This document shows, piece after piece, positions 1-51,270 of a stretch of DNA of 51,270 bases. Every line of letters begins with the position of its first letter. Position 1 is the first letter of the stretch. The position numbers and the translations under genes are program-made. The notes beneath the pieces were generated by a model, which saw only the letters and a list, made by a program, of their open reading frames with translations, did no database searches and was not told where the DNA came from. Source of the DNA: Candidatus Tetragenococcus pullicola (GTDB lineage: Bacteria > Bacillota > Bacilli > Lactobacillales > Enterococcaceae); the NCBI GenBank assembly GCA_019115705.1, contig DXDB01000046.1, positions 1-51,270 on the forward strand. Direction: 5' to 3'.

Positions 1-27
1 CAGATTTCAATCTGTGGATAGAGAAAA

Positions 28-66
28 AGCGTCAAAAGTTATCCACTGTGAACAACTTTTGACGCT
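28..66 (-). terminator. Inverted repeat, possible minus-strand terminator
   Basis: A 13-bp perfect inverted repeat (AGCGTCAAAAGTT and its complement) encloses a 13-nt loop. Read on the minus strand it is followed by CTTTTTCTC, which fits a factor-independent terminator. Its loop and left flank carry TTATCCAC and TGTGGATA, which resemble DnaA boxes. No complete minus-strand gene lies directly upstream of it in the window, so the role is uncertain. Confidence 0.4.
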
Positions 67-116
67 ACTAAAATTCGTGTATTTATATGCAATAAAAAAG
101 GAAACAAAAAAATCGG

Positions 117-131
117 CCGTGAATTGTAACT
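117..131 (+). repeat. Dispersed 15-mer, copy 1
   Basis: CCGTGAATTGTAACT is identical to a second copy in the gap between der and rpsA. A looser relative lies beside the rluB terminator. All three are intergenic. It could be a remnant of a small repeat family; no function is assigned. Confidence 0.45.
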
Positions 132-228
132 TTATTTTCTCAACATTTGCTAAAATTCATGGTTATTACTTTTCAAATTCTTTATTTTGCTTCATAATAG
201 AGATAGTAATAAAAATGAGGTGATATTG

Positions 229-396
229 ATGAAAAAATTTGTTTCCGGCTTCGTGCTTGGATCTTTGGCAACAACAACTTGTACATTATGTATGATTGCA
301 GCCATTAAAAAGGAAGTTATCGATCCAATTGAAGAAAAAGAAGCACAAGTCAATGCCAACCGTCGCAGAGCACATCGTAAAAGTTTCAGCAGATAA
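229..396 (+). CDS. DUF3042 family small membrane protein
   Basis: A 55-residue protein with one N-terminal hydrophobic segment (about residues 3-22), then the charged stretch KKEVIDPIEEKEA and a basic tail. This layout matches the DUF3042 family of Lactobacillales, whose function is unknown. The ORF track starts 14 codons earlier, but GAGGTGAT sits just before the ATG of MKKFVSGF, so that start is chosen. It stands alone on the plus strand and ends at a strong bidirectional terminator shared with the facing rhodanese gene. The family call comes from memory of the conserved pattern. Confidence 0.85.
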   Translation: MKKFVSGFVLGSLATTTCTLCMIAAIKKEVIDPIEEKEAQVNANRRRAHRKSFSR

Positions 397-397
397 C

Positions 398-427
398 AAA
401 AAAGACTTGGTTTTCCAAGTCTTTTTT
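398..427. terminator. Bidirectional terminator
   Basis: AAAGACTTGG-TTTT-CCAAGTCTTT followed by a T run, with A residues on the other side. It serves the DUF3042 gene and the convergent rhodanese gene. Confidence 0.9.
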
Positions 428-429
428 TG

Positions 430-828
430 TTAACTATTTTTTTTCTTCTTTTTACCGTCCCAACCTTCATAGCCTTCTTTTAAGACATAAAGATTACGAT
501 AACCATTTTTATATAATTTCTTTGCTGCTCGTACACTCAAAGTTTTTGTACCATCATATAAATAAACAGGTTGATCTTTTCTGATAGCTGTCATAGAGTC
601 TTTTAAAACAGTATAGGGAATATTGCGTGCTCCTAATATATGTCCACCATCAAATTCTTTTTTTTCGCGAACATCGATTACTTGAGCTTTACGCATGCCC
701 TTACGAAATTCTTCTTGTTCGATTACCGTGGCATAATACTTACCCATGATAAAATAATAAAGCCAATTGATTCCGATCACCAATAATATAGCTGCTAAAA
801 CGATGATCAATGTATTTAAAAATCCCAT
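430..828 (-). CDS. Membrane-anchored rhodanese-like protein, Cys lost
   Basis: A 132-residue protein: one transmembrane helix (residues 5-27), then a rhodanese domain (about 40-125) with the conserved patterns VIDVREKKEFDGGHI and GYEGW. The catalytic loop, normally Cys followed by a short turn and Arg, reads LYDGTKTLS here, so the active-site cysteine position is Asp92. Sulfurtransferase activity is therefore unlikely and a binding or scaffold role is possible. It is the last gene of the glcK-yqgQ-rhomboid-cyclo-ligase run, an arrangement resembling the yqg region of Bacillus. The tail is lysine rich. SD GAGGAAGGG precedes the ATG. Confidence 0.85.
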   Translation of the reverse strand: MGFLNTLIIVLAAILLVIGINWLYYFIMGKYYATVIEQEEFRKGMRKAQVIDVREKKEFDGGHILGARNIPYTVLKDSMTAIRKDQPVYLYDGTKTLSVRAAKKLYKNGYRNLYVLKEGYEGWDGKKKKKNS

Positions 829-848
829 TATTTAATTCCCTTCCTCAT

Positions 849-1811
849 TTAAATGTCAAGTGCCAAAAAAGCTGCTCCAATCACACCTGCATCGTTACCA
901 AGTTGTGCTAATTTTATTTCTGTACTTTCTTTTACTTGAGGGAAAGTAAAGGTCTTAAAGTAAGCTTCAACCCGACTTCTCAAAAATTCTCCAGCTGCAG
1001 ATACTCCCCCACCTAAAACAATACTGGAAGGATTTAACAAGTTTCCGATATTGCCACAAGCTAGTCCTAGATAATAGCAAACTTTATCAACGACCATCAA
1101 AGCGAAAGGATCGTTTGCTTTGGCCAAGTCAAAGACGTCTTTACTGGTAATACCTTGACCGTCATCTAATTGACGTTTTAATTGTGAATCTCCAGCGTAT
1201 TCTTCTGAAAGGTCGCGGGCAACATTGACAACTCCTGTGGCACTTGAAACAGTTTCTAAACAACCTTTTTTTCCACAAGTACAATCAAAGCCATCAGGAT
1301 CAACTGTAATATGCCCTATTTCACCAGCACAGCCAGCATTTCCATGTAAAAGATTTCCTTCCATGATAATACCGCCACCCACACCAGTACCTAGTGTGAT
1401 AAAAACGACATTAGGATCGTTTTCTCCAGCGCCTTTCCAACGTTCTCCTAAAGCAGCTACATTGGCATCATTGTCTAGAGCAAAGGCAATGCCAGTTCCT
1501 TTTTCAATCTTTTCTCGAACCGGTTGTAGGGTTTTCCAGTTGAGATTGTATGCGCCGATAACTGTTCCTTTTTCTCTATCAACACTTCCGGGTGTCCCCA
1601 TCCCTATACCTAGAAAATCTTTTGGCGTCAATTGGTATAGATCAAGGTGATGATTAATGGAGGTTACAATATCATCAACAATATGAGAACCTTCATCTAA
1701 AATATTCGTATCAATACTCCATTTTTGTTGGATTTCGCCTTCTACAGTCAAGATTGCGAACTTTACTGTTGTTCCCCCTAGGTCGATACCGATGATTTTG
1801 TTTTCTTGCAT
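849..1811 (-). CDS. glcK: Glucokinase, ROK family
   Basis: Phosphorylates glucose to glucose-6-phosphate with ATP in the cytosol. The 320-residue protein has the phosphate-binding GIDLGGTTVKFA motif at residues 8-19, the sugar-site NDANVAALGE around 114-123, GTGVGGG near 141, and the ROK zinc site (GEIGH plus CTCGKKGCLE, about 163-186). Length and motifs are standard. It lies between the small yqgQ gene upstream and the rhodanese-like gene downstream with short gaps, so they are probably co-transcribed. The link to YqgQ and a rhomboid protease is conserved across many Bacillales and Lactobacillales. Confidence 0.95.
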   Translation of the reverse strand: MQENKIIGIDLGGTTVKFAILTVEGEIQQKWSIDTNILDEGSHIVDDIVTSINHHLDLYQLTPKDFLGIGMGTPGSVDREKGTVIGAYNLNWKTLQPVREKIEKGTGIAFALDNDANVAALGERWKGAGENDPNVVFITLGTGVGGGIIMEGNLLHGNAGCAGEIGHITVDPDGFDCTCGKKGCLETVSSATGVVNVARDLSEEYAGDSQLKRQLDDGQGITSKDVFDLAKANDPFALMVVDKVCYYLGLACGNIGNLLNPSSIVLGGGVSAAGEFLRSRVEAYFKTFTFPQVKESTEIKLAQLGNDAGVIGAAFLALDI

Positions 1812-1817
1812 TTTCTT

Positions 1818-2018
1818 TTATTCCCTGCTTTCTTCTATTCTATGCTCTCTTTGCAAAATGCTTCGTGCTTTTAAATAAGTTTCTTGGTCAATCAAACGCC
1901 CATCATATATTTTTTTTAATTCAATAGCCATTAATTCAATATCATAAATGCGTTTGCCCACATAGACATAGATATTAAACTGTTTTAAAAGTTGTTGCAC
2001 ATCATACAAACTTTTCAA
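1818..2018 (-). CDS. yqgQ: YqgQ family protein (DUF910)
   Basis: A 66-residue soluble protein recognised by the YDVQQLL start and the ILQREHRIEE end, typical of YqgQ. Its function is unknown. I start it at TTG (MKSLYDVQQLL), because GGAAGTGA lies five bases upstream and this start aligns with the family; the track's GTG start adds eleven residues without a good SD. It ends six bases before glcK, suggesting translational coupling. Confidence 0.85.
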   Translation of the reverse strand: MKSLYDVQQLLKQFNIYVYVGKRIYDIELMAIELKKIYDGRLIDQETYLKARSILQREHRIEESRE

Positions 2019-2081
2019 ATCGTTCACTTCCCAAATTAACGAATCAAACACTCATTTTACAAAAAAATACTTTCGAATCTA

Positions 2082-2771
2082 TTATACTGGTAATTGATAC
2101 TTTTTAAAACCGATTATTACTAAAAAAATAACAAAAACAACTAAGAAAACGGCAGAAAGGATTCTCGTTTGGGTATCATATTTACGAAAATTAGAAGGTA
2201 ATCCAAGCACATTTCCTAATAATAAGCCCCCTAAAAGGCCACCGATATGTCCCCAAATATCGACGGAACGATCAAAAATACTAAAGAGAAAACTCATGGC
2301 AATAAACAAAGTAAACTGTCTTACCATAGCTTGTATGGCTCGATTGTCTTTAAAATGAATTCCCAAAACGACAAAGGCACCAAAAAGTCCAAATAACGAA
2401 GTACTTGAACCAGCGGATTGAATACCGATTTGGTTCAAAGCAAAACTCATTAAATTCCCTAAGATGCCACTTATCAAATAAATGGCTGCAAAACGCAGAT
2501 GACCATAAACAGCCTCTACTTGTTCTCCCATAAAGTAAAGGACTACCGAATTGACCGCAAAATGCATCAATCCATAATGAATAAATATCGGCGTAATCAA
2601 ACGCCAATATTCATGATAATAAGCGACCAAAGGACCAAACATCGATCCCCGGCTTTCAATATTCAGACCTGGAAAAAGATAAGCCAGTAAAAAAACAACA
2701 ATTTGAATACCTAGAAAAAAATAGGTCATGTAAGGTTTTCTTTGCCATCTTTTTAAACGATAGTCATTCAC
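2082..2771 (-). CDS. gluP: Rhomboid family intramembrane serine protease
   Basis: A 229-residue polytopic membrane protein that should cleave transmembrane segments inside the bilayer. About seven hydrophobic segments are visible. The catalytic pair is Ser123 in AGSSTSLFG and His175 in DIWGHIGG; the supporting motif HYGLMHFAVN precedes them. The glycine that usually follows the catalytic serine is Thr. The start is GTG, overlapping the stop of the upstream cyclo-ligase gene (GTGA), with GGGGAG seven bases before it. The neighbourhood matches that of Bacillus YqgP (GluP), but it lacks the extra soluble domains of that protein. Confidence 0.92.
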   Translation of the reverse strand: MNDYRLKRWQRKPYMTYFFLGIQIVVFLLAYLFPGLNIESRGSMFGPLVAYYHEYWRLITPIFIHYGLMHFAVNSVVLYFMGEQVEAVYGHLRFAAIYLISGILGNLMSFALNQIGIQSAGSSTSLFGLFGAFVVLGIHFKDNRAIQAMVRQFTLFIAMSFLFSIFDRSVDIWGHIGGLLGGLLLGNVLGLPSNFRKYDTQTRILSAVFLVVFVIFLVIIGFKKYQLPV

Positions 2772-3331
2772 TGATCAGCTCCCCTTTCTAGTCGGTCGGT
2801 AAATATTTTTTGAATTGGAAAGTCAAATTCTTCTGGTTGCCAATCATTATCAAGTTGCTCACTAAAAACTAAGCTACACGTCTTTTGTCCATATTTTTCG
2901 AGAAAACGATCATAAAAACCACCACCATATCCAATTCGATACCCTTCTTTAGAAAATATCAAACCAGGAACAATCAATAAGTCAATTTCTTCTTTAGGAA
3001 CAAATTTATTTGTGATCGGCTCTTCGATAGTAAAAGCCATTTGCTTATATTCTGTATGATCATCCACTTCATAAAAAGCTAATTGACGCCCCGGTAAGCT
3101 TTTAGGGATCAAGACTATTTTACCTTCTTCAAGTGCTCGTTTCTGGAGCCATTTTGTATCAAACTCAGCAGGCAACGACCGATACATACCGATGACTTTC
3201 GCCTCTTTCCAAATCTGCGATGCCACTAATAAGCAACGGATGATTCGTTCTTTTTCAAGTTTTTTATTCGATTCCTTTTGAAGAGCTTCTAAACGCTCGA
3301 TTCCATTTTTTCGCAATTCATTTTTATCCAT
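2768..3331 (-). CDS. 5-formyltetrahydrofolate cyclo-ligase
   Basis: Converts 5-formyl-THF to 5,10-methenyl-THF with ATP, recycling a dead-end folate. The C-terminal part carries the family signature GYRIGYGGGFYDRFL, and a basic N-terminal region precedes it. At 187 residues it has normal length. The track start is nine codons too long: AGGAAGTG is well placed before MDKNELRK. It is first in the leftward run that continues into the rhomboid gene, with a 4-base overlap. The gap upstream holds a divergent promoter and a possible RNA gene. Confidence 0.93.
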   Translation of the reverse strand: MDKNELRKNGIERLEALQKESNKKLEKERIIRCLLVASQIWKEAKVIGMYRSLPAEFDTKWLQKRALEEGKIVLIPKSLPGRQLAFYEVDDHTEYKQMAFTIEEPITNKFVPKEEIDLLIVPGLIFSKEGYRIGYGGGFYDRFLEKYGQKTCSLVFSEQLDNDWQPEEFDFPIQKIFTDRLERGADQ

Positions 3332-3507
3332 TTCTTCACTTCCTAAACTAATAAACACTATTTTTTTAAACGAAAAGACGAAACATTCTTCTATTCTACC
3401 ATTTAAACCCTCTAATGAATAGGGGGAAACCTCTCCCTATGCGCCTCAAATATTTTATTTTTAAACCAATCAAATAAACTCGAGATAAATTTTGTGTAAC
3501 GTAACGA

Positions 3508-3537
3508 TTGATTTGCGTTATCGCCGTAAAATATAAT
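3508..3537 (+). promoter_or_regulatory. Sigma-A promoter of the intergenic transcript
   Basis: TTGATT, an 18-base spacer and TATAAT. It fires rightward into a gap with no reading frame, giving a predicted start near 3544, about 320 bases before rpmG. Confidence 0.55.
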
Positions 3538-3543
3538 ATGAAT

Positions 3544-3745
3544 CACTCTCAGTTTCTACATTAGTGGTCACTGAGAGGTTTAAGCTTAAAAGCCATGATG
3601 AGATTCACGATGAATCAAGGACGTCATTTTTTAGTCTACATTGTACACAATGACAGATGTGAACAATCGCGGTCTCATGGTCAAAAACAACAGACAAAAT
3701 CGTATGGTCTAGCCGTGTTGGGTAAATTTTACAGTGGAGAGTACC
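3544..3745 (+). ncRNA. Candidate structured RNA, about 200 nt
   Basis: This stretch has no ORF but its own promoter. The predicted ends can pair (ACTCTC at 3545 with GAGAGT at 3737). Inside, CCAT-GAGA can pair with TCTCATGG, and local hairpins such as CTCTCAGT/ACTGAGAG are possible. Length of about 200 nt with paired ends resembles 6S RNA, and a 5-formyl-THF cyclo-ligase gene also neighbours 6S RNA in enterobacteria. I could not confirm a conserved 6S core. It could instead be a long rpmG leader. Confidence 0.35.
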
Positions 3746-3783
3746 CGTCAAGTAATATTACTTAACAAAATTACACAAAAAGG

Positions 3784-3812
3784 TAGATTTATAAGACCAA
3801 GCATGGTATGAT
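3784..3812 (+). promoter_or_regulatory. Promoter of rpmG
   Basis: TAGATT, a 17-base spacer and TATGAT with a TGG extension just upstream. It is 54 bases from the rpmG start. A perfect palindrome AAGTAATATTACTT lies just upstream (3750-3763). Confidence 0.5.
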
Positions 3813-3865
3813 ATTTAAGTCTGAGAAATGTCTTAGAGTATCCTAAAGTTATGGGAGGGAAAAAC

Positions 3866-4015
3866 ATGCGTGTAAATATCACTTTAGAATGCACTTCTTG
3901 TAAAGAACGTAATTATTTAACGAGCAAAAACAAACGGAATCATCCAGATCGTTTGGAAAAAATGAAATATTGTCCACGTGAACGTAAAGTAACGTTGCAT
4001 CGTGAAACAAAATAA
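3866..4015 (+). CDS. rpmG: 50S ribosomal protein L33
   Basis: A 49-residue protein missed by the ORF track. It reads [18 protein letters not shown] at the start and ends HRETK. The zinc ribbon is partial: the first pair ECTSC is kept, but the second is YCPRE with one cysteine, a form I recall as common in Lactobacillales. SD GGGAGGG precedes the ATG, and a strong terminator follows. It probably serves as the housekeeping L33. A second, broken cysteine-poor L33 gene lies in the zinc island near 46,900. Confidence 0.95.
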
Positions 4016-4020
4016 TCGTC

Positions 4021-4058
4021 AAAAAAGGTACTCGGGATTACTCCTGAGTACCTTTTTT
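4021..4058. terminator. Bidirectional terminator
   Basis: GGTACTC..GAGTACC stem flanked by A and T runs. It ends rpmG and the convergent nuclease gene, whose stop codon lies in the T run. Confidence 0.9.
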
Positions 4059-4821
4059 ATTTTTCATATTGGGATTTACCAGTAGCATAGTCAATCGTGT
4101 AGTTATCTTGAACATTGTACAAAAAAACATGAATTTCAAGTTTTTTATCTTCTACACTTTTCGCTTCAAATTCTACACCTCTGGGAACTAATTCATCTTC
4201 TTTAAAATAAGGCCTCACTCGAAAACGGACGTGATTTCCTGTTTCTTTCAGATAATTTGCTACTTTTTCTTCGTAAATTGTCATGTTGGATTGATTCATC
4301 TGTTGGGTTCCGGTAAATAAATTTAGCCAATTATCATTTTCTCCTGTAAATCGATAAGCAATCAAATGGGAGCGATTATACAACCAATCTCCGTTTTTCA
4401 TCTTTTTTTGTTTCCAACCAGAAGGCTTTACATTGGAAATGTCACTCCTTTTTTCGGTCGGCATCATTTCTTTTTGTAACATGGCATTAGCAGCTCCAAC
4501 ACGATTATACTTGTCTAAGGGCGTAAAAGTCTGCCAAGTTCCCTCAGCTAAGGATAACTCACTGGAGTCAAAGCCAGTCTGATTATTATTGATTGTAACA
4601 ATGTCATGAGTCCCATCATATTCAGGTAAATCTTCAAGATGATTATAATCCACTAAACCAGAATCGTCTAAATCAAAAATATCTACAATGGAAGATAAAT
4701 CGGAAGTATCGAGTTTAGAAAGATCAATTTTTCCTGAACTAACAGTAAAAACCAATAAAACAATTAGGGAGTAAAGAATTGCTTTGGAGCTTTTTTGCGG
4801 GGTTTGATTTTTCTTGGGCAT
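4057..4821 (-). CDS. Secreted or membrane-anchored DNA/RNA nuclease
   Basis: A 254-residue protein of the DNA/RNA non-specific endonuclease family (EndA/NucA type). A signal anchor spans about residues 14-29, followed by an acidic linker and the nuclease domain (about 80-245). The catalytic motif, usually DRGH, is NRSH here (residues 149-152), with the general-base His kept and the metal-binding Asn near 176 in QMNQSN. It should act outside the membrane. Possible roles are nutrient scavenging or DNA uptake; no competence genes are beside it. It is a single gene between two terminators. Confidence 0.85.
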   Translation of the reverse strand: MPKKNQTPQKSSKAILYSLIVLLVFTVSSGKIDLSKLDTSDLSSIVDIFDLDDSGLVDYNHLEDLPEYDGTHDIVTINNNQTGFDSSELSLAEGTWQTFTPLDKYNRVGAANAMLQKEMMPTEKRSDISNVKPSGWKQKKMKNGDWLYNRSHLIAYRFTGENDNWLNLFTGTQQMNQSNMTIYEEKVANYLKETGNHVRFRVRPYFKEDELVPRGVEFEAKSVEDKKLEIHVFLYNVQDNYTIDYATGKSQYEK

Positions 4822-4840
4822 TTTAATTCTCTTTCTAGTT

Positions 4841-4873
4841 CAAAAATAACGAGGATCCACCGAAGGATCCTCG
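4841..4873 (-). terminator. Terminator of the 150-residue unknown gene
   Basis: On the minus strand CGAGGATCC-TTCGG-TGGATCCTCG is followed by TTATTTTTG. It is a stable stem about 10 bases past the stop codon. Confidence 0.85.
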
Positions 4874-4883
4874 CCGATACTCA

Positions 4884-5336
4884 TTACAATTTATCTGAAT
4901 AAATATCATCTACTTTTTTATTCGGATCGATTACAATGTACAAGCATTTATTTTCTTCACTAATTTTTGTTGATTGATAAAGATTGTCTAAGCCTTCAGA
5001 AGTTTTATCTTTATATGGGAAATAAACGCGATCAGGCGTCCCGGTATGATAGTTGATATCCATATATTCGATATCTTCATATTTCACTGCTCTGGCAAAC
5101 ATTCCTAATTCTAATCCACCAAGATTGATATCTTGTGTTGCCACGTGGTCTCCTTCGGGATAAACTTCAATTTTAAACGCTTCACATGGATGAATTTCAA
5201 CAAACTCTCCTCCATTGATCCGTCCAAAACTTGTACTTACTTGCTTAATCCATAAATCGCCAATATGACGTCTGTCAACGGTCCAAGTTTCACCGTTTCT
5301 AAAATAAAATTTTAAACTTGACATAACTTTTGACAT
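4884..5336 (-). CDS. Conserved protein of unknown function
   Basis: A soluble protein of 150 residues with no signal peptide, no membrane segment and no motif I recognise. It is acidic and rich in beta-type patterns, with an early FYFRNGETWTVDRR stretch and a cysteine in IHPCEAF. The start is MSKVMSSL, because GGGAG lies eight bases before that ATG; the track start five codons earlier lacks an SD. It is a single gene with its own terminator, between a nuclease gene and cca. No functional inference is safe. Confidence 0.75.
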   Translation of the reverse strand: MSKVMSSLKFYFRNGETWTVDRRHIGDLWIKQVSTSFGRINGGEFVEIHPCEAFKIEVYPEGDHVATQDINLGGLELGMFARAVKYEDIEYMDINYHTGTPDRVYFPYKDKTSEGLDNLYQSTKISEENKCLYIVIDPNKKVDDIYSDKL

Positions 5337-5420
5337 ACAAAACGCTCCCATCCTAATTATTATTAACTATTTTCCTACACATTTAGTTTACCATATTCAA
5401 AACAAACCGTAAACGAAACA

Positions 5421-6632
5421 TTAACTTTTACTGAGAAGAGTTTGCGTATAGGACAACAAGTCCTGTTTTTGATTTGGCAATTGACGCTCGAGTACTTTTT
5501 TCTCACAGGCCTCTAAACTGGATTTTATCCAACTGCCAGGTTTCTGTTGAAAAAATTGCAATAAATCATTCCCATTAATAGCTAACTGTGAAAGATTTTT
5601 GATGGGAAGTGCCTCGTATTTTTTTTCTACTCTTTCTAATTGACTTGTTTTCTGATAATAAGGAAGTAATTCTTCAACCAGAAGCGCTTGTTTTAGTCCC
5701 AAGTCGTACAATGTTTTCGGTTGAAAAAAGCCTTCTTTTCGCTCTTGTAAACCAGATAAAACAGCTTGAACAGTACGAATTCTTTCATTAGAACATTTCC
5801 AAGCTTTTAGAAAAGAACGAACTTGTTTTGGTGAAATCTGTAAAGTATCCAGCAAAAGTACCCAAGCTTGAGTTTCCTCTTTTATTCTAGGTCCTTTTAA
5901 TTCAGCAAACTTTTCTAATTCTTTCAAATAGCCTGCCAATCCAGGACAATATTGATAGCACTGGCTAGCAAGTAACATCTCTAGGCCTAGGTTACGAAAT
6001 TCCCCCAATAATAATTTTACAAATTCAATCGTAATTCGTTCCACTGATATTTTTTCTAGTAAGTTATGGTTTTCTTTTATTGCTTCAAAAGTAGTAGGTT
6101 CTAACTCAAAACCTAGTTGACTGACAAAACGCAAGCCACGCATCATTCGCAAGGCATCTTCATGAAATCGTTCATGCGGATCACCAACAGCTCGTAATAT
6201 TTTGTTTTGCAAATCAGTTAAGCCATTAAATAAATCAATCACTGTTCCTTTTTTATTTAAAGCCAAGGCATTGATAGTAAAATCACGTCGTTTAAGATCT
6301 TCTTCAAGAGAGCGGACAAATTGAACGTCATCAGGACGACGAAAGTCTTGGTAGGTCGACTCAGTTCTAAAAGTGGTAATTTCATATTGTTCCCCTTCTG
6401 AAAGAACTAAAACAGTCCCATGTTCAATACCAATGTCGATTGTTTTCGGAAAAATAGCTTTGACTTCTGCTGGAAAAGCGCTAGTAGCGATATCAACATC
6501 ATGAATTTTTTGATGCAACAAAATATCACGTACACTCCCCCCAACAAAATAAGCTTCAAAACCCGCTTGTTCTAGTTTGTTGATAATTGGACGTGCCTTT
6601 ATATATTCCTGCGGCATTTTTTTTACTTGCAC
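5421..6632 (-). CDS. cca: CCA-adding tRNA nucleotidyltransferase
   Basis: Adds or repairs the 3' CCA end of tRNAs using CTP and ATP. It is a class II enzyme: VGGSVRD, the metal-binding DVDIATSA, the template motif RRDFTINALAL and MMRGLRF are all present in the first half, followed by the helical body and tail. The track start runs into the upstream MazG-like gene. GTG at 6632 is favoured (AGGTGA five bases upstream, 403 residues); the ATG five codons later (MPQEYIKAR) is possible but sits far from that SD. It lies 25 bases after the MazG-like gene and is probably co-transcribed. Confidence 0.92.
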   Translation of the reverse strand: MQVKKMPQEYIKARPIINKLEQAGFEAYFVGGSVRDILLHQKIHDVDIATSAFPAEVKAIFPKTIDIGIEHGTVLVLSEGEQYEITTFRTESTYQDFRRPDDVQFVRSLEEDLKRRDFTINALALNKKGTVIDLFNGLTDLQNKILRAVGDPHERFHEDALRMMRGLRFVSQLGFELEPTTFEAIKENHNLLEKISVERITIEFVKLLLGEFRNLGLEMLLASQCYQYCPGLAGYLKELEKFAELKGPRIKEETQAWVLLLDTLQISPKQVRSFLKAWKCSNERIRTVQAVLSGLQERKEGFFQPKTLYDLGLKQALLVEELLPYYQKTSQLERVEKKYEALPIKNLSQLAINGNDLLQFFQQKPGSWIKSSLEACEKKVLERQLPNQKQDLLSYTQTLLSKS

Positions 6633-6657
6633 TTTTTTCACCTGCTTTATTGTAACG

Positions 6658-7002
6658 TTATTCTTCTTTTTTCCCATCCACTCGTTCGAATCGATAAGAA
6701 TCGCGTGTATTAAATTTCGCCATATTTTTTTCAAAGGCTTGGGTAAGATCAATTCCCAAAGAGTTTGCCATAATCATAGTGACAAATAAAACGTCTCCTA
6801 ATTCTTCTTCGACGCTAACTATTTCTTCACTTGCCTTTTTAGGTTTTTCACCATAGTAATGATTGATTTCACGTGCCAATTCACCAACTTCTTCTGTCAA
6901 ACGCGCCATTTGTGCCAAGGGACTAAAATACCCTGTTTTAAACTGACGTATGTAGTCATCCACTTCTTTTTGCATTGCTATTAAAGTATAGTCTTTTTTC
7001 AA
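6658..7002 (-). CDS. MazG-like nucleotide pyrophosphohydrolase
   Basis: A 114-residue all-alpha NTP pyrophosphohydrolase. The metal-binding pattern is visible: EEVGELAREINH then EEELGDVLF. It probably hydrolyses non-canonical or excess nucleotides and resembles Bacillus YpjD. The GTG start in the track overlaps the SD itself (GAGGTG); the TTG three codons later has AGGTGA five bases upstream and is preferred. In Bacillus the ypjD gene also lies near cca, which supports the call. Confidence 0.85.
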   Translation of the reverse strand: MKKDYTLIAMQKEVDDYIRQFKTGYFSPLAQMARLTEEVGELAREINHYYGEKPKKASEEIVSVEEELGDVLFVTMIMANSLGIDLTQAFEKNMAKFNTRDSYRFERVDGKKEE

Positions 7003-7188
7003 TTCTATCACCTCAACTTTTCCATGTTAATAGTACCAAAAAAAAGAGAACTTTCCTAGAAAAGAATGATTGAGAATACTCACATTCCATGCTACATTAG
7101 AAAATAGAGAAACTGATTTGTTAGAAAAACAATGAATTTGAATACATTCTAATTTGGATAAATAAAAGCAATGAATAAGGAGTGGCTT

Positions 7189-8070
7189 ATGCAAGAAAAA
7201 ATAACCCCAAAAATAATTCGCGACATCTTTATTATTATTATAGGAACAGCTATCTTCTGTTTCGGAATCGTTTATTTCAATATTCCCAATGATCTTGCCG
7301 AAGGAGGAGCAACAGGAATCACACTGATTTTACGCGCTCTTTTTGGTATTGATCCTGCTATTTCGACGTTAGTGATAAATATTCCTTTAATACTTCTTGG
7401 AGGACGTATTTTAGGAAAACAATCATTTTACTATACCATCCTCGGAACTTTAGGTGTTTCCTTTTGGCTTTCTGTTTGGCAACGAATCCCTATTGTAATT
7501 GACTTGAATCATGACTTACTATTAGTTTCTATTATCGGTGGTATTATTGCCGGTTTTGGTAGTGGACTAATTTATCGCGTGGGTGGTACTACTGGTGGAA
7601 CGGATATTTTAGCGCGTATCGTTGAAAAAAACACCGGTATTTCGGTTGGTCGTGCTCAATTAATGTTTGATACCTTCGTTTTAGTTCTTTCACTTACTTA
7701 TATTGATCTGTCGAAAATGTTGTACACTTTGATTTATATCTACATTTTTTCACGTCTTGTCGATTCTGTCGTTGACGGTGGCTATTCAGCAAAAGGAATC
7801 ATCATTGTTTCTGAAAAAAGTCAGCAAATTGCCCCGCTATTAATTGAAGAATTAGATCGTGGCTTAACCTATCTAAAAGGCGAAGGTGGTTTTTCCAATG
7901 AGGATAAAAAAATTATCTATATAGTTGTTACCCCTCGTGAAATATCAACAATTAAACAAATTGTTGATCAAATAGATCCAAAAGCATTTATCAATGTTTT
8001 AAATGTTCATGAAGTACAAGGAGAAGGATTTAGTTATCTACGTCCTAAACGAAAACGACACTTAAAATAA
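7189..8070 (+). CDS. YitT family membrane protein
   Basis: A 293-residue protein with five to six transmembrane helices in the first 190 residues (including a GGTTGGTDIL loop), then a cytosolic DUF2179 domain ending VHEVQGEGFSYLRP. The family's function is unknown, with transport suspected. The start is MQEKITPK, because AAGGAG is six bases before it; the track ATG six codons earlier has no SD. It is a lone plus-strand gene with a terminator at its end. Confidence 0.88.
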   Translation: MQEKITPKIIRDIFIIIIGTAIFCFGIVYFNIPNDLAEGGATGITLILRALFGIDPAISTLVINIPLILLGGRILGKQSFYYTILGTLGVSFWLSVWQRIPIVIDLNHDLLLVSIIGGIIAGFGSGLIYRVGGTTGGTDILARIVEKNTGISVGRAQLMFDTFVLVLSLTYIDLSKMLYTLIYIYIFSRLVDSVVDGGYSAKGIIIVSEKSQQIAPLLIEELDRGLTYLKGEGGFSNEDKKIIYIVVTPREISTIKQIVDQIDPKAFINVLNVHEVQGEGFSYLRPKRKRHLK

Positions 8071-8076
8071 TAAATA

Positions 8077-8125
8077 AAGCGATGACTTTCCAAGCAATTA
8101 CTGGAAAATCATCGCTTATTTTTTT
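8077..8125. terminator. Bidirectional terminator
   Basis: AAGCGATGA-TTTCCA paired with TGGAAA-TCATCGCTT, then TATTTTTT. It separates the convergent yitT and reoY genes. Confidence 0.88.
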
Positions 8126-8678
8126 AAAAGGAGGCAGGCGTACTCTCTTTTAATAAGTAATTTACTTCTTTTGATAAAAGTAAAAATTGTTCTTGATCTT
8201 CCTCCTCTAGGGCTTGATCAATTTTTTGATAAAGGTCCTTTAATTTTTCTTGGGAGTCTTGCCAGGAAAAGTAATGCTCAAAACGTTCAACAATTTCTTG
8301 ATCAATCGTATCGTTCCAGCGATAATAAGGATTATCCTCTAAGACGCCTAAATAAAGATCATTATTCCAAGCATTTGGAAATAGGCATTCTAGATATAAA
8401 GGGTGTTCCCAGTTCAGTCGGATTTCATGAAAAACTTGGTCGGTATCAGTGAATTTTTTCCCATCAAGAAATAACGCTAAAGGATCATCGCCATATTTTC
8501 TACATTGGATAGAAATACCACGTGGCGTTTTTTCAGCATTTTCAACAAAATGAATATGCGTCAAAATAGCTTCATGATCGGCAAGATAATTTAATAACCA
8601 AGAAACTTCTCTTCTAGAAAAGGAAAGATGGGTTACAAACCAATTTAAAAATCGTTTTTTATCTAACAGACTGATCAT
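8124..8678 (-). CDS. reoY: ReoY/YpiB, UPF0302 protein
   Basis: A 184-residue soluble protein of the UPF0302 (YpiB) family. In Listeria and Bacillus the homolog ReoY works with ReoM and ClpCP to control degradation of MurA, the first enzyme of peptidoglycan synthesis. Its gene follows a TPR gene, as ypiB follows ypiA in Bacillus, nine bases after its stop. The track begins at TTG two codons earlier; the ATG at 8678 (MISLLDKKRF) has AGGA seven bases upstream. The enterococcal partner of this pathway would be IreB, not in this window. Confidence 0.88.
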   Translation of the reverse strand: MISLLDKKRFLNWFVTHLSFSRREVSWLLNYLADHEAILTHIHFVENAEKTPRGISIQCRKYGDDPLALFLDGKKFTDTDQVFHEIRLNWEHPLYLECLFPNAWNNDLYLGVLEDNPYYRWNDTIDQEIVERFEHYFSWQDSQEKLKDLYQKIDQALEEEDQEQFLLLSKEVNYLLKESTPASF

Positions 8679-8687
8679 TTGCAATTC

Positions 8688-9944
8688 CTACCTTTCTTTC
8701 AGATCTTCTAAAATGGATAGAACTTCTAAATCTCCTGGTTCATGTTCTAAATAATGGGTCAAAAGAGTTAAAGATTCTTGCAGTTGCCCTTCCTCTCGTA
8801 AAAAAATTCCGTACTCTTTCATAAAGTCAGGCTCGTGAGCCAATGCAACATTTGCCTCTTCGTAGTATCTTTTGGCTTGCTCGTATTCTTCTAGTTCATT
8901 ATAGGCATGAGCCAAGTTCCAAGCAGCATAAGGATTATCCAACACGTCAGGTGTATCCAGACAATCGATTACCTCTTCAAACCGTTCTTCATTTAGATAT
9001 AAATCACTTAATAAAAGTAGGGTTTTTTCCTCTTTCTCCCCAACTTTTAAAGCTTCTTGCAAGAATTCTTCAGCTTTTTTAGGGTCATGCAAACGATAGC
9101 TATTTTCAGAGGCAAAATGATAAAAATCTACCTGATATGGATTTTCATGTATTCCTTCTTCAATAACCAATTGTGCCTCCTCTAGAAGTTCTTCTTCTTG
9201 TAAACTTTCCGCTAAGTACAAATACAAGGCTTGATATTGAGGATTTTGTTCTCGTAATTGTTTTAAATAAAAAATCGTTTTATCATTTTCTTTTAGTTGG
9301 CGATAAACTAGTGCGAGTTGGAATAAGAGATCATCGGACTGATTTTTTTCCAAGGCTTTTTCCAAAATTTGAACGGCTTCTTCAAATTTCCCTTGCATGG
9401 TCAAAGCAGTCCCGATTCTTTCTGTTATTGAGATTCCTGAAAAAGTATCAACACCTTCTAATAACAACTGTTGATACAAACCTTCTGCTTCAGAAAAGCG
9501 ATCCATTGAAAAATATAGTTCGGCCAGAGCAAATTGAATCAACGGTTCTTCGGGAATAATTCGCGCTGCTTCCAGAAGTTTATTCTCACTTACTTCAGGT
9601 ATTCCTAATACTTGGTAAAGATCTGCTAATAACAATAAAGCTTCTGGATAGCGTTCATCTTCTTTGGGAACCGTCTCTAATAAGTCAAAAGCTGTCTCAA
9701 TTTGATCATTTTCAATAGCAATTTCTGCTAAGGGAAGATTATATACAATACTAGTTGTGTCTTTATTTTTTAATGTTTCAAAAACTTGTTGCGCTTCTTC
9801 TAAAAAGCCAATCGATAAAAGTTCTTCGCCTAAAGCTTCTAATACCTCTAGGTCATCATTTTCTAAAGCTTGTGTTAATTCTAATTGTGCTTGAGCAAGG
9901 TCTTCTTTTTCAAGTGCCTGCAACATTTTTTCACTATGTGTCAT
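8688..9944 (-). CDS. ypiA: TPR-repeat protein, YpiA type
   Basis: A 418-residue protein built almost wholly of tetratricopeptide repeats (about ten), recognisable by recurring patterns such as ALAELYFSMDRFSEAEGLYQ and AWNLAHAYNELEEYEQAKRY. No signal or membrane segment is present, so it should be a cytosolic scaffold. Its position directly before reoY matches Bacillus ypiA-ypiB, which suggests a role in the same proteolysis pathway. The track start is 29 codons too long: GAGGG sits seven bases before the ATG of MTHSEKMLQ. The protein is strongly acidic. Confidence 0.9.
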   Translation of the reverse strand: MTHSEKMLQALEKEDLAQAQLELTQALENDDLEVLEALGEELLSIGFLEEAQQVFETLKNKDTTSIVYNLPLAEIAIENDQIETAFDLLETVPKEDERYPEALLLLADLYQVLGIPEVSENKLLEAARIIPEEPLIQFALAELYFSMDRFSEAEGLYQQLLLEGVDTFSGISITERIGTALTMQGKFEEAVQILEKALEKNQSDDLLFQLALVYRQLKENDKTIFYLKQLREQNPQYQALYLYLAESLQEEELLEEAQLVIEEGIHENPYQVDFYHFASENSYRLHDPKKAEEFLQEALKVGEKEEKTLLLLSDLYLNEERFEEVIDCLDTPDVLDNPYAAWNLAHAYNELEEYEQAKRYYEEANVALAHEPDFMKEYGIFLREEGQLQESLTLLTHYLEHEPGDLEVLSILEDLKER

Positions 9945-9954
9945 GATAATTCCC

Positions 9955-10986
9955 TCAAATCTTAGAACAAATTTTTTGATAATTTTTTGCAGCTTGTAAC
10001 AAGTCTCTTTCTGAAGCTCGTTTGCTTTCACCTATTGTACCTATTTTTTCTAAAGTGACAAGTTCTTTGTCTTTTTCTTGCAACTTTAACACATTTTGCA
10101 AATATTCGGCAAGAGAGATCTGCCGAGGTAAAAAAATAGGAAAACCTAATCTATGTAACCACTTCAGGAAATTTTCTATTTGAAAATCTTCTATACTCCA
10201 TTGAATCGCCCAAAAAAGATGAAACAATAAACCGAAAAAGCGTTTCATACTTTCTGATAACAAATGTCCATTTTCAGTTAGATAAAAGGCTGTCTCAAAA
10301 ATTTTCCCAAAGTTTGATATCTCTTCTTCAAAGTTTTGATAAAATATCGTCACTGGCTCAACCAGTGCAGTAAATGCAGTATTTTCTAATTGTTTTTTTG
10401 AGGGAAAGTTTCTATAAAGAGTCTGTAAAAATGTATAATCACAGACAATTCCCGTTCGAATAAACATTTGTAAGTCGACAAGTTTTCCATCCACTTGTCT
10501 TTGAACAATGGTTTGATCCAAAAAAATTCTGTTTGCTAATACTTTGGTAGTCATCATCATTTCCGTTGGTTTTCCAAAAATTGAACAAGTTGACACTAAC
10601 GCTTGACTATAAGCTCTTAATGACACAGGAATCACCCAAAAATGACTCTTAATAGCGGTATTTCTATGGAGAAAACCAGTCAGTTGAATAACACCTTCAT
10701 TACCGAAAGCAAGAAATAAATGGTCCTCATTGCTAGAAAAACGGTTTAAAAAGCGTAAAGCATCCATTAGCTCTTGTATCGTGTTACTGTAGACAAGATT
10801 GGTACAAACATACCAGTCAATAGATGCCTTCGAAAACAGTCTTTGCAATTTTTCGAAAAAGCGCTCATAATAACGCTGATTGGTAAAAATAATAATATGT
10901 TTTCCAGCATAGTCTTTTTCTTGAATACTATTTGCTAAAATCTCGCCGTAATTAATCAGTGTTTTTTCTTGATAGGTTCGTTGCAT
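9955..10986 (-). CDS. AroB-fold (3-dehydroquinate synthase-like) pseudoenzyme
   Basis: A 343-residue protein I read as a degenerate 3-dehydroquinate synthase. The N-terminal Rossmann-like part (YAGKHIIIFTNQRYY) and the stretch LFLAFGNEGVIQLTGF at 90-105 line up with the AroB nucleotide-binding loop GGGVxGDxxGF. The following FWVIPVSLRAYSQA matches the AroB PTTLLA region. The glycine triplet and Asp of that loop are lost, and I cannot find the Glu-His-His metal site. Catalysis is therefore unlikely. It lies ten bases ahead of the TPR gene, so a regulatory or structural role in that operon is possible. GAGGG precedes the ATG. Confidence 0.6.
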   Translation of the reverse strand: MQRTYQEKTLINYGEILANSIQEKDYAGKHIIIFTNQRYYERFFEKLQRLFSKASIDWYVCTNLVYSNTIQELMDALRFLNRFSSNEDHLFLAFGNEGVIQLTGFLHRNTAIKSHFWVIPVSLRAYSQALVSTCSIFGKPTEMMMTTKVLANRIFLDQTIVQRQVDGKLVDLQMFIRTGIVCDYTFLQTLYRNFPSKKQLENTAFTALVEPVTIFYQNFEEEISNFGKIFETAFYLTENGHLLSESMKRFFGLLFHLFWAIQWSIEDFQIENFLKWLHRLGFPIFLPRQISLAEYLQNVLKLQEKDKELVTLEKIGTIGESKRASERDLLQAAKNYQKICSKI

Positions 10987-11058
10987 GACGATTCCCTCAT
11001 TTTCATCATTTTAAAAAACAAAACTGCTATGTACTATTAATCTGTAAAAGAAACGAAT

Positions 11059-11086
11059 GGGAACCCTACATACTACAGGGTTCCCA
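11059..11086 (-). terminator. Terminator after hup
   Basis: GGGAACCCT...AGGGTTCCC stem just past the hup stop codon. The T tract on the minus strand is broken (ATTCGTTTCTTTT). Confidence 0.7.
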
Positions 11087-11093
11087 AGTCATT

Positions 11094-11369
11094 TTATTTT
11101 ACTGCATCTTTAAGTGCTTTTCCTGGTTTGAAGGCTGGTACCTTGCTTGCAGGGATTTGGATTTCTTCACCTGTTTGTGGGTTACGGCCTTTTCTTGCAG
11201 CACGTGAACGTACTTCAAAGTTCCCAAAACCAATCAATTGAACTTTTTCGCCGTTAGCTAAAGATTCTTGAATCGTTGAGAATACAGTATCAACTGCTGT
11301 AGTTGCATCTTTTTTAGTTAAATTTGTAGCTGCTGCAACTTTTTCGATAATTTCTGCTTTATTTGCCAT
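11094..11369 (-). CDS. hup: DNA-binding protein HU
   Basis: A 91-residue histone-like protein that bends and compacts DNA as a dimer. It carries the HU signature [21 protein letters not shown] in its DNA-binding arms, and starts [12 protein letters not shown]. The track start adds 33 codons of leader; GGGAGGTGA is eight bases before the real ATG. The roughly 250-base upstream gap to der holds its leader and probably its promoter (a TTGATA box is near 11,510), although no single -10 box stands out. A terminator follows, so it is likely a single-gene unit. Confidence 0.96.
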
Positions 11370-11619
11370 GGATGGATTCACCTCCCTAAAAATGTGATGT
11401 TCTACATCATATACAAGCTCTTGAACATGTTTCAAGACCTGTATGAAATATTGATTCATATCCATCAATATTCTGATATTACGTTATCACAAGAACCCTA
11501 CAATATCAAGGATTTTCGCACTTTTTAATGGCTTTTTTTGGTTTTTTTCGAATTTTTTCGAATTTATTCTTAGATAAGCAAATTTCGTTGTAAAAAGTAC
11601 CTTGCTATGGTAAAATCTA

Positions 11620-12930
11620 TTATTTTCGTCTTCTAGCTATAATTCGAATTGGTGTCCCATCAAAGTTAAAGGCTGCTCTAATTTGATTTTCTAAAAAACG
11701 AGCATAAGAAAAATGCATCAGTTCTTCTTCGTTTACAAAAACAACAAACGTGGGTGGTTTAACAGAAACTTGTGTCGCATAAAATATTTTCAGACGTTTC
11801 CCCTTATCTGTTGGTGTCGGATTAACAGCAACAGCATCCATAATCACTTCATTTAAGACAGCAGAAGAAATACGTAAATTTTGGCCTTCACTAACTTTTT
11901 CAATCAAATCTGGTAGTTGTTTTAATCGTTGTTTTGTAACTGCGGAAACAAAGAGAATGGGCGCGTAATCTAAATACAAAAACTCATTACGTATTTTTGT
12001 TTCAAATTCATGCATGGTATTCGTATCTTTTTTTAATAGATCCCATTTATTTACAACGATAATAATCCCACGACCTGCTTCATGAGCATATCCAGCTATT
12101 TTTTTATCCTGCTCCCGAATTCCTTCTTCCGCATTTAAGACTACAAGAATGATATCCGAACGATCGATTGCACGCATCGCCCGCATAACGCTGTACTTTT
12201 CAGTGGTTTCGTAAACTTTCCCACGTTTTCTCATACCGGCTGTATCAATCATGGTAAACTTTTGTCCACTATCACTAACAAATTGCGTATCGATGGCATC
12301 GCGAGTTGTTCCTTCTATTTCAGAAACAATCACACGTTCTTCGCCCAAAATAGCATTAATCAAGGAAGATTTACCAACATTAGGACGTCCAATTAAACTA
12401 AATCGAATGACATCTTCTTCGTTCTCTTCTTTTTCTTCTGGAAAATGTTTGATTACTTCATCTAATAAGTCACCAAGTCCTAAGCCATGACTACCTGAAA
12501 GTGGGAAAGGATCACCTAAACCTAAACTATAAAAGCCATAGATATCAGCTCTCATTTCAGGATTATCCACTTTATTTACCGCTAAAATAACCGGTTTGTT
12601 ACTTCTATAAAGAATGTGAGCCACTAATTCATCAGCATCTGTAATTCCTTCTTTTGCACTAACGATAAATAAAATCACATCTGCTTCTTCAATTGCAATT
12701 TCTGCTTGGTATTTGATCTGATCCATAAAAGGTTCATCACCTAAATCGATGCCCCCTGTATCAATAATATGAAATTGTTGATTCAACCATTCACCTGTCG
12801 CATAAATACGATCACGTGTCACTCCTGGAGTATCTTCCACGATCGAAATACGTTCACCAGCAATACGATTAAAAATTGTCGATTTACCGACATTGGGACG
12901 ACCGACGATGGCCATTGTTGGAATTGCCAT
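11620..12930 (-). CDS. der: Ribosome biogenesis GTPase Der
   Basis: An essential double GTPase needed for 50S subunit assembly. The 436-residue protein has two tandem G domains: [13 protein letters not shown] and NKVD in the first, then [13 protein letters not shown] and NKWD in the second. A KH-like C-terminal domain follows, ending in a basic ARRRK tail. SD GGAGG precedes the ATG. It is a normal full-length protein in the conserved der-rpsA-cmk neighbourhood. Confidence 0.97.
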
Positions 12931-13356
12931 GATTTTCCTCCATTCTAATAAATAAAAATAATTCTCTTGATAAGATTAATCAACAAGTAAAAAGCACTTG
13001 TCAATTCTGACCTTTCCTAGTTTACCCAAAGCAGCAACAACATGCAAGTACCAATTGATTAAGTTTTTTCTCTAGCTTCTTTACGTTTCCATTCATAGCT
13101 AATTTTTTTCGATCAAGGTTTTACTACACTAATGAGTCTACTAATGTCAGCCATAGGACCAATCTGAGGCAATAGTCTGAGATTTTTCAAGTTTCAAATA
13201 GAAACTAGACGCTAAACATCGAGGCTTTGTAATTCACATTTGCTACTCTTTCACAGTTGACTTTCGTCTATCACCAAGTGAAGTGCCTGATTCAACCGTG
13301 AATTGTAACTCCTTAGCATTTTAGTGAACATTTATTTTTTAAAAGTTGCCAAACGA
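12931..13356. other. Intergenic region without a gene
   Basis: About 425 bases between rpsA and der. On the minus strand I see only short interrupted frames, such as ISYEWKRKEAREKT followed by a stop, and no RBS-led gene. It contains one copy of the CCGTGAATTGTAACT repeat. It may hold decayed sequence plus the der promoter. Confidence 0.5.
13296..13310 (+). repeat. Dispersed 15-mer, copy 2
   Basis: CCGTGAATTGTAACT, identical to bases 117-131, in a non-coding gap. Confidence 0.45.
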
Positions 13357-13395
13357 AAAAGAGCTAGAAAACATCGCTTTGTTTCCCAGCTCTTT
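13354..13395 (-). terminator. Terminator of rpsA
   Basis: On the minus strand AAAGAGCT...AGCTCTTT followed by TTCG, about 45 bases past the rpsA stop. Confidence 0.75.
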
Positions 13396-13440
13396 GGTAA
13401 AAGAATCATGCAGTGACAAGCTTTTATTAGCTTATACTCC

Positions 13441-14667
13441 TTACTCATTATCTTCGTCTTGTTCTTGTTCCTTTAAAGCCTCACCTAAGATATCGCCCAT
13501 CGTAAAGCCGGTATTTTCTTCTGAATCTTCATAAGTATCAGTAGCAGGTTGTACTTTCTCTTCTGATTCAGGTTTTTCTTCCAAAGCTTTGATACTTAGC
13601 GCGATGCGATGATCTTCTGGGTTTACATCCAACACTTTAACTTGGATTGTATCTCCTTCTGTCAATACTTCATGAGGAGTTGCAATATGTTTGTGTGAAA
13701 TTTGTGAAATATGAACCAATCCTTCCACACCAGGAAATACTTCGACAAAGGCTCCAAAGCTAGTTAGACGTTTTACAGTTCCTTCTAACACACTACCAAC
13801 AGGCGCTTTGTCTTCAATATCTTCCCAAGGTCCAGGGAGAGTATCTTTAATCGATAAGGATACACGTTCGCGATCTGGGTCTACTGATAAAACAGCAACA
13901 TTTACAGTTTGGCCCACTTTTAATACATCGCTTGGTTTGCCTACATGAGTATGTGAGATTTCAGAAACATGGACGAGTCCATCGATTCCGCCAAGGTCTA
14001 CAAAAGCACCAAAATCTGTCAAACGTGCTACTTTTCCTTCAACAACATCGCCTTCGTGAAGAGTAGAAAGAACTTCAGCTCTTTGTTGTTCTTTTTCTGC
14101 TTCCACAATCGCTTTATGAGAAAGAATCAAACGATTTTCAGAAGGTTCAATTTCAATAATTTTAAAGGTCAATGTTTGTCCTTTATATTCATCAAAATTT
14201 TCTACAAAATGGTCTTCTACCATAGAAGCAGGTACAAAGCCACGTACACCTACATCTACCACGAGCCCACCTTTCACAACATTTGTTACAGGAGCTTCAA
14301 TAACTTTTCCTTCTTGATAATCTTTTTCAATATCTTCCCAAACTTTTTTCGCATCTAAGCGACGTTTAGAAAGGAGATAGCTTCCATTTTCTTTGTCTTT
14401 ACCTATTGTAGAGATGACAACTACTTCAAGAACATCGCCAACCTTGACCAAGTCATGAATATCTTCTGTGTGCCCTGTAGAAAGTTCTTTTAAAGGAACT
14501 ACCCCTTCAACACCTGCACCTTCGATTCCTAAAATGGCTTGTTTATCTTCAATGGCTAAAACTTCACCTTTGACGATATCGCCAATTTTCACTTCTGGAA
14601 CATTGCTTAAAGCAGCTTCCATTGATTCATTGGCATTTTCAGTTTTCTTGTTTTCAATTTCTGTCAT
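13441..14667 (-). CDS. rpsA: 30S ribosomal protein S1 (four S1 domains)
   Basis: An RNA-binding protein of 408 residues with four S1 domains, the repeats marked by VGVRGFVPASMV, VDLGGIDGLVHVSEISH and VFPGVEGLVHISQISH. This short form is usual in Gram-positive bacteria; the tail is acidic (EQEQDEDNE). The true start is MTEIENKK, nine bases after AGGAGG. Between them lies a second in-frame-less ATG forming a two-codon ORF (ATG GAA TGA) whose stop overlaps the rpsA start. The 190-base gap to cmk probably holds the promoter. Confidence 0.95.
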   Translation of the reverse strand: MTEIENKKTENANESMEAALSNVPEVKIGDIVKGEVLAIEDKQAILGIEGAGVEGVVPLKELSTGHTEDIHDLVKVGDVLEVVVISTIGKDKENGSYLLSKRRLDAKKVWEDIEKDYQEGKVIEAPVTNVVKGGLVVDVGVRGFVPASMVEDHFVENFDEYKGQTLTFKIIEIEPSENRLILSHKAIVEAEKEQQRAEVLSTLHEGDVVEGKVARLTDFGAFVDLGGIDGLVHVSEISHTHVGKPSDVLKVGQTVNVAVLSVDPDRERVSLSIKDTLPGPWEDIEDKAPVGSVLEGTVKRLTSFGAFVEVFPGVEGLVHISQISHKHIATPHEVLTEGDTIQVKVLDVNPEDHRIALSIKALEEKPESEEKVQPATDTYEDSEENTGFTMGDILGEALKEQEQDEDNE

Positions 14668-14857
14668 TCCATATGTCCTCCTAACCAACAATTGTTTTGA
14701 ACTTACACTACATATAATAGTTTATGCTATTCTTAACAAAAAATAAAGCGATTACCGCTTATTTTCATAAAAAAATGCATTTTTTCATCAATAAACGACA
14801 ATTCAGTAGAAAATTACTGTAAAAATAATCATTTATGATTTTTTTAAAAAATTGAAC

Positions 14858-15526
14858 TTATCTTTTCTGATCAATTACTTTTTTTATGGCAGTTACCACT
14901 TCTGAGATTGTCATTCCTGTGGTATCGATTAAAATGGCATCTTCAGCTTGTTTCAAGGGAGAATCTTGCCGATTAGAATCCAGATAGTCTCTTTGTTCGA
15001 TTTCTTTTTTCAACACATCAAAATCTTCCTGGATCCCTTTTCCCAGATTTTCTTTAAAGCGACGTTTTGCTCGTTCTGTAGCACTGGCTACTAAAAATAT
15101 TTTAACCTCTGCCTCAGGTAAAACGACCGTACCAATATCTCTACCATCCATTACAACACCACCAAATTTGGCGATTTCTTGTTGCTGTTGAACGAGTTTT
15201 TTTCGAACTTTAGAAAAAGCTGAGACTTCAGAGACATTATTTGTCACTGCTACTTCTCGGATTTTATCAGTGATATCTTCTCCATCACAAATGACCAATT
15301 GGCCTTTTGTTGTAGATTGAAAACTAATCGGATAACGTTCGATCAATTCCGTTAGTTTTTTCTCATCACTAAAAGATATGTGATGTTTTAAAGCCAAGTA
15401 CGTAATGCTACGATACATCGCCCCAGTGTCAGTATAGATGTACCCCAAATCGTTGGCTAAAATTTTAGCCACTGTACTCTTTCCTGATGAAGCTGGACCA
15501 TCGATAGCAATATTTATCTTTCCCAC
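14858..15526 (-). CDS. cmk: Cytidylate kinase
   Basis: Phosphorylates CMP and dCMP to the diphosphates. The P-loop GPASSGKST is near the N-terminus, with TDTGAMYRS and [10 protein letters not shown] further on. It has 222 residues. I prefer the GTG start ([11 protein letters not shown]): GAGGAG is seven bases before it, while the track's ATG two codons earlier is only one base from that SD. The cmk-rpsA order is conserved widely. Confidence 0.95.
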
Positions 15527-15600
15527 ATTCATTCTCCTCGTTTGAATAAATCAATCGGTGATCTATTCTATTTTCCTAGCCTTTTCTCCAATTCATCCTC

Positions 15601-16185
15601 TTATTTGATTCTCAATTGGTCACCAGGATTAAGGTGAAAATCATCTGGATTAATCCCATTTAATTGATATAACGTTTCAAGTGAAATACCATTTCGTTCA
15701 GCCACTTGTTGTGGTCCCTCACCGTCTAAAACAGTCGTATATTCTTGTTGATTTTGCTCTTGGTTTTGATCAACATCTTCTTGATTGTCTTCTGCTTCTT
15801 GGTTATTTTCGTTCTCATTTTCTTCTGGTGCTTGTGATTCTTCAGGTTCCGATTCACTTTCAGAAGTGGATGTAGATGTTTCCGATGTTGAACTTACCGT
15901 AGAAGATTCTTCTGTAGAAGTGCTACTTGAAACCATTGTAGACGATTCTGTTGTACTTGTGGAACTAGCGCTACCCGTTTGGTTGTTTCGATTCATTACC
16001 CAAATACTAGCTACTGTTGGAACCGCGACAATTAAAACTAATAAAATTAGGATCAACGTTAAAAAGGTACTGTTGCCCCTTTTTTGTTTGTGTTGCTCAG
16101 AGCGACTCATATTTTCCTCGCCCTCAGTATCATAAATTGGTTGTTCCCATGGCTCTTCTGATTGGTTCTTGTTCTTTTTGCTCAA
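15601..16185 (-). CDS. LysM-containing surface protein (SAG1386/EF1546 family)
   Basis: A 194-residue bitopic protein. The basic and acidic N-terminal part is cytosolic, one membrane helix follows (about residues 42-64), then an external linker of Ser/Thr and Glu/Gln/Asn repeats. A C-terminal LysM domain (about 147-194, LETLYQLNGINPDDFHLNPG) should bind peptidoglycan. The layout matches the family named after enterococcal EF1546, which also neighbours cmk. TTG start: GGGAGGT lies seven bases before it, and the track ATG contains no SD. Function beyond cell-wall attachment is unknown. Confidence 0.85.
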   Translation of the reverse strand: MSKKNKNQSEEPWEQPIYDTEGEENMSRSEQHKQKRGNSTFLTLILILLVLIVAVPTVASIWVMNRNNQTGSASSTSTTESSTMVSSSTSTEESSTVSSTSETSTSTSESESEPEESQAPEENENENNQEAEDNQEDVDQNQEQNQQEYTTVLDGEGPQQVAERNGISLETLYQLNGINPDDFHLNPGDQLRIK

Positions 16186-16257
16186 TTTTATGACCTCCCA
16201 CATACTCTCCGATGTATTATACCATAAGATAGTAAAATCTGTCTTGAAAAATCCCTA

Positions 16258-17649
16258 TCAATTTTCAGTTTTAAACAATTTTAGTAAAATCTCTTGCCAA
16301 GCTAGGTTTTCATTCACAACTTGCTTTTCTCCCACTGTTTTTTCTATTAATTTGGCACCATGAAAATCACAACAATTCTCAGGATTTTTCGTTTGTTTTT
16401 CCTGAAAATAGGTCATCAAAAAATGGCGGTGACAACCTTTATCTTTGATATAGTCTAGCATTTGCATTAACTTTTTATATTTTTGTTCTTCATTGACTTC
16501 TAATCGTTGTCTAAATGTTGCCATTCCTTCCAAACGACCTTGTTCAAGCCACTTTTGCTGAATGTCTTCTTTATTGATGGTTCTTCCATTGCCAAGGGCG
16601 GTTTCAAACATTTGCCGTTGTTGCTTTGTTTTTTGTTGAAAATAATAATGAATTTTTTCGTCTCCCTCTTTATATAGCAAAATTGCATCACTTAAAGAAC
16701 CATCTCTTCCCGCTCGACCAATTTCTTGTAAATAATTTTCTAACGAGTCTGGTAGATCGTAATGAATGATACGACAGATATTTCCTTTATCAATTCCCAT
16801 TCCAAAAGCATTTGTGGCAATTAGAAATTGCAATTGATCGTCATTAAATTGTTTTTGAAGCATGCGTCGTTGATTACTCGTCAATCCTCCGTGATAAAAG
16901 CCCAGAGAAAAGTCATTTTTTAAAGAAGAATAAAGGGTTTCTACTTGTTTACGTGTGGCACAATAAATCAATCCCGGCCCAGGACATTTTTCCATAAGCT
17001 CTCTTAAATCCTCATACTTACTAGCTGTTTGATGAACAAATAAGGCAATATTGGGACGGTCCATCGAATAGACAATTTCATTGGCGTCTTGTGTTAACAA
17101 TAATTGTAAAATTTCATGTTTCACCTTTTTAGTCGCACTTCCTGTCAGTGCCAAAGTCAACGGGGAACCTAATTTTTCTTTTATGAGGCCTAAATTTCGA
17201 TATTCAGGTCGAAAGTCGATTCCCCACTGTGAGATACAATGAGCTTCATCAACAACAAATAAGGCAATTTTTTGCTTTCTTAATGTGTCAATGACCTTTT
17301 CTTGAACGAGCATTTCTGGACTTAAAAAAACAAACTTGTATTTTTTTAGATGCTGTAAAACAAATTCTTTCTCCGAATTTTGTAAGGTACTGTTTATAGC
17401 AATTGCTCTTTTTTCACCAAGCCTTAATAAAGAATCTACTTGGTCTTCCATCAAAGAAATCAATGGAGAAACAATTAAGACTAGGCCCTCTTTTAAATAT
17501 CCTGTCATTTGATAGCAAAGACTTTTCCCTGTTCCCGTTGGTAATATAGCCAACGTGTCTTTACCTTCCATTAGCGAGGAAATAACTTCCTTTTGACCAG
17601 GGCGGAAATACTCATAATCAAAAAACTTCTTTAATTGTTCTTCTAGCAT
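16258..17649 (-). CDS. recQ: RecQ-type ATP-dependent DNA helicase
   Basis: A 3'-5' DNA helicase of 463 residues. Visible motifs include LPTGTGKSLCYQ (Walker A), VDEAHCISQWG (DEAH) and QEIGRAGRDG (motif VI). A cysteine-containing zinc region (CHRHF...NCCDFH) lies at the end. It lacks the HRDC domain, like the short RecS of Bacillus. It overlaps the upstream YpbB-like gene by seven bases, matching ypbB-ypbC order in Bacillus, and so the two proteins probably act together. Confidence 0.92.
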   Translation of the reverse strand: MLEEQLKKFFDYEYFRPGQKEVISSLMEGKDTLAILPTGTGKSLCYQMTGYLKEGLVLIVSPLISLMEDQVDSLLRLGEKRAIAINSTLQNSEKEFVLQHLKKYKFVFLSPEMLVQEKVIDTLRKQKIALFVVDEAHCISQWGIDFRPEYRNLGLIKEKLGSPLTLALTGSATKKVKHEILQLLLTQDANEIVYSMDRPNIALFVHQTASKYEDLRELMEKCPGPGLIYCATRKQVETLYSSLKNDFSLGFYHGGLTSNQRRMLQKQFNDDQLQFLIATNAFGMGIDKGNICRIIHYDLPDSLENYLQEIGRAGRDGSLSDAILLYKEGDEKIHYYFQQKTKQQRQMFETALGNGRTINKEDIQQKWLEQGRLEGMATFRQRLEVNEEQKYKKLMQMLDYIKDKGCHRHFLMTYFQEKQTKNPENCCDFHGAKLIEKTVGEKQVVNENLAWQEILLKLFKTEN

Positions 17650-18650
17650 GCCTTATGTCCTTTCTCATAGATTTGATACAGTCTTAATTCTAAAAATGGC
17701 AAATCTGTTTTCTCGAGAATTTTTTTATAAGGAATATTCCAAGATTTTTTCGGTAATTTTTCCATTTTTCCCCATTGGTCTTTGGAAATGAATTGATCAA
17801 AGGGAAAATTCGGATCTTGAAGCGACCATTCGATTAAATGGTCTTGAATCGTTCCTGGCTTTAAATGACGAAGTTGAACCAATTCTTTCATGGTATGACC
17901 TTGTTTGCTCAATTGAAGCGTCTTTAGCATACTTTGTCCTTTATTTGCTATCAACAAATTACGCAAAAAGTGATAGAGTAAAAAATCGCGTTGGTTTGTC
18001 AACTCCTGCAAAAAAAGATGAATGGCATCGGCAAAATAGAGTTGGGCCCAAGGTGTTTTTTGATAATTTTCCGAAACTAATTGAAAGTAAACTTGACCAT
18101 TTTGATTGAAACCTGTCAATGTGCTTGCTAAAAAATCCGCCTTTTCTTGAGAAATATTCTCAAAAAGATGTTGCATTTCATGATAAAGTATTTGAGAAAT
18201 TTCTTCTCTATTTTCAACAATCACCTGCCGCACGGGCTCAGTATATAATGGACTAGTCTCTATCGGTTGATAGTTTTTTGTCTTGTCTAAATTAGAAACA
18301 GCTTGAACCAACAATTGTACTGATCGCCAACAATTTTCATAGGTTTTTCCGTATCTAAAGAAATCGAGATTTTTTAAATCTGACAAGCGATTCGTCTGAT
18401 CTTCTTTGTCTAAAATTTGCATTTGCCAATTTTCATCGATTCTAAGCTTTCCTTTGCTTTTCAAAGTTTTAAGTATTTTAAAAAAAGCGTCTTTCTTCAG
18501 AGTTGGGAACGCTGAAAAATAGGCTAGTAAATCATGAAAATAAGCATAAGAAAGTACCGAACTCGTTTTTTTACCTGCCAAGATCTGATAAACAGTCGTG
18601 GCCTTCAGCTTGTCATTTTGAGCGAATAAGTCTAAAATAAAATCATCCAT
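17643..18650 (-). CDS. Helicase-associated helix-turn-helix protein, YpbB type
   Basis: A 335-residue protein that always sits beside a RecQ-like helicase in Firmicutes. Near the C-terminus is a helix-turn-helix like the one found at the ends of RecQ-type proteins (HTMKELVQLRHLKPGTIQDHL). The N-terminal part is helical and unassigned. The track start is 52 codons too long: GGAGG sits six bases before the ATG of MDDFILDLF. The ferredoxin gene is divergent, 20 bases away. Confidence 0.85.
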   Translation of the reverse strand: MDDFILDLFAQNDKLKATTVYQILAGKKTSSVLSYAYFHDLLAYFSAFPTLKKDAFFKILKTLKSKGKLRIDENWQMQILDKEDQTNRLSDLKNLDFFRYGKTYENCWRSVQLLVQAVSNLDKTKNYQPIETSPLYTEPVRQVIVENREEISQILYHEMQHLFENISQEKADFLASTLTGFNQNGQVYFQLVSENYQKTPWAQLYFADAIHLFLQELTNQRDFLLYHFLRNLLIANKGQSMLKTLQLSKQGHTMKELVQLRHLKPGTIQDHLIEWSLQDPNFPFDQFISKDQWGKMEKLPKKSWNIPYKKILEKTDLPFLELRLYQIYEKGHKAC

Positions 18651-18670
18651 TATTAACCTCCAGAAAGTGA

Positions 18671-18895
18671 GTGAACCAATTGTCCAAACGTTGCAAACTC
18701 GTAAAAAACCGCTGCATTGCTTGTGGTCTATGTGCGATACAGGCTCCAAATATTTTTGATTATGATGAAGACGGTCTTGTTTTATTTGCCCAAGAACCAG
18801 AAGCAAGTCAACAGTTTATTGCTCCTGATGAACAAGAAGCTGTCTTAGCCGCTTATAAAAAATGTCCAGTTCGCGCTATCCTTTTGGAACATTGA
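18671..18895 (+). CDS. fer: Ferredoxin, single 4Fe-4S
   Basis: A 74-residue acidic ferredoxin. The cluster ligands are CIACGLC with a distant KKCP. It is divergent from the YpbB gene, as in Bacillus. The start is uncertain: GTG at 18671 or TTG three codons later (MSKRCKLV), neither with a strong SD. The short 20-base gap between the divergent genes means that the promoters overlap the opposing coding starts. Confidence 0.88.
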   Translation: MNQLSKRCKLVKNRCIACGLCAIQAPNIFDYDEDGLVLFAQEPEASQQFIAPDEQEAVLAAYKKCPVRAILLEH

Positions 18896-18975
18896 TTCTT
18901 TTCAAATGAAAGATACGCAAAAATAGTCTACTTCTTCTTTTATTTATGATAAGGATAACAGATTTACAAAAAACA

Positions 18976-19017
18976 AAAAAGACATCCTCACTTAAAAAAA
19001 GGATGTCTTTATTTTTA
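18976..19017. terminator. Bidirectional terminator
   Basis: AAAGACATCCT...AGGATGTCTTT with A and T tracts on both sides, between fer and the convergent ribU. Confidence 0.88.
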
Positions 19018-19023
19018 TCTCAT

Positions 19024-19635
19024 TTAATTTTTTAGATTCGTGTGAATATGCGGATTAGAAACATTTTTTTTACTTTGTAACCAAGGTAAAAGTTTGGCAT
19101 GCAAAACTAGAAACACACCACTAACGATTGTTCCTTTGATTAAATTAAAAGGTAAAATACCAATCATGACATAACTAGCTAAAGACATACCTAAAAATTG
19201 ATCCGCACTAATTTGGAAAAACTTCAAATAAAGCGGCGTAATTACCAAATAATTAGCTAAACTCATAAACACGCTCATAGCAATAATTCCCATTACCAAA
19301 CCTAATACCTTATTTTTCATAGTATTCTTTTTATTAAAAAACAAATAAACAGGATAGGTAAAGACAAGCGTTGCTAAAAAACTAGCCATATCTCCTACTA
19401 GATTTTGCGGTGTTAAACCTGTAGTAATCAGATGTAAAAATGAGCGAATAAAGGCTGTTGAAATCCCTGCAGCCGGTCCAAATAAAAACATACTGAGCAT
19501 CACCGGAATATCAGAAAAATCGATCTTTAGAAAGCTAAAGGCAGGCATGATCGGAATAGCTACATATTGCAAAACCAAGCCCATCGCCGCAAACATTGAA
19601 ACAGAAACCATTTTTTGTACTTTGTTGTTCTTCAT
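19024..19635 (-). CDS. ribU: Riboflavin ECF transporter S component
   Basis: A 203-residue membrane protein with about six helices that binds riboflavin and works with the shared EcfAA'T energy module. The N-terminal MFAAMGLVLQYVAIP and the loop LKIDFSDIPVMLSMFLFGP are typical of RibU. An FMN riboswitch and terminator precede it, which fixes the substrate. AGGAGG is well placed before the ATG. The EcfA and EcfT genes are not in the window. Confidence 0.95.
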   Translation of the reverse strand: MKNNKVQKMVSVSMFAAMGLVLQYVAIPIMPAFSFLKIDFSDIPVMLSMFLFGPAAGISTAFIRSFLHLITTGLTPQNLVGDMASFLATLVFTYPVYLFFNKKNTMKNKVLGLVMGIIAMSVFMSLANYLVITPLYLKFFQISADQFLGMSLASYVMIGILPFNLIKGTIVSGVFLVLHAKLLPWLQSKKNVSNPHIHTNLKN

Positions 19636-19699
19636 ATAAATCCTCCTAAGTGTAAGGATTCCTCTTCAAACGAACTTATTTAATTTCCTTTTTAAGCAT

Positions 19700-19731
19700 A
19701 AAAACACCCTATTTCTCAGGAGAAATAGGGT
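19700..19731 (-). terminator. Riboswitch expression-platform terminator
   Basis: CCCTATTTCTC-CT-GAGAAATAGGG followed by TGTTTTTATG on the minus strand, between the FMN aptamer and ribU. It should form when FMN is bound. Confidence 0.85.
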
Positions 19732-19767
19732 ATCTGAAAGCTATAAATAGGCATATCAAATACGTCC

Positions 19768-19890
19768 TATCTTCTTTATCCAGACTTTACTGTCGGTATC
19801 GGAATTGCACCGAATCAACCATTTCTACAAATGGGTCGTGGACTTTTACCACCGGTCGGGAATTACACCCTGCCCCTGAAGACGAACCTT
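19768..19890 (-). promoter_or_regulatory. FMN riboswitch (RFN element)
   Basis: Minus-strand sequence shows the conserved RFN blocks: TTCAGGGGCAGGGTG, AATTCCCGACCGGTGGT, AGTCCACGA, AATTCCGATACCGACAGT and AGTCTGGAT..AGAAGA. It senses FMN and controls ribU by transcription termination. Confidence 0.97.
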
Positions 19891-19910
19891 GATTTTTTAA
19901 GTACATCTTT

Positions 19911-19938
19911 ATTATACCTTTTTTTTAAAAGACTTCAA
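19911..19938 (-). promoter_or_regulatory. Promoter of the ribU riboswitch transcript
   Basis: TTGAAG, a 16-base spacer and TATAAT on the minus strand. The -35 box lies inside the rluB terminator stem. Confidence 0.6.
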
Positions 19939-19956
19939 GAAATAAATCTTGAAGTC
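19931..19956 (-). terminator. Terminator of the scp-rluB operon
   Basis: GACTTCAAGA-TTTATT-TCTTGAAGTC followed by TTTTAAAA on the minus strand. Confidence 0.75.
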
Positions 19957-19961
19957 AGTTA

Positions 19962-19980
19962 ACCGTGATTAGTAACAATT
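19962..19980 (+). repeat. Variant of the dispersed repeat
   Basis: ACCGTGATTAGTAACAATT shares CCGTGA and GTAAC with the 15-mer found twice elsewhere. It lies beside the rluB terminator. Confidence 0.3.
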
Positions 19981-20018
19981 AACAAAAACGATTTATTTGC
20001 TAGTTGTTTTCTATTTTC

Positions 20019-20738
20019 TTAGTCTTTGATTCCTACTAATAGTTGGCTGACCTCTTTTTTAGTCAATGGGCGGTATTCTCCTGAATGTAAGTTTCCAAGA
20101 GTCAGTATGCCATATTTTTCTCGTTTTAATTTTTGGACAGGAAGCTCCACTGATTCGAGCATTTTTTTCACCTGATGATTATGACCTTCATGAATTGTTA
20201 ACTCGACAATACTCGTTTGTGATTTTTTATCCGTGGATAAAATAGCATATTTTGCAGGTGAAAAAGTTTCTCCTTTTATATGCATCTTTTTTGTCAATGG
20301 CGATAGTTTTTCTTTTGTGGCTACTCCAATTACTTTGGCTACATAAACCTTATCCACTTCATGTTTGGGATGCGCTAATTTTTGAGCAAATTCACCGTCA
20401 TTAGTCATAATCAAAAGTCCAGAAGCATCATAATCAAGTCTACCTACTGGATAAATACGTTCAGGTATTTGTGTAAAATAATCGGTCACTACCGCACGAT
20501 TTTTATTATCGGAAACTGCACAAATAACGCCACGTGGTTTATAAAATAAATAATAAACCGGCTCTTCTTTATAAATTGGCACATCATCGACTTCAATGCG
20601 TTCTTTACCACTGACTTGTGTCCCCAATTCAGTAACAATAGCGCCATCAACTTTCACTCGTCCATCTGTTATCATTTTTTCTGCTTTTCTGCGCGAGGTC
20701 ACTCCTGCATGTGCAATGATTTTTTGCAATCTTTCCAT
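20019..20738 (-). CDS. rluB: 23S rRNA pseudouridine synthase, RluB/RsuA family
   Basis: A 239-residue enzyme with an N-terminal S4 RNA-binding domain (LQKIIAHAGVTSRRKAEKMI) and a catalytic domain carrying the active-site Asp in YPVGRLDYDASGLLI. It modifies uridine in large-subunit rRNA; the exact site cannot be read from sequence alone. It follows scpB by three bases, a conserved coupling in Firmicutes. Confidence 0.93.
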   Translation of the reverse strand: MERLQKIIAHAGVTSRRKAEKMITDGRVKVDGAIVTELGTQVSGKERIEVDDVPIYKEEPVYYLFYKPRGVICAVSDNKNRAVVTDYFTQIPERIYPVGRLDYDASGLLIMTNDGEFAQKLAHPKHEVDKVYVAKVIGVATKEKLSPLTKKMHIKGETFSPAKYAILSTDKKSQTSIVELTIHEGHNHQVKKMLESVELPVQKLKREKYGILTLGNLHSGEYRPLTKKEVSQLLVGIKD

Positions 20739-20741
20739 CTT

Positions 20742-21323
20742 TTACTCATCCTCTTCTTTTGATTCATAGCGATCAAAAAATAGATCAACCGCTCCTTCTT
20801 CCAGTAAATCTTCTTCCATGGTTTGAATATCAGGAAGTTCTTTCATATCTTTTAGGCCAAAATAATCCATAAAATAAGTACTTGTTCCATATAAAATTGC
20901 TCTACCCGGACCATCTACGCGCCCTTTTTCTTCAATGAGGTGTCTGGCAACTAAAGTTTGAACTGCTCCTTGAGATTTAACGCCACGCACCGTATCAATT
21001 TCCGCTCTAGTAATTGGTTGCTTATAAGCAATGATTGATAGTGTTTCTAAACCAGCTTGAGATAAGCGATTGGCTGTTGGCGATTGCGCGTATTTTTTAA
21101 TGACGGGAACCAGTTCTTTTTTGGTTGTTAAAATGATTTGGTCTCCCACTTCTAAAATATTTAAAGCCGAGTCGTCATTTTCTGCGTACTTTTTTTTCAA
21201 CTCTTCGATCAATGATTGCGTTTGTGAATATTGTAAATTTAATAAAGATGTGAGTACTTCTACATGAATTCCCTCATCGCCAACAATAAAAAGAAGCGCT
21301 TCTAGTTCACTAAATTTTGTCAT
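20742..21323 (-). CDS. scpB: Segregation and condensation protein B
   Basis: The kleisin-associated subunit of the SMC condensin. It has 193 residues with two winged-helix domains (ETLSIIAYKQPITRAEIDTVRGV is the typical stretch) and an acidic tail. Its start overlaps the scpA end by 14 bases, which supports balanced synthesis of the two subunits. Confidence 0.95.
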   Translation of the reverse strand: MTKFSELEALLFIVGDEGIHVEVLTSLLNLQYSQTQSLIEELKKKYAENDDSALNILEVGDQIILTTKKELVPVIKKYAQSPTANRLSQAGLETLSIIAYKQPITRAEIDTVRGVKSQGAVQTLVARHLIEEKGRVDGPGRAILYGTSTYFMDYFGLKDMKELPDIQTMEEDLLEEGAVDLFFDRYESKEEDE

Positions 21324-22077
21324 CTTCTTTGACTCCTATTTTCGAAAATAAAACAATCGTTTCGTAATTATGTTCTTGTTTGGTAGCTATTTTCCCATCA
21401 CGCATCAATTCTAACATTGCCAAAAAAGTGATGACAACCTCTGATTTATTATACGTAATAAAAAAATCTTCTAGCGTACAATTTTGATGCAACTCAGCAA
21501 AAGATTGTATCTTAGCTTCAATAAATTGCATTTTTTCTTCAATACTTGTTTCATCTGCTGAGATAGTCGTTTTTAACACTTGACGCTTTTTCTTTTTTTC
21601 TAACATTTGATGAAAAGCTAAAAATAAATCGATTGTATTTAATTGATCTTTCGCTAGTTCTGTTTGTTCTTCTTTAAATTCGTCGATGTTCATTGGACCT
21701 TTTGTATAATACTGGCGACGTTCTTCTTCTTTTTCCGATAATTCTTCGGCAGCGTATTTATATTTCCGATATTCCACCAATTGAGCGACCAAAGAATCTC
21801 TAGGATCTTCTTCATAGTCCTCAACATTTTCGATATCTACTTCAGGGACCGGTAAAAGCATTTTACTTTTTATGGCCATCAAGGTCGCTGCCATTACTAA
21901 ATATTCGCCTGCGATTTCCAACTCAAGATTTTCCATAGCATGAATGTAGCCCATATATTGTTCGGTCACTTCCGCTATCGGTATATCATAAATGTCAATT
22001 TCTAACGTTTTGCATAAATGTAGTAATAGATCTAACGGACCTTCAAAAGCATCTAATTTAATTTTGATTTCTTGCAT
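21310..22077 (-). CDS. scpA: Segregation and condensation protein A (kleisin)
   Basis: A 255-residue kleisin that bridges the Smc dimer in the condensin complex. The N-terminal FEGPLDLLLHLCKTLEIDI motif is typical, with the C-terminal winged helix (VITFLAMLELMRDGKI) that binds the Smc head. The middle is charged and helical. It overlaps scpB and follows xerD by about 40 bases, joining two chromosome-segregation functions. Confidence 0.95.
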   Translation of the reverse strand: MQEIKIKLDAFEGPLDLLLHLCKTLEIDIYDIPIAEVTEQYMGYIHAMENLELEIAGEYLVMAATLMAIKSKMLLPVPEVDIENVEDYEEDPRDSLVAQLVEYRKYKYAAEELSEKEEERRQYYTKGPMNIDEFKEEQTELAKDQLNTIDLFLAFHQMLEKKKKRQVLKTTISADETSIEEKMQFIEAKIQSFAELHQNCTLEDFFITYNKSEVVITFLAMLELMRDGKIATKQEHNYETIVLFSKIGVKEDDKI

Positions 22078-22116
22078 CAGTTTCCCTTTCTAAAAGAAAA
22101 TTCACTTCTCATGTAC

Positions 22117-23007
22117 TTAAGCTCTGGGAAAATATTCTTTATAAACATCAGTCATTCGTTTTTTTGTCACGTGTGTATAAATTTGCGTAGTAGAAATATC
22201 GGCATGACCCAACAATTCCTGTACTGTTCTAAGGTCAGCACCATTTTCTAAAAGATGAGTTGCAAAACTATGTCGCAAGGTGTGCGGCGTCACATTCTTA
22301 TGAATTCCTGCTTTTTGTACCACTTGTTTTAAATTTTTCCAAATACCTTGACGAGAAAGACCAGTGCCATGGTTATTTACAAATAAATGCTCTTCTTCTG
22401 GATGCTTTTTTGTCAATACCGGTCGAGCGAGTTCTAAATAACGACCAATCCAAGTAACTGCCAACTCTCCTAAAGGAACAATTCGTTCTTTATCGCCTTT
22501 TCCGACGGTTTGTAACAAGCCGATTTTTAAGTGAAGGTCATTCAATTTTAAATGAATCAGTTCACTTACCCTTAGTCCAGTCGCATACATCACTTCTAAA
22601 ATGGCTCGATCTCTAAGTCCAAGTAATTTTGATGTATCGGGCGTTTCAATCAATTTTTCTACTTCATCTAAACTTAAAGTATCTGGTAGCTTTTGCGCTT
22701 TTTTAGGAGAATCAATGTGTTGCATAGGATCATGATCTGTGTATCTTTCTTGTCTCAGGTATTGATGGAAACGTCGCAAACTCGTAATCATCCGAGTAAT
22801 CGTTGTGGCAGCAAGCTTCTCTTTTTTTAACTCTTGTAAAAAATCTAGAATGATATAACGATCCACCGCTTGCCAATCAGATATCTCTTTCTTTTTTAAA
22901 AAAGAGAGATACTTTTTTAAATCACGTTGATAACTACTTCGCGTATTTTCAGAGAGTCCTCGTTCAATCATTAAATAATGTAAATAATCAATGATTTGTT
23001 CTTCCAT
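22117..23007 (-). CDS. xerD: Tyrosine recombinase XerD
   Basis: Resolves chromosome dimers at dif with XerC. At 296 residues it has the SAM-like N-terminal domain and the full catalytic set: Arg in ATGLRVSELI, Lys in GKGDKER, HTLRHSFATHLL, GHADIS and Tyr in TQIYTHV. The location next to fur and scpA is the usual place for xerD in Gram-positives, which argues against a mobile-element integrase. Confidence 0.93.
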   Translation of the reverse strand: MEEQIIDYLHYLMIERGLSENTRSSYQRDLKKYLSFLKKKEISDWQAVDRYIILDFLQELKKEKLAATTITRMITSLRRFHQYLRQERYTDHDPMQHIDSPKKAQKLPDTLSLDEVEKLIETPDTSKLLGLRDRAILEVMYATGLRVSELIHLKLNDLHLKIGLLQTVGKGDKERIVPLGELAVTWIGRYLELARPVLTKKHPEEEHLFVNNHGTGLSRQGIWKNLKQVVQKAGIHKNVTPHTLRHSFATHLLENGADLRTVQELLGHADISTTQIYTHVTKKRMTDVYKEYFPRA

Positions 23008-23123
23008 TTTCTCCCTCTTTTCAAAAAAAGCTTTTCATTGAAACTTTGCCTATCTATCATACCAAACTTAAAGGAAAATGAGAACAAGGAACTTATAAAT
23101 TCATTTGCTAAAAAATTTGAGCA

Positions 23124-23151
23124 TAAAAAAAATTGAAGTTCATCCTTCAAT
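23124..23151 (-). terminator. Terminator of fur, overlapping its stop
   Basis: AATTGAAG-GATGAA-CTTCAATT followed by TTTTTTATG on the minus strand. The left arm encodes the last fur codons and the stop codon is in the loop. Confidence 0.8.
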
Positions 23152-23610
23152 TTTTTCTTCTTTTCTTTTTTGTTGACAGCTGCGACAGATGCCATGAAAG
23201 GTCAGTCGATGATCTTTGACTTGAAAATGATAGCGATCTTCTACTATTTCTTCTACGCTTCCTAGTAAATCTTCATCAATTTCTTCAATCGAGCCACATT
23301 CTAGACATAACAGATGATGATGAAAATGTTTGGCGCCTTCTTTTCTAAGATCATAGCGGGAGACACCATCATCAAAACTAATTTTATCAACTACTTTTAA
23401 TTCAGTCAGTATTTCCAACGTACGATAAACAGTAGCCAAACCTATGTCAGAATTTTTTTGTTTCACAAAAAAGAAAACTTCTTCAGCTGATAAATGATCT
23501 TTTTCTTTTTCTAACAAAACCAATACTGTAGCTTCTCGCTGTGGCGTCAGTTTGAAACCTGCATCGTGAAGTTTTTTTTTCGTTTTTTTAAGAGATTCTA
23601 CCGTATTCAT
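23140..23610 (-). CDS. fur: Ferric uptake regulator Fur
   Basis: A 156-residue metalloregulator that represses iron-uptake genes when Fe(II) is plentiful. The winged helix contains KLTPQREATV and GLATVYRTLEIL, the metal site HFHHHLLC, and the structural zinc site CLECG plus CRSC. It is much closer to Bacillus Fur than to PerR or Zur in the pattern VVDKISFDDGVSRYDLRKEG. GGAG precedes the ATG. PerR-type boxes in its promoter suggest control by peroxide, as for Bacillus fur. Confidence 0.92.
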   Translation of the reverse strand: MNTVESLKKTKKKLHDAGFKLTPQREATVLVLLEKEKDHLSAEEVFFFVKQKNSDIGLATVYRTLEILTELKVVDKISFDDGVSRYDLRKEGAKHFHHHLLCLECGSIEEIDEDLLGSVEEIVEDRYHFQVKDHRLTFHGICRSCQQKRKEEKIEG

Positions 23611-23623
23611 CGCTAGCTCCTTT

Positions 23624-23638
23624 TTAGAATTATTCTAA
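23624..23638. promoter_or_regulatory. PerR/Fur-type operator 1
   Basis: TTAGAATTATTCTAA, a perfect 7-1-7 palindrome that fits the PerR consensus NTANAANNATTNTAN. It lies 13 bases upstream of the fur start codon. Confidence 0.75.
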
Positions 23639-23665
23639 TAAACATTTTTTAAAGTTCCGTCATTC

Positions 23666-23680
23666 CAATAATCATTATAA
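23666..23680. promoter_or_regulatory. PerR/Fur-type operator 2
   Basis: On the minus strand TTATAATGATTATTG, one mismatch from the PerR pattern. It overlaps the fur -10 box. Confidence 0.6.
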
Positions 23681-23702
23681 AGTAGTGCAATGAAATATAC
23701 AA
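23674..23702 (-). promoter_or_regulatory. Promoter of fur
   Basis: TTGTAT, 17-base spacer, TATAAT on the minus strand, with one operator over the -10 and one in the leader. Confidence 0.7.
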
Positions 23703-23708
23703 GTATTC

Positions 23709-24572
23709 TCAGTTAGATTTTCCAATCAAGCGAGTGTATCCCTCTTTTTGCTCAATTAAGCGTTGTTTCATTAAATGACCTAAAGCCCTTTTGAACTGTC
23801 CTTTACTAATGCCGAATTTTTGTTTGATTTCTTCAGGTGTTGATTTATCAGTATAAGGCATAGACTGGTCTGCTTCTCTTTCTAAATAAGCCAAAATCAT
23901 AGCCGCATCGTCAGGAATCGCTTCATAAGCCCGTGGTTTTAAAGATAAATTTAAAATACCATCTGGTCGTACACCAATCACTCGCGCTTGAACAGTTTCT
24001 CCCAGTCGAGGTTCTTTATATCGTTCAGAAGGATGAATAAATCCGAGATAATGGTCTTGGGTCAATACATATGTCCCGACAAGTTTTAAACGGTAAACAA
24101 CACCCGTTAAGTCGGCGTTATTTAACTCTTCTGTCGCCGGTTTTCGAATCGCTTCAAATTCGAGATCATCTGCTAGTACTCCCCAAATGCGATTTTTTTC
24201 ATCAACACGTAATGAAAGCATCAAGTGATCTCCTTTTTTAGGCCACAATTCATGCATCTCTGAAAGTTCATCAAGCGATACGACAACGTCTTTGTCAGAA
24301 AGGCCGATATCTACAAACACACCCAAATCTCGCCTAGTTTGTGTGACCACTCCAAATCCAAAATGATCGCGTCTAATTTCTGGTATTTGAGTTGTGAAAC
24401 AATTCTTTTGTTTTTGATCTAAATAAGCAAATCCTTCCACCGCTTCTCCGAGCACATGGTTTCCTTCTTCTTTTTTTAGACGAAACGTTTGTCCATTTTT
24501 TTGAACAAAATAGTTTTCTTCATTTTCATCCACAACCATTGCCGTGAATACATTAGCTAATAACTCATTCAT
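23709..24572 (-). CDS. cvfB: CvfB family S1 RNA-binding protein
   Basis: A 287-residue protein of the CvfB/YitL family. It has S1-type beta barrels (FGFGVVTQTRRDLGVFVDIGL is one; VIGVRPDGILNLSL another) and a C-terminal winged helix (FGISKGQFKRALGHLMKQRL). In Staphylococcus the homolog binds RNA and affects virulence gene expression. The track start is 42 codons too long; AAAGGAGTG lies just before MNELLANVF. Confidence 0.88.
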   Translation of the reverse strand: MNELLANVFTAMVVDENEENYFVQKNGQTFRLKKEEGNHVLGEAVEGFAYLDQKQKNCFTTQIPEIRRDHFGFGVVTQTRRDLGVFVDIGLSDKDVVVSLDELSEMHELWPKKGDHLMLSLRVDEKNRIWGVLADDLEFEAIRKPATEELNNADLTGVVYRLKLVGTYVLTQDHYLGFIHPSERYKEPRLGETVQARVIGVRPDGILNLSLKPRAYEAIPDDAAMILAYLEREADQSMPYTDKSTPEEIKQKFGISKGQFKRALGHLMKQRLIEQKEGYTRLIGKSN

Positions 24573-24595
24573 AAATTTCACTCCTTTTTTATTTG

Positions 24596-24919
24596 TCAGC
24601 CAGCTATCAATCGAATCAAGGCCATTGTTACTACACCTGTAATGACGATTTTCATTAAATCTTTCGTGCGAATTCCTACCAACAATGTAGGGATACAAGC
24701 GATGACTTCTTCCAGTTTTAATTGTGGAAGGAGGTGATCATCACTTATCAGTAAACTTTGAAAAAACAAAGCCGCTAAAATACATAGAGGTAAATAATCT
24801 AAAAAAAGCTTAACTTTTTCTGGAAATACTAATTTTTTGGCAAACACAAATGGCAGTATACGGGGAATCCAGGTCACTAGACCACAGCCTATCAATAGAA
24901 TCAAATAATTACTCATCAT
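24596..24919 (-). CDS. azlD: AzlD family transport protein
   Basis: A 107-residue membrane protein with four helices, the small partner of AzlC. The pair exports branched-chain amino acids in the characterised Bacillus and Corynebacterium (BrnE) cases. It overlaps the azlC end by 11 bases, so translation is coupled. IPRILPFVFAKK and the repeated short helices are typical. Confidence 0.9.
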   Translation of the reverse strand: MMSNYLILLIGCGLVTWIPRILPFVFAKKLVFPEKVKLFLDYLPLCILAALFFQSLLISDDHLLPQLKLEEVIACIPTLLVGIRTKDLMKIVITGVVTMALIRLIAG

Positions 24920-25613
24920 TTGTTAACACCCCCATTAAACAACCAATTAAAGTTGAACCAATCACAGCAATTTCTGGAGAACTAAAGATCATCAGAACAT
25001 AAAGACTGATCACTACAGTGGCAATCACTAAAATTGTTTGTTTGGTTCTATGTCGTAAGGGAAATTCTACTTGAAATAAAAAAAGGCCCAAAAACATTGC
25101 CACTAAAGCAAAATCTATCCCTAATTTTTGAGGGTCTGGAATAAAACTACCTAACCAAGCACCTAAAGCAGTCGCTAGAATCCATGCGAAATATGCACAA
25201 AGATTTAAGCCATTGGTCCACTTGACACTCACGGGTTGCTTAGTTTTAAGGGCGGTCACTAAAACACCGTAGGATTCATCAGTCAATAAGGTCCCAATTC
25301 CGATATTTTCTAATAAGCTAGACTGACGAAAATAGGGAGCTACGGACAAACTCATAAGAAAGTGCCTTAAGTTGACTAAGAAAACAGTCGCAATGATCGT
25401 ACTCATGGGAGCCTGTATTAATAGTAAGCCACAAATAATGAATTGAGCACTACCAGCATAAACAATAATTGACATCAAAGAGACTTCAAGTACTGACAAT
25501 CCAGCTCCTTTACCCACTACACCTAAAGCAATACCTATTCCCAAATAGCCTAGTATTGTAGGAATACAAGCTTTTACGCCTTGCATAAAACTATGATAAC
25601 TTGTCTCTTCCAA
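24909..25613 (-). CDS. azlC: AzlC family branched-chain amino acid permease
   Basis: A 234-residue polytopic protein (about eight helices) of the AzlC/BrnF family. The loop GSAQFIICGLLL and NLRHFLMSLSVAPYFR are characteristic. The track GTG start overlaps its own SD, so I prefer TTG (MEETSYHSF), seven bases after AGGGG. That SD lies inside the 3' arm of a long hairpin (25623-25671), which may be both the terminator of mapZ and a control on azlC translation. Confidence 0.88.
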   Translation of the reverse strand: MEETSYHSFMQGVKACIPTILGYLGIGIALGVVGKGAGLSVLEVSLMSIIVYAGSAQFIICGLLLIQAPMSTIIATVFLVNLRHFLMSLSVAPYFRQSSLLENIGIGTLLTDESYGVLVTALKTKQPVSVKWTNGLNLCAYFAWILATALGAWLGSFIPDPQKLGIDFALVAMFLGLFLFQVEFPLRHRTKQTILVIATVVISLYVLMIFSSPEIAVIGSTLIGCLMGVLTNDE

Positions 25614-25622
25614 TAAAAATCC

Positions 25623-25671
25623 CCTCACTTTTTTATAATGATTTTTTAATCATCATAACGAAAAAGTGAGG
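25623..25671 (-). terminator. Long hairpin over the azlC ribosome-binding site
   Basis: CCTCACTTTTT pairs perfectly with AAAAAGTGAGG around a further hairpin (ATGATT/AATCAT). The azlC SD is in the distal arm, and GGATTTTTATT follows. It may terminate mapZ transcription, mask azlC translation, or both. Confidence 0.65.
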
Positions 25672-25688
25672 AGGTTTCAAGAACTTAA

Positions 25689-27401
25689 TTAAGTACCACT
25701 CGCATTTCCTCTAAAGAATCCTGTTTTACAATTAATGGTTACCAAATACATTGGTAGGGCCTTTTCTGAGATTCCTTTCATAAGTGAGGACTTGGTATTA
25801 GTTGCATACAAATTATAATATCCTTCGCCATTTTCTATCCGAACAGGTTCTAAAGTGAACCCACCACTAACAATGTAGCCACGTTTGATACATTCATTAA
25901 TCACTTGATCATATACACCCTCTGCAAAACTCCAAGCAGGGTTATTTGTATCATTAATATCACTTTGACGAGAAGAAATAATTGGCTGATTGTTTCGATT
26001 TGTTGGTGTCGAGCGACTCAAAATTTCTTGGGCCGAATTCTCGGTTACCACAGGTTGAGCTTTAGAAGCTACGGCAGCGGCTTGTTGCTCTTGGGCTTTT
26101 TTCTCTTCTTCAGCCTTTTGTTGGGCAACTTGTTTGGCTTTTTTCTCCTCTGCTTCTCTTTTTGATAAAGCTGTTTTGAGTGGTTTGATTGATTCAGTCA
26201 AACTTTCTTTTTGGTCTTCATTAGAAAGCAGGGCAATTTGTTTTTCTGTTGATTCGATATCAGAGCGAGAAACAGAATCTGCTAATTTTCCTTTTTTATA
26301 ATTTGCTAAAAGGGAGTCTACCGATTGTTTTGTTTTTTGTAGTGTTTGATATTCATCTTTTCCTGTTTGTATCGCTTGATTTGCTAGTGTAGAAAAGTCG
26401 TCTTCACTATCTAAAAGAGCCATGTCCATTGTACTGTCTTCTTTTAAATGAGCCTTTTCATCTAGCGAATCTTCAATTAAAATTGGTTGAGTAAACTGAG
26501 AATTAATTTCATCAATGACTGCTAAACGCAATTGAACCTTCTGTGCTTCAGCAGCAATGTCTTCATACTCTGGTTCATTTTTGTACTGCTCTAGTTGGGA
26601 AACAAGATCAGATAGTTCTGAAGCAGTTTTATCCGCTTTGATAAATTGTTGATTACCATCCACATAAAAACCATTTACTTCATTATCAATTGTTTGAAGT
26701 GCTTTGTCGATACGCAATTCTTCTTGACGAGCTGCTTCAATCTTTTTTTGATGATCCATATAGCCCCATGTTCCTGCTCCAACTAATAAAATTGCTGCTG
26801 CAGTAATGACATATCGTCTAGCCTTATGCTTAGGCGATTTTTCATGTTCTGCAAAAGAGTCCTCTTGTCTAGTAGAAGACGCCTTTTGATCCGTTTTTTC
26901 TTCAGAGGAAGAAACAACCGCTTCTGAGTTTATTACTTCTTCTGAGTGATCTTCTTTTTTGTCCTCTTTTTCAATAGTTTGGTTAATAGCAGGATCTTGT
27001 TGAGGATCTTTTTCTTCAAAGTCGTCGTTTTCCTTATGATCTTTAATATAGCTTTCTAAAATAGAAGACTCTGTTTTAAGGGAGTCTTGTGTAGTTGACT
27101 CTTGTTCTTCTTTGGTAACTTTTGTTTCTTCAGAAACGTATTCTTCTGTCTTTTCTTCATCTTGTTCCTCTGTTTTTTCATCTTGGAGTGATTCTAATTC
27201 TTCAATGACAGAACCGATAGGAACATCCGAATAGTCTGACCATGTGATGTCATCGTTTTCTTCTTCTGTAAAGGAAGAAGACGCATTTTTTGTTGTTTCT
27301 TTATCTAGCTCTGATTTATCTTGTTTTAATTCAGCTTTACAATTGGGACATTTTTTCAAATCATCTTCAATTTCAAAGCCACATTTTGGACATTTTTTCA
27401 T
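25689..27401 (-). CDS. mapZ: MapZ-like division site protein
   Basis: A 570-residue bitopic protein. It opens with a zinc ribbon (CPKCGFEIEDDLKKCPNC), then a long acidic cytosolic region, one membrane helix (about 195-215) and a helical external part. The end, GYYNLYATNTKSS and LPMYLVTINCKTGFFRGN, matches what I recall of the second extracellular domain of MapZ, the protein that marks the division site in streptococci and enterococci. The zinc ribbon is an addition I do not recall for pneumococcal MapZ. The external region is rich in KAEEEKK-type coiled coil and Gln. Confidence 0.7.
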   Translation of the reverse strand: MKKCPKCGFEIEDDLKKCPNCKAELKQDKSELDKETTKNASSSFTEEENDDITWSDYSDVPIGSVIEELESLQDEKTEEQDEEKTEEYVSEETKVTKEEQESTTQDSLKTESSILESYIKDHKENDDFEEKDPQQDPAINQTIEKEDKKEDHSEEVINSEAVVSSSEEKTDQKASSTRQEDSFAEHEKSPKHKARRYVITAAAILLVGAGTWGYMDHQKKIEAARQEELRIDKALQTIDNEVNGFYVDGNQQFIKADKTASELSDLVSQLEQYKNEPEYEDIAAEAQKVQLRLAVIDEINSQFTQPILIEDSLDEKAHLKEDSTMDMALLDSEDDFSTLANQAIQTGKDEYQTLQKTKQSVDSLLANYKKGKLADSVSRSDIESTEKQIALLSNEDQKESLTESIKPLKTALSKREAEEKKAKQVAQQKAEEEKKAQEQQAAAVASKAQPVVTENSAQEILSRSTPTNRNNQPIISSRQSDINDTNNPAWSFAEGVYDQVINECIKRGYIVSGGFTLEPVRIENGEGYYNLYATNTKSSLMKGISEKALPMYLVTINCKTGFFRGNASGT

Positions 27402-27570
27402 CAGCGTAACTATGCTCCTTTTTCGTTATCATTACTAATCTATCATAGATTCTAAGTTGCGCCAATATAAAAAAGATTACTTTTTTGTTAAATTATTGTT
27501 CATTTTTTATCAAAAGTTGTCATATAAAATTTTTCAATCATCTTTGCATAACAGGCAGCTTTTTGATTTT

Positions 27571-27616
27571 AAAAAAAAGACTTTTAAAAGTCTAAAGAAA
27601 CTTTTAAAAGTCTTTT
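27571..27616 (-). terminator. Terminator of the dnaG-rpoD operon
   Basis: AAGACTTTTAAAAGT-TTCTTTAG-ACTTTTAAAAGTCTT followed by eight T residues on the minus strand, just past the rpoD stop. Confidence 0.92.
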
Positions 27617-27620
27617 GGTT

Positions 27621-28733
27621 TTATTCTAAGAAATCTTTTAATTGTTTAGAACGAGAGGGATGACGCAATTTCCGCAAAGCCTTAGCTTCAATTTGACGAA
27701 TTCTTTCCCGCGTAACTCCAAAAACTTTTCCTACTTCTTCTAAAGTACGTGTTCGTCCATCATCAAGGCCAAAACGCAAGCGTAAGACATTTTCTTCGCG
27801 GTCTGTCAAGGTATCCAAGACATCTTCCAATTGTTCTTTCAATAATTCGTACGCTGCATGATCAGCTGGACTTGTTGCTTCCTGATCTTCAATAAAGTCG
27901 CCCAAATGAGAGTCATCCTCTTCTCCGATTGGGGTTTCTAATGAAACTGGTTCTTGGGCAATTTTTAGGATTTCACGCACTTTTTCGGTTGGAAGATCCA
28001 TTTCAGCCCCAATTTCTTCAGGAGAAGGGTCGCGTCCTAAATCTTGTAATAATTGTCGTTGAATACGAATCAATTTATTGATTGTTTCTACCATATGCAC
28101 TGGAATACGAATCGTTCTCGCTTGATCCGCAATGGCACGAGTGATTGCTTGACGGATCCACCAAGTCGCATAGGTCGAAAACTTGAACCCTTTTCGATAG
28201 TCAAATTTTTCAACAGCTTTCATCAAGCCCATGTTTCCTTCTTGAATCAAGTCTAGAAATTGCATGCCACGCCCTACATAGCGTTTTGCGATACTAACGA
28301 CTAAACGAAGATTGGCTTCAGCCAAGCGTTGTTTTGCTTCTTCATCGCCTTCTTCGATTTTTAAAGCTAATTCAACTTCCTCTTCTGCAGTAAGTAGATT
28401 AACACGACCTATTTCTTTTAAGTACATCCGAACTGGATCATTGATCTTTACCCCAGTTGGTGCTGACAAATCGCCTTTTTTGGGTTTGTTTTTCTTTTCC
28501 CTTTTTTCAGTGCTTTTCAAACTATGAATGGATGGTTCTCCATTTTCATCGACCACACTAATCCCAGAATCTTCTACTTTTTGGATTAATTTATCCATTG
28601 CTTCAGCATCTAATGAATAGGGAGTTGCTAATTTGTTGGTAAGCTCGTCATAAACCACTTGTCCTTTTGTTTTATTTTCTTTAATGAAAGCCTGTAAAGC
28701 TTTGTCATATGATACTTTTGTTTTCTCTGCCAT
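27621..28733 (-). CDS. rpoD: Primary sigma factor RpoD (SigA)
   Basis: The housekeeping sigma-70 factor, 370 residues. Regions are clear: 1.2 ([17 protein letters not shown]), 2 ([19 protein letters not shown]), 3, and the region 4 helix-turn-helix ([19 protein letters not shown]). The short N-terminal region 1.1 is usual for Firmicutes. It follows dnaG by 25 bases in the conserved dnaG-rpoD macromolecular-synthesis operon. Confidence 0.98.
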
Positions 28734-28758
28734 TGAAGAAGATCCCCTTTCATTGCTG

Positions 28759-30606
28759 CTAATTTGCTTGTTTCAATTGTTTCGTTAAATTAACGATTTC
28801 CACTGCAAGTTCCAATTCTAATTGTTGATTTCCTTGTTGGCTAGCTTCTTGTTGCTGTATTTTTTTCATCTTTATGTTTTCAACGAGTTGCCAACTACGA
28901 AGGATTTTTGTTAAATCTTGAAGCTCGTGTTCTGTACTTTCCTCGGGAACATTTAAACTTGCAATATCAATCACCAGATTTTTCAGTGATTGTTCGTGTA
29001 AAAAATCAAGGAACTTTGCTAATTCGAATTCACCTTCATTCTCTATATACGTATCAAACAAGACATATATTTCTTGATACTTGTCATGCACAAAACTAAT
29101 TTCCATCGTTTTGAAGCGACGATTCAGTGAAGCTTCATTAAATAATCGATTTAACAATAGTTCTTCTGCTTTTTCTATCTGTGTTTTTTTCTCTTGACTT
29201 ACAGGTTGAGTATACACATGTTCAATTGATTGCTTACGTTGTCTGTTTTGCTGTGGCTTTTTTTGAGCTTGTCGTTGTTTTTGTTTTAATTCTTTTAATT
29301 GTTGTTGTAACGTTTCACGGCTTATTTGAAACTCTGTAGATAATTGTGTCAAATAGCGGTCTTGTTCTAATAATGAATCAACTTGTAATAAATCTTGAAG
29401 AAGGTCATTTAAATAATCCACCTGTTCTTTTTCATTGGCTAAGTTACGATCTTTTCGCCGATACTTCATTTTAAAAGAAAAAGGAGTCACGCGACCGTGA
29501 TAGGCAAGTTCATGAAAAGCGTCAGTTCCATATTTTCGAACGTATTCATCAGGATCCAACTTTTCGGGCATACTAATAATCGTCGTTTTTAGTTGACTAT
29601 TTTCTTGTAACAATGTAATGGCTCGATTCGTAGCTTCGACTCCAGCAGTATCCCCATCGTAACAGACCACAACTTCAGATGCGGTTCGCTCAAGAAGAGT
29701 AATTTGTTGGTTTGTCAAGCTTGTTCCCATTGAAGCAATCCCATTTTTCACCTCAGCCTGCCAAGCTGCTAATACATCCATAAAGCCTTCAAATAAAAAT
29801 ACTGTTCCCTCTTTTCTTATCGAAGGGCGAGCCTTATCAAAGTTAAAGAGGACTTCTCTTTTATTAAAGAGGTCTGTTTCTGGACTATTCAAGTATTTGG
29901 GTTGATTTTCTCCCGGAAACTCTTTTGTCTTTAATAAACGACCTGAAAAGCCAATGACATTGCCCTGAGCATTTGTAATAGGAAACATAATTCGTTGATA
30001 AAAACGATCCGAAAGCGAACCGTCTTCACGTTCTACAAAAAGACCAGAACGAACAAATTCCTTTTCATTTAAGGACTCATTTTTAAAAATACGTTCTAAA
30101 AAAGCACGTTGATTTGGGGCAAAGCCAATTTGAAAAGTCTCAATCAGCTCTTTGGTTAAGCCACGCTTCAAAAGATAATCATAGGCTTCTTGGCCAATTT
30201 CTGTATGTATCAGCATATGATGATATACTTCACTGGCTTTTTGATGAAGCTCAAGTAAATCATTTTGTTTAGTATACTGCTCATTAGCTACATTTTGCTG
30301 ACGATATTTGGGATCGATGGCAAGATTTTGTAAATCAGCAACCTTCATTACCGCTTCTGGAAAGGATAAGCCATCAATCTCTTGGATGAAAGAAAAAACA
30401 TTTCCGCCTTTTCCGCAACCAAAACAATGATAAAATTGTTTGTCTTCAACGACTGAAAATGACGGGGATTTTTCATTATGAAAAGGACACAAGCCTGTAT
30501 AATTTTTATTACCAGATTTTTTCAATTGCACGTATTGACCAATTACATCAACAATATTAGTACGATCTCTGATATCGTCAATTACTTGTTGAGGAATCCT
30601 TGCCAC
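28759..30606 (-). CDS. dnaG: DNA primase
   Basis: Makes RNA primers at the replication fork. The 615-residue protein has the zinc ribbon ([20 protein letters not shown]), the RNA polymerase core with a TOPRIM fold ([22 protein letters not shown]), and a C-terminal helicase-binding region after a Gln/Lys-rich linker. GTG start: AGGAG is nine bases before V-ARIPQQ, the universal N-terminus; the track ATG three codons earlier sits too close to it. Confidence 0.97.
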
Positions 30607-30654
30607 AAACATCATCTCCTAGGGCTTACAAGCATCACTCATTTGGCTCTAATT

Positions 30655-30691
30655 CGGTAAAAAATCGCACTAATCGAAATCAGTGCGATTT
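30655..30691 (-). terminator. Terminator after the DUF368 gene
   Basis: AATCGCACT-GATTTCGATT-AGTGCGATT followed by TTTTACC on the minus strand, between popT and dnaG. Confidence 0.8.
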
Positions 30692-30798
30692 AAAAATAAA
30701 CATACTTCTACATGTTCTATTTTAACATGTTTTCAAAATTTTTCAAGGATTTTGCTCCTTGTTCAAACAAAGAAAAATAGTTTGGTTTTTGTGTTGGG

Positions 30799-31644
30799 TT
30801 ATTTGTATTGTTCTTCTAAGCGACTCATCCATGCTCCCAAAGCGATACCCGCTAAACAAAGAGCAAAACAAGCCAAGTAATTTCCCATCGTAAATCCGGT
30901 GTAATTTGTAGGAATAATCATAATTGTAGAGGCAAATACAACACCCATTATAAAGTGAAACAACTGAGAATAAGCTTTACTAAAAATATAATCCATCACC
31001 TTCGATAAACTTAACACTGTGATGACTGCACCAATACCAATAGGTAGAATGACACCAAAATCAAGTGTCTTGATACCATCTGACATTGCTTTATACATCC
31101 CCATATAAACTAAAAAATTAGAAGGACTTAGGCCGGGAACGATAATACCTAAAGCAATCAAAACACCTGCAATTAACCAAGTGCCAAAATTTTGAGGAAC
31201 TTCGGAAAAAAGACCGGCTCCTTTCCATAAAAATATAGTTCCTAAAACAAAACTCAAGACTAATATTACAAGATCTTTATTGTCGCGTCCTTTTTTCCCT
31301 GCTTCTTTCCATAGCTGAGGAACGGTTCCGATAATACAACCCACAAAAAACCACAAAATAATTGTCTCATAGGTTCCTAGTAAAAAACTAACCGCAAAAG
31401 AAAGCAAGAAAACACCCGTGATTCCTCCCAAGCCGACGGGAATAAAAAAGAGTACATTTTCTTTAAAATTTTTGGTAATATGAGCTAAAAAATTAATAAT
31501 TCGTTCATAAATACCAAAGATGGCTGCCAGTGCTCCGCCACTGACCCCAGGTAAAATAAATCCTGAACCGATAAACATGCCTTTGACAAAACGTAAAAAC
31601 CAATCTTTCCAATTCGTTACAGCTTTTTCGCCACTATTTTCCAT
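30799..31644 (-). CDS. popT: DUF368 polyprenyl-phosphate transporter
   Basis: A 281-residue membrane protein with eight or more helices. The paired patterns GFILPGVSGGALAAIFG and LGIIVPGLSPSNFLVYMG are the internal repeats of DUF368. Members of this family (PopT) have been reported to return undecaprenyl phosphate across the membrane for reuse in wall synthesis. It is probably co-transcribed with the lysozyme-like gene 30 bases upstream. The symbol is by family only. Confidence 0.88.
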   Translation of the reverse strand: MENSGEKAVTNWKDWFLRFVKGMFIGSGFILPGVSGGALAAIFGIYERIINFLAHITKNFKENVLFFIPVGLGGITGVFLLSFAVSFLLGTYETIILWFFVGCIIGTVPQLWKEAGKKGRDNKDLVILVLSFVLGTIFLWKGAGLFSEVPQNFGTWLIAGVLIALGIIVPGLSPSNFLVYMGMYKAMSDGIKTLDFGVILPIGIGAVITVLSLSKVMDYIFSKAYSQLFHFIMGVVFASTIMIIPTNYTGFTMGNYLACFALCLAGIALGAWMSRLEEQYK

Positions 31645-31673
31645 AAAAAACTACACTCCTATTTTTCAACTTT

Positions 31674-32300
31674 TTAAAACAGAAAACTTGTTGCTTCTAT
31701 TTTTTTTAGGTTCTTTTTCACTAGATTAGCATAAAAGAAGTTTCCTCCATTATGATATAAATAACCACCATTGTAAATAAGAGAATCTACTTGTAAATAA
31801 CGATATTGTTTTTTGTCAGTATTTCCAAGTAGTGGCGCTAACGTATCCCTGGAATATTGTTCAGCTAGTTCCATAGTATTTACACCACCGTTTTGAGCAA
31901 TAAAATCGATATAGTCAAGGCCAAAATTATAGGCTTGGATACCTGTCCAAATATCACAATTTTTATTTTGGCTGTCTTTTATTGCTTGTTTCAAAAAATC
32001 GACGCCTTGTTCGATACTTTCTTTTTTTTCAGTGATTTGGTTGGCTTTTCCATAACTGCTTTCAGAACTTTGCATAGGATCTTCGCCTGAACCTTTTGTT
32101 TCCGTAAAAATAATTGCTAACACAATTTCTTTATACTGCAACATATCTTTTTGTTCCAAAACTGCTTCTACCTGTTCTTCATGTTGATAGACCTGTTTTA
32201 AAATTCGATAATTATGGAACAAATAATACACACTTACTACTACCATAGTAATTAAAATAAACCAGAAGCACGCTCTAAAAATCTTTTTCAATCTTCTCAT
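31674..32300 (-). CDS. Lysozyme-like (CwlT-type) muramidase
   Basis: A 208-residue protein with an N-terminal signal anchor (about residues 8-28) and a lysozyme-like domain. The catalytic Glu should be in LAIIFTETKGSGEDPMQSS, and the pattern GIQAYNFGLDYIDFI then follows, as in the lysozyme domain of conjugative-element CwlT and related cell-wall hydrolases. No NlpC/P60 domain is attached. It is probably a membrane-bound muramidase; substrates are inferred from family only. Confidence 0.8.
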   Translation of the reverse strand: MRRLKKIFRACFWFILITMVVVSVYYLFHNYRILKQVYQHEEQVEAVLEQKDMLQYKEIVLAIIFTETKGSGEDPMQSSESSYGKANQITEKKESIEQGVDFLKQAIKDSQNKNCDIWTGIQAYNFGLDYIDFIAQNGGVNTMELAEQYSRDTLAPLLGNTDKKQYRYLQVDSLIYNGGYLYHNGGNFFYANLVKKNLKKIEATSFLF

Positions 32301-32433
32301 TCAAAAACCAACCTTTTTTATATCAGCGTCAAGCGAACTATTTCTACAAAAAAAAGTCTATTTTTACAGAAAAAAATTTGTAAATTTATAAAAAAGTAAA
32401 AAAACTTTCTCACTTTTAAAAGGGCTTCTTATT

Positions 32434-32470
32434 CCAAAAAAAGAAGACCTCTAAAAAACAGATCTTCTCT
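32434..32470 (-). terminator. Terminator of the phosphoglycerate mutase gene
   Basis: AGAAGATC...GGTCTTCT stem followed by TTTTTTTGG on the minus strand, about 60 bases past the stop. Confidence 0.75.
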
Positions 32471-32527
32471 TTTAATTATAAAGACACTCATTAAAAAACA
32501 ACAATTATCTTTAAATTTTCTCCTGAA

Positions 32528-33250
32528 TTAGTTACTCCGATGACATTCACTAGCTACTTCTTCAATATAATCGCGTCCAAAGTCATTGACATATTTATGA
32601 ACCAAGTGCATGTCACTGTCAAAATCATAAATAAATAAATTAGCCGTCGTAATCACTAGCTGATCGATATCTGAATCCGAAATACCTTCCAAATATTTGA
32701 CCAATGCTCGTAACGTATTCCCGTGTGAAACCACCAACACATTTTTCTGATGTTTTAAATCAGTCACGATTTTATCTTCATATAAAGGCAGAATCCGCTC
32801 CAACGTATCTTTTAGACTTTCTGTTCGGGGTAGCATTTGAGGATCTAGATTTTTATACCTGCGCTCAAGTGTTTGTTGATCTGCAACTGGCGGTTGTACA
32901 TCATAACTTCGACGCCACAAGCCTACTTGTTCACTACCAAATTCAATCGCTGTTTCGACCTTGTTCAATCCTTGTAAAGCTCCATAATGACGTTCATTTA
33001 AGCGCCAATTTTTTTCAATGGGGACAAAAAGTTGTTGACTCTCTTCTAACAAAATATTAGCTGTCTTAATGGCCCGAATTTGTAAAGAAGTATAAACTTG
33101 GTCGATAGCAATATCCATTTCTGCCAAATGTCGACCAGCTTCATGAGCTTCTGAAATTCCTTTTTTTGTTAAATTAGGATCTAGCCAACCAGTGAAGATA
33201 TTGTTTTTATTGGCTTCACTTTCTCCATGTCGTAGCAAAATAAGTTTCAT
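32528..33250 (-). CDS. gpmA: 2,3-bisphosphoglycerate-dependent phosphoglycerate mutase
   Basis: Interconverts 3- and 2-phosphoglycerate. The 240-residue protein shows the phosphohistidine motif LRHGESEANKNNIFTGW, LNERHYGALQG, and VSHGNTLRALVKYLEG. All catalytic residues are present. It departs from typical GpmA in the middle (RYKNLDPQMLPRTESL), so it may be a second copy in this genome. Single-gene unit with its own terminator. Confidence 0.9.
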   Translation of the reverse strand: MKLILLRHGESEANKNNIFTGWLDPNLTKKGISEAHEAGRHLAEMDIAIDQVYTSLQIRAIKTANILLEESQQLFVPIEKNWRLNERHYGALQGLNKVETAIEFGSEQVGLWRRSYDVQPPVADQQTLERRYKNLDPQMLPRTESLKDTLERILPLYEDKIVTDLKHQKNVLVVSHGNTLRALVKYLEGISDSDIDQLVITTANLFIYDFDSDMHLVHKYVNDFGRDYIEEVASECHRSN

Positions 33251-33444
33251 AAAAATGCATCCTCTCCCGTCCCAATTCTTTTTTTATTATACCGTTCATT
33301 TCATTTTGTGGAAAGTTTTTTAAAGTTAAGAAAATAAAAAGAATTTACATCAAAAACTGTTCCTTTAAAAAATTTATTTTTGTTTTCATTTCCTAATAAT
33401 TTGGTACACTAGTACATGAATCAAAAATACAAGGAGTGAATGTA

Positions 33445-34449
33445 GTGGATATTTATCTAAAAAATGCCTTTTTACATATTATTGATCGTGAAGGTGGCGA
33501 TCCTGTCTTTTCTCAGGTTGAACTCGATTTAAGTACTGCCTATATTCGAGACTATTTAACGAAGAAGATTCAGAAGATATCTAGCGCTCAAACGAAAACT
33601 GGAAAATTGATCGATCATTCGGTGATGGCCGGACTAATACAAAGTGCCCCTCAGGATTTCCCTAATTTTAGTCAACAGTTGGTCACACGGTGGTATGATA
33701 TTTATAAGCAAAGTGAAGATGCTCCAAGTGCTGACGTATTTATTGTTTTGTTTGAAGAAGATACCAAATTACAAGTGGCTTTTTTAAAAATCAACTTTAC
33801 AGAAGCTTATACCCACTTTGTTGACTCTCAAGAACTAGGAATTACCAACCAATTGATCATCAATCGCGCCATCTTAGGTGGGAAAAGTCAAAAACCTGAT
33901 GAAGGAATCACGATTGATATAGAAAATCTTACCTTTGAACTAATCGAAAAAAAATATAGTTTTTCTGGAGAAAAAAGAAGTTATCTTTCTTCGCAAGTTT
34001 TTGATTCCGAACCTGTTGCCTCCTTGGATGAAAATGTAAAAGTCATCAAAAAAGTAGCCGAAAAAATCGGAAAAAAATTTGAAACACCAACCTATGATGT
34101 CGTTGCCGAAGTTAAAGAAGCCGTCTTTGATACCATCAACAAAACTGGAACAATTACTAGCAAAGAAGTGGCTGAAAAAGTCTTTAAAGACAATGTCACT
34201 GCCAAATTAGCTTTTGAAGAAGAAGTGCAAGAAAAAGGTTATGTTGATCAAGCACCTTTACTAAAAGAAGTCAAAGAAATCACTGAAAAGAAATACAGTA
34301 AACAAAAACTTAAACTGTCCAATGGCATTGAGATGACCGTTCCTTTAGAAGTCTATCGAAATCCCGAGTTGATCGAATTTGTTAACAATCCCGATGGAAC
34401 CATTTCAGTTATGATTAAAAATGTGGAGGAAGTCATTAATCGACTTTAA
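33445..34449 (+). CDS. Nucleoid-associated protein (NdpA/YejK-type)
   Basis: A 334-residue protein of the 37-kDa nucleoid-associated family. The N-terminal region resembles NdpA (DIYLKNAFLHIIDREGG...). Its biological role in Gram-positives is unclear; the E. coli homolog binds nucleoids. GTG start: AAGGAG lies eight bases before GTG-GAT-ATT, and the track GTG three codons earlier overlaps that region. An extended -10 (TGGTACACT) is near 33,400. A terminator shared with mvaE follows. Confidence 0.8.
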   Translation: MDIYLKNAFLHIIDREGGDPVFSQVELDLSTAYIRDYLTKKIQKISSAQTKTGKLIDHSVMAGLIQSAPQDFPNFSQQLVTRWYDIYKQSEDAPSADVFIVLFEEDTKLQVAFLKINFTEAYTHFVDSQELGITNQLIINRAILGGKSQKPDEGITIDIENLTFELIEKKYSFSGEKRSYLSSQVFDSEPVASLDENVKVIKKVAEKIGKKFETPTYDVVAEVKEAVFDTINKTGTITSKEVAEKVFKDNVTAKLAFEEEVQEKGYVDQAPLLKEVKEITEKKYSKQKLKLSNGIEMTVPLEVYRNPELIEFVNNPDGTISVMIKNVEEVINRL

Positions 34450-34454
34450 TAAAA

Positions 34455-34500
34455 AACGTTAAGAAGTCTTTTTACAAACTTCTTAACGTTTTTTATTTTT
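34455..34500. terminator. Bidirectional terminator
   Basis: AACGTTAAGAAG...CTTCTTAACGTT followed by TTTTATTTTT, between the nucleoid-protein gene and the convergent mvaE. Confidence 0.9.
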
Positions 34501-36916
34501 CACTTCGAATTCTATCAAGAATTACTTTTGCATTTTCTGAGTTCATCGAACCTTCTTGTAACTTCTCGGCCACAACTTCTATTTCTTTACCGATAGCACC
34601 TTGACTCATGGCCAAACTCCTTGCTTGAAGTGACATATGACCCTTTTGAATCCCATCTGTGACTAAAGCCTTCAAGGCAGCTAAGTTTTGTGCTAATCCA
34701 ATAGCTGCGGCAACTTCAGCTAAAAATTTTGCATCCTCTATTCCCAAAAGCTCAAAAGCAGCCTTTGCTTTGGGCAATACTCTAGTTGCACCACCAAATG
34801 TCGCAAGCACTAATGGCACACTCATTGTCCCTTTTAGACCGCTAGATGTCATTTGCCATTGGCTCAGCCCTTGATAGTTTCCATCTTTGCTTGCATAGGC
34901 ATGGACACAGGCACTCAGCGCTCTTGTGTCATTTCCAGTAGCTAAAACAACAGCTTCTATCCCATTCATGATTCCCTTGTTGTGAGTGGCTGCTCGAATT
35001 GGGTCTAGCTGGGCAAAATCAGAAGCCAAACCGATTTTTTCAGCAATTTTTTCGCCATGTTCTTTAGATAAAGCAGAAAAAGGGACTTCGCAAGAAACAG
35101 TGACCAAACTTTCTGTATTGTAATTACTTAAAATACCAAATAAAATTTTTTCAGAGGTCCACTCTTTCAGTTTTTCAGCCACATCTTCTAAAATGGTATT
35201 TACAATATTGGCTCCCATAGCATCTTTTGTGTCCACCAATAAATCAAGTGATACAAAAGTAGAGGCTTCGGGGAATTGGCGAATGCTGATGTCACGCAAT
35301 CCTCCACCGCGTTTTTCGATCGAAGGATAGCTTTGTTTGGCCGTTTCAAAAATTTCTTCTCGTTTTTCTTGAATCGTTCGAATTAATTTCTGCTGCTCTT
35401 TCACATTATAAAAAACAATCTGGCCTCTCATTACTTTTTTGACCATTTCACTTTTAAAACCAGTGCCTAAATTCGCCATTTTTACCCCATTATTACAAGC
35501 TGCTACCACAGAAGGTTCTTCGGTGGCCATGGGAACCTGATACTTCTTACCATTTACTTGAAGATTTAAGACCACGCCTAGAGGAATCTCCACTTCGCTG
35601 ATTAGATTTTCAATCAAGTGATCAGCTACTTCTTTTGGCAAGGTCATCTTTTGAAACTCCAATTTAGAAGTGGCACTCATAGAATTGTGCTTTTCTAAAT
35701 ACTCCAATCGTTGTGTTTGCGTTAAGTCATAAAATTTTTTATTTTCTTTTTTGAACGTAGGGTTTTCTAATAAAACGGCCAAACCAAGTCCCCCGCCTAC
35801 ACACAAAGAAGCAACAGCATATTTTTTCTTTATTCTTTTTAGTTGATAAACCGCTGTGGTCATAATTCTAGCCCCGGTTGCACCAATGGCATGACCAATA
35901 GAAATACCGCCACCAGCTAGATTTATTTTTTCAGGAGGAATACCAAGTTGGCGTTCTACAACCAATGAAGTCGCAGCAAATGCCTCATTGATTTCGAATA
36001 AATCAATATCTTTTATTGTCATTTCATTTCGTTGCAATAATTGATTAATGGCTTTTATAGGTGAAATTCCCATTAAACTTGGTTCAATTGCGACTTCTGT
36101 GATGTCTTTTATCACAGCCAAATAAGACAGACCGTGGACTTGGGCAAAACTTTTGGAAGCAATGATTAAAACGGAAGCTCCATCATTAATCGTAGACGCA
36201 TTTCCTGCGGTAACAGTCCCCTCTTTTTTGAAAGCGGCTTTTAATTTTGCTAATTTTTCTAGGGAGGTATCAAAACGAATTCCTTCATCCGTTTCTATCT
36301 CTTGATCATGTACTCGGATAGGCCAGATTTCTTGATCGAAATAACCATTTTTTAAGGCTTTTATTGCTTTTAATTGCGATTGTAATGAAAAAACATCTTG
36401 CTCTTGGCGACTGATTTTATATTTTTCAGCGACATTTTCTGCTGTAAGACCCATGTGTTTTCCACTAAAAGCATCTGTTAAACCATCTTTTAACATTACC
36501 GGCACTGGTTGACTATACGAATCGTTTTTCTTATCGTATTGACTCAAATAAGGCGCTTGACTCATACTTTCTACTCCACCAGCTATCACGACCTCTGATT
36601 CACCTAAACAAATGGCTTGTCTTGCTAAGGCAACGGCTTTCATCCCTGAGCCGCAGACTTCATTTACCGTAAAAGCTGGTACTTCTTCTGATAACCCACT
36701 TTTTAAAGCAATCTGGCGTGCGGGGTTTTGACCATTTCCTGCTTGTAACACATTTCCGAAAATTACCTGATCAACAGATTTCTTCATTTTTTTATTTCTA
36801 TTTAATAACGCTTTGACAAGTTCACTACCTAATGTTACAGCTGAGACTTCATCAAATTGTCCGTGAAATTTTCCAATTGGCGTACGTAACGCATCAATGA
36901 TGACTACTTCTTCCAC
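34493..36916 (-). CDS. mvaE: Bifunctional acetyl-CoA acetyltransferase / HMG-CoA reductase
   Basis: Carries out the first and third steps of the mevalonate pathway. Residues 1 to about 390 are a thiolase: active Cys in NEVCGSGMKAV, His in GHAIGATGAR and Cys in CVGGGLG. Residues about 395-807 are a class II HMG-CoA reductase with EEPSVVAACNNG, DAMGANIVN, GTHNKG-like ATHNKGIMNGI and GGATRVLPKA. This fusion is characteristic of Enterococcus. GTG start behind GGAGGTG. It is divergent from mvaS, which supplies the middle step. Confidence 0.97.
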   Translation of the reverse strand: MEEVVIIDALRTPIGKFHGQFDEVSAVTLGSELVKALLNRNKKMKKSVDQVIFGNVLQAGNGQNPARQIALKSGLSEEVPAFTVNEVCGSGMKAVALARQAICLGESEVVIAGGVESMSQAPYLSQYDKKNDSYSQPVPVMLKDGLTDAFSGKHMGLTAENVAEKYKISRQEQDVFSLQSQLKAIKALKNGYFDQEIWPIRVHDQEIETDEGIRFDTSLEKLAKLKAAFKKEGTVTAGNASTINDGASVLIIASKSFAQVHGLSYLAVIKDITEVAIEPSLMGISPIKAINQLLQRNEMTIKDIDLFEINEAFAATSLVVERQLGIPPEKINLAGGGISIGHAIGATGARIMTTAVYQLKRIKKKYAVASLCVGGGLGLAVLLENPTFKKENKKFYDLTQTQRLEYLEKHNSMSATSKLEFQKMTLPKEVADHLIENLISEVEIPLGVVLNLQVNGKKYQVPMATEEPSVVAACNNGVKMANLGTGFKSEMVKKVMRGQIVFYNVKEQQKLIRTIQEKREEIFETAKQSYPSIEKRGGGLRDISIRQFPEASTFVSLDLLVDTKDAMGANIVNTILEDVAEKLKEWTSEKILFGILSNYNTESLVTVSCEVPFSALSKEHGEKIAEKIGLASDFAQLDPIRAATHNKGIMNGIEAVVLATGNDTRALSACVHAYASKDGNYQGLSQWQMTSSGLKGTMSVPLVLATFGGATRVLPKAKAAFELLGIEDAKFLAEVAAAIGLAQNLAALKALVTDGIQKGHMSLQARSLAMSQGAIGKEIEVVAEKLQEGSMNSENAKVILDRIRSEK

Positions 36917-37119
36917 TTCTCCACCTCCAAAAGAATTTTATCATTTTTCACAAATAAAAAAAATGTTGGGTCCCATTTTCCAAACTTTTTACCTCTATTC
37001 TTTAACAATCTTTAAATTATGATTCCAAAAGGTCTTCAATTGTACAAATTTATGTTATTTTTAATAAGTAAAAAATGAAGTGGACGGCATTGATACTGTC
37101 CCCAAAAGGAGAAAAATTA

Positions 37120-38283
37120 ATGAATGTTGGGATAGATAAAATCGATTTTTTTGTACCTCCTTATTTTATCGATATGACTGATTTGGCTTTAGCCAGACAG
37201 GTCGATCCAAATAAATTTCACATAGGGATTGGTCAAGATCAAATGGCCGTTAACCCTAAATCGCAAGATATCATCACTTTTGCGGCAAACGCTTGTCACT
37301 CTATTTTATCTGAAGAAGATAAGCAAAAAATCGACATGATAATCGTTGCCACTGAATCTGGCATTGACGCTTCAAAAGCTTCTGCCGTCATCTTACACCG
37401 TTTGTTGAAAATTCAGCCTTTTGCTCGTGCATTTGAGATCAAAGAAGCTTGTTATGGAGCCACGGCGGGGATACAATTTGCAAAAGCTCATATTAAAGAA
37501 CATCCTTCTAGTAAAGTATTAGTAATTGCAACAGATATTGCCAAATATGGCTTATATTCCGGAGGAGAACCCACCCAAGGAGCCGGAGCGGTCGCCATGC
37601 TTTTATCCAAAGATCCGCATATCTTGAGTTTAGCAGAAGATCAGGTTTCTCTCACACAAGATATTTATGATTTTTGGCGTCCAATGGGGCATGACTATCC
37701 GTCAGTCGATGGCCCCTTATCAAACGAAACTTACATTCAGTCCTTTGTAAAAGTTTGGCAAGAATACCAAAAAAGACAAAAAGCATCCTTGACCGATTTT
37801 TCAGCACTAGCTTTTCATATTCCTTATACAAAAATGGGCAAAAAAGCCTTATTAGCAATCTTAGAAAATGAGACAGAAGAAGAACAAAGCCGAATTTTAT
37901 CTCGTTACAAAGAAAGCATTACCTATAGTCGACGCGTCGGAAACTTATACACGGGCTCTTTATATTTAGGCCTAATCTCTCTTTTAGAAAACTCTTCACA
38001 ACTTTCAGAAGGTGCAAAAATTGGACTTTTCAGCTACGGATCTGGAGCAGTGGCTGAGTTTTTCAGTGGACGTTTGGTCAAAGGATACAAAGACTATCTC
38101 CACACTACTTTCCACAAAAGGCTTTTAGATGACCGAAAGCAGCTTTCAATCGAGGCCTACGAAGAGATGTTTTCTGAACAATTAGATATAGATACTGACA
38201 ATACTTTTTCAGATGTACTTTCTTACAGCCTTTCTTCTGTAAAAAATACTATCAGACATTATAAGGAGCCTTCTCCTAAGTGA
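37120..38283 (+). CDS. mvaS: Hydroxymethylglutaryl-CoA synthase
   Basis: Condenses acetoacetyl-CoA with acetyl-CoA to HMG-CoA, between the two MvaE steps. The active Cys is in KEACYGATAG and the His is in FHIPYTKMG; the 387 residues align over their length with enterococcal MvaS. The track start is 15 codons early; AAAGGAG sits before MNVGIDKID. The divergent 200-base gap to mvaE should hold both promoters, though no single pair of boxes stands out. Confidence 0.97.
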   Translation: MNVGIDKIDFFVPPYFIDMTDLALARQVDPNKFHIGIGQDQMAVNPKSQDIITFAANACHSILSEEDKQKIDMIIVATESGIDASKASAVILHRLLKIQPFARAFEIKEACYGATAGIQFAKAHIKEHPSSKVLVIATDIAKYGLYSGGEPTQGAGAVAMLLSKDPHILSLAEDQVSLTQDIYDFWRPMGHDYPSVDGPLSNETYIQSFVKVWQEYQKRQKASLTDFSALAFHIPYTKMGKKALLAILENETEEEQSRILSRYKESITYSRRVGNLYTGSLYLGLISLLENSSQLSEGAKIGLFSYGSGAVAEFFSGRLVKGYKDYLHTTFHKRLLDDRKQLSIEAYEEMFSEQLDIDTDNTFSDVLSYSLSSVKNTIRHYKEPSPK

Positions 38284-38393
38284 TATGTTCAAGCTTGGAT
38301 GAATTAAAAGAGCTATTTCCAACCTTTGCCAATGACACAAGTAATAGATTGGTTTCAACAATCACCAGACGATAAGATACAAACGGATAACGA
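38284..38393 (+). pseudogene. Possible remnant of a small gene after mvaS
   Basis: A GTG that overlaps the mvaS stop opens a 31-codon frame (CSSLDELKELFPTFAN), and after a one-base shift the text continues as MTQVIDWFQQSPDDK. The two frames together look like protein-like sequence broken by a frameshift, then cut off at the next terminator. The product is not recognised, and this could be chance. Confidence 0.3.
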
Positions 38394-38396
38394 AAA

Positions 38397-38426
38397 CCTC
38401 CACCATTTTTGTGGGGGTCATTTTTA
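38397..38426. terminator. Bidirectional terminator
   Basis: CCTCCAC-CATTTTT-GTGGGGG followed by TCATTTTTATT, with TTTTCG on the other strand. It ends mvaS and the convergent ABC permease. Confidence 0.75.
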
Positions 38427-41174
38427 TTCATTAGAACTTAATGCTTCGATCATATTAATGCCTTTTAATTTAAAATGAGTGATAATCATAACAATCCCAG
38501 AAAAAACAAAAGTCATAATAGCTGAAACGACATAACCAATTCCTGGTACGACTACAGGAAAAACAAGCATATCAGAAGAGGCCATTTCAGCAATAAACCA
38601 GGTCAAAATATAACCTATCCCAAAACCGAATAGAATACCGAAAAATGTAAAAACAACATTTTCACGGACAATATAATTCGTCACTTCTTTGTTATAAAAA
38701 CCTAAAACTTTTATGGTTGCCAGTTCTCGTTCGCGTTCAGAAATATTGATATTGGTTAGATTGTACAAGACAACAAAAGCAAGCGTTCCTGATAAAATAA
38801 TGAAAATCAAAACAACCGGCTGCATACTAGAGGTCGCATTTTCTTGTTGTTCCAATTGATCACTCATATAGGTTGTATTAATCACGTCACCGGTTTCTTG
38901 CAAGGTTTTAGCCAACTGACTTTCTTCATCACTTGTTAATGAAGTTGTTTTAATGAAAAATGTGTTTTCCTGAGGAGCTTCTCCTGTGACTTGTTCATAA
39001 TAAGCATTTGTCATATAGACATTATGGCCTAAATAATTTTCAGTGATTCCGGTAACTTTTAATTCATAGTCGTTTCCAGATGAATCACTCATAGTCAGTG
39101 TCTGTCCAACAGAAACATCAAATATCTTAGCTAATCGTTGACTAACAATCGCACCTTCATCGTTTAACTCAGTCTTAGAATTTTTAGATTTAGATACGAT
39201 TTTAACGTAATCAGAAAATTTTTCTTTTTGACTAGTCACGGTTAGACTCGCCGATTGATTGCTGATATTGTCCCCTTTAAACGTAACTTGTTCATTATAA
39301 ATAGGCAGTTGATCGGTCACTTGTTTCTCTTTTGAAAGAGTCTGACCGACTTTAGAATCTTCATTGGCTTTCTTTTCCTCTTCTAAGGTTACAATCGCTT
39401 GGTAATGATGGAGTTTCTCAAATTGTTGTTCAGCCGGCGCACCGATTGAATCATTGAGCCCAAAACCAGCCAACATTAAACCAGTACAACCAGCAATTCC
39501 TAAAATAGTTAAAATCATTCGCGATTTATAGCGTAAAAGATTTCGAGCCGTTACTTTCTGATTAAAGCTAAAGTGGCGCCACAAAGGTGTGATTCTTTCT
39601 AAAAAGACACGTTTTCCTGCTTTAGGTGCTCTTGCCACTAGTAATTCTGCTGGTTTTTCGCGAAGTTCTCGGAACAACACCAACAATGAAGAACCCAATG
39701 TAGCCAAAAGTGCAGCAAAAATTGCAATCACGATCGGAAGTAGCCAATAGTTCGTGGGATAAGTTCTAAAGATAAACATTCGTCGTAACATGGTAAAAAC
39801 AATCGGCGGCAATCCTTTCGTACCAACCAATATCCCGACTGTCGTCCCTATGACAGCTGTAAGAGATGCATAAAGAATATATTTACTAGAAATTTCAGTA
39901 TTTCGATACCCCAACGCCTTTAATGTCCCGATTTCTTTCCGATTTTCCTCGATCATCCTTGTAATCGTGGTAAAGGTAATCAAAATGGCAATAAAAAAGA
40001 AGAAAACTGGGAATATATTGCCAATCGCATCTATTCTGTCAGACAAGCTAGTAAACTGTTCATAACCAGGATTACTGATTCGATCAGTAAAAATGTAATT
40101 AGGCTCTTTGATATCATTGATTTCTTTTATTGCATCGTCTATCTCATCTTGTCCCTCTTGAATTTTCTGAAGATTTTCATTCAATTCTTTTTGCTGATTT
40201 GATAATTCCTGCTCGGCCTCATCTAGCTGATTTTGTGGATCCGCTAATTGTTGGTTTGCGATTTCTTCTCCATAAGCAGCCACCAATTGTTCTCTTTGTT
40301 CAGCTAATTGTTGTTTTTTGGCATCTAATTCTTTTTTAGCATCATCTAATTTTGTTTGCCCCTGCGTCAGTTCGTCTTTATTCTCATCTAAATCGTCTTG
40401 ATTTTTTTCGACATCCTCCATCGCCTCGTCAACAATTTCTTGTCTCCTTTCTGACTTTCGATCTTCAAACAAATCTTCTAAGTCATTGGTTTTTTGAGTC
40501 GAACTGTTTTTATAAACTTCAGAAAAAATATCTTGGGTTTGTTGATGACCAAAACGGACATACAAAATAGAATAGGCAGAAGAATCAAAGTTTTCAATTG
40601 GCGAATAAAGAAAACCATCTAATTGACCATCGCCAACAGTTGTGTTTCCGCGACTTGAATTTTCAATATAGAGTGGCGATTCCACAAATCCGACAATTTT
40701 TACCTTCTGTTCTTTAAGCGTATCGTCTTTTAATTCAATAGTTTCTCCCATCTTATAGTCATCTTTTAGTATAGAATCAAGAACGATTTCTTTATTGGTT
40801 TCAGGCATACGACCATCAGTTACCCTCAATTTATTTTGTTGGCCTTTTTTGTCATAAGAATATATTTGGAGATTTAAATCATTGTTTTCCTCCACATAAG
40901 GAAAACTATACCCTAGCTCTCCTTTCGTATCCCCTATACTTTCAACAAGTTCTTTATCAGCCGTCGTTATTCCAGCCGTTGATACGATTTGTAAATCTGA
41001 TACATTGTTTTCTTTTACAAAGGCATTTGTCGTTTTTTCTATATTGGGTCCGACTGATTTTATTCCTACAAATAATAAAACACCCATAAAAATAATGACA
41101 ATCACCGCCAAAAATCGGCCAAAAGATTTTTTAATGTCAGTAAAAGTGGAACGTAAATAAATATTATTTTTCAA
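38424..41174 (-). CDS. FtsX-like ABC transporter permease
   Basis: A 916-residue permease. An N-terminal helix is followed by a large external part with a long coiled coil (about residues 240-350, LDDAKKELDAKKQQLAEQ), then FtsX-type membrane blocks: helices near 385-510 with TLKALGYRNTEISSKY, and a second block at the end with ELATIKVLGFYNKEVTNY. It pairs with the ATPase gene 10 bases upstream. Such large coiled-coil FtsX permeases of Lactobacillales are usually single exporters of unknown substrate. The TetR gene divergent to it probably represses it. Confidence 0.88.
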   Translation of the reverse strand: MKNNIYLRSTFTDIKKSFGRFLAVIVIIFMGVLLFVGIKSVGPNIEKTTNAFVKENNVSDLQIVSTAGITTADKELVESIGDTKGELGYSFPYVEENNDLNLQIYSYDKKGQQNKLRVTDGRMPETNKEIVLDSILKDDYKMGETIELKDDTLKEQKVKIVGFVESPLYIENSSRGNTTVGDGQLDGFLYSPIENFDSSAYSILYVRFGHQQTQDIFSEVYKNSSTQKTNDLEDLFEDRKSERRQEIVDEAMEDVEKNQDDLDENKDELTQGQTKLDDAKKELDAKKQQLAEQREQLVAAYGEEIANQQLADPQNQLDEAEQELSNQQKELNENLQKIQEGQDEIDDAIKEINDIKEPNYIFTDRISNPGYEQFTSLSDRIDAIGNIFPVFFFFIAILITFTTITRMIEENRKEIGTLKALGYRNTEISSKYILYASLTAVIGTTVGILVGTKGLPPIVFTMLRRMFIFRTYPTNYWLLPIVIAIFAALLATLGSSLLVLFRELREKPAELLVARAPKAGKRVFLERITPLWRHFSFNQKVTARNLLRYKSRMILTILGIAGCTGLMLAGFGLNDSIGAPAEQQFEKLHHYQAIVTLEEEKKANEDSKVGQTLSKEKQVTDQLPIYNEQVTFKGDNISNQSASLTVTSQKEKFSDYVKIVSKSKNSKTELNDEGAIVSQRLAKIFDVSVGQTLTMSDSSGNDYELKVTGITENYLGHNVYMTNAYYEQVTGEAPQENTFFIKTTSLTSDEESQLAKTLQETGDVINTTYMSDQLEQQENATSSMQPVVLIFIILSGTLAFVVLYNLTNINISERERELATIKVLGFYNKEVTNYIVRENVVFTFFGILFGFGIGYILTWFIAEMASSDMLVFPVVVPGIGYVVSAIMTFVFSGIVMIITHFKLKGINMIEALSSNE

Positions 41175-41184
41175 TTGCTATCAC

Positions 41185-41886
41185 CTACCATTCTATATCA
41201 TCTATCGGAACTGGCTGCTCATTGATTTTGGTTGATCGTACTTTTGCGTCATTGACACGGATTATACGATCAGCCATCGAAGCAATCGCAGAATTATGAG
41301 TGATGATCAAAACCGTCTTATTGAAGGTTTGGCTAGCCTCTTGTAATAATTTCAACACTTGTTTTCCTGTTTCAAAATCAAGAGCACCAGTCGGTTCATC
41401 GCAAAGTAAAATTTTAGGATTTTTAGCCAACGCTCTAGCAATTGCTACTCGTTGTTGTTCCCCACCTGACAATTGAGCAGGAAAGTTATCCATTCTATTT
41501 TCTAAACCCACTTGTTTTAATACCGTTTCGACATCAAGGGCATCGGCACAAACAGCTGTAGCAAGCTCTACATTTTCTTTGGCCGTTAAATTGGGAACTA
41601 AATTATAAAATTGAAAGACAAACCCAACATCATTTCGGCGATACTCCGTTAATTGTTTCTCTGAATATTTGGCAATATCTTGACCATCGATTCGAATTTC
41701 TCCATCACTTGGAGAGTCCATCCCACCTAAAATATTTAATACCGTAGACTTTCCAGCACCACTAGGCCCCAAAATAACCGTCAACTCTCCTTCGTCCACT
41801 GAAAAATTCATGGCGTCATTAGCGACGATTTTATTGTCTCCCATCTGGTAATATTTGGACTCATTTATGACTTCAATCATACTCAT
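41185..41886 (-). CDS. ABC transporter ATP-binding protein (MacB/LolD type)
   Basis: A 233-residue ATPase with Walker A GPSGAGKST, Q loop VFQFYNLVPNLTAKEN, signature LSGGEQQR, Walker B ILLCDEPTGALD and the His loop ITHN. This pattern is typical of MacB/LolD-type ATPases that partner FtsX permeases. I begin at the ATG of MSMIEVINE, nine bases after GGAG; the track start five codons earlier overlaps the SD. Confidence 0.93.
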   Translation of the reverse strand: MSMIEVINESKYYQMGDNKIVANDAMNFSVDEGELTVILGPSGAGKSTVLNILGGMDSPSDGEIRIDGQDIAKYSEKQLTEYRRNDVGFVFQFYNLVPNLTAKENVELATAVCADALDVETVLKQVGLENRMDNFPAQLSGGEQQRVAIARALAKNPKILLCDEPTGALDFETGKQVLKLLQEASQTFNKTVLIITHNSAIASMADRIIRVNDAKVRSTKINEQPVPIDDIEW

Positions 41887-41907
41887 TTTATTCATCTCCA
41901 TCTACTG

Positions 41908-41918
41908 AACACTGTGTT
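41908..41918. promoter_or_regulatory. Palindrome, candidate TetR operator
   Basis: AACAC-T-GTGTT lies between the ABC promoter and its start codon, about 20 bases past the -10. It is the only clear palindrome in the divergent gap. Confidence 0.4.
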
Positions 41919-41937
41919 GATTTATTTCTTTACTAAA

Positions 41938-41966
41938 AGTATAATCAAAGAAAATGAAAACTGCAA
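41938..41966 (-). promoter_or_regulatory. Promoter of the ABC transporter genes
   Basis: TTGCAG, 17-base spacer, TATACT on the minus strand. Confidence 0.65.
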
Positions 41967-41984
41967 GAAGCACTCGTTTTTATT

Positions 41985-42013
41985 TTGTCATGAATTCAAC
42001 ATATTTTTAATAA
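41985..42013 (+). promoter_or_regulatory. Promoter of the TetR gene
   Basis: TTGTCA, 17-base spacer, TAATAA, directly ahead of the SD. Confidence 0.55.
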
Positions 42014-42036
42014 TTGTTCATTTGGAGGGGAATTCA

Positions 42037-42585
42037 ATGGTAGGTACAAAAAATAACCGTCGCACAAAATACACGGTAACCGTCATTAAAGAAGCTTTTT
42101 TAGATTTATTGAATCAAAAAGAGCTTTCACAAATCACAGTGACTGAAATTTGCGAAAAAGCCAATGTCAACCGTGGAACTTTTTACTTACATTATAAAGA
42201 TAGCTTTGATCTTTATAGGCAAATAGAAGATGACCTAATGCAAGAAATTTTACCTTTACTTAGTTTACTACCAAAAGAAGATTTAAAAGATTGGCTCCAC
42301 CGACTTTTACTTATTTTACAAAAGAATACGACTCTTGCTAAAATTCTCGTTAAAAATTTTCATCAAGAGGCGTTAATCAATAAAATTTTTGTTGAAGTAT
42401 ACGATCAAGCAATTCAAAACTTTAAAGAAAAATTCCAAGAAACAAACCAACAGCATCTCGAATACTACTTTACCTATTTCGTACAAGGAACTTTAGGCGT
42501 CATTTTGGAATGGTTTGAAAACGAACAAGATTTAACAGTGGATGAAATGTCTACTATTCTAGCGAACTTATTACCCGGTTACTGA
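42037..42585 (+). CDS. TetR family regulator
   Basis: A 182-residue repressor with a TetR helix-turn-helix at residues about 25-50 (ITVTEICEKANVNRGTFYLHYKD) and an all-helical ligand domain typical of the Lactobacillales group with a TetR-like C-terminal domain. The track start is 41 codons too long; GGAGGGG lies just before MVGTKNNRR. Its divergent position suggests that it controls the ABC genes. A GGTTAC/GTAACC hairpin covers its stop codon. Confidence 0.9.
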   Translation: MVGTKNNRRTKYTVTVIKEAFLDLLNQKELSQITVTEICEKANVNRGTFYLHYKDSFDLYRQIEDDLMQEILPLLSLLPKEDLKDWLHRLLLILQKNTTLAKILVKNFHQEALINKIFVEVYDQAIQNFKEKFQETNQQHLEYYFTYFVQGTLGVILEWFENEQDLTVDEMSTILANLLPGY

Positions 42586-43037
42586 TTTTGTATGTAACCA
42601 AAAAAGAACGACCTACCTTTTACAATTAGATAGAATACGGTAAAATAGCACTCTTTTAGCTAGCTGATACACTAACTAAAAGAGTGCTATTGTGTAGTAC
42701 CATGAAATACGGCTGAAAGCTTGTTGTCTACTCTAAATGCTTAAAAAGTGTTAGTAAATTCTAAAATACCATTATCGAAATTGATTTTAGATACTCTTCT
42801 TTCAAAATTTCCACAACAAACAGTTAGGACCTTTCCAAAAACATACTTAGCAGTCAAAGTCTAGGATCAAGCTCCAACTAAAATATTGCTTTACGGATAA
42901 TGAACATAATTATCCTGCTTAATTTATATGACACGAATGAGTTTTTTTGAACATTATTTTATCACATCAATTTTGTTTAACAGTAGCTTAGCAATAATTA
43001 TTTGCTTGTTATCATTCATAGCCAAATGATTCATCAC
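42586..43037. other. Island edge: hairpin and gene remnant
   Basis: No intact gene is present. A perfect 16-bp inverted repeat (AATAGCACTCTTTTAG, 42644-42659 and 42676-42691) may terminate the exporter genes on the minus strand. On the same strand a 39-codon open stretch (42741-42860) reads like a real protein end (VCCGNFERRVSKINFDNG), but a stop lies directly before it and no start or SD is seen. It is probably a remnant. Confidence 0.5.
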
Positions 43038-44648
43038 TTATTTTAATCTCTCAATTTTTTTATCCTTAGCCTGATAAACCACATCACAGATTTTCAGTGG
43101 CTGTTTTCGATGAGTGATCATTAAAGCCTTTTGTTTTTGTTCTTTTAAAATCTTTAAAAAAAGCTGTTCGTTATAAGTATCTAAATTACTCGTAGGTTCA
43201 TCTAAAATCAACAATTCTGGCAAAACAATTAATGCTCTTGCTAACTCTAAACGTTGAAGTTCTCCCGAAGAAAAGGGTGGTTCATTTGCATCAATTTTCG
43301 TATCCAAGCATGCTGGCAATTCACTTATCTTCTTAGATAAATCCATCCTATTCAACATGCTTAATAGCTGTTTATCAGAGATTCCTTCTCTTCGTAATGT
43401 CAAATTGTCACGTAGCGTTCCTGAAAATAAAACTGCCTTTTGAGGAACGTAATTGATATTCGATCGAACAGAATCTATAGATGTTTTTTTTGATTCCACG
43501 GTATTAAGCAATAATTCTCCTAATTGGTTTTGATACCATCGCATGACTAACTTAACAAAAGTACTTTTCCCACTTCCGCTTTTCCCCACGATTCCTGCAA
43601 TTTTTTCATGATTTATTGAAAGTGAAACATTTTCAATAACGGGATTTTCATCTGAATATGCAAAAGTTAGCTGTTTTGCTTCTATTGGCATGACTTGAGA
43701 AAGTTTTGTTTGACCATCAGGAATTTCACTCTTTTCATCTAAAAATCCAAAAACATTTTTAGCAGCTTTCAAAGCCTTTGACAATGAAACTGACAGATTA
43801 CCTAAAGCTAAAACCGGTCCAAATGTAAATGGATATAACAAAATATAAGTCATATTTTCTGAAGTAAATTCTCCAACAGAACGTTTCACTAAAAGTATAA
43901 AGCCAATCCAAAGTCCCAATAAGCTATAACTCATAAAAAATTCTTTTGTTTTTGTTAGTTGATCAATTTTAATTGTAGTTTTAAACTCTTGATTAAATAA
44001 TTGATTCAGTTGATTTAAGCGCTGAGGAATCGCTCGAAGCTGTTTCAAATCTTCTTTTCCAATAATTGTCTCTAGTAGATAATTTTGAATCTCATTTTTT
44101 TCAATAGAAAGCTCATTTGTGTGTTCTGTTAATGATTGACGTTTCAATAAAGGTAGAAATAAACCCATAATCAAATAGCCAAATAGTAAATAGACACTCA
44201 AAATTGAAAATTGTTTACCAAAAACATAACACATAGCAAAACTATAGGTGACTGCTGTCGTGACTGGTACAATTGTATGGGCAAAGAATACCTCTATTCT
44301 TTCGATATCACTATGAATAAGATTTAATAACTTCCCTTTATCTTTAGTGTCTAGCCGAGCTGGTGCTAAGAATCTCATTTTATGGTAAACGCTGATTCGT
44401 AAGTTAGACAGAAGTTTGAACGCCACAAAATGACCTAAGTACTGCTCAAAATATCTACTTAATCCCACTACCAAACCTATGAGAACCAATAAAAGAAAAT
44501 TTTGTTGAGATAGACTGAGGGTAAATAGACTCTTTAGAAGAAGGAATACACCAAAAGTTTCAAACAAAAAACCGCCTAAAGAACAAGCCAAGCTAGCAAT
44601 TAAAATTGGTACCAGTTCTCTCGTATAGACAAGCAATTTTTTTATCAT
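43038..44648 (-). CDS. ABC exporter half, full length
   Basis: A 536-residue exporter with an N-terminal six-helix membrane domain and a C-terminal ATPase: Walker A GKSGSGKST, signature FSSGELQR, Walker B LLILDEPTSNLD, His loop MITHR. The organisation is like that of CydCD-type heterodimeric exporters; the substrate is unknown. It overlaps the end of the truncated partner gene by four bases. Because that partner lacks most of its membrane domain, transport may be lost, unless this half can act alone. Confidence 0.88.
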   Translation of the reverse strand: MIKKLLVYTRELVPILIASLACSLGGFLFETFGVFLLLKSLFTLSLSQQNFLLLVLIGLVVGLSRYFEQYLGHFVAFKLLSNLRISVYHKMRFLAPARLDTKDKGKLLNLIHSDIERIEVFFAHTIVPVTTAVTYSFAMCYVFGKQFSILSVYLLFGYLIMGLFLPLLKRQSLTEHTNELSIEKNEIQNYLLETIIGKEDLKQLRAIPQRLNQLNQLFNQEFKTTIKIDQLTKTKEFFMSYSLLGLWIGFILLVKRSVGEFTSENMTYILLYPFTFGPVLALGNLSVSLSKALKAAKNVFGFLDEKSEIPDGQTKLSQVMPIEAKQLTFAYSDENPVIENVSLSINHEKIAGIVGKSGSGKSTFVKLVMRWYQNQLGELLLNTVESKKTSIDSVRSNINYVPQKAVLFSGTLRDNLTLRREGISDKQLLSMLNRMDLSKKISELPACLDTKIDANEPPFSSGELQRLELARALIVLPELLILDEPTSNLDTYNEQLFLKILKEQKQKALMITHRKQPLKICDVVYQAKDKKIERLK

Positions 44649-45883
44649 ACCTTCTCTCCTTTCTGGAGTACTTGAGCTCTGACTAACTGACGATACTGGA
44701 GATTTTTCTCGTATAACTGACGATGTTCTCCTTTAGTAATGAAGCCACGATCAATAAATAATATCTCATCTATTTTAGGAAGATATTCCATTTGGTGGGT
44801 GATAAGTATGATCAAATGGTTTCTCTTTAATTTTTCCAGTGCAGCCAGAATCGTTTGTCCTGTCTCGAGATCAACGTTAGAAGTTACTTCATCTAAAATT
44901 AGTACAGGTTTTTCAGATAACAATAATCGTGCGAATGCAATTTGTTGTCTTTGACCCGGCGATAGCAGTCGGCCATTTTCTCCAACTTGAGTTTTAAACC
45001 CTTTTGACAGCCCCGTAACAAATGCACATAAACCATACTCATCAAGTTTCTCTTTCCAATCCGTTCGATGAGGGTCACCCATTCTTAAATTGTCTTCGAT
45101 CGTCCCTGAGAACAATACAGACTCATTGCATAACAGACCGATATTTTCTTGCAGGGATTCTTTACTTAAACAAGTAATAGGAATCCCTGATAGTTTGATT
45201 TCTCCAGATTTCGGTTTAAGCTTTCCTTGTATCATTTTCGCTAAAGTACTTTTCCCGATACCATTCCGACCCACAAAACCATATATTTTTCCTATACTAA
45301 ATTGAAAAGTAAAGTCATGGATCAACGTTCGTTTATTCTCATAGCCGAAACTTACTTGTTGAAAGTCAATCATTTCAATAGTTGATAAAGCTTTTTTAGC
45401 TGGTTTTTCATTCGTTTTATTGCTCTGATCTATTACTTTAAAAACTCTCTTAAATGCTGGTGCCGCAGATTTGATAATATGCATGAAGTAGCCTAATTCT
45501 CTAGAACTCATTAACCAGCGAAAAAAGAATATCAGTATGGCCGCGGCAACTGCACTGTTTATCTGGTTTTTTTGTACTTGGATAATAGTCAGCCAAGTAC
45601 CCATCAACATTCCAAAAAACAAAGAGGTTCCCAACACAAACAAAGATTGCAATTGATGGTTTAAAAGAGCCATAGTACTAAGTCGAAATATTTCGGAATC
45701 TTTAGAAAATTCATTTTCATATACACCATCTTGCTGATACATGATCAATGTATTCATTTTTTCCATATCATTTACTATGACAGCAATTTTCTTTCCGTGA
45801 TTGCTATATAGAATATGATTTAAAAATGATGTTTTTCCTAATCCAAGATAGCCTATTAAGATCGTGACGGATATTTTTTTCAT
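44645..45883 (-). CDS. Chimeric COG0523 N-terminus fused to a truncated ABC exporter
   Basis: A 412-residue open frame made of two unrelated pieces. Residues 1 to about 45 (KKISVTILIGYLGLGKTSFLNHIL, then VIVNDMEKMN) are the start of a COG0523 GTPase of the YciC/ZigA group, the zinc metallochaperone family. From about 50 on it becomes an ABC exporter half that begins between the fourth and fifth membrane helices, with only two helices left. The ATPase is complete (GRNGIGKST, LLSPGQRQQ, VLILDEVTS). This is best explained by a deletion joining two genes. The protein is likely non-functional. ATG is chosen five bases after AGAGG. Confidence 0.8.
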   Translation of the reverse strand: MKKISVTILIGYLGLGKTSFLNHILYSNHGKKIAVIVNDMEKMNTLIMYQQDGVYENEFSKDSEIFRLSTMALLNHQLQSLFVLGTSLFFGMLMGTWLTIIQVQKNQINSAVAAAILIFFFRWLMSSRELGYFMHIIKSAAPAFKRVFKVIDQSNKTNEKPAKKALSTIEMIDFQQVSFGYENKRTLIHDFTFQFSIGKIYGFVGRNGIGKSTLAKMIQGKLKPKSGEIKLSGIPITCLSKESLQENIGLLCNESVLFSGTIEDNLRMGDPHRTDWKEKLDEYGLCAFVTGLSKGFKTQVGENGRLLSPGQRQQIAFARLLLSEKPVLILDEVTSNVDLETGQTILAALEKLKRNHLIILITHQMEYLPKIDEILFIDRGFITKGEHRQLYEKNLQYRQLVRAQVLQKGEKV

Positions 45884-45912
45884 AAAAACCTCTTTTCTTT
45901 TCACATCATAAA

Positions 45913-45946
45913 GCAGATTAATTCAATGAAGAGAAAAATAATCTGC
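45913..45946 (-). terminator. Hairpin after the zinc-binding protein remnant
   Basis: GCAGATTA...TAATCTGC around an 18-base loop, with TTTATG after it on the minus strand. It is a weak terminator. Confidence 0.4.
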
Positions 45947-45960
45947 ACTGGCATTTCCAA

Positions 45961-46455
45961 TTAGTCAGCAAGAATTTGTTTCAGTTTAGTCAAATATTTC
46001 TCGGCATTTATTTTAAATACTTTGGCTTTTTTGGGGTAAAACTTAGCCAGTTGGTTTTTGATATTTGAAACTTCTTTAATCGCTATTTTCGATAACATCC
46101 AAGTATAGGAGGCAAGTTCATGATGATGTCTTTTTTCACCATGATCATGGTCATGCTCTTCTTCCACACCCGGAAACAGAATCATAGCTTTTGTACCTTC
46201 CACTACATTAGGCGAACCTTTTTCGCAATTCTCTTTAGCTTTTGGCACTCATGTTTTCATGTTTTCATTATGATAAACAAAAGCATCAGCATCATGAGCT
46301 TTTGCCATATCCTTAGCAGAAGGTTCATAATAGTGGAGCTCTGATGCAGCTGGAATCATTAGCTTCACATTTGCTACATCACCAACGATATTCTTGGTGA
46401 AATCATAAACTGGATAAAATGTCGTTACAATCTCCAATTTTTTCATCTTTATCAT
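45961..46455 (-). pseudogene. AdcA/ZnuA-like zinc-binding protein, degenerate
   Basis: Two track ORFs are one frame interrupted by TGA where homologs have Trp (MKT-stop-VPKAKEN). The text is zinc-binding lipoprotein: IVTTFYPVYDFTKNIVGD, then SELHYYEPSAKDMAK in place of the usual SEPHDYEPS, and a His-rich loop EEEHDHDHGEKRHHHE. There is no signal peptide; a short MKKISLGSI frame just upstream could be its remnant. It stops at 165 codons, losing the second half of the protein. It is part of the zinc island and clearly dead. Confidence 0.88.
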
Positions 46456-46501
46456 TCGATACTTCCTAAACTTATTTTCTTCAAACTTTTTCCTTCGCCG
46501 A

Positions 46502-46624
46502 TTACACTAATTTCTTCATTTTATTTCGTTTATGTTCCTTGATAATTTTTAATGCTCTTTTCCTAGTTTTGATGTTCGGACTCTTGAGACGCCTATATGC
46601 ACTAGATAAATCCATTTTTTCCAT
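46502..46624 (-). CDS. Small basic protein of the zinc island
   Basis: A 40-residue lysine- and arginine-rich protein missed by the ORF track: MEKMDLSSAYRRLKSPN then KTRKRALKIIKEHKRNK. A strong SD (GGAGGTGG) is six bases before the ATG, so it is a real gene. I recall very similar short proteins annotated as putative metal homeostasis proteins near Zur-regulated genes of lactic acid bacteria, but cannot check. It lies between the COG0523 scrap and the broken zinc-binding protein, and it is one of the few members left intact. Confidence 0.7.
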   Translation of the reverse strand: MEKMDLSSAYRRLKSPNIKTRKRALKIIKEHKRNKMKKLV

Positions 46625-46650
46625 TAGAAACCACCTCCAATTATTTCTTA

Positions 46651-46806
46651 TCATGATTTACTTTCAGCAAGTAATTTATCAAAGCTCTGTTTGATTATTT
46701 CTCCATCCAATTTTTTCCCGATTAGAATAATAGTGGTTTGATCTTTTTGTTGAGTGCTATATTAAAAGTCAACCTGTTCATTGACTTCTTGCATGACAAC
46801 TACAAA
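46651..46806 (-). pseudogene. COG0523 GTPase C-terminal fragment
   Basis: A 52-codon frame with an internal TAA after EQVDF. Its second half, TTIILIGKKLDGEIIKQSF, is the typical end of COG0523 GTPases, where a beta strand and helix follow IGxxLD. Nothing upstream in frame belongs to the family. Together with the N-terminal piece fused to the ABC gene 750 bases downstream, it indicates at least one shattered zinc chaperone gene. Confidence 0.65.
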
Positions 46807-46820
46807 ATCACACTGTTTAC

Positions 46821-46968
46821 CTATTTGACTTCTTTAAAAATTGCCGTCGACGCAGTTTTGGTGAATATTTTTTAACTCTAACCGTTCAGGGTTGTTGCGT
46901 TTATTTTTGCTGGTAAGATACAGACGCTCACCCGTTTCAACACATTCCAATATAATATTATGACGCAT
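46821..46968 (-). pseudogene. rpmG: Zinc-independent L33 paralog, frameshifted
   Basis: Starts well ([30 protein letters not shown]) and lacks the CxxC pairs of the zinc form. Two single-base deletions, one in a run of A after LEL and one in CGG-CA, break the frame. Restoring them gives the expected end [16 protein letters not shown] and a stop at 46821, with a total of exactly 49 codons. As read, the frame ends after 44 residues with a garbled tail. Confidence 0.88.
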
Positions 46969-46991
46969 AAAACTTCCTCCTCCTTCAATAG

Positions 46992-47369
46992 TTATCGGTC
47001 CTCAAGATACATTTGGATCTGTTGAATGTCCTCAAAGGTTAACTCGCCAGATTCCAATTGTGAAACTAAATTTTCTTTCATATTGACAGGTATCTCCCAA
47101 TAACCATCAATACATTGAAATAGTCCCTCATTATACTCTTTAAAAATTGAATAAATTCTTAAAAACTCGTCAAATGATAATCCTTCGTCCTCATAATAAT
47201 CTTTGATCAATCCATTTTCGATTGCCTGTTGAGTCGGCCAACCAGTTTCAGTAATGATTCCTTTTTCGACCATTGATCTATAAAAAGTGCTTTTATCTAA
47301 CGACTGCTTGGTTGTTTCAAGATAATACTGCACCCCTTGTTCAACTAGAGGTGGGTAAATAATTCCCAC
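46992..47369 (-). CDS. Unknown protein of the zinc operon
   Basis: A 125-residue acidic, helical protein with no signal, membrane segment or metal motif (a single cysteine). I do not recognise it. GTG start eight bases after AGGAGG. It lies between rpmF and the broken rpmG on the same strand with short gaps, so it should be in the Zur-controlled transcript. It contains the Trp-Pro pattern [17 protein letters not shown] role in zinc starvation follows only from its position. Confidence 0.8.
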
Positions 47370-47395
47370 TTTGAGTTCCTCCTAAAAGTTATAAA

Positions 47396-47575
47396 CTATT
47401 TTGAAGATTCTTTCATTACTTGCTTCCCGTTGTAGTAACCCTTCAAAGAGACATGATGACTACGTCTATAATCACTACTAACTTCGTCAAATGAAATTTC
47501 AGGTTTTGCTACGATTTGGTGAGTTCTTCTTAATCTTTTCTTCGTCTTAGATGTTTTTCTTGCCGGTACTGCCAT
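47396..47575 (-). CDS. rpmF: 50S ribosomal protein L32, cysteine-free
   Basis: A 59-residue protein missed by the ORF track: [19 protein letters not shown] and then [19 protein letters not shown]. The zinc ribbon cysteines of ordinary enterococcal L32 are absent. It resembles the cysteine-free streptococcal L32. Placed after rpsN behind a Zur box, it should replace the zinc form when zinc is scarce. It is intact with SD GGAGGAAG. Confidence 0.93.
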
Positions 47576-47601
47576 GATACTTCCTCCTCATAAGATGCAA
47601 A

Positions 47602-47871
47602 TTACCAACTTGCTTTCTTTACTCCAGGTATCAACCCTTGATGAGCAAGTTCCCTAAACTTGATACGAGACATACCAAACTTTCGCATATAACCTCTTGG
47701 ACGACCATCCGTCTGATCACGAAGCTTCAGATGAGTTGGGTTTGAATCCTTTGGTAATTTAGCAAGGGCCACGCGATCTCCTACATCTTTTAGTTCCTGA
47801 CGTTTTTCTGCATATTTTTCAATCATCGCCATTTGTTTGTTTGCCTTAGCTATTTTCGATTTTTTTGCCAT
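47602..47871 (-). CDS. rpsN: 30S ribosomal protein S14, zinc-independent form
   Basis: The 89-residue long form of S14, without the CxxC pairs of the short zinc-binding S14: [13 protein letters not shown] at the start, [20 protein letters not shown] and PGVKKASW at the end. In Bacillus the equivalent (yhzA) is Zur-repressed and rescues S14 assembly under zinc starvation. It is the first gene after the Zur box. SD AAGGAG precedes it. Confidence 0.95.
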
Positions 47872-47910
47872 ATTTATTTATGCTCCTTCTTATGTTGATT
47901 TTCTTGTGCC

Positions 47911-47931
47911 AAATCGTAACCATTACGATTT
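47911..47931. promoter_or_regulatory. Zur box
   Basis: AAATCGTAA-CCA-TTACGATTT, a 9-3-9 palindrome. The core TCGTAACCATTACGA is one base from the Bacillus Zur consensus TCGTAATNATTACGA. It lies just downstream of the rpsN promoter. Confidence 0.88.
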
Positions 47932-47940
47932 AACGTTGAT

Positions 47941-47969
47941 AGCTTATCATTAAAAAAATCCGTTGTCAA
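47941..47969 (-). promoter_or_regulatory. Promoter of the zinc operon
   Basis: TTGACA, a 17-base spacer and TAAGCT on the minus strand. The Zur box starts 10 bases past the -10, so bound Zur would block it. Confidence 0.65.
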
Positions 47970-48155
47970 CAATAAATAACATGTAATATAATTCATATGA
48001 ATAAATATACATTTGAATGCTTATTTATCAAGATGCTTGTTAAATCTAGAAAAAAAGATAATCGATTGAAATATTGAAGAAAAAGATGATTTGAGTAAAA
48101 ATTTTCATTGTAGGAATTTGAGAAAGTTATGAAACATAAATTGGCACAATGATAC

Positions 48156-48727
48156 ACCTACCTAGAACGCTTCACCGCATTGGGTAGCTCTCCACCTATG
48201 AGAAGAGATGAAATTTCTGTGGGTCTTCCTCGACCGCCTGATCATGAATTCAAAGTTGCTACCATTCGTAATTATATTGATCCTTTGATTGGCCAAATGA
48301 AATTATCGGATATCACGACTACGGGCTTGTTATTGCCTTAGAAAATGGTAATCCAGTTGAAAGTCGGATTATTCGCAATCGATTCCAGTTCTTGTGTGAG
48401 GAAAATGGCCTAGAAGTCGTCGTTTTTCACAGTCTCCGTCATTTAAGCACTAAGTATAAGTTGAAGATGACCAATGGAGACATTAAATCCGTTCAAGGCG
48501 ATACGGGTCATGCGGAAGCAGAGATGGTCACCGATGTGTATTCAGAAATCATTGATGAGGATCGTCGTTTCAATGCGAAGAAATTAGAGGACGAATTCTA
48601 TGACAGTTTAAAAGTAACACCCATTGATGACCCGGTCAATGATGAGGAGAAGTTATTGGTCTTGCTTAAAAATTTATCTCCAGAAGCGAAAGAAAAATTG
48701 TTAAAGTCGGCAATTTCGGAGTGTTAG
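48156..48727 (+). pseudogene. Tyrosine integrase remnant
   Basis: A phage- or ICE-type integrase with its middle deleted. A first piece keeps the core of the SAM-like DNA-binding domain (TIRNYIDPLIGQMKLSDIT); after a frame change DYGLVIALENGNPVESRI leads into the catalytic domain: HSLRHLSTKYKLK, GDTGHAEAEMV, DVYSEI (the nucleophilic Tyr). The early catalytic Arg and Lys region is missing, so it cannot recombine DNA. It sits beside tRNA-Arg genes, a typical integration site. Confidence 0.85.
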
Positions 48728-48823
48728 CAGTGTTAGCAAAAAAGGCTTAAATTTCCCGAAAATAAAAAAGTGTTAGCAAATTTGAGTTGAAGAAACTAAA
48801 AAAGGCGTGCGTTCTGCTAACAC
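48721..48823. repeat. GTGTTAGCA repeats downstream of the integrase
   Basis: Three exact direct copies (48721, 48730, 48770), the first two head to tail and overlapping the integrase stop, plus one exact inverted copy (48815-48823). Such clusters are what arm-type integrase-binding sites look like. Confidence 0.7.
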
Positions 48824-48856
48824 TTTATAAGGTCATCTATTTAATTATTCAAAAAA

Positions 48857-48896
48857 CGCAAAACGCCAGAAACCTTATATTAACAGGCTTCTGACG
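48857..48896 (-). terminator. Terminator of the tRNA transcript
   Basis: CGTCAGAAGCC...GGTTTCTGGCG followed by TTTTGCGTTTTTTG on the minus strand. Confidence 0.8.
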
Positions 48897-48907
48897 TGAT
48901 AAAAAAC

Positions 48908-48980
48908 GTCCCAGACAGGAATTGAACCTGCGACGTACCGCTTAGGAGGCGGTCCCTCTATCCTACTGAGGTACTGGGAC
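48908..48980 (-). tRNA. tRNA-Arg (CCU)
   Basis: A 73-nt cloverleaf: acceptor GTCCCAG/CTGGGAC, D arm CCTC..GAGG, anticodon stem ACCGC/GCGGT around CTCCTAA (anticodon CCT), T arm GCAGG-TTCAATT-CCTGT. It reads AGG codons. CCA is not encoded. It differs from the usual enterococcal tRNA-Arg(CCU), as if brought in by the island. Confidence 0.93.
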
Positions 48981-48983
48981 ATG

Positions 48984-49052
48984 AAAAAATTGGGCGTGTG
49001 CCCCAACAACCGCTTAGGAAGCAATTGCTCTATCCTACTGAGCTACGAGGAC
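48984..49052 (-). pseudogene. Truncated tRNA-Arg (CCU)
   Basis: The 5' half is a good tRNA: GTCCTCG, TA, GCTC..GAGC, anticodon loop TTCCTAA (anticodon CCT). The T arm and 3' acceptor strand are gone and replaced by GGTTGTTGGGGCACACGCCC followed by AATTTTTT, a small terminator-like hairpin. It resembles the native enterococcal tRNA-Arg(CCU), cut after the anticodon. Confidence 0.8.
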
Positions 49053-49069
49053 AAAAAAACACACTTTTC

Positions 49070-49098
49070 ATTCTATCGCGAAAGCTTCCTTCATGCAA
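49070..49098 (-). promoter_or_regulatory. Promoter of the tRNA genes
   Basis: TTGCAT, a 17-base spacer, TAGAAT. It lies 17 bases ahead of the truncated tRNA. A 12-bp inverted repeat (AAACACACTTTT, 49057-49068 and 49117-49128) brackets it. Confidence 0.6.
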
Positions 49099-49132
49099 GG
49101 AATTTTCAAAAATAAAAAAAGTGTGTTTATTT

Positions 49133-50302
49133 TTAGAAATAGTCTTCCAAAATCGGCTTTTGACTGGGAAGTATAGCTTTTACATTTTCTTCCAATTCTT
49201 GACTCATTTCTAAATTTCCATAAAATTTTACTTCTTCTAATGATAGATAGCCCAAAAAAAGTTGAGTCAATTGTTGCATCGAAATAGTTAAAGTAGGCAG
49301 TTGCGTTTTTTCTACTTGTTTGATTTCATTAGGATGTAAATGAATTTCAAAAGTTCCCTCATTCCACGGTGCATACTTATCTTCTTTGATACAAATAGCA
49401 AATGATTGTCGAAGATTTTGCCAAGGAAAAATTTCCATGAAGGCTTTGACATCGACTATTCGTACCATCATTTCAGGACGAACCTCAAGTTTTTCAAAAG
49501 GTCGTGCTTGTAAAAAGAAATTGGTATGCCCATCAAATCCATGTTCATAAATTATTTTATGAGTCGAATCTTTATGTGAGTATATATAACGATTTAAACC
49601 CTGGTAAGCCTCAGGCAAAAGACAGATCCATTCTTGACAAATAAAGCAGCCATTTTCAATGGTATAGGCTAAATAGCCAGCTGGTTTTCCCTCTTTAGTA
49701 TAATAAATAGCAAACTCCATTGCTTTTTTTAAAGCAAACTTGTAGTCGTACCACCAGTCTTCTCGCTTCAGGCTACCATTTTTATTTTTTGTAGAGGTTG
49801 CATAGATTTTTGTAACAATTTCTTTTATTTCCGGCCATTGTTGTCGTTTGATATAGCCGTTTACTTTGGGGCTATCTTGCCAATTATGACTCGAAATTTC
49901 AAGTTTTGCTCTTTCAAAAAGTAGTTCATAACCGTAACGTCTATAAAAAGGATAAGAAAAAGGTGCTAAATAGGAAAAAAGCATCTTCTTTTCATGACAG
50001 TCTTTAAGCATAGCACTCATCAATTGATCGATATTTCCCTGACCACGAAAAGCAGGATCTGAGGCAACAAAACCGATTCCCGCCATCGGAAAAGTTTTTC
50101 CAAAAAAGGAGACTTGAAAGGGCGTCATCATGACTTGACTTGCCAATTGGTTGTCTTCTACAGACCCATAAGTTACTGAATGAGCCATCAAATGAGCGTA
50201 TCTTTTTTTACTTGTTTCGCTGGTATCTAATTGAAAGGCATATTGAGCCAGAGCAAAACTATTTTCGAAAGCTTTTTCATCCATTCTTTCGATTGTGTTC
50301 AA
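49133..50302 (-). CDS. Eis-like GNAT acetyltransferase
   Basis: A 389-residue protein of the Eis family: an N-terminal GNAT domain with the acetyl-CoA loop FRGQGNIDQLM, a second GNAT-like fold, and a C-terminal sterol-carrier-type domain ending in a free carboxylate at Phe. Mycobacterial Eis acetylates aminoglycosides and host proteins; enterococcal relatives are structurally similar, with substrates unproven. TTG start with AAAGGA eight bases upstream. Confidence 0.88.
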   Translation of the reverse strand: MNTIERMDEKAFENSFALAQYAFQLDTSETSKKRYAHLMAHSVTYGSVEDNQLASQVMMTPFQVSFFGKTFPMAGIGFVASDPAFRGQGNIDQLMSAMLKDCHEKKMLFSYLAPFSYPFYRRYGYELLFERAKLEISSHNWQDSPKVNGYIKRQQWPEIKEIVTKIYATSTKNKNGSLKREDWWYDYKFALKKAMEFAIYYTKEGKPAGYLAYTIENGCFICQEWICLLPEAYQGLNRYIYSHKDSTHKIIYEHGFDGHTNFFLQARPFEKLEVRPEMMVRIVDVKAFMEIFPWQNLRQSFAICIKEDKYAPWNEGTFEIHLHPNEIKQVEKTQLPTLTISMQQLTQLFLGYLSLEEVKFYGNLEMSQELEENVKAILPSQKPILEDYF

Positions 50303-50346
50303 TAAAATCGTCCTTTCTGACTAAAAAGTAATAAGTAAACTAGCGA

Positions 50347-50760
50347 TTAATAAGATTCTTCAATCATTTTTAGCATTTGTTTAAACTGTCTTTTTTTAAA
50401 ATAACCTAAAACAAAGCCAAAGAGCGCATCATTTAGTTTTTGCATGGCACCATAAGATTCCATAGATTCTTCATAATGAACTTCACAGCTTTTATCGTCA
50501 AGGGGGATAATATCGTATTGAACTGAAAATTCATTCCTTGTGGTAGCTGTTTTAAATGCGTAGGATTTGTCTTTTTCTACTTTATCGATTGTGATTTTTG
50601 CTCGATTATTTTGAGAAAACTGTTTGACGTAGGTCAAGTCTTCTAGTTTATTATAAGAAAGACGCTTACCTGTCGCATCATAAACATCATACAGGACCGA
50701 TTCCATGATTTTGTCAAAAAAAGCAGAGGCAGGCATTTTCATTTTTCTTACTACTTTCAT
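50347..50760 (-). CDS. DUF3284 protein
   Basis: A 137-residue protein with a START/SRPBCC-like pattern, assigned to DUF3284 from its beginning (MKMPASAFFDKIMESVLYDV) and its FGYFKKRQF-type basic end. No function is known. It overlaps the small membrane protein gene upstream by four bases, so both are translated together. Three genes here form a short leftward operon. Confidence 0.75.
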   Translation of the reverse strand: MKVVRKMKMPASAFFDKIMESVLYDVYDATGKRLSYNKLEDLTYVKQFSQNNRAKITIDKVEKDKSYAFKTATTRNEFSVQYDIIPLDDKSCEVHYEESMESYGAMQKLNDALFGFVLGYFKKRQFKQMLKMIEESY

Positions 50761-50948
50761 TCCTTGTTCACCTCATCTTTATTTTCTTTCTCTTTTTTTG
50801 TCCCCTTATGAAAGATATAACCCCCAAGCATCACCAAAAAAATTCCGGTTACCATGCTTAAAATATCATATTTCATAGAGTTTGGATTTAAGGAGAATAG
50901 AAGAATCAAAAAACCGATACTACACAAGAATAAGCCGTTTTTTATCAC
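50757..50948 (-). CDS. Small two-helix membrane protein (DUF3188-like)
   Basis: A 63-residue protein with two hydrophobic helices (about 2-21 and 31-49) and a charged tail KKEKENKDEVNKE. It looks like DUF3188 of lactic acid bacteria from memory. GTG start three codons after the track's start, because AGGTGA is five bases before it. Translationally coupled with the DUF3284 gene. Confidence 0.65.
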   Translation of the reverse strand: MIKNGLFLCSIGFLILLFSLNPNSMKYDILSMVTGIFLVMLGGYIFHKGTKKEKENKDEVNKE

Positions 50949-50967
50949 TATAATCACCTATATTTTC

Positions 50968-51186
50968 TTAAATAGCAATTGCTTGGAAATATAAAATAGA
51001 TCCCCAAGCTTGTTCTTTAATTAATGCTTTTGCTTTTTTAGCAGCCGCTTCTGGGTCTCCTGAAACTTCAAATTGTAGTTGAATTCCTTTTTTGGCTTTA
51101 AATGTATAAGAAAAATCTTCTCCTTCATACCCTTCCAAAAGCGTTTTGATTTCTTCTTGTTGCATAGCACTTGAAATGCCAATCAT
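50968..51186 (-). CDS. Small conserved protein, unknown
   Basis: A 72-residue soluble protein with one alpha/beta pattern (YTFKAKKGIQLQFEVSGDPEAAAKKAKALIK). It is not recognised. AAAGGATG precedes the ATG. It is the first gene of the short leftward operon. Confidence 0.65.
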   Translation of the reverse strand: MIGISSAMQQEEIKTLLEGYEGEDFSYTFKAKKGIQLQFEVSGDPEAAAKKAKALIKEQAWGSILYFQAIAI

Positions 51187-51226
51187 AATGATTCATCCTT
51201 TCTTTTTCATGAATATAACATAGAAT

Positions 51227-51267
51227 GCTTTCACTCCAATAATCTGGAGTGAAAGCAAGTTTTTTTA
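51227..51267 (+). terminator. Plus-strand terminator at the window end
   Basis: GCTTTCACTCCA...TGGAGTGAAAGC followed by AAGTTTTTTTATTC. The T run is on the plus strand, yet no plus-strand gene lies before it. Confidence 0.75.
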
Positions 51268-51270
51268 TTC

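Follow-up and report, generated by a model that had tools for sequence, protein, structure and literature searches.

Why should a genome carry, side by side, genes for ribosomal proteins S14 and L32 that are devoid of cysteine, and what governs them? The question is posed by a locus in the window analyzed here, a 51,270-nucleotide stretch of Candidatus Tetragenococcus pullicola DNA (contig DXDB01000046.1, forward strand). A first-pass annotation had proposed that these proteins replace their zinc-binding counterparts under the control of Zur. In this report, we conclude that the locus is very probably an operon that Zur represses as part of the enterococcal zinc-starvation regulon; in it, zinc-free S14 and L32 would take the place of the zinc forms, and its distal genes have decayed. 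Of the readings considered, Zur-controlled replacement is best supported by comparative sequence data, namely the second copies of both genes and the conserved box, promoter, and gene order.

The proteins encoded by rpsN2 and rpmF2 contain no cysteines at all, and the claim that they lack zinc ligands is thus borne out. Further, the proposed resemblance of this L32 to the streptococcal form is upheld by its best match among solved structures, chain 5myj_B4 (from the Lactococcus lactis ribosome), which at 64 bits is far ahead of the other solved chains (42 bits or less). Upstream of the two genes is a promoter whose -10 element is weaker than the TAAAGT or TATAGT of relatives. With a 17-nucleotide spacer between TTGACA and TAAGCT, the start site is expected at about 47934, and the candidate Zur box therefore overlaps the start of the transcript, as had been suggested. 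The box had been described as near-consensus; it is in fact perfect (AAATCGTAACCATTACGATTT, with 0 mismatches to AAATCGTAANNATTACGATTT, the Bacillus-type Zur consensus). No other site in the whole genome matches this pattern as well, and the chance expectation, estimated from 100 shuffles of the window, was 0.00 even at 3 mismatches.

Features of the locus and related features in the window, with the basis of each assignment
Feature	Position	Strand	Basis or remark
-35 element TTGACA	47964..47969	-	6 of 6, by sequence; same TTGACA-17-TAnnnT in relatives
-10 element TAAGCT behind TGA (extended -10-like)	47941..47946	-	sequence and relatives
Candidate Zur box	47911..47931	-	perfect palindrome match; 9 nt after -10
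rpsN2, cysteine-free S14, 89 aa	47602..47871	-	PF00253 1.2e-25; NF006477 1.1e-31
rpmF2, cysteine-free L32, 59 aa	47396..47575	-	PF01783 4.3e-17; TIGR01031 5.6e-18
X125, uncharacterized protein, 125 aa	46992..47369	-	GTG start; adjoins C- L32 in nearly all relatives
rpmG2, C- type L33	46834..46968	-	frame broken in second half relative to relatives
40-aa RsaX20-type ORF, "putative metal homeostasis protein"	46502..46624	-	NF038026 5.4e-22, 77 bits (cut-off 30)
AdcA-II (zinc-binding lipoprotein) remnant	45961..46455	-	PF01297 in two pieces; DNA compared with E. avium L037
CobW/COG0523 GTPase N-terminal remnant	45752..45904	-	PF02492; E. avium DNA match ends at 45752
Zinc-type (cysteine-bearing) L33	3866..4015	+	same genome, within window

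This organization is widely conserved. A search of named genomes found relatives of the cysteine-free (C-) L32 in many species of Enterococcus and Tetragenococcus. The arrangement recurs in about 30 loci of these genera with a fixed promoter-box geometry; the distance from the -10 element to the box is exactly 9 nucleotides in 19 of the 23 loci checked. L32 is adjacent to X125 in 34 named loci, almost all of which also have S14 in the cluster; a Zur box with 3 or fewer mismatches is present in 30 of these 34 (both figures were counted by hand from the results table, and the locus counts include some near-identical strains). Within the genus, five of eight other genomes have C- L32 together with X125. 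S14 stands in front in four; in the fifth, the stretch examined starts about 900 bases before L32 and shows no S14. The genome of E. cecorum DSM 20682 holds two S14-L32-X125 copies, each behind a Zur box.

The operon was at first placed at 47396-47969. This extent is too short, as the operon runs to about 45750; S14 and L32 had been recognized correctly, while X125, the broken L33, the 40-residue ORF, and the remnants of AdcA-II and CobW had been missed. The full form is found in E. avium, where the Zur box is followed by S14, L32, X125, L33, CobW, the 40-residue ORF, AdcA-II, and a second CobW. From 48088 to 46812, the window aligns with this locus at 85% at the DNA level. Past 46812, the window lacks about 850 bases that are present in E. 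avium, and with them a CobW gene; the alignment then resumes at 77% and continues down to 45962. A second gap of about 1.2 kb, in which much of AdcA-II is lost, precedes a piece of the second CobW that ends at 45752. The AdcA-II remnant is frame-broken as well as truncated by deletion. A chimeric ORF at 44645-45904 (- strand), in which the CobW N-terminus (PF02492) continues in frame into the C-terminal portion of a former ABC transporter gene product (PF00005), was apparently left by deletion. An assembly error could account for the broken L33, but hardly for both deletions. S14, L32, X125, and the 40-residue ORF are intact in the window. The last of these belongs to NF038026 (RsaX20_sORF), members of which are regularly included in the Zur operons of relatives; a literature search for RsaX20 found no papers.

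The operon also appears to have traveled, which, like the decay, had gone unremarked in the first-pass annotation. Its S14 and X125 share 82-92% identity with their counterparts in E. cecorum, E. gallinarum, E. raffinosus, E. canintestini, and E. avium, although the core protein ScpB is only 48% identical to that of E. cecorum and 63-66% identical to those of the other four. Within the window's own genus, ScpB identity is 58-61%, and that of X125 just 51-54%. Such high identity of S14 and X125 despite distant ScpB proteins suggests that the operon moved between species, and on these sequence comparisons it most likely belongs to a horizontally spread clade. An E. faecalis megaplasmid typed as conjugative (NZ_CP143580.1) carries S14, L32, a hypothetical gene, and L33 at 83% DNA identity. 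Just upstream of the operon in the window is a tRNA-Arg(CCT) gene (48906-48981), and between the two is a tyrosine-recombinase-like remnant (48180-48727, + strand; a weak match, E 0.007, below the Pfam cut-off). These features are compatible with a decayed island, although no attachment repeat could be established. Separately, the 51 nucleotides at 49009-49059 are 80% identical to 48937-48987, which includes part of the tRNA-Arg gene; ARAGORN calls no tRNA there.

These facts raise the possibility that the operon is a decaying relic, i.e. that, after horizontal acquisition and the loss of L33 and of the genes for uptake, it has ceased to contribute to the cell, with S14 and L32 still intact because the decay is recent. 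The broken L33 frame, the two deletions relative to E. avium, the AdcA-II and CobW remnants, and the recombinase remnant and tRNA-Arg gene upstream would all fit such a history. Given that the -10 element is weaker than those of relatives and that the distal genes have decayed, the whole operon may indeed be losing function. However, no damage is seen in the -35 element, the box, S14, L32, or X125, and the perfect box is better than those of most relatives. We thus consider it unlikely that the operon has already stopped contributing, and its nature would be unchanged even if it had.

Another question concerns the regulator. The genome contains three Fur-family genes. The product of the one inside the window (23140-23610) is Fur, scoring 245 bits against an NCBIfam cut-off of 220, and another (on contig C128) encodes a protein nearest to PerR. 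The third protein, a 149-residue product of contig C190, is above no NCBIfam cut-off, and we have assigned it as Zur by elimination and context. Beyond the operon, the next two boxes in the genome precede adcA (1 mismatch; contig C106) and adcCB (2 mismatches; C103). Predicted boxes at these zinc-uptake genes and at the operon are the pattern expected of a Zur regulon. Other boxes in the genome, with 3 mismatches, were discarded as near background (a reversed-pattern control gave 2+2). Boxes of the Fur family are related palindromes, and the box might on that account serve Fur or PerR, of the same superfamily, or AdcR instead. This seems very improbable, as the exact AdcR consensus is absent from the loci scanned, the remaining good boxes precede genes of zinc uptake, and Zur control of the same genes has been published for E. 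faecalis (PMC6103462).

The first-pass annotation had pointed to a search for zinc-binding S14 and L32 genes elsewhere in the genome (2.6 Mb in 211 contigs, 98% complete). Both were found at their normal loci: a zinc-ligand S14 in the spc operon (C163) and an L32 with CPNC and CANC motifs (C208). There are also two zinc-type L33 genes, one of them inside the window. The presence of zinc-type S14 and L32 implies that the cysteine-free copies are spares. That the C- forms are instead the constitutive ones, as is L32 in streptococci and many lactobacilli (in many of the latter we found a C- L32 with no Zur box nearby), is already contradicted by these zinc forms and by the location of the C- genes behind a Zur box, and it can hardly be entertained.

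We therefore return to a Zur-repressed replacement operon, for which the following mechanism can be proposed. When zinc is plentiful, zinc-loaded Zur would cover the box at the start of the transcript and block RNA polymerase. On exhaustion of zinc, Zur would leave the box, and cysteine-free S14 and L32 would be made and used instead of the zinc-binding forms when new ribosomes are built. Such a swap would allow ribosomes to be assembled without zinc and would make the metal held by ribosomes reusable. The ancestral operon additionally encoded a C- L33, two COG0523 (CobW) GTPases, AdcA-II, the 40-residue ORF, and X125.

The part of the operon that most deserves the attention of specialists is X125, which is conserved, Zur-linked, and nearly always coupled to L32, yet has no assigned function. 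It is present in 50 of 398 Lactobacillales genomes, with most copies beside a C- L32; among the named loci of the Zur type, it is the neighbor of C- L32 in 34 cases out of 35. Six residues are invariant among 43 homologs. No Pfam family matches X125 above the cut-off; nSTAND_NTPase4 and the exonuclease VII small subunit were rejected, being below the cut-off and not common to the homologs. Residues 1-114 of the 125 match phrog_25006 (7.4e-12), a phage or satellite family of unknown function, and the profile is thus shared over most of the protein. Distant relatives in two lactobacillar loci (L151 and L152) lie beside recombinase- or replication-type genes typical of mobile elements, as assigned by eye, and have neither L32 nor a Zur box. 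The structure model has a pLDDT of 89; a fold search of the PDB and BFVD with it returned nothing significant (no PDB match below E 1.5). A single KilAC winged-helix match, with a prob of 0.85 over 43 columns and an E of 0.66, offers a weak lead. Two records named "Enterococcus phage Efs 1-1-1" contain X125; we did not accept them as a phage location, as they are unannotated and OR846641.1 is an unverified contig.

In one genome (G010, C1:1263500-1270000), a lone X125 homolog (3341-3682 of that locus, - strand) immediately follows a perfect Zur box and has neither S14 nor L32 as a neighbor. A transposase-like ORF is located upstream of this homolog. We tentatively suggest, as a possibility somewhat short of even, that X125 acts together with C- L32 as a factor in zinc starvation and derives from a phage or satellite family. 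Its role might then be, for example, to assist the entry of zinc-free L32 into ribosomes, to protect idle ribosomes, or to act as a secondary regulator.

Comparison with known systems places the operon in a familiar setting. The Zur box of Bacillus subtilis is of the same type. Its Zur regulon likewise includes a C- S14, but the ribosomal members listed are rpsN2 and rpmE2, without L32 (PMC6103462). In Streptomyces coelicolor, C- L32 (rpmF2) and S14 are under Zur (PMC6103462, Table 3; PMC3087516), although more ribosomal proteins are involved there; in Salinispora, Zur sites are predicted before paralogous L32 genes (PMC3087516). A close counterpart is in E. faecalis, the Zur regulon of which is given in a review as adcBC, adcA-II, adcA, yciC, and two copies each of rpmF2, rpsN2, and rpmG2 (PMC6103462). 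Membership of the three ribosomal genes comes from published microarrays (Latorre 2015, as cited in Table 3 of that review). Further, gliotoxin, a zinc chelator when reduced, moves E. faecalis towards the non-zinc S14 and L33 paralogs (PMC10533825). Because rpmF2 is thus already on the list of Zur-controlled genes for both E. faecalis and S. coelicolor, a Zur-linked L32 operon is not new, and the earlier remark that such an L32 is less often described somewhat overstated its novelty. The operon in the window resembles the E. faecalis regulon in its Zur-linked rpmF2, rpsN2, rpmG2, COG0523, and adcA-II genes and differs in the damage to, or loss of, L33, AdcA-II, and CobW. Alongside these systems, the swap to a zinc-free L32 would appear to belong to the normal zinc-starvation response of the Enterococcaceae, encoded by an operon that most likely moves between species.
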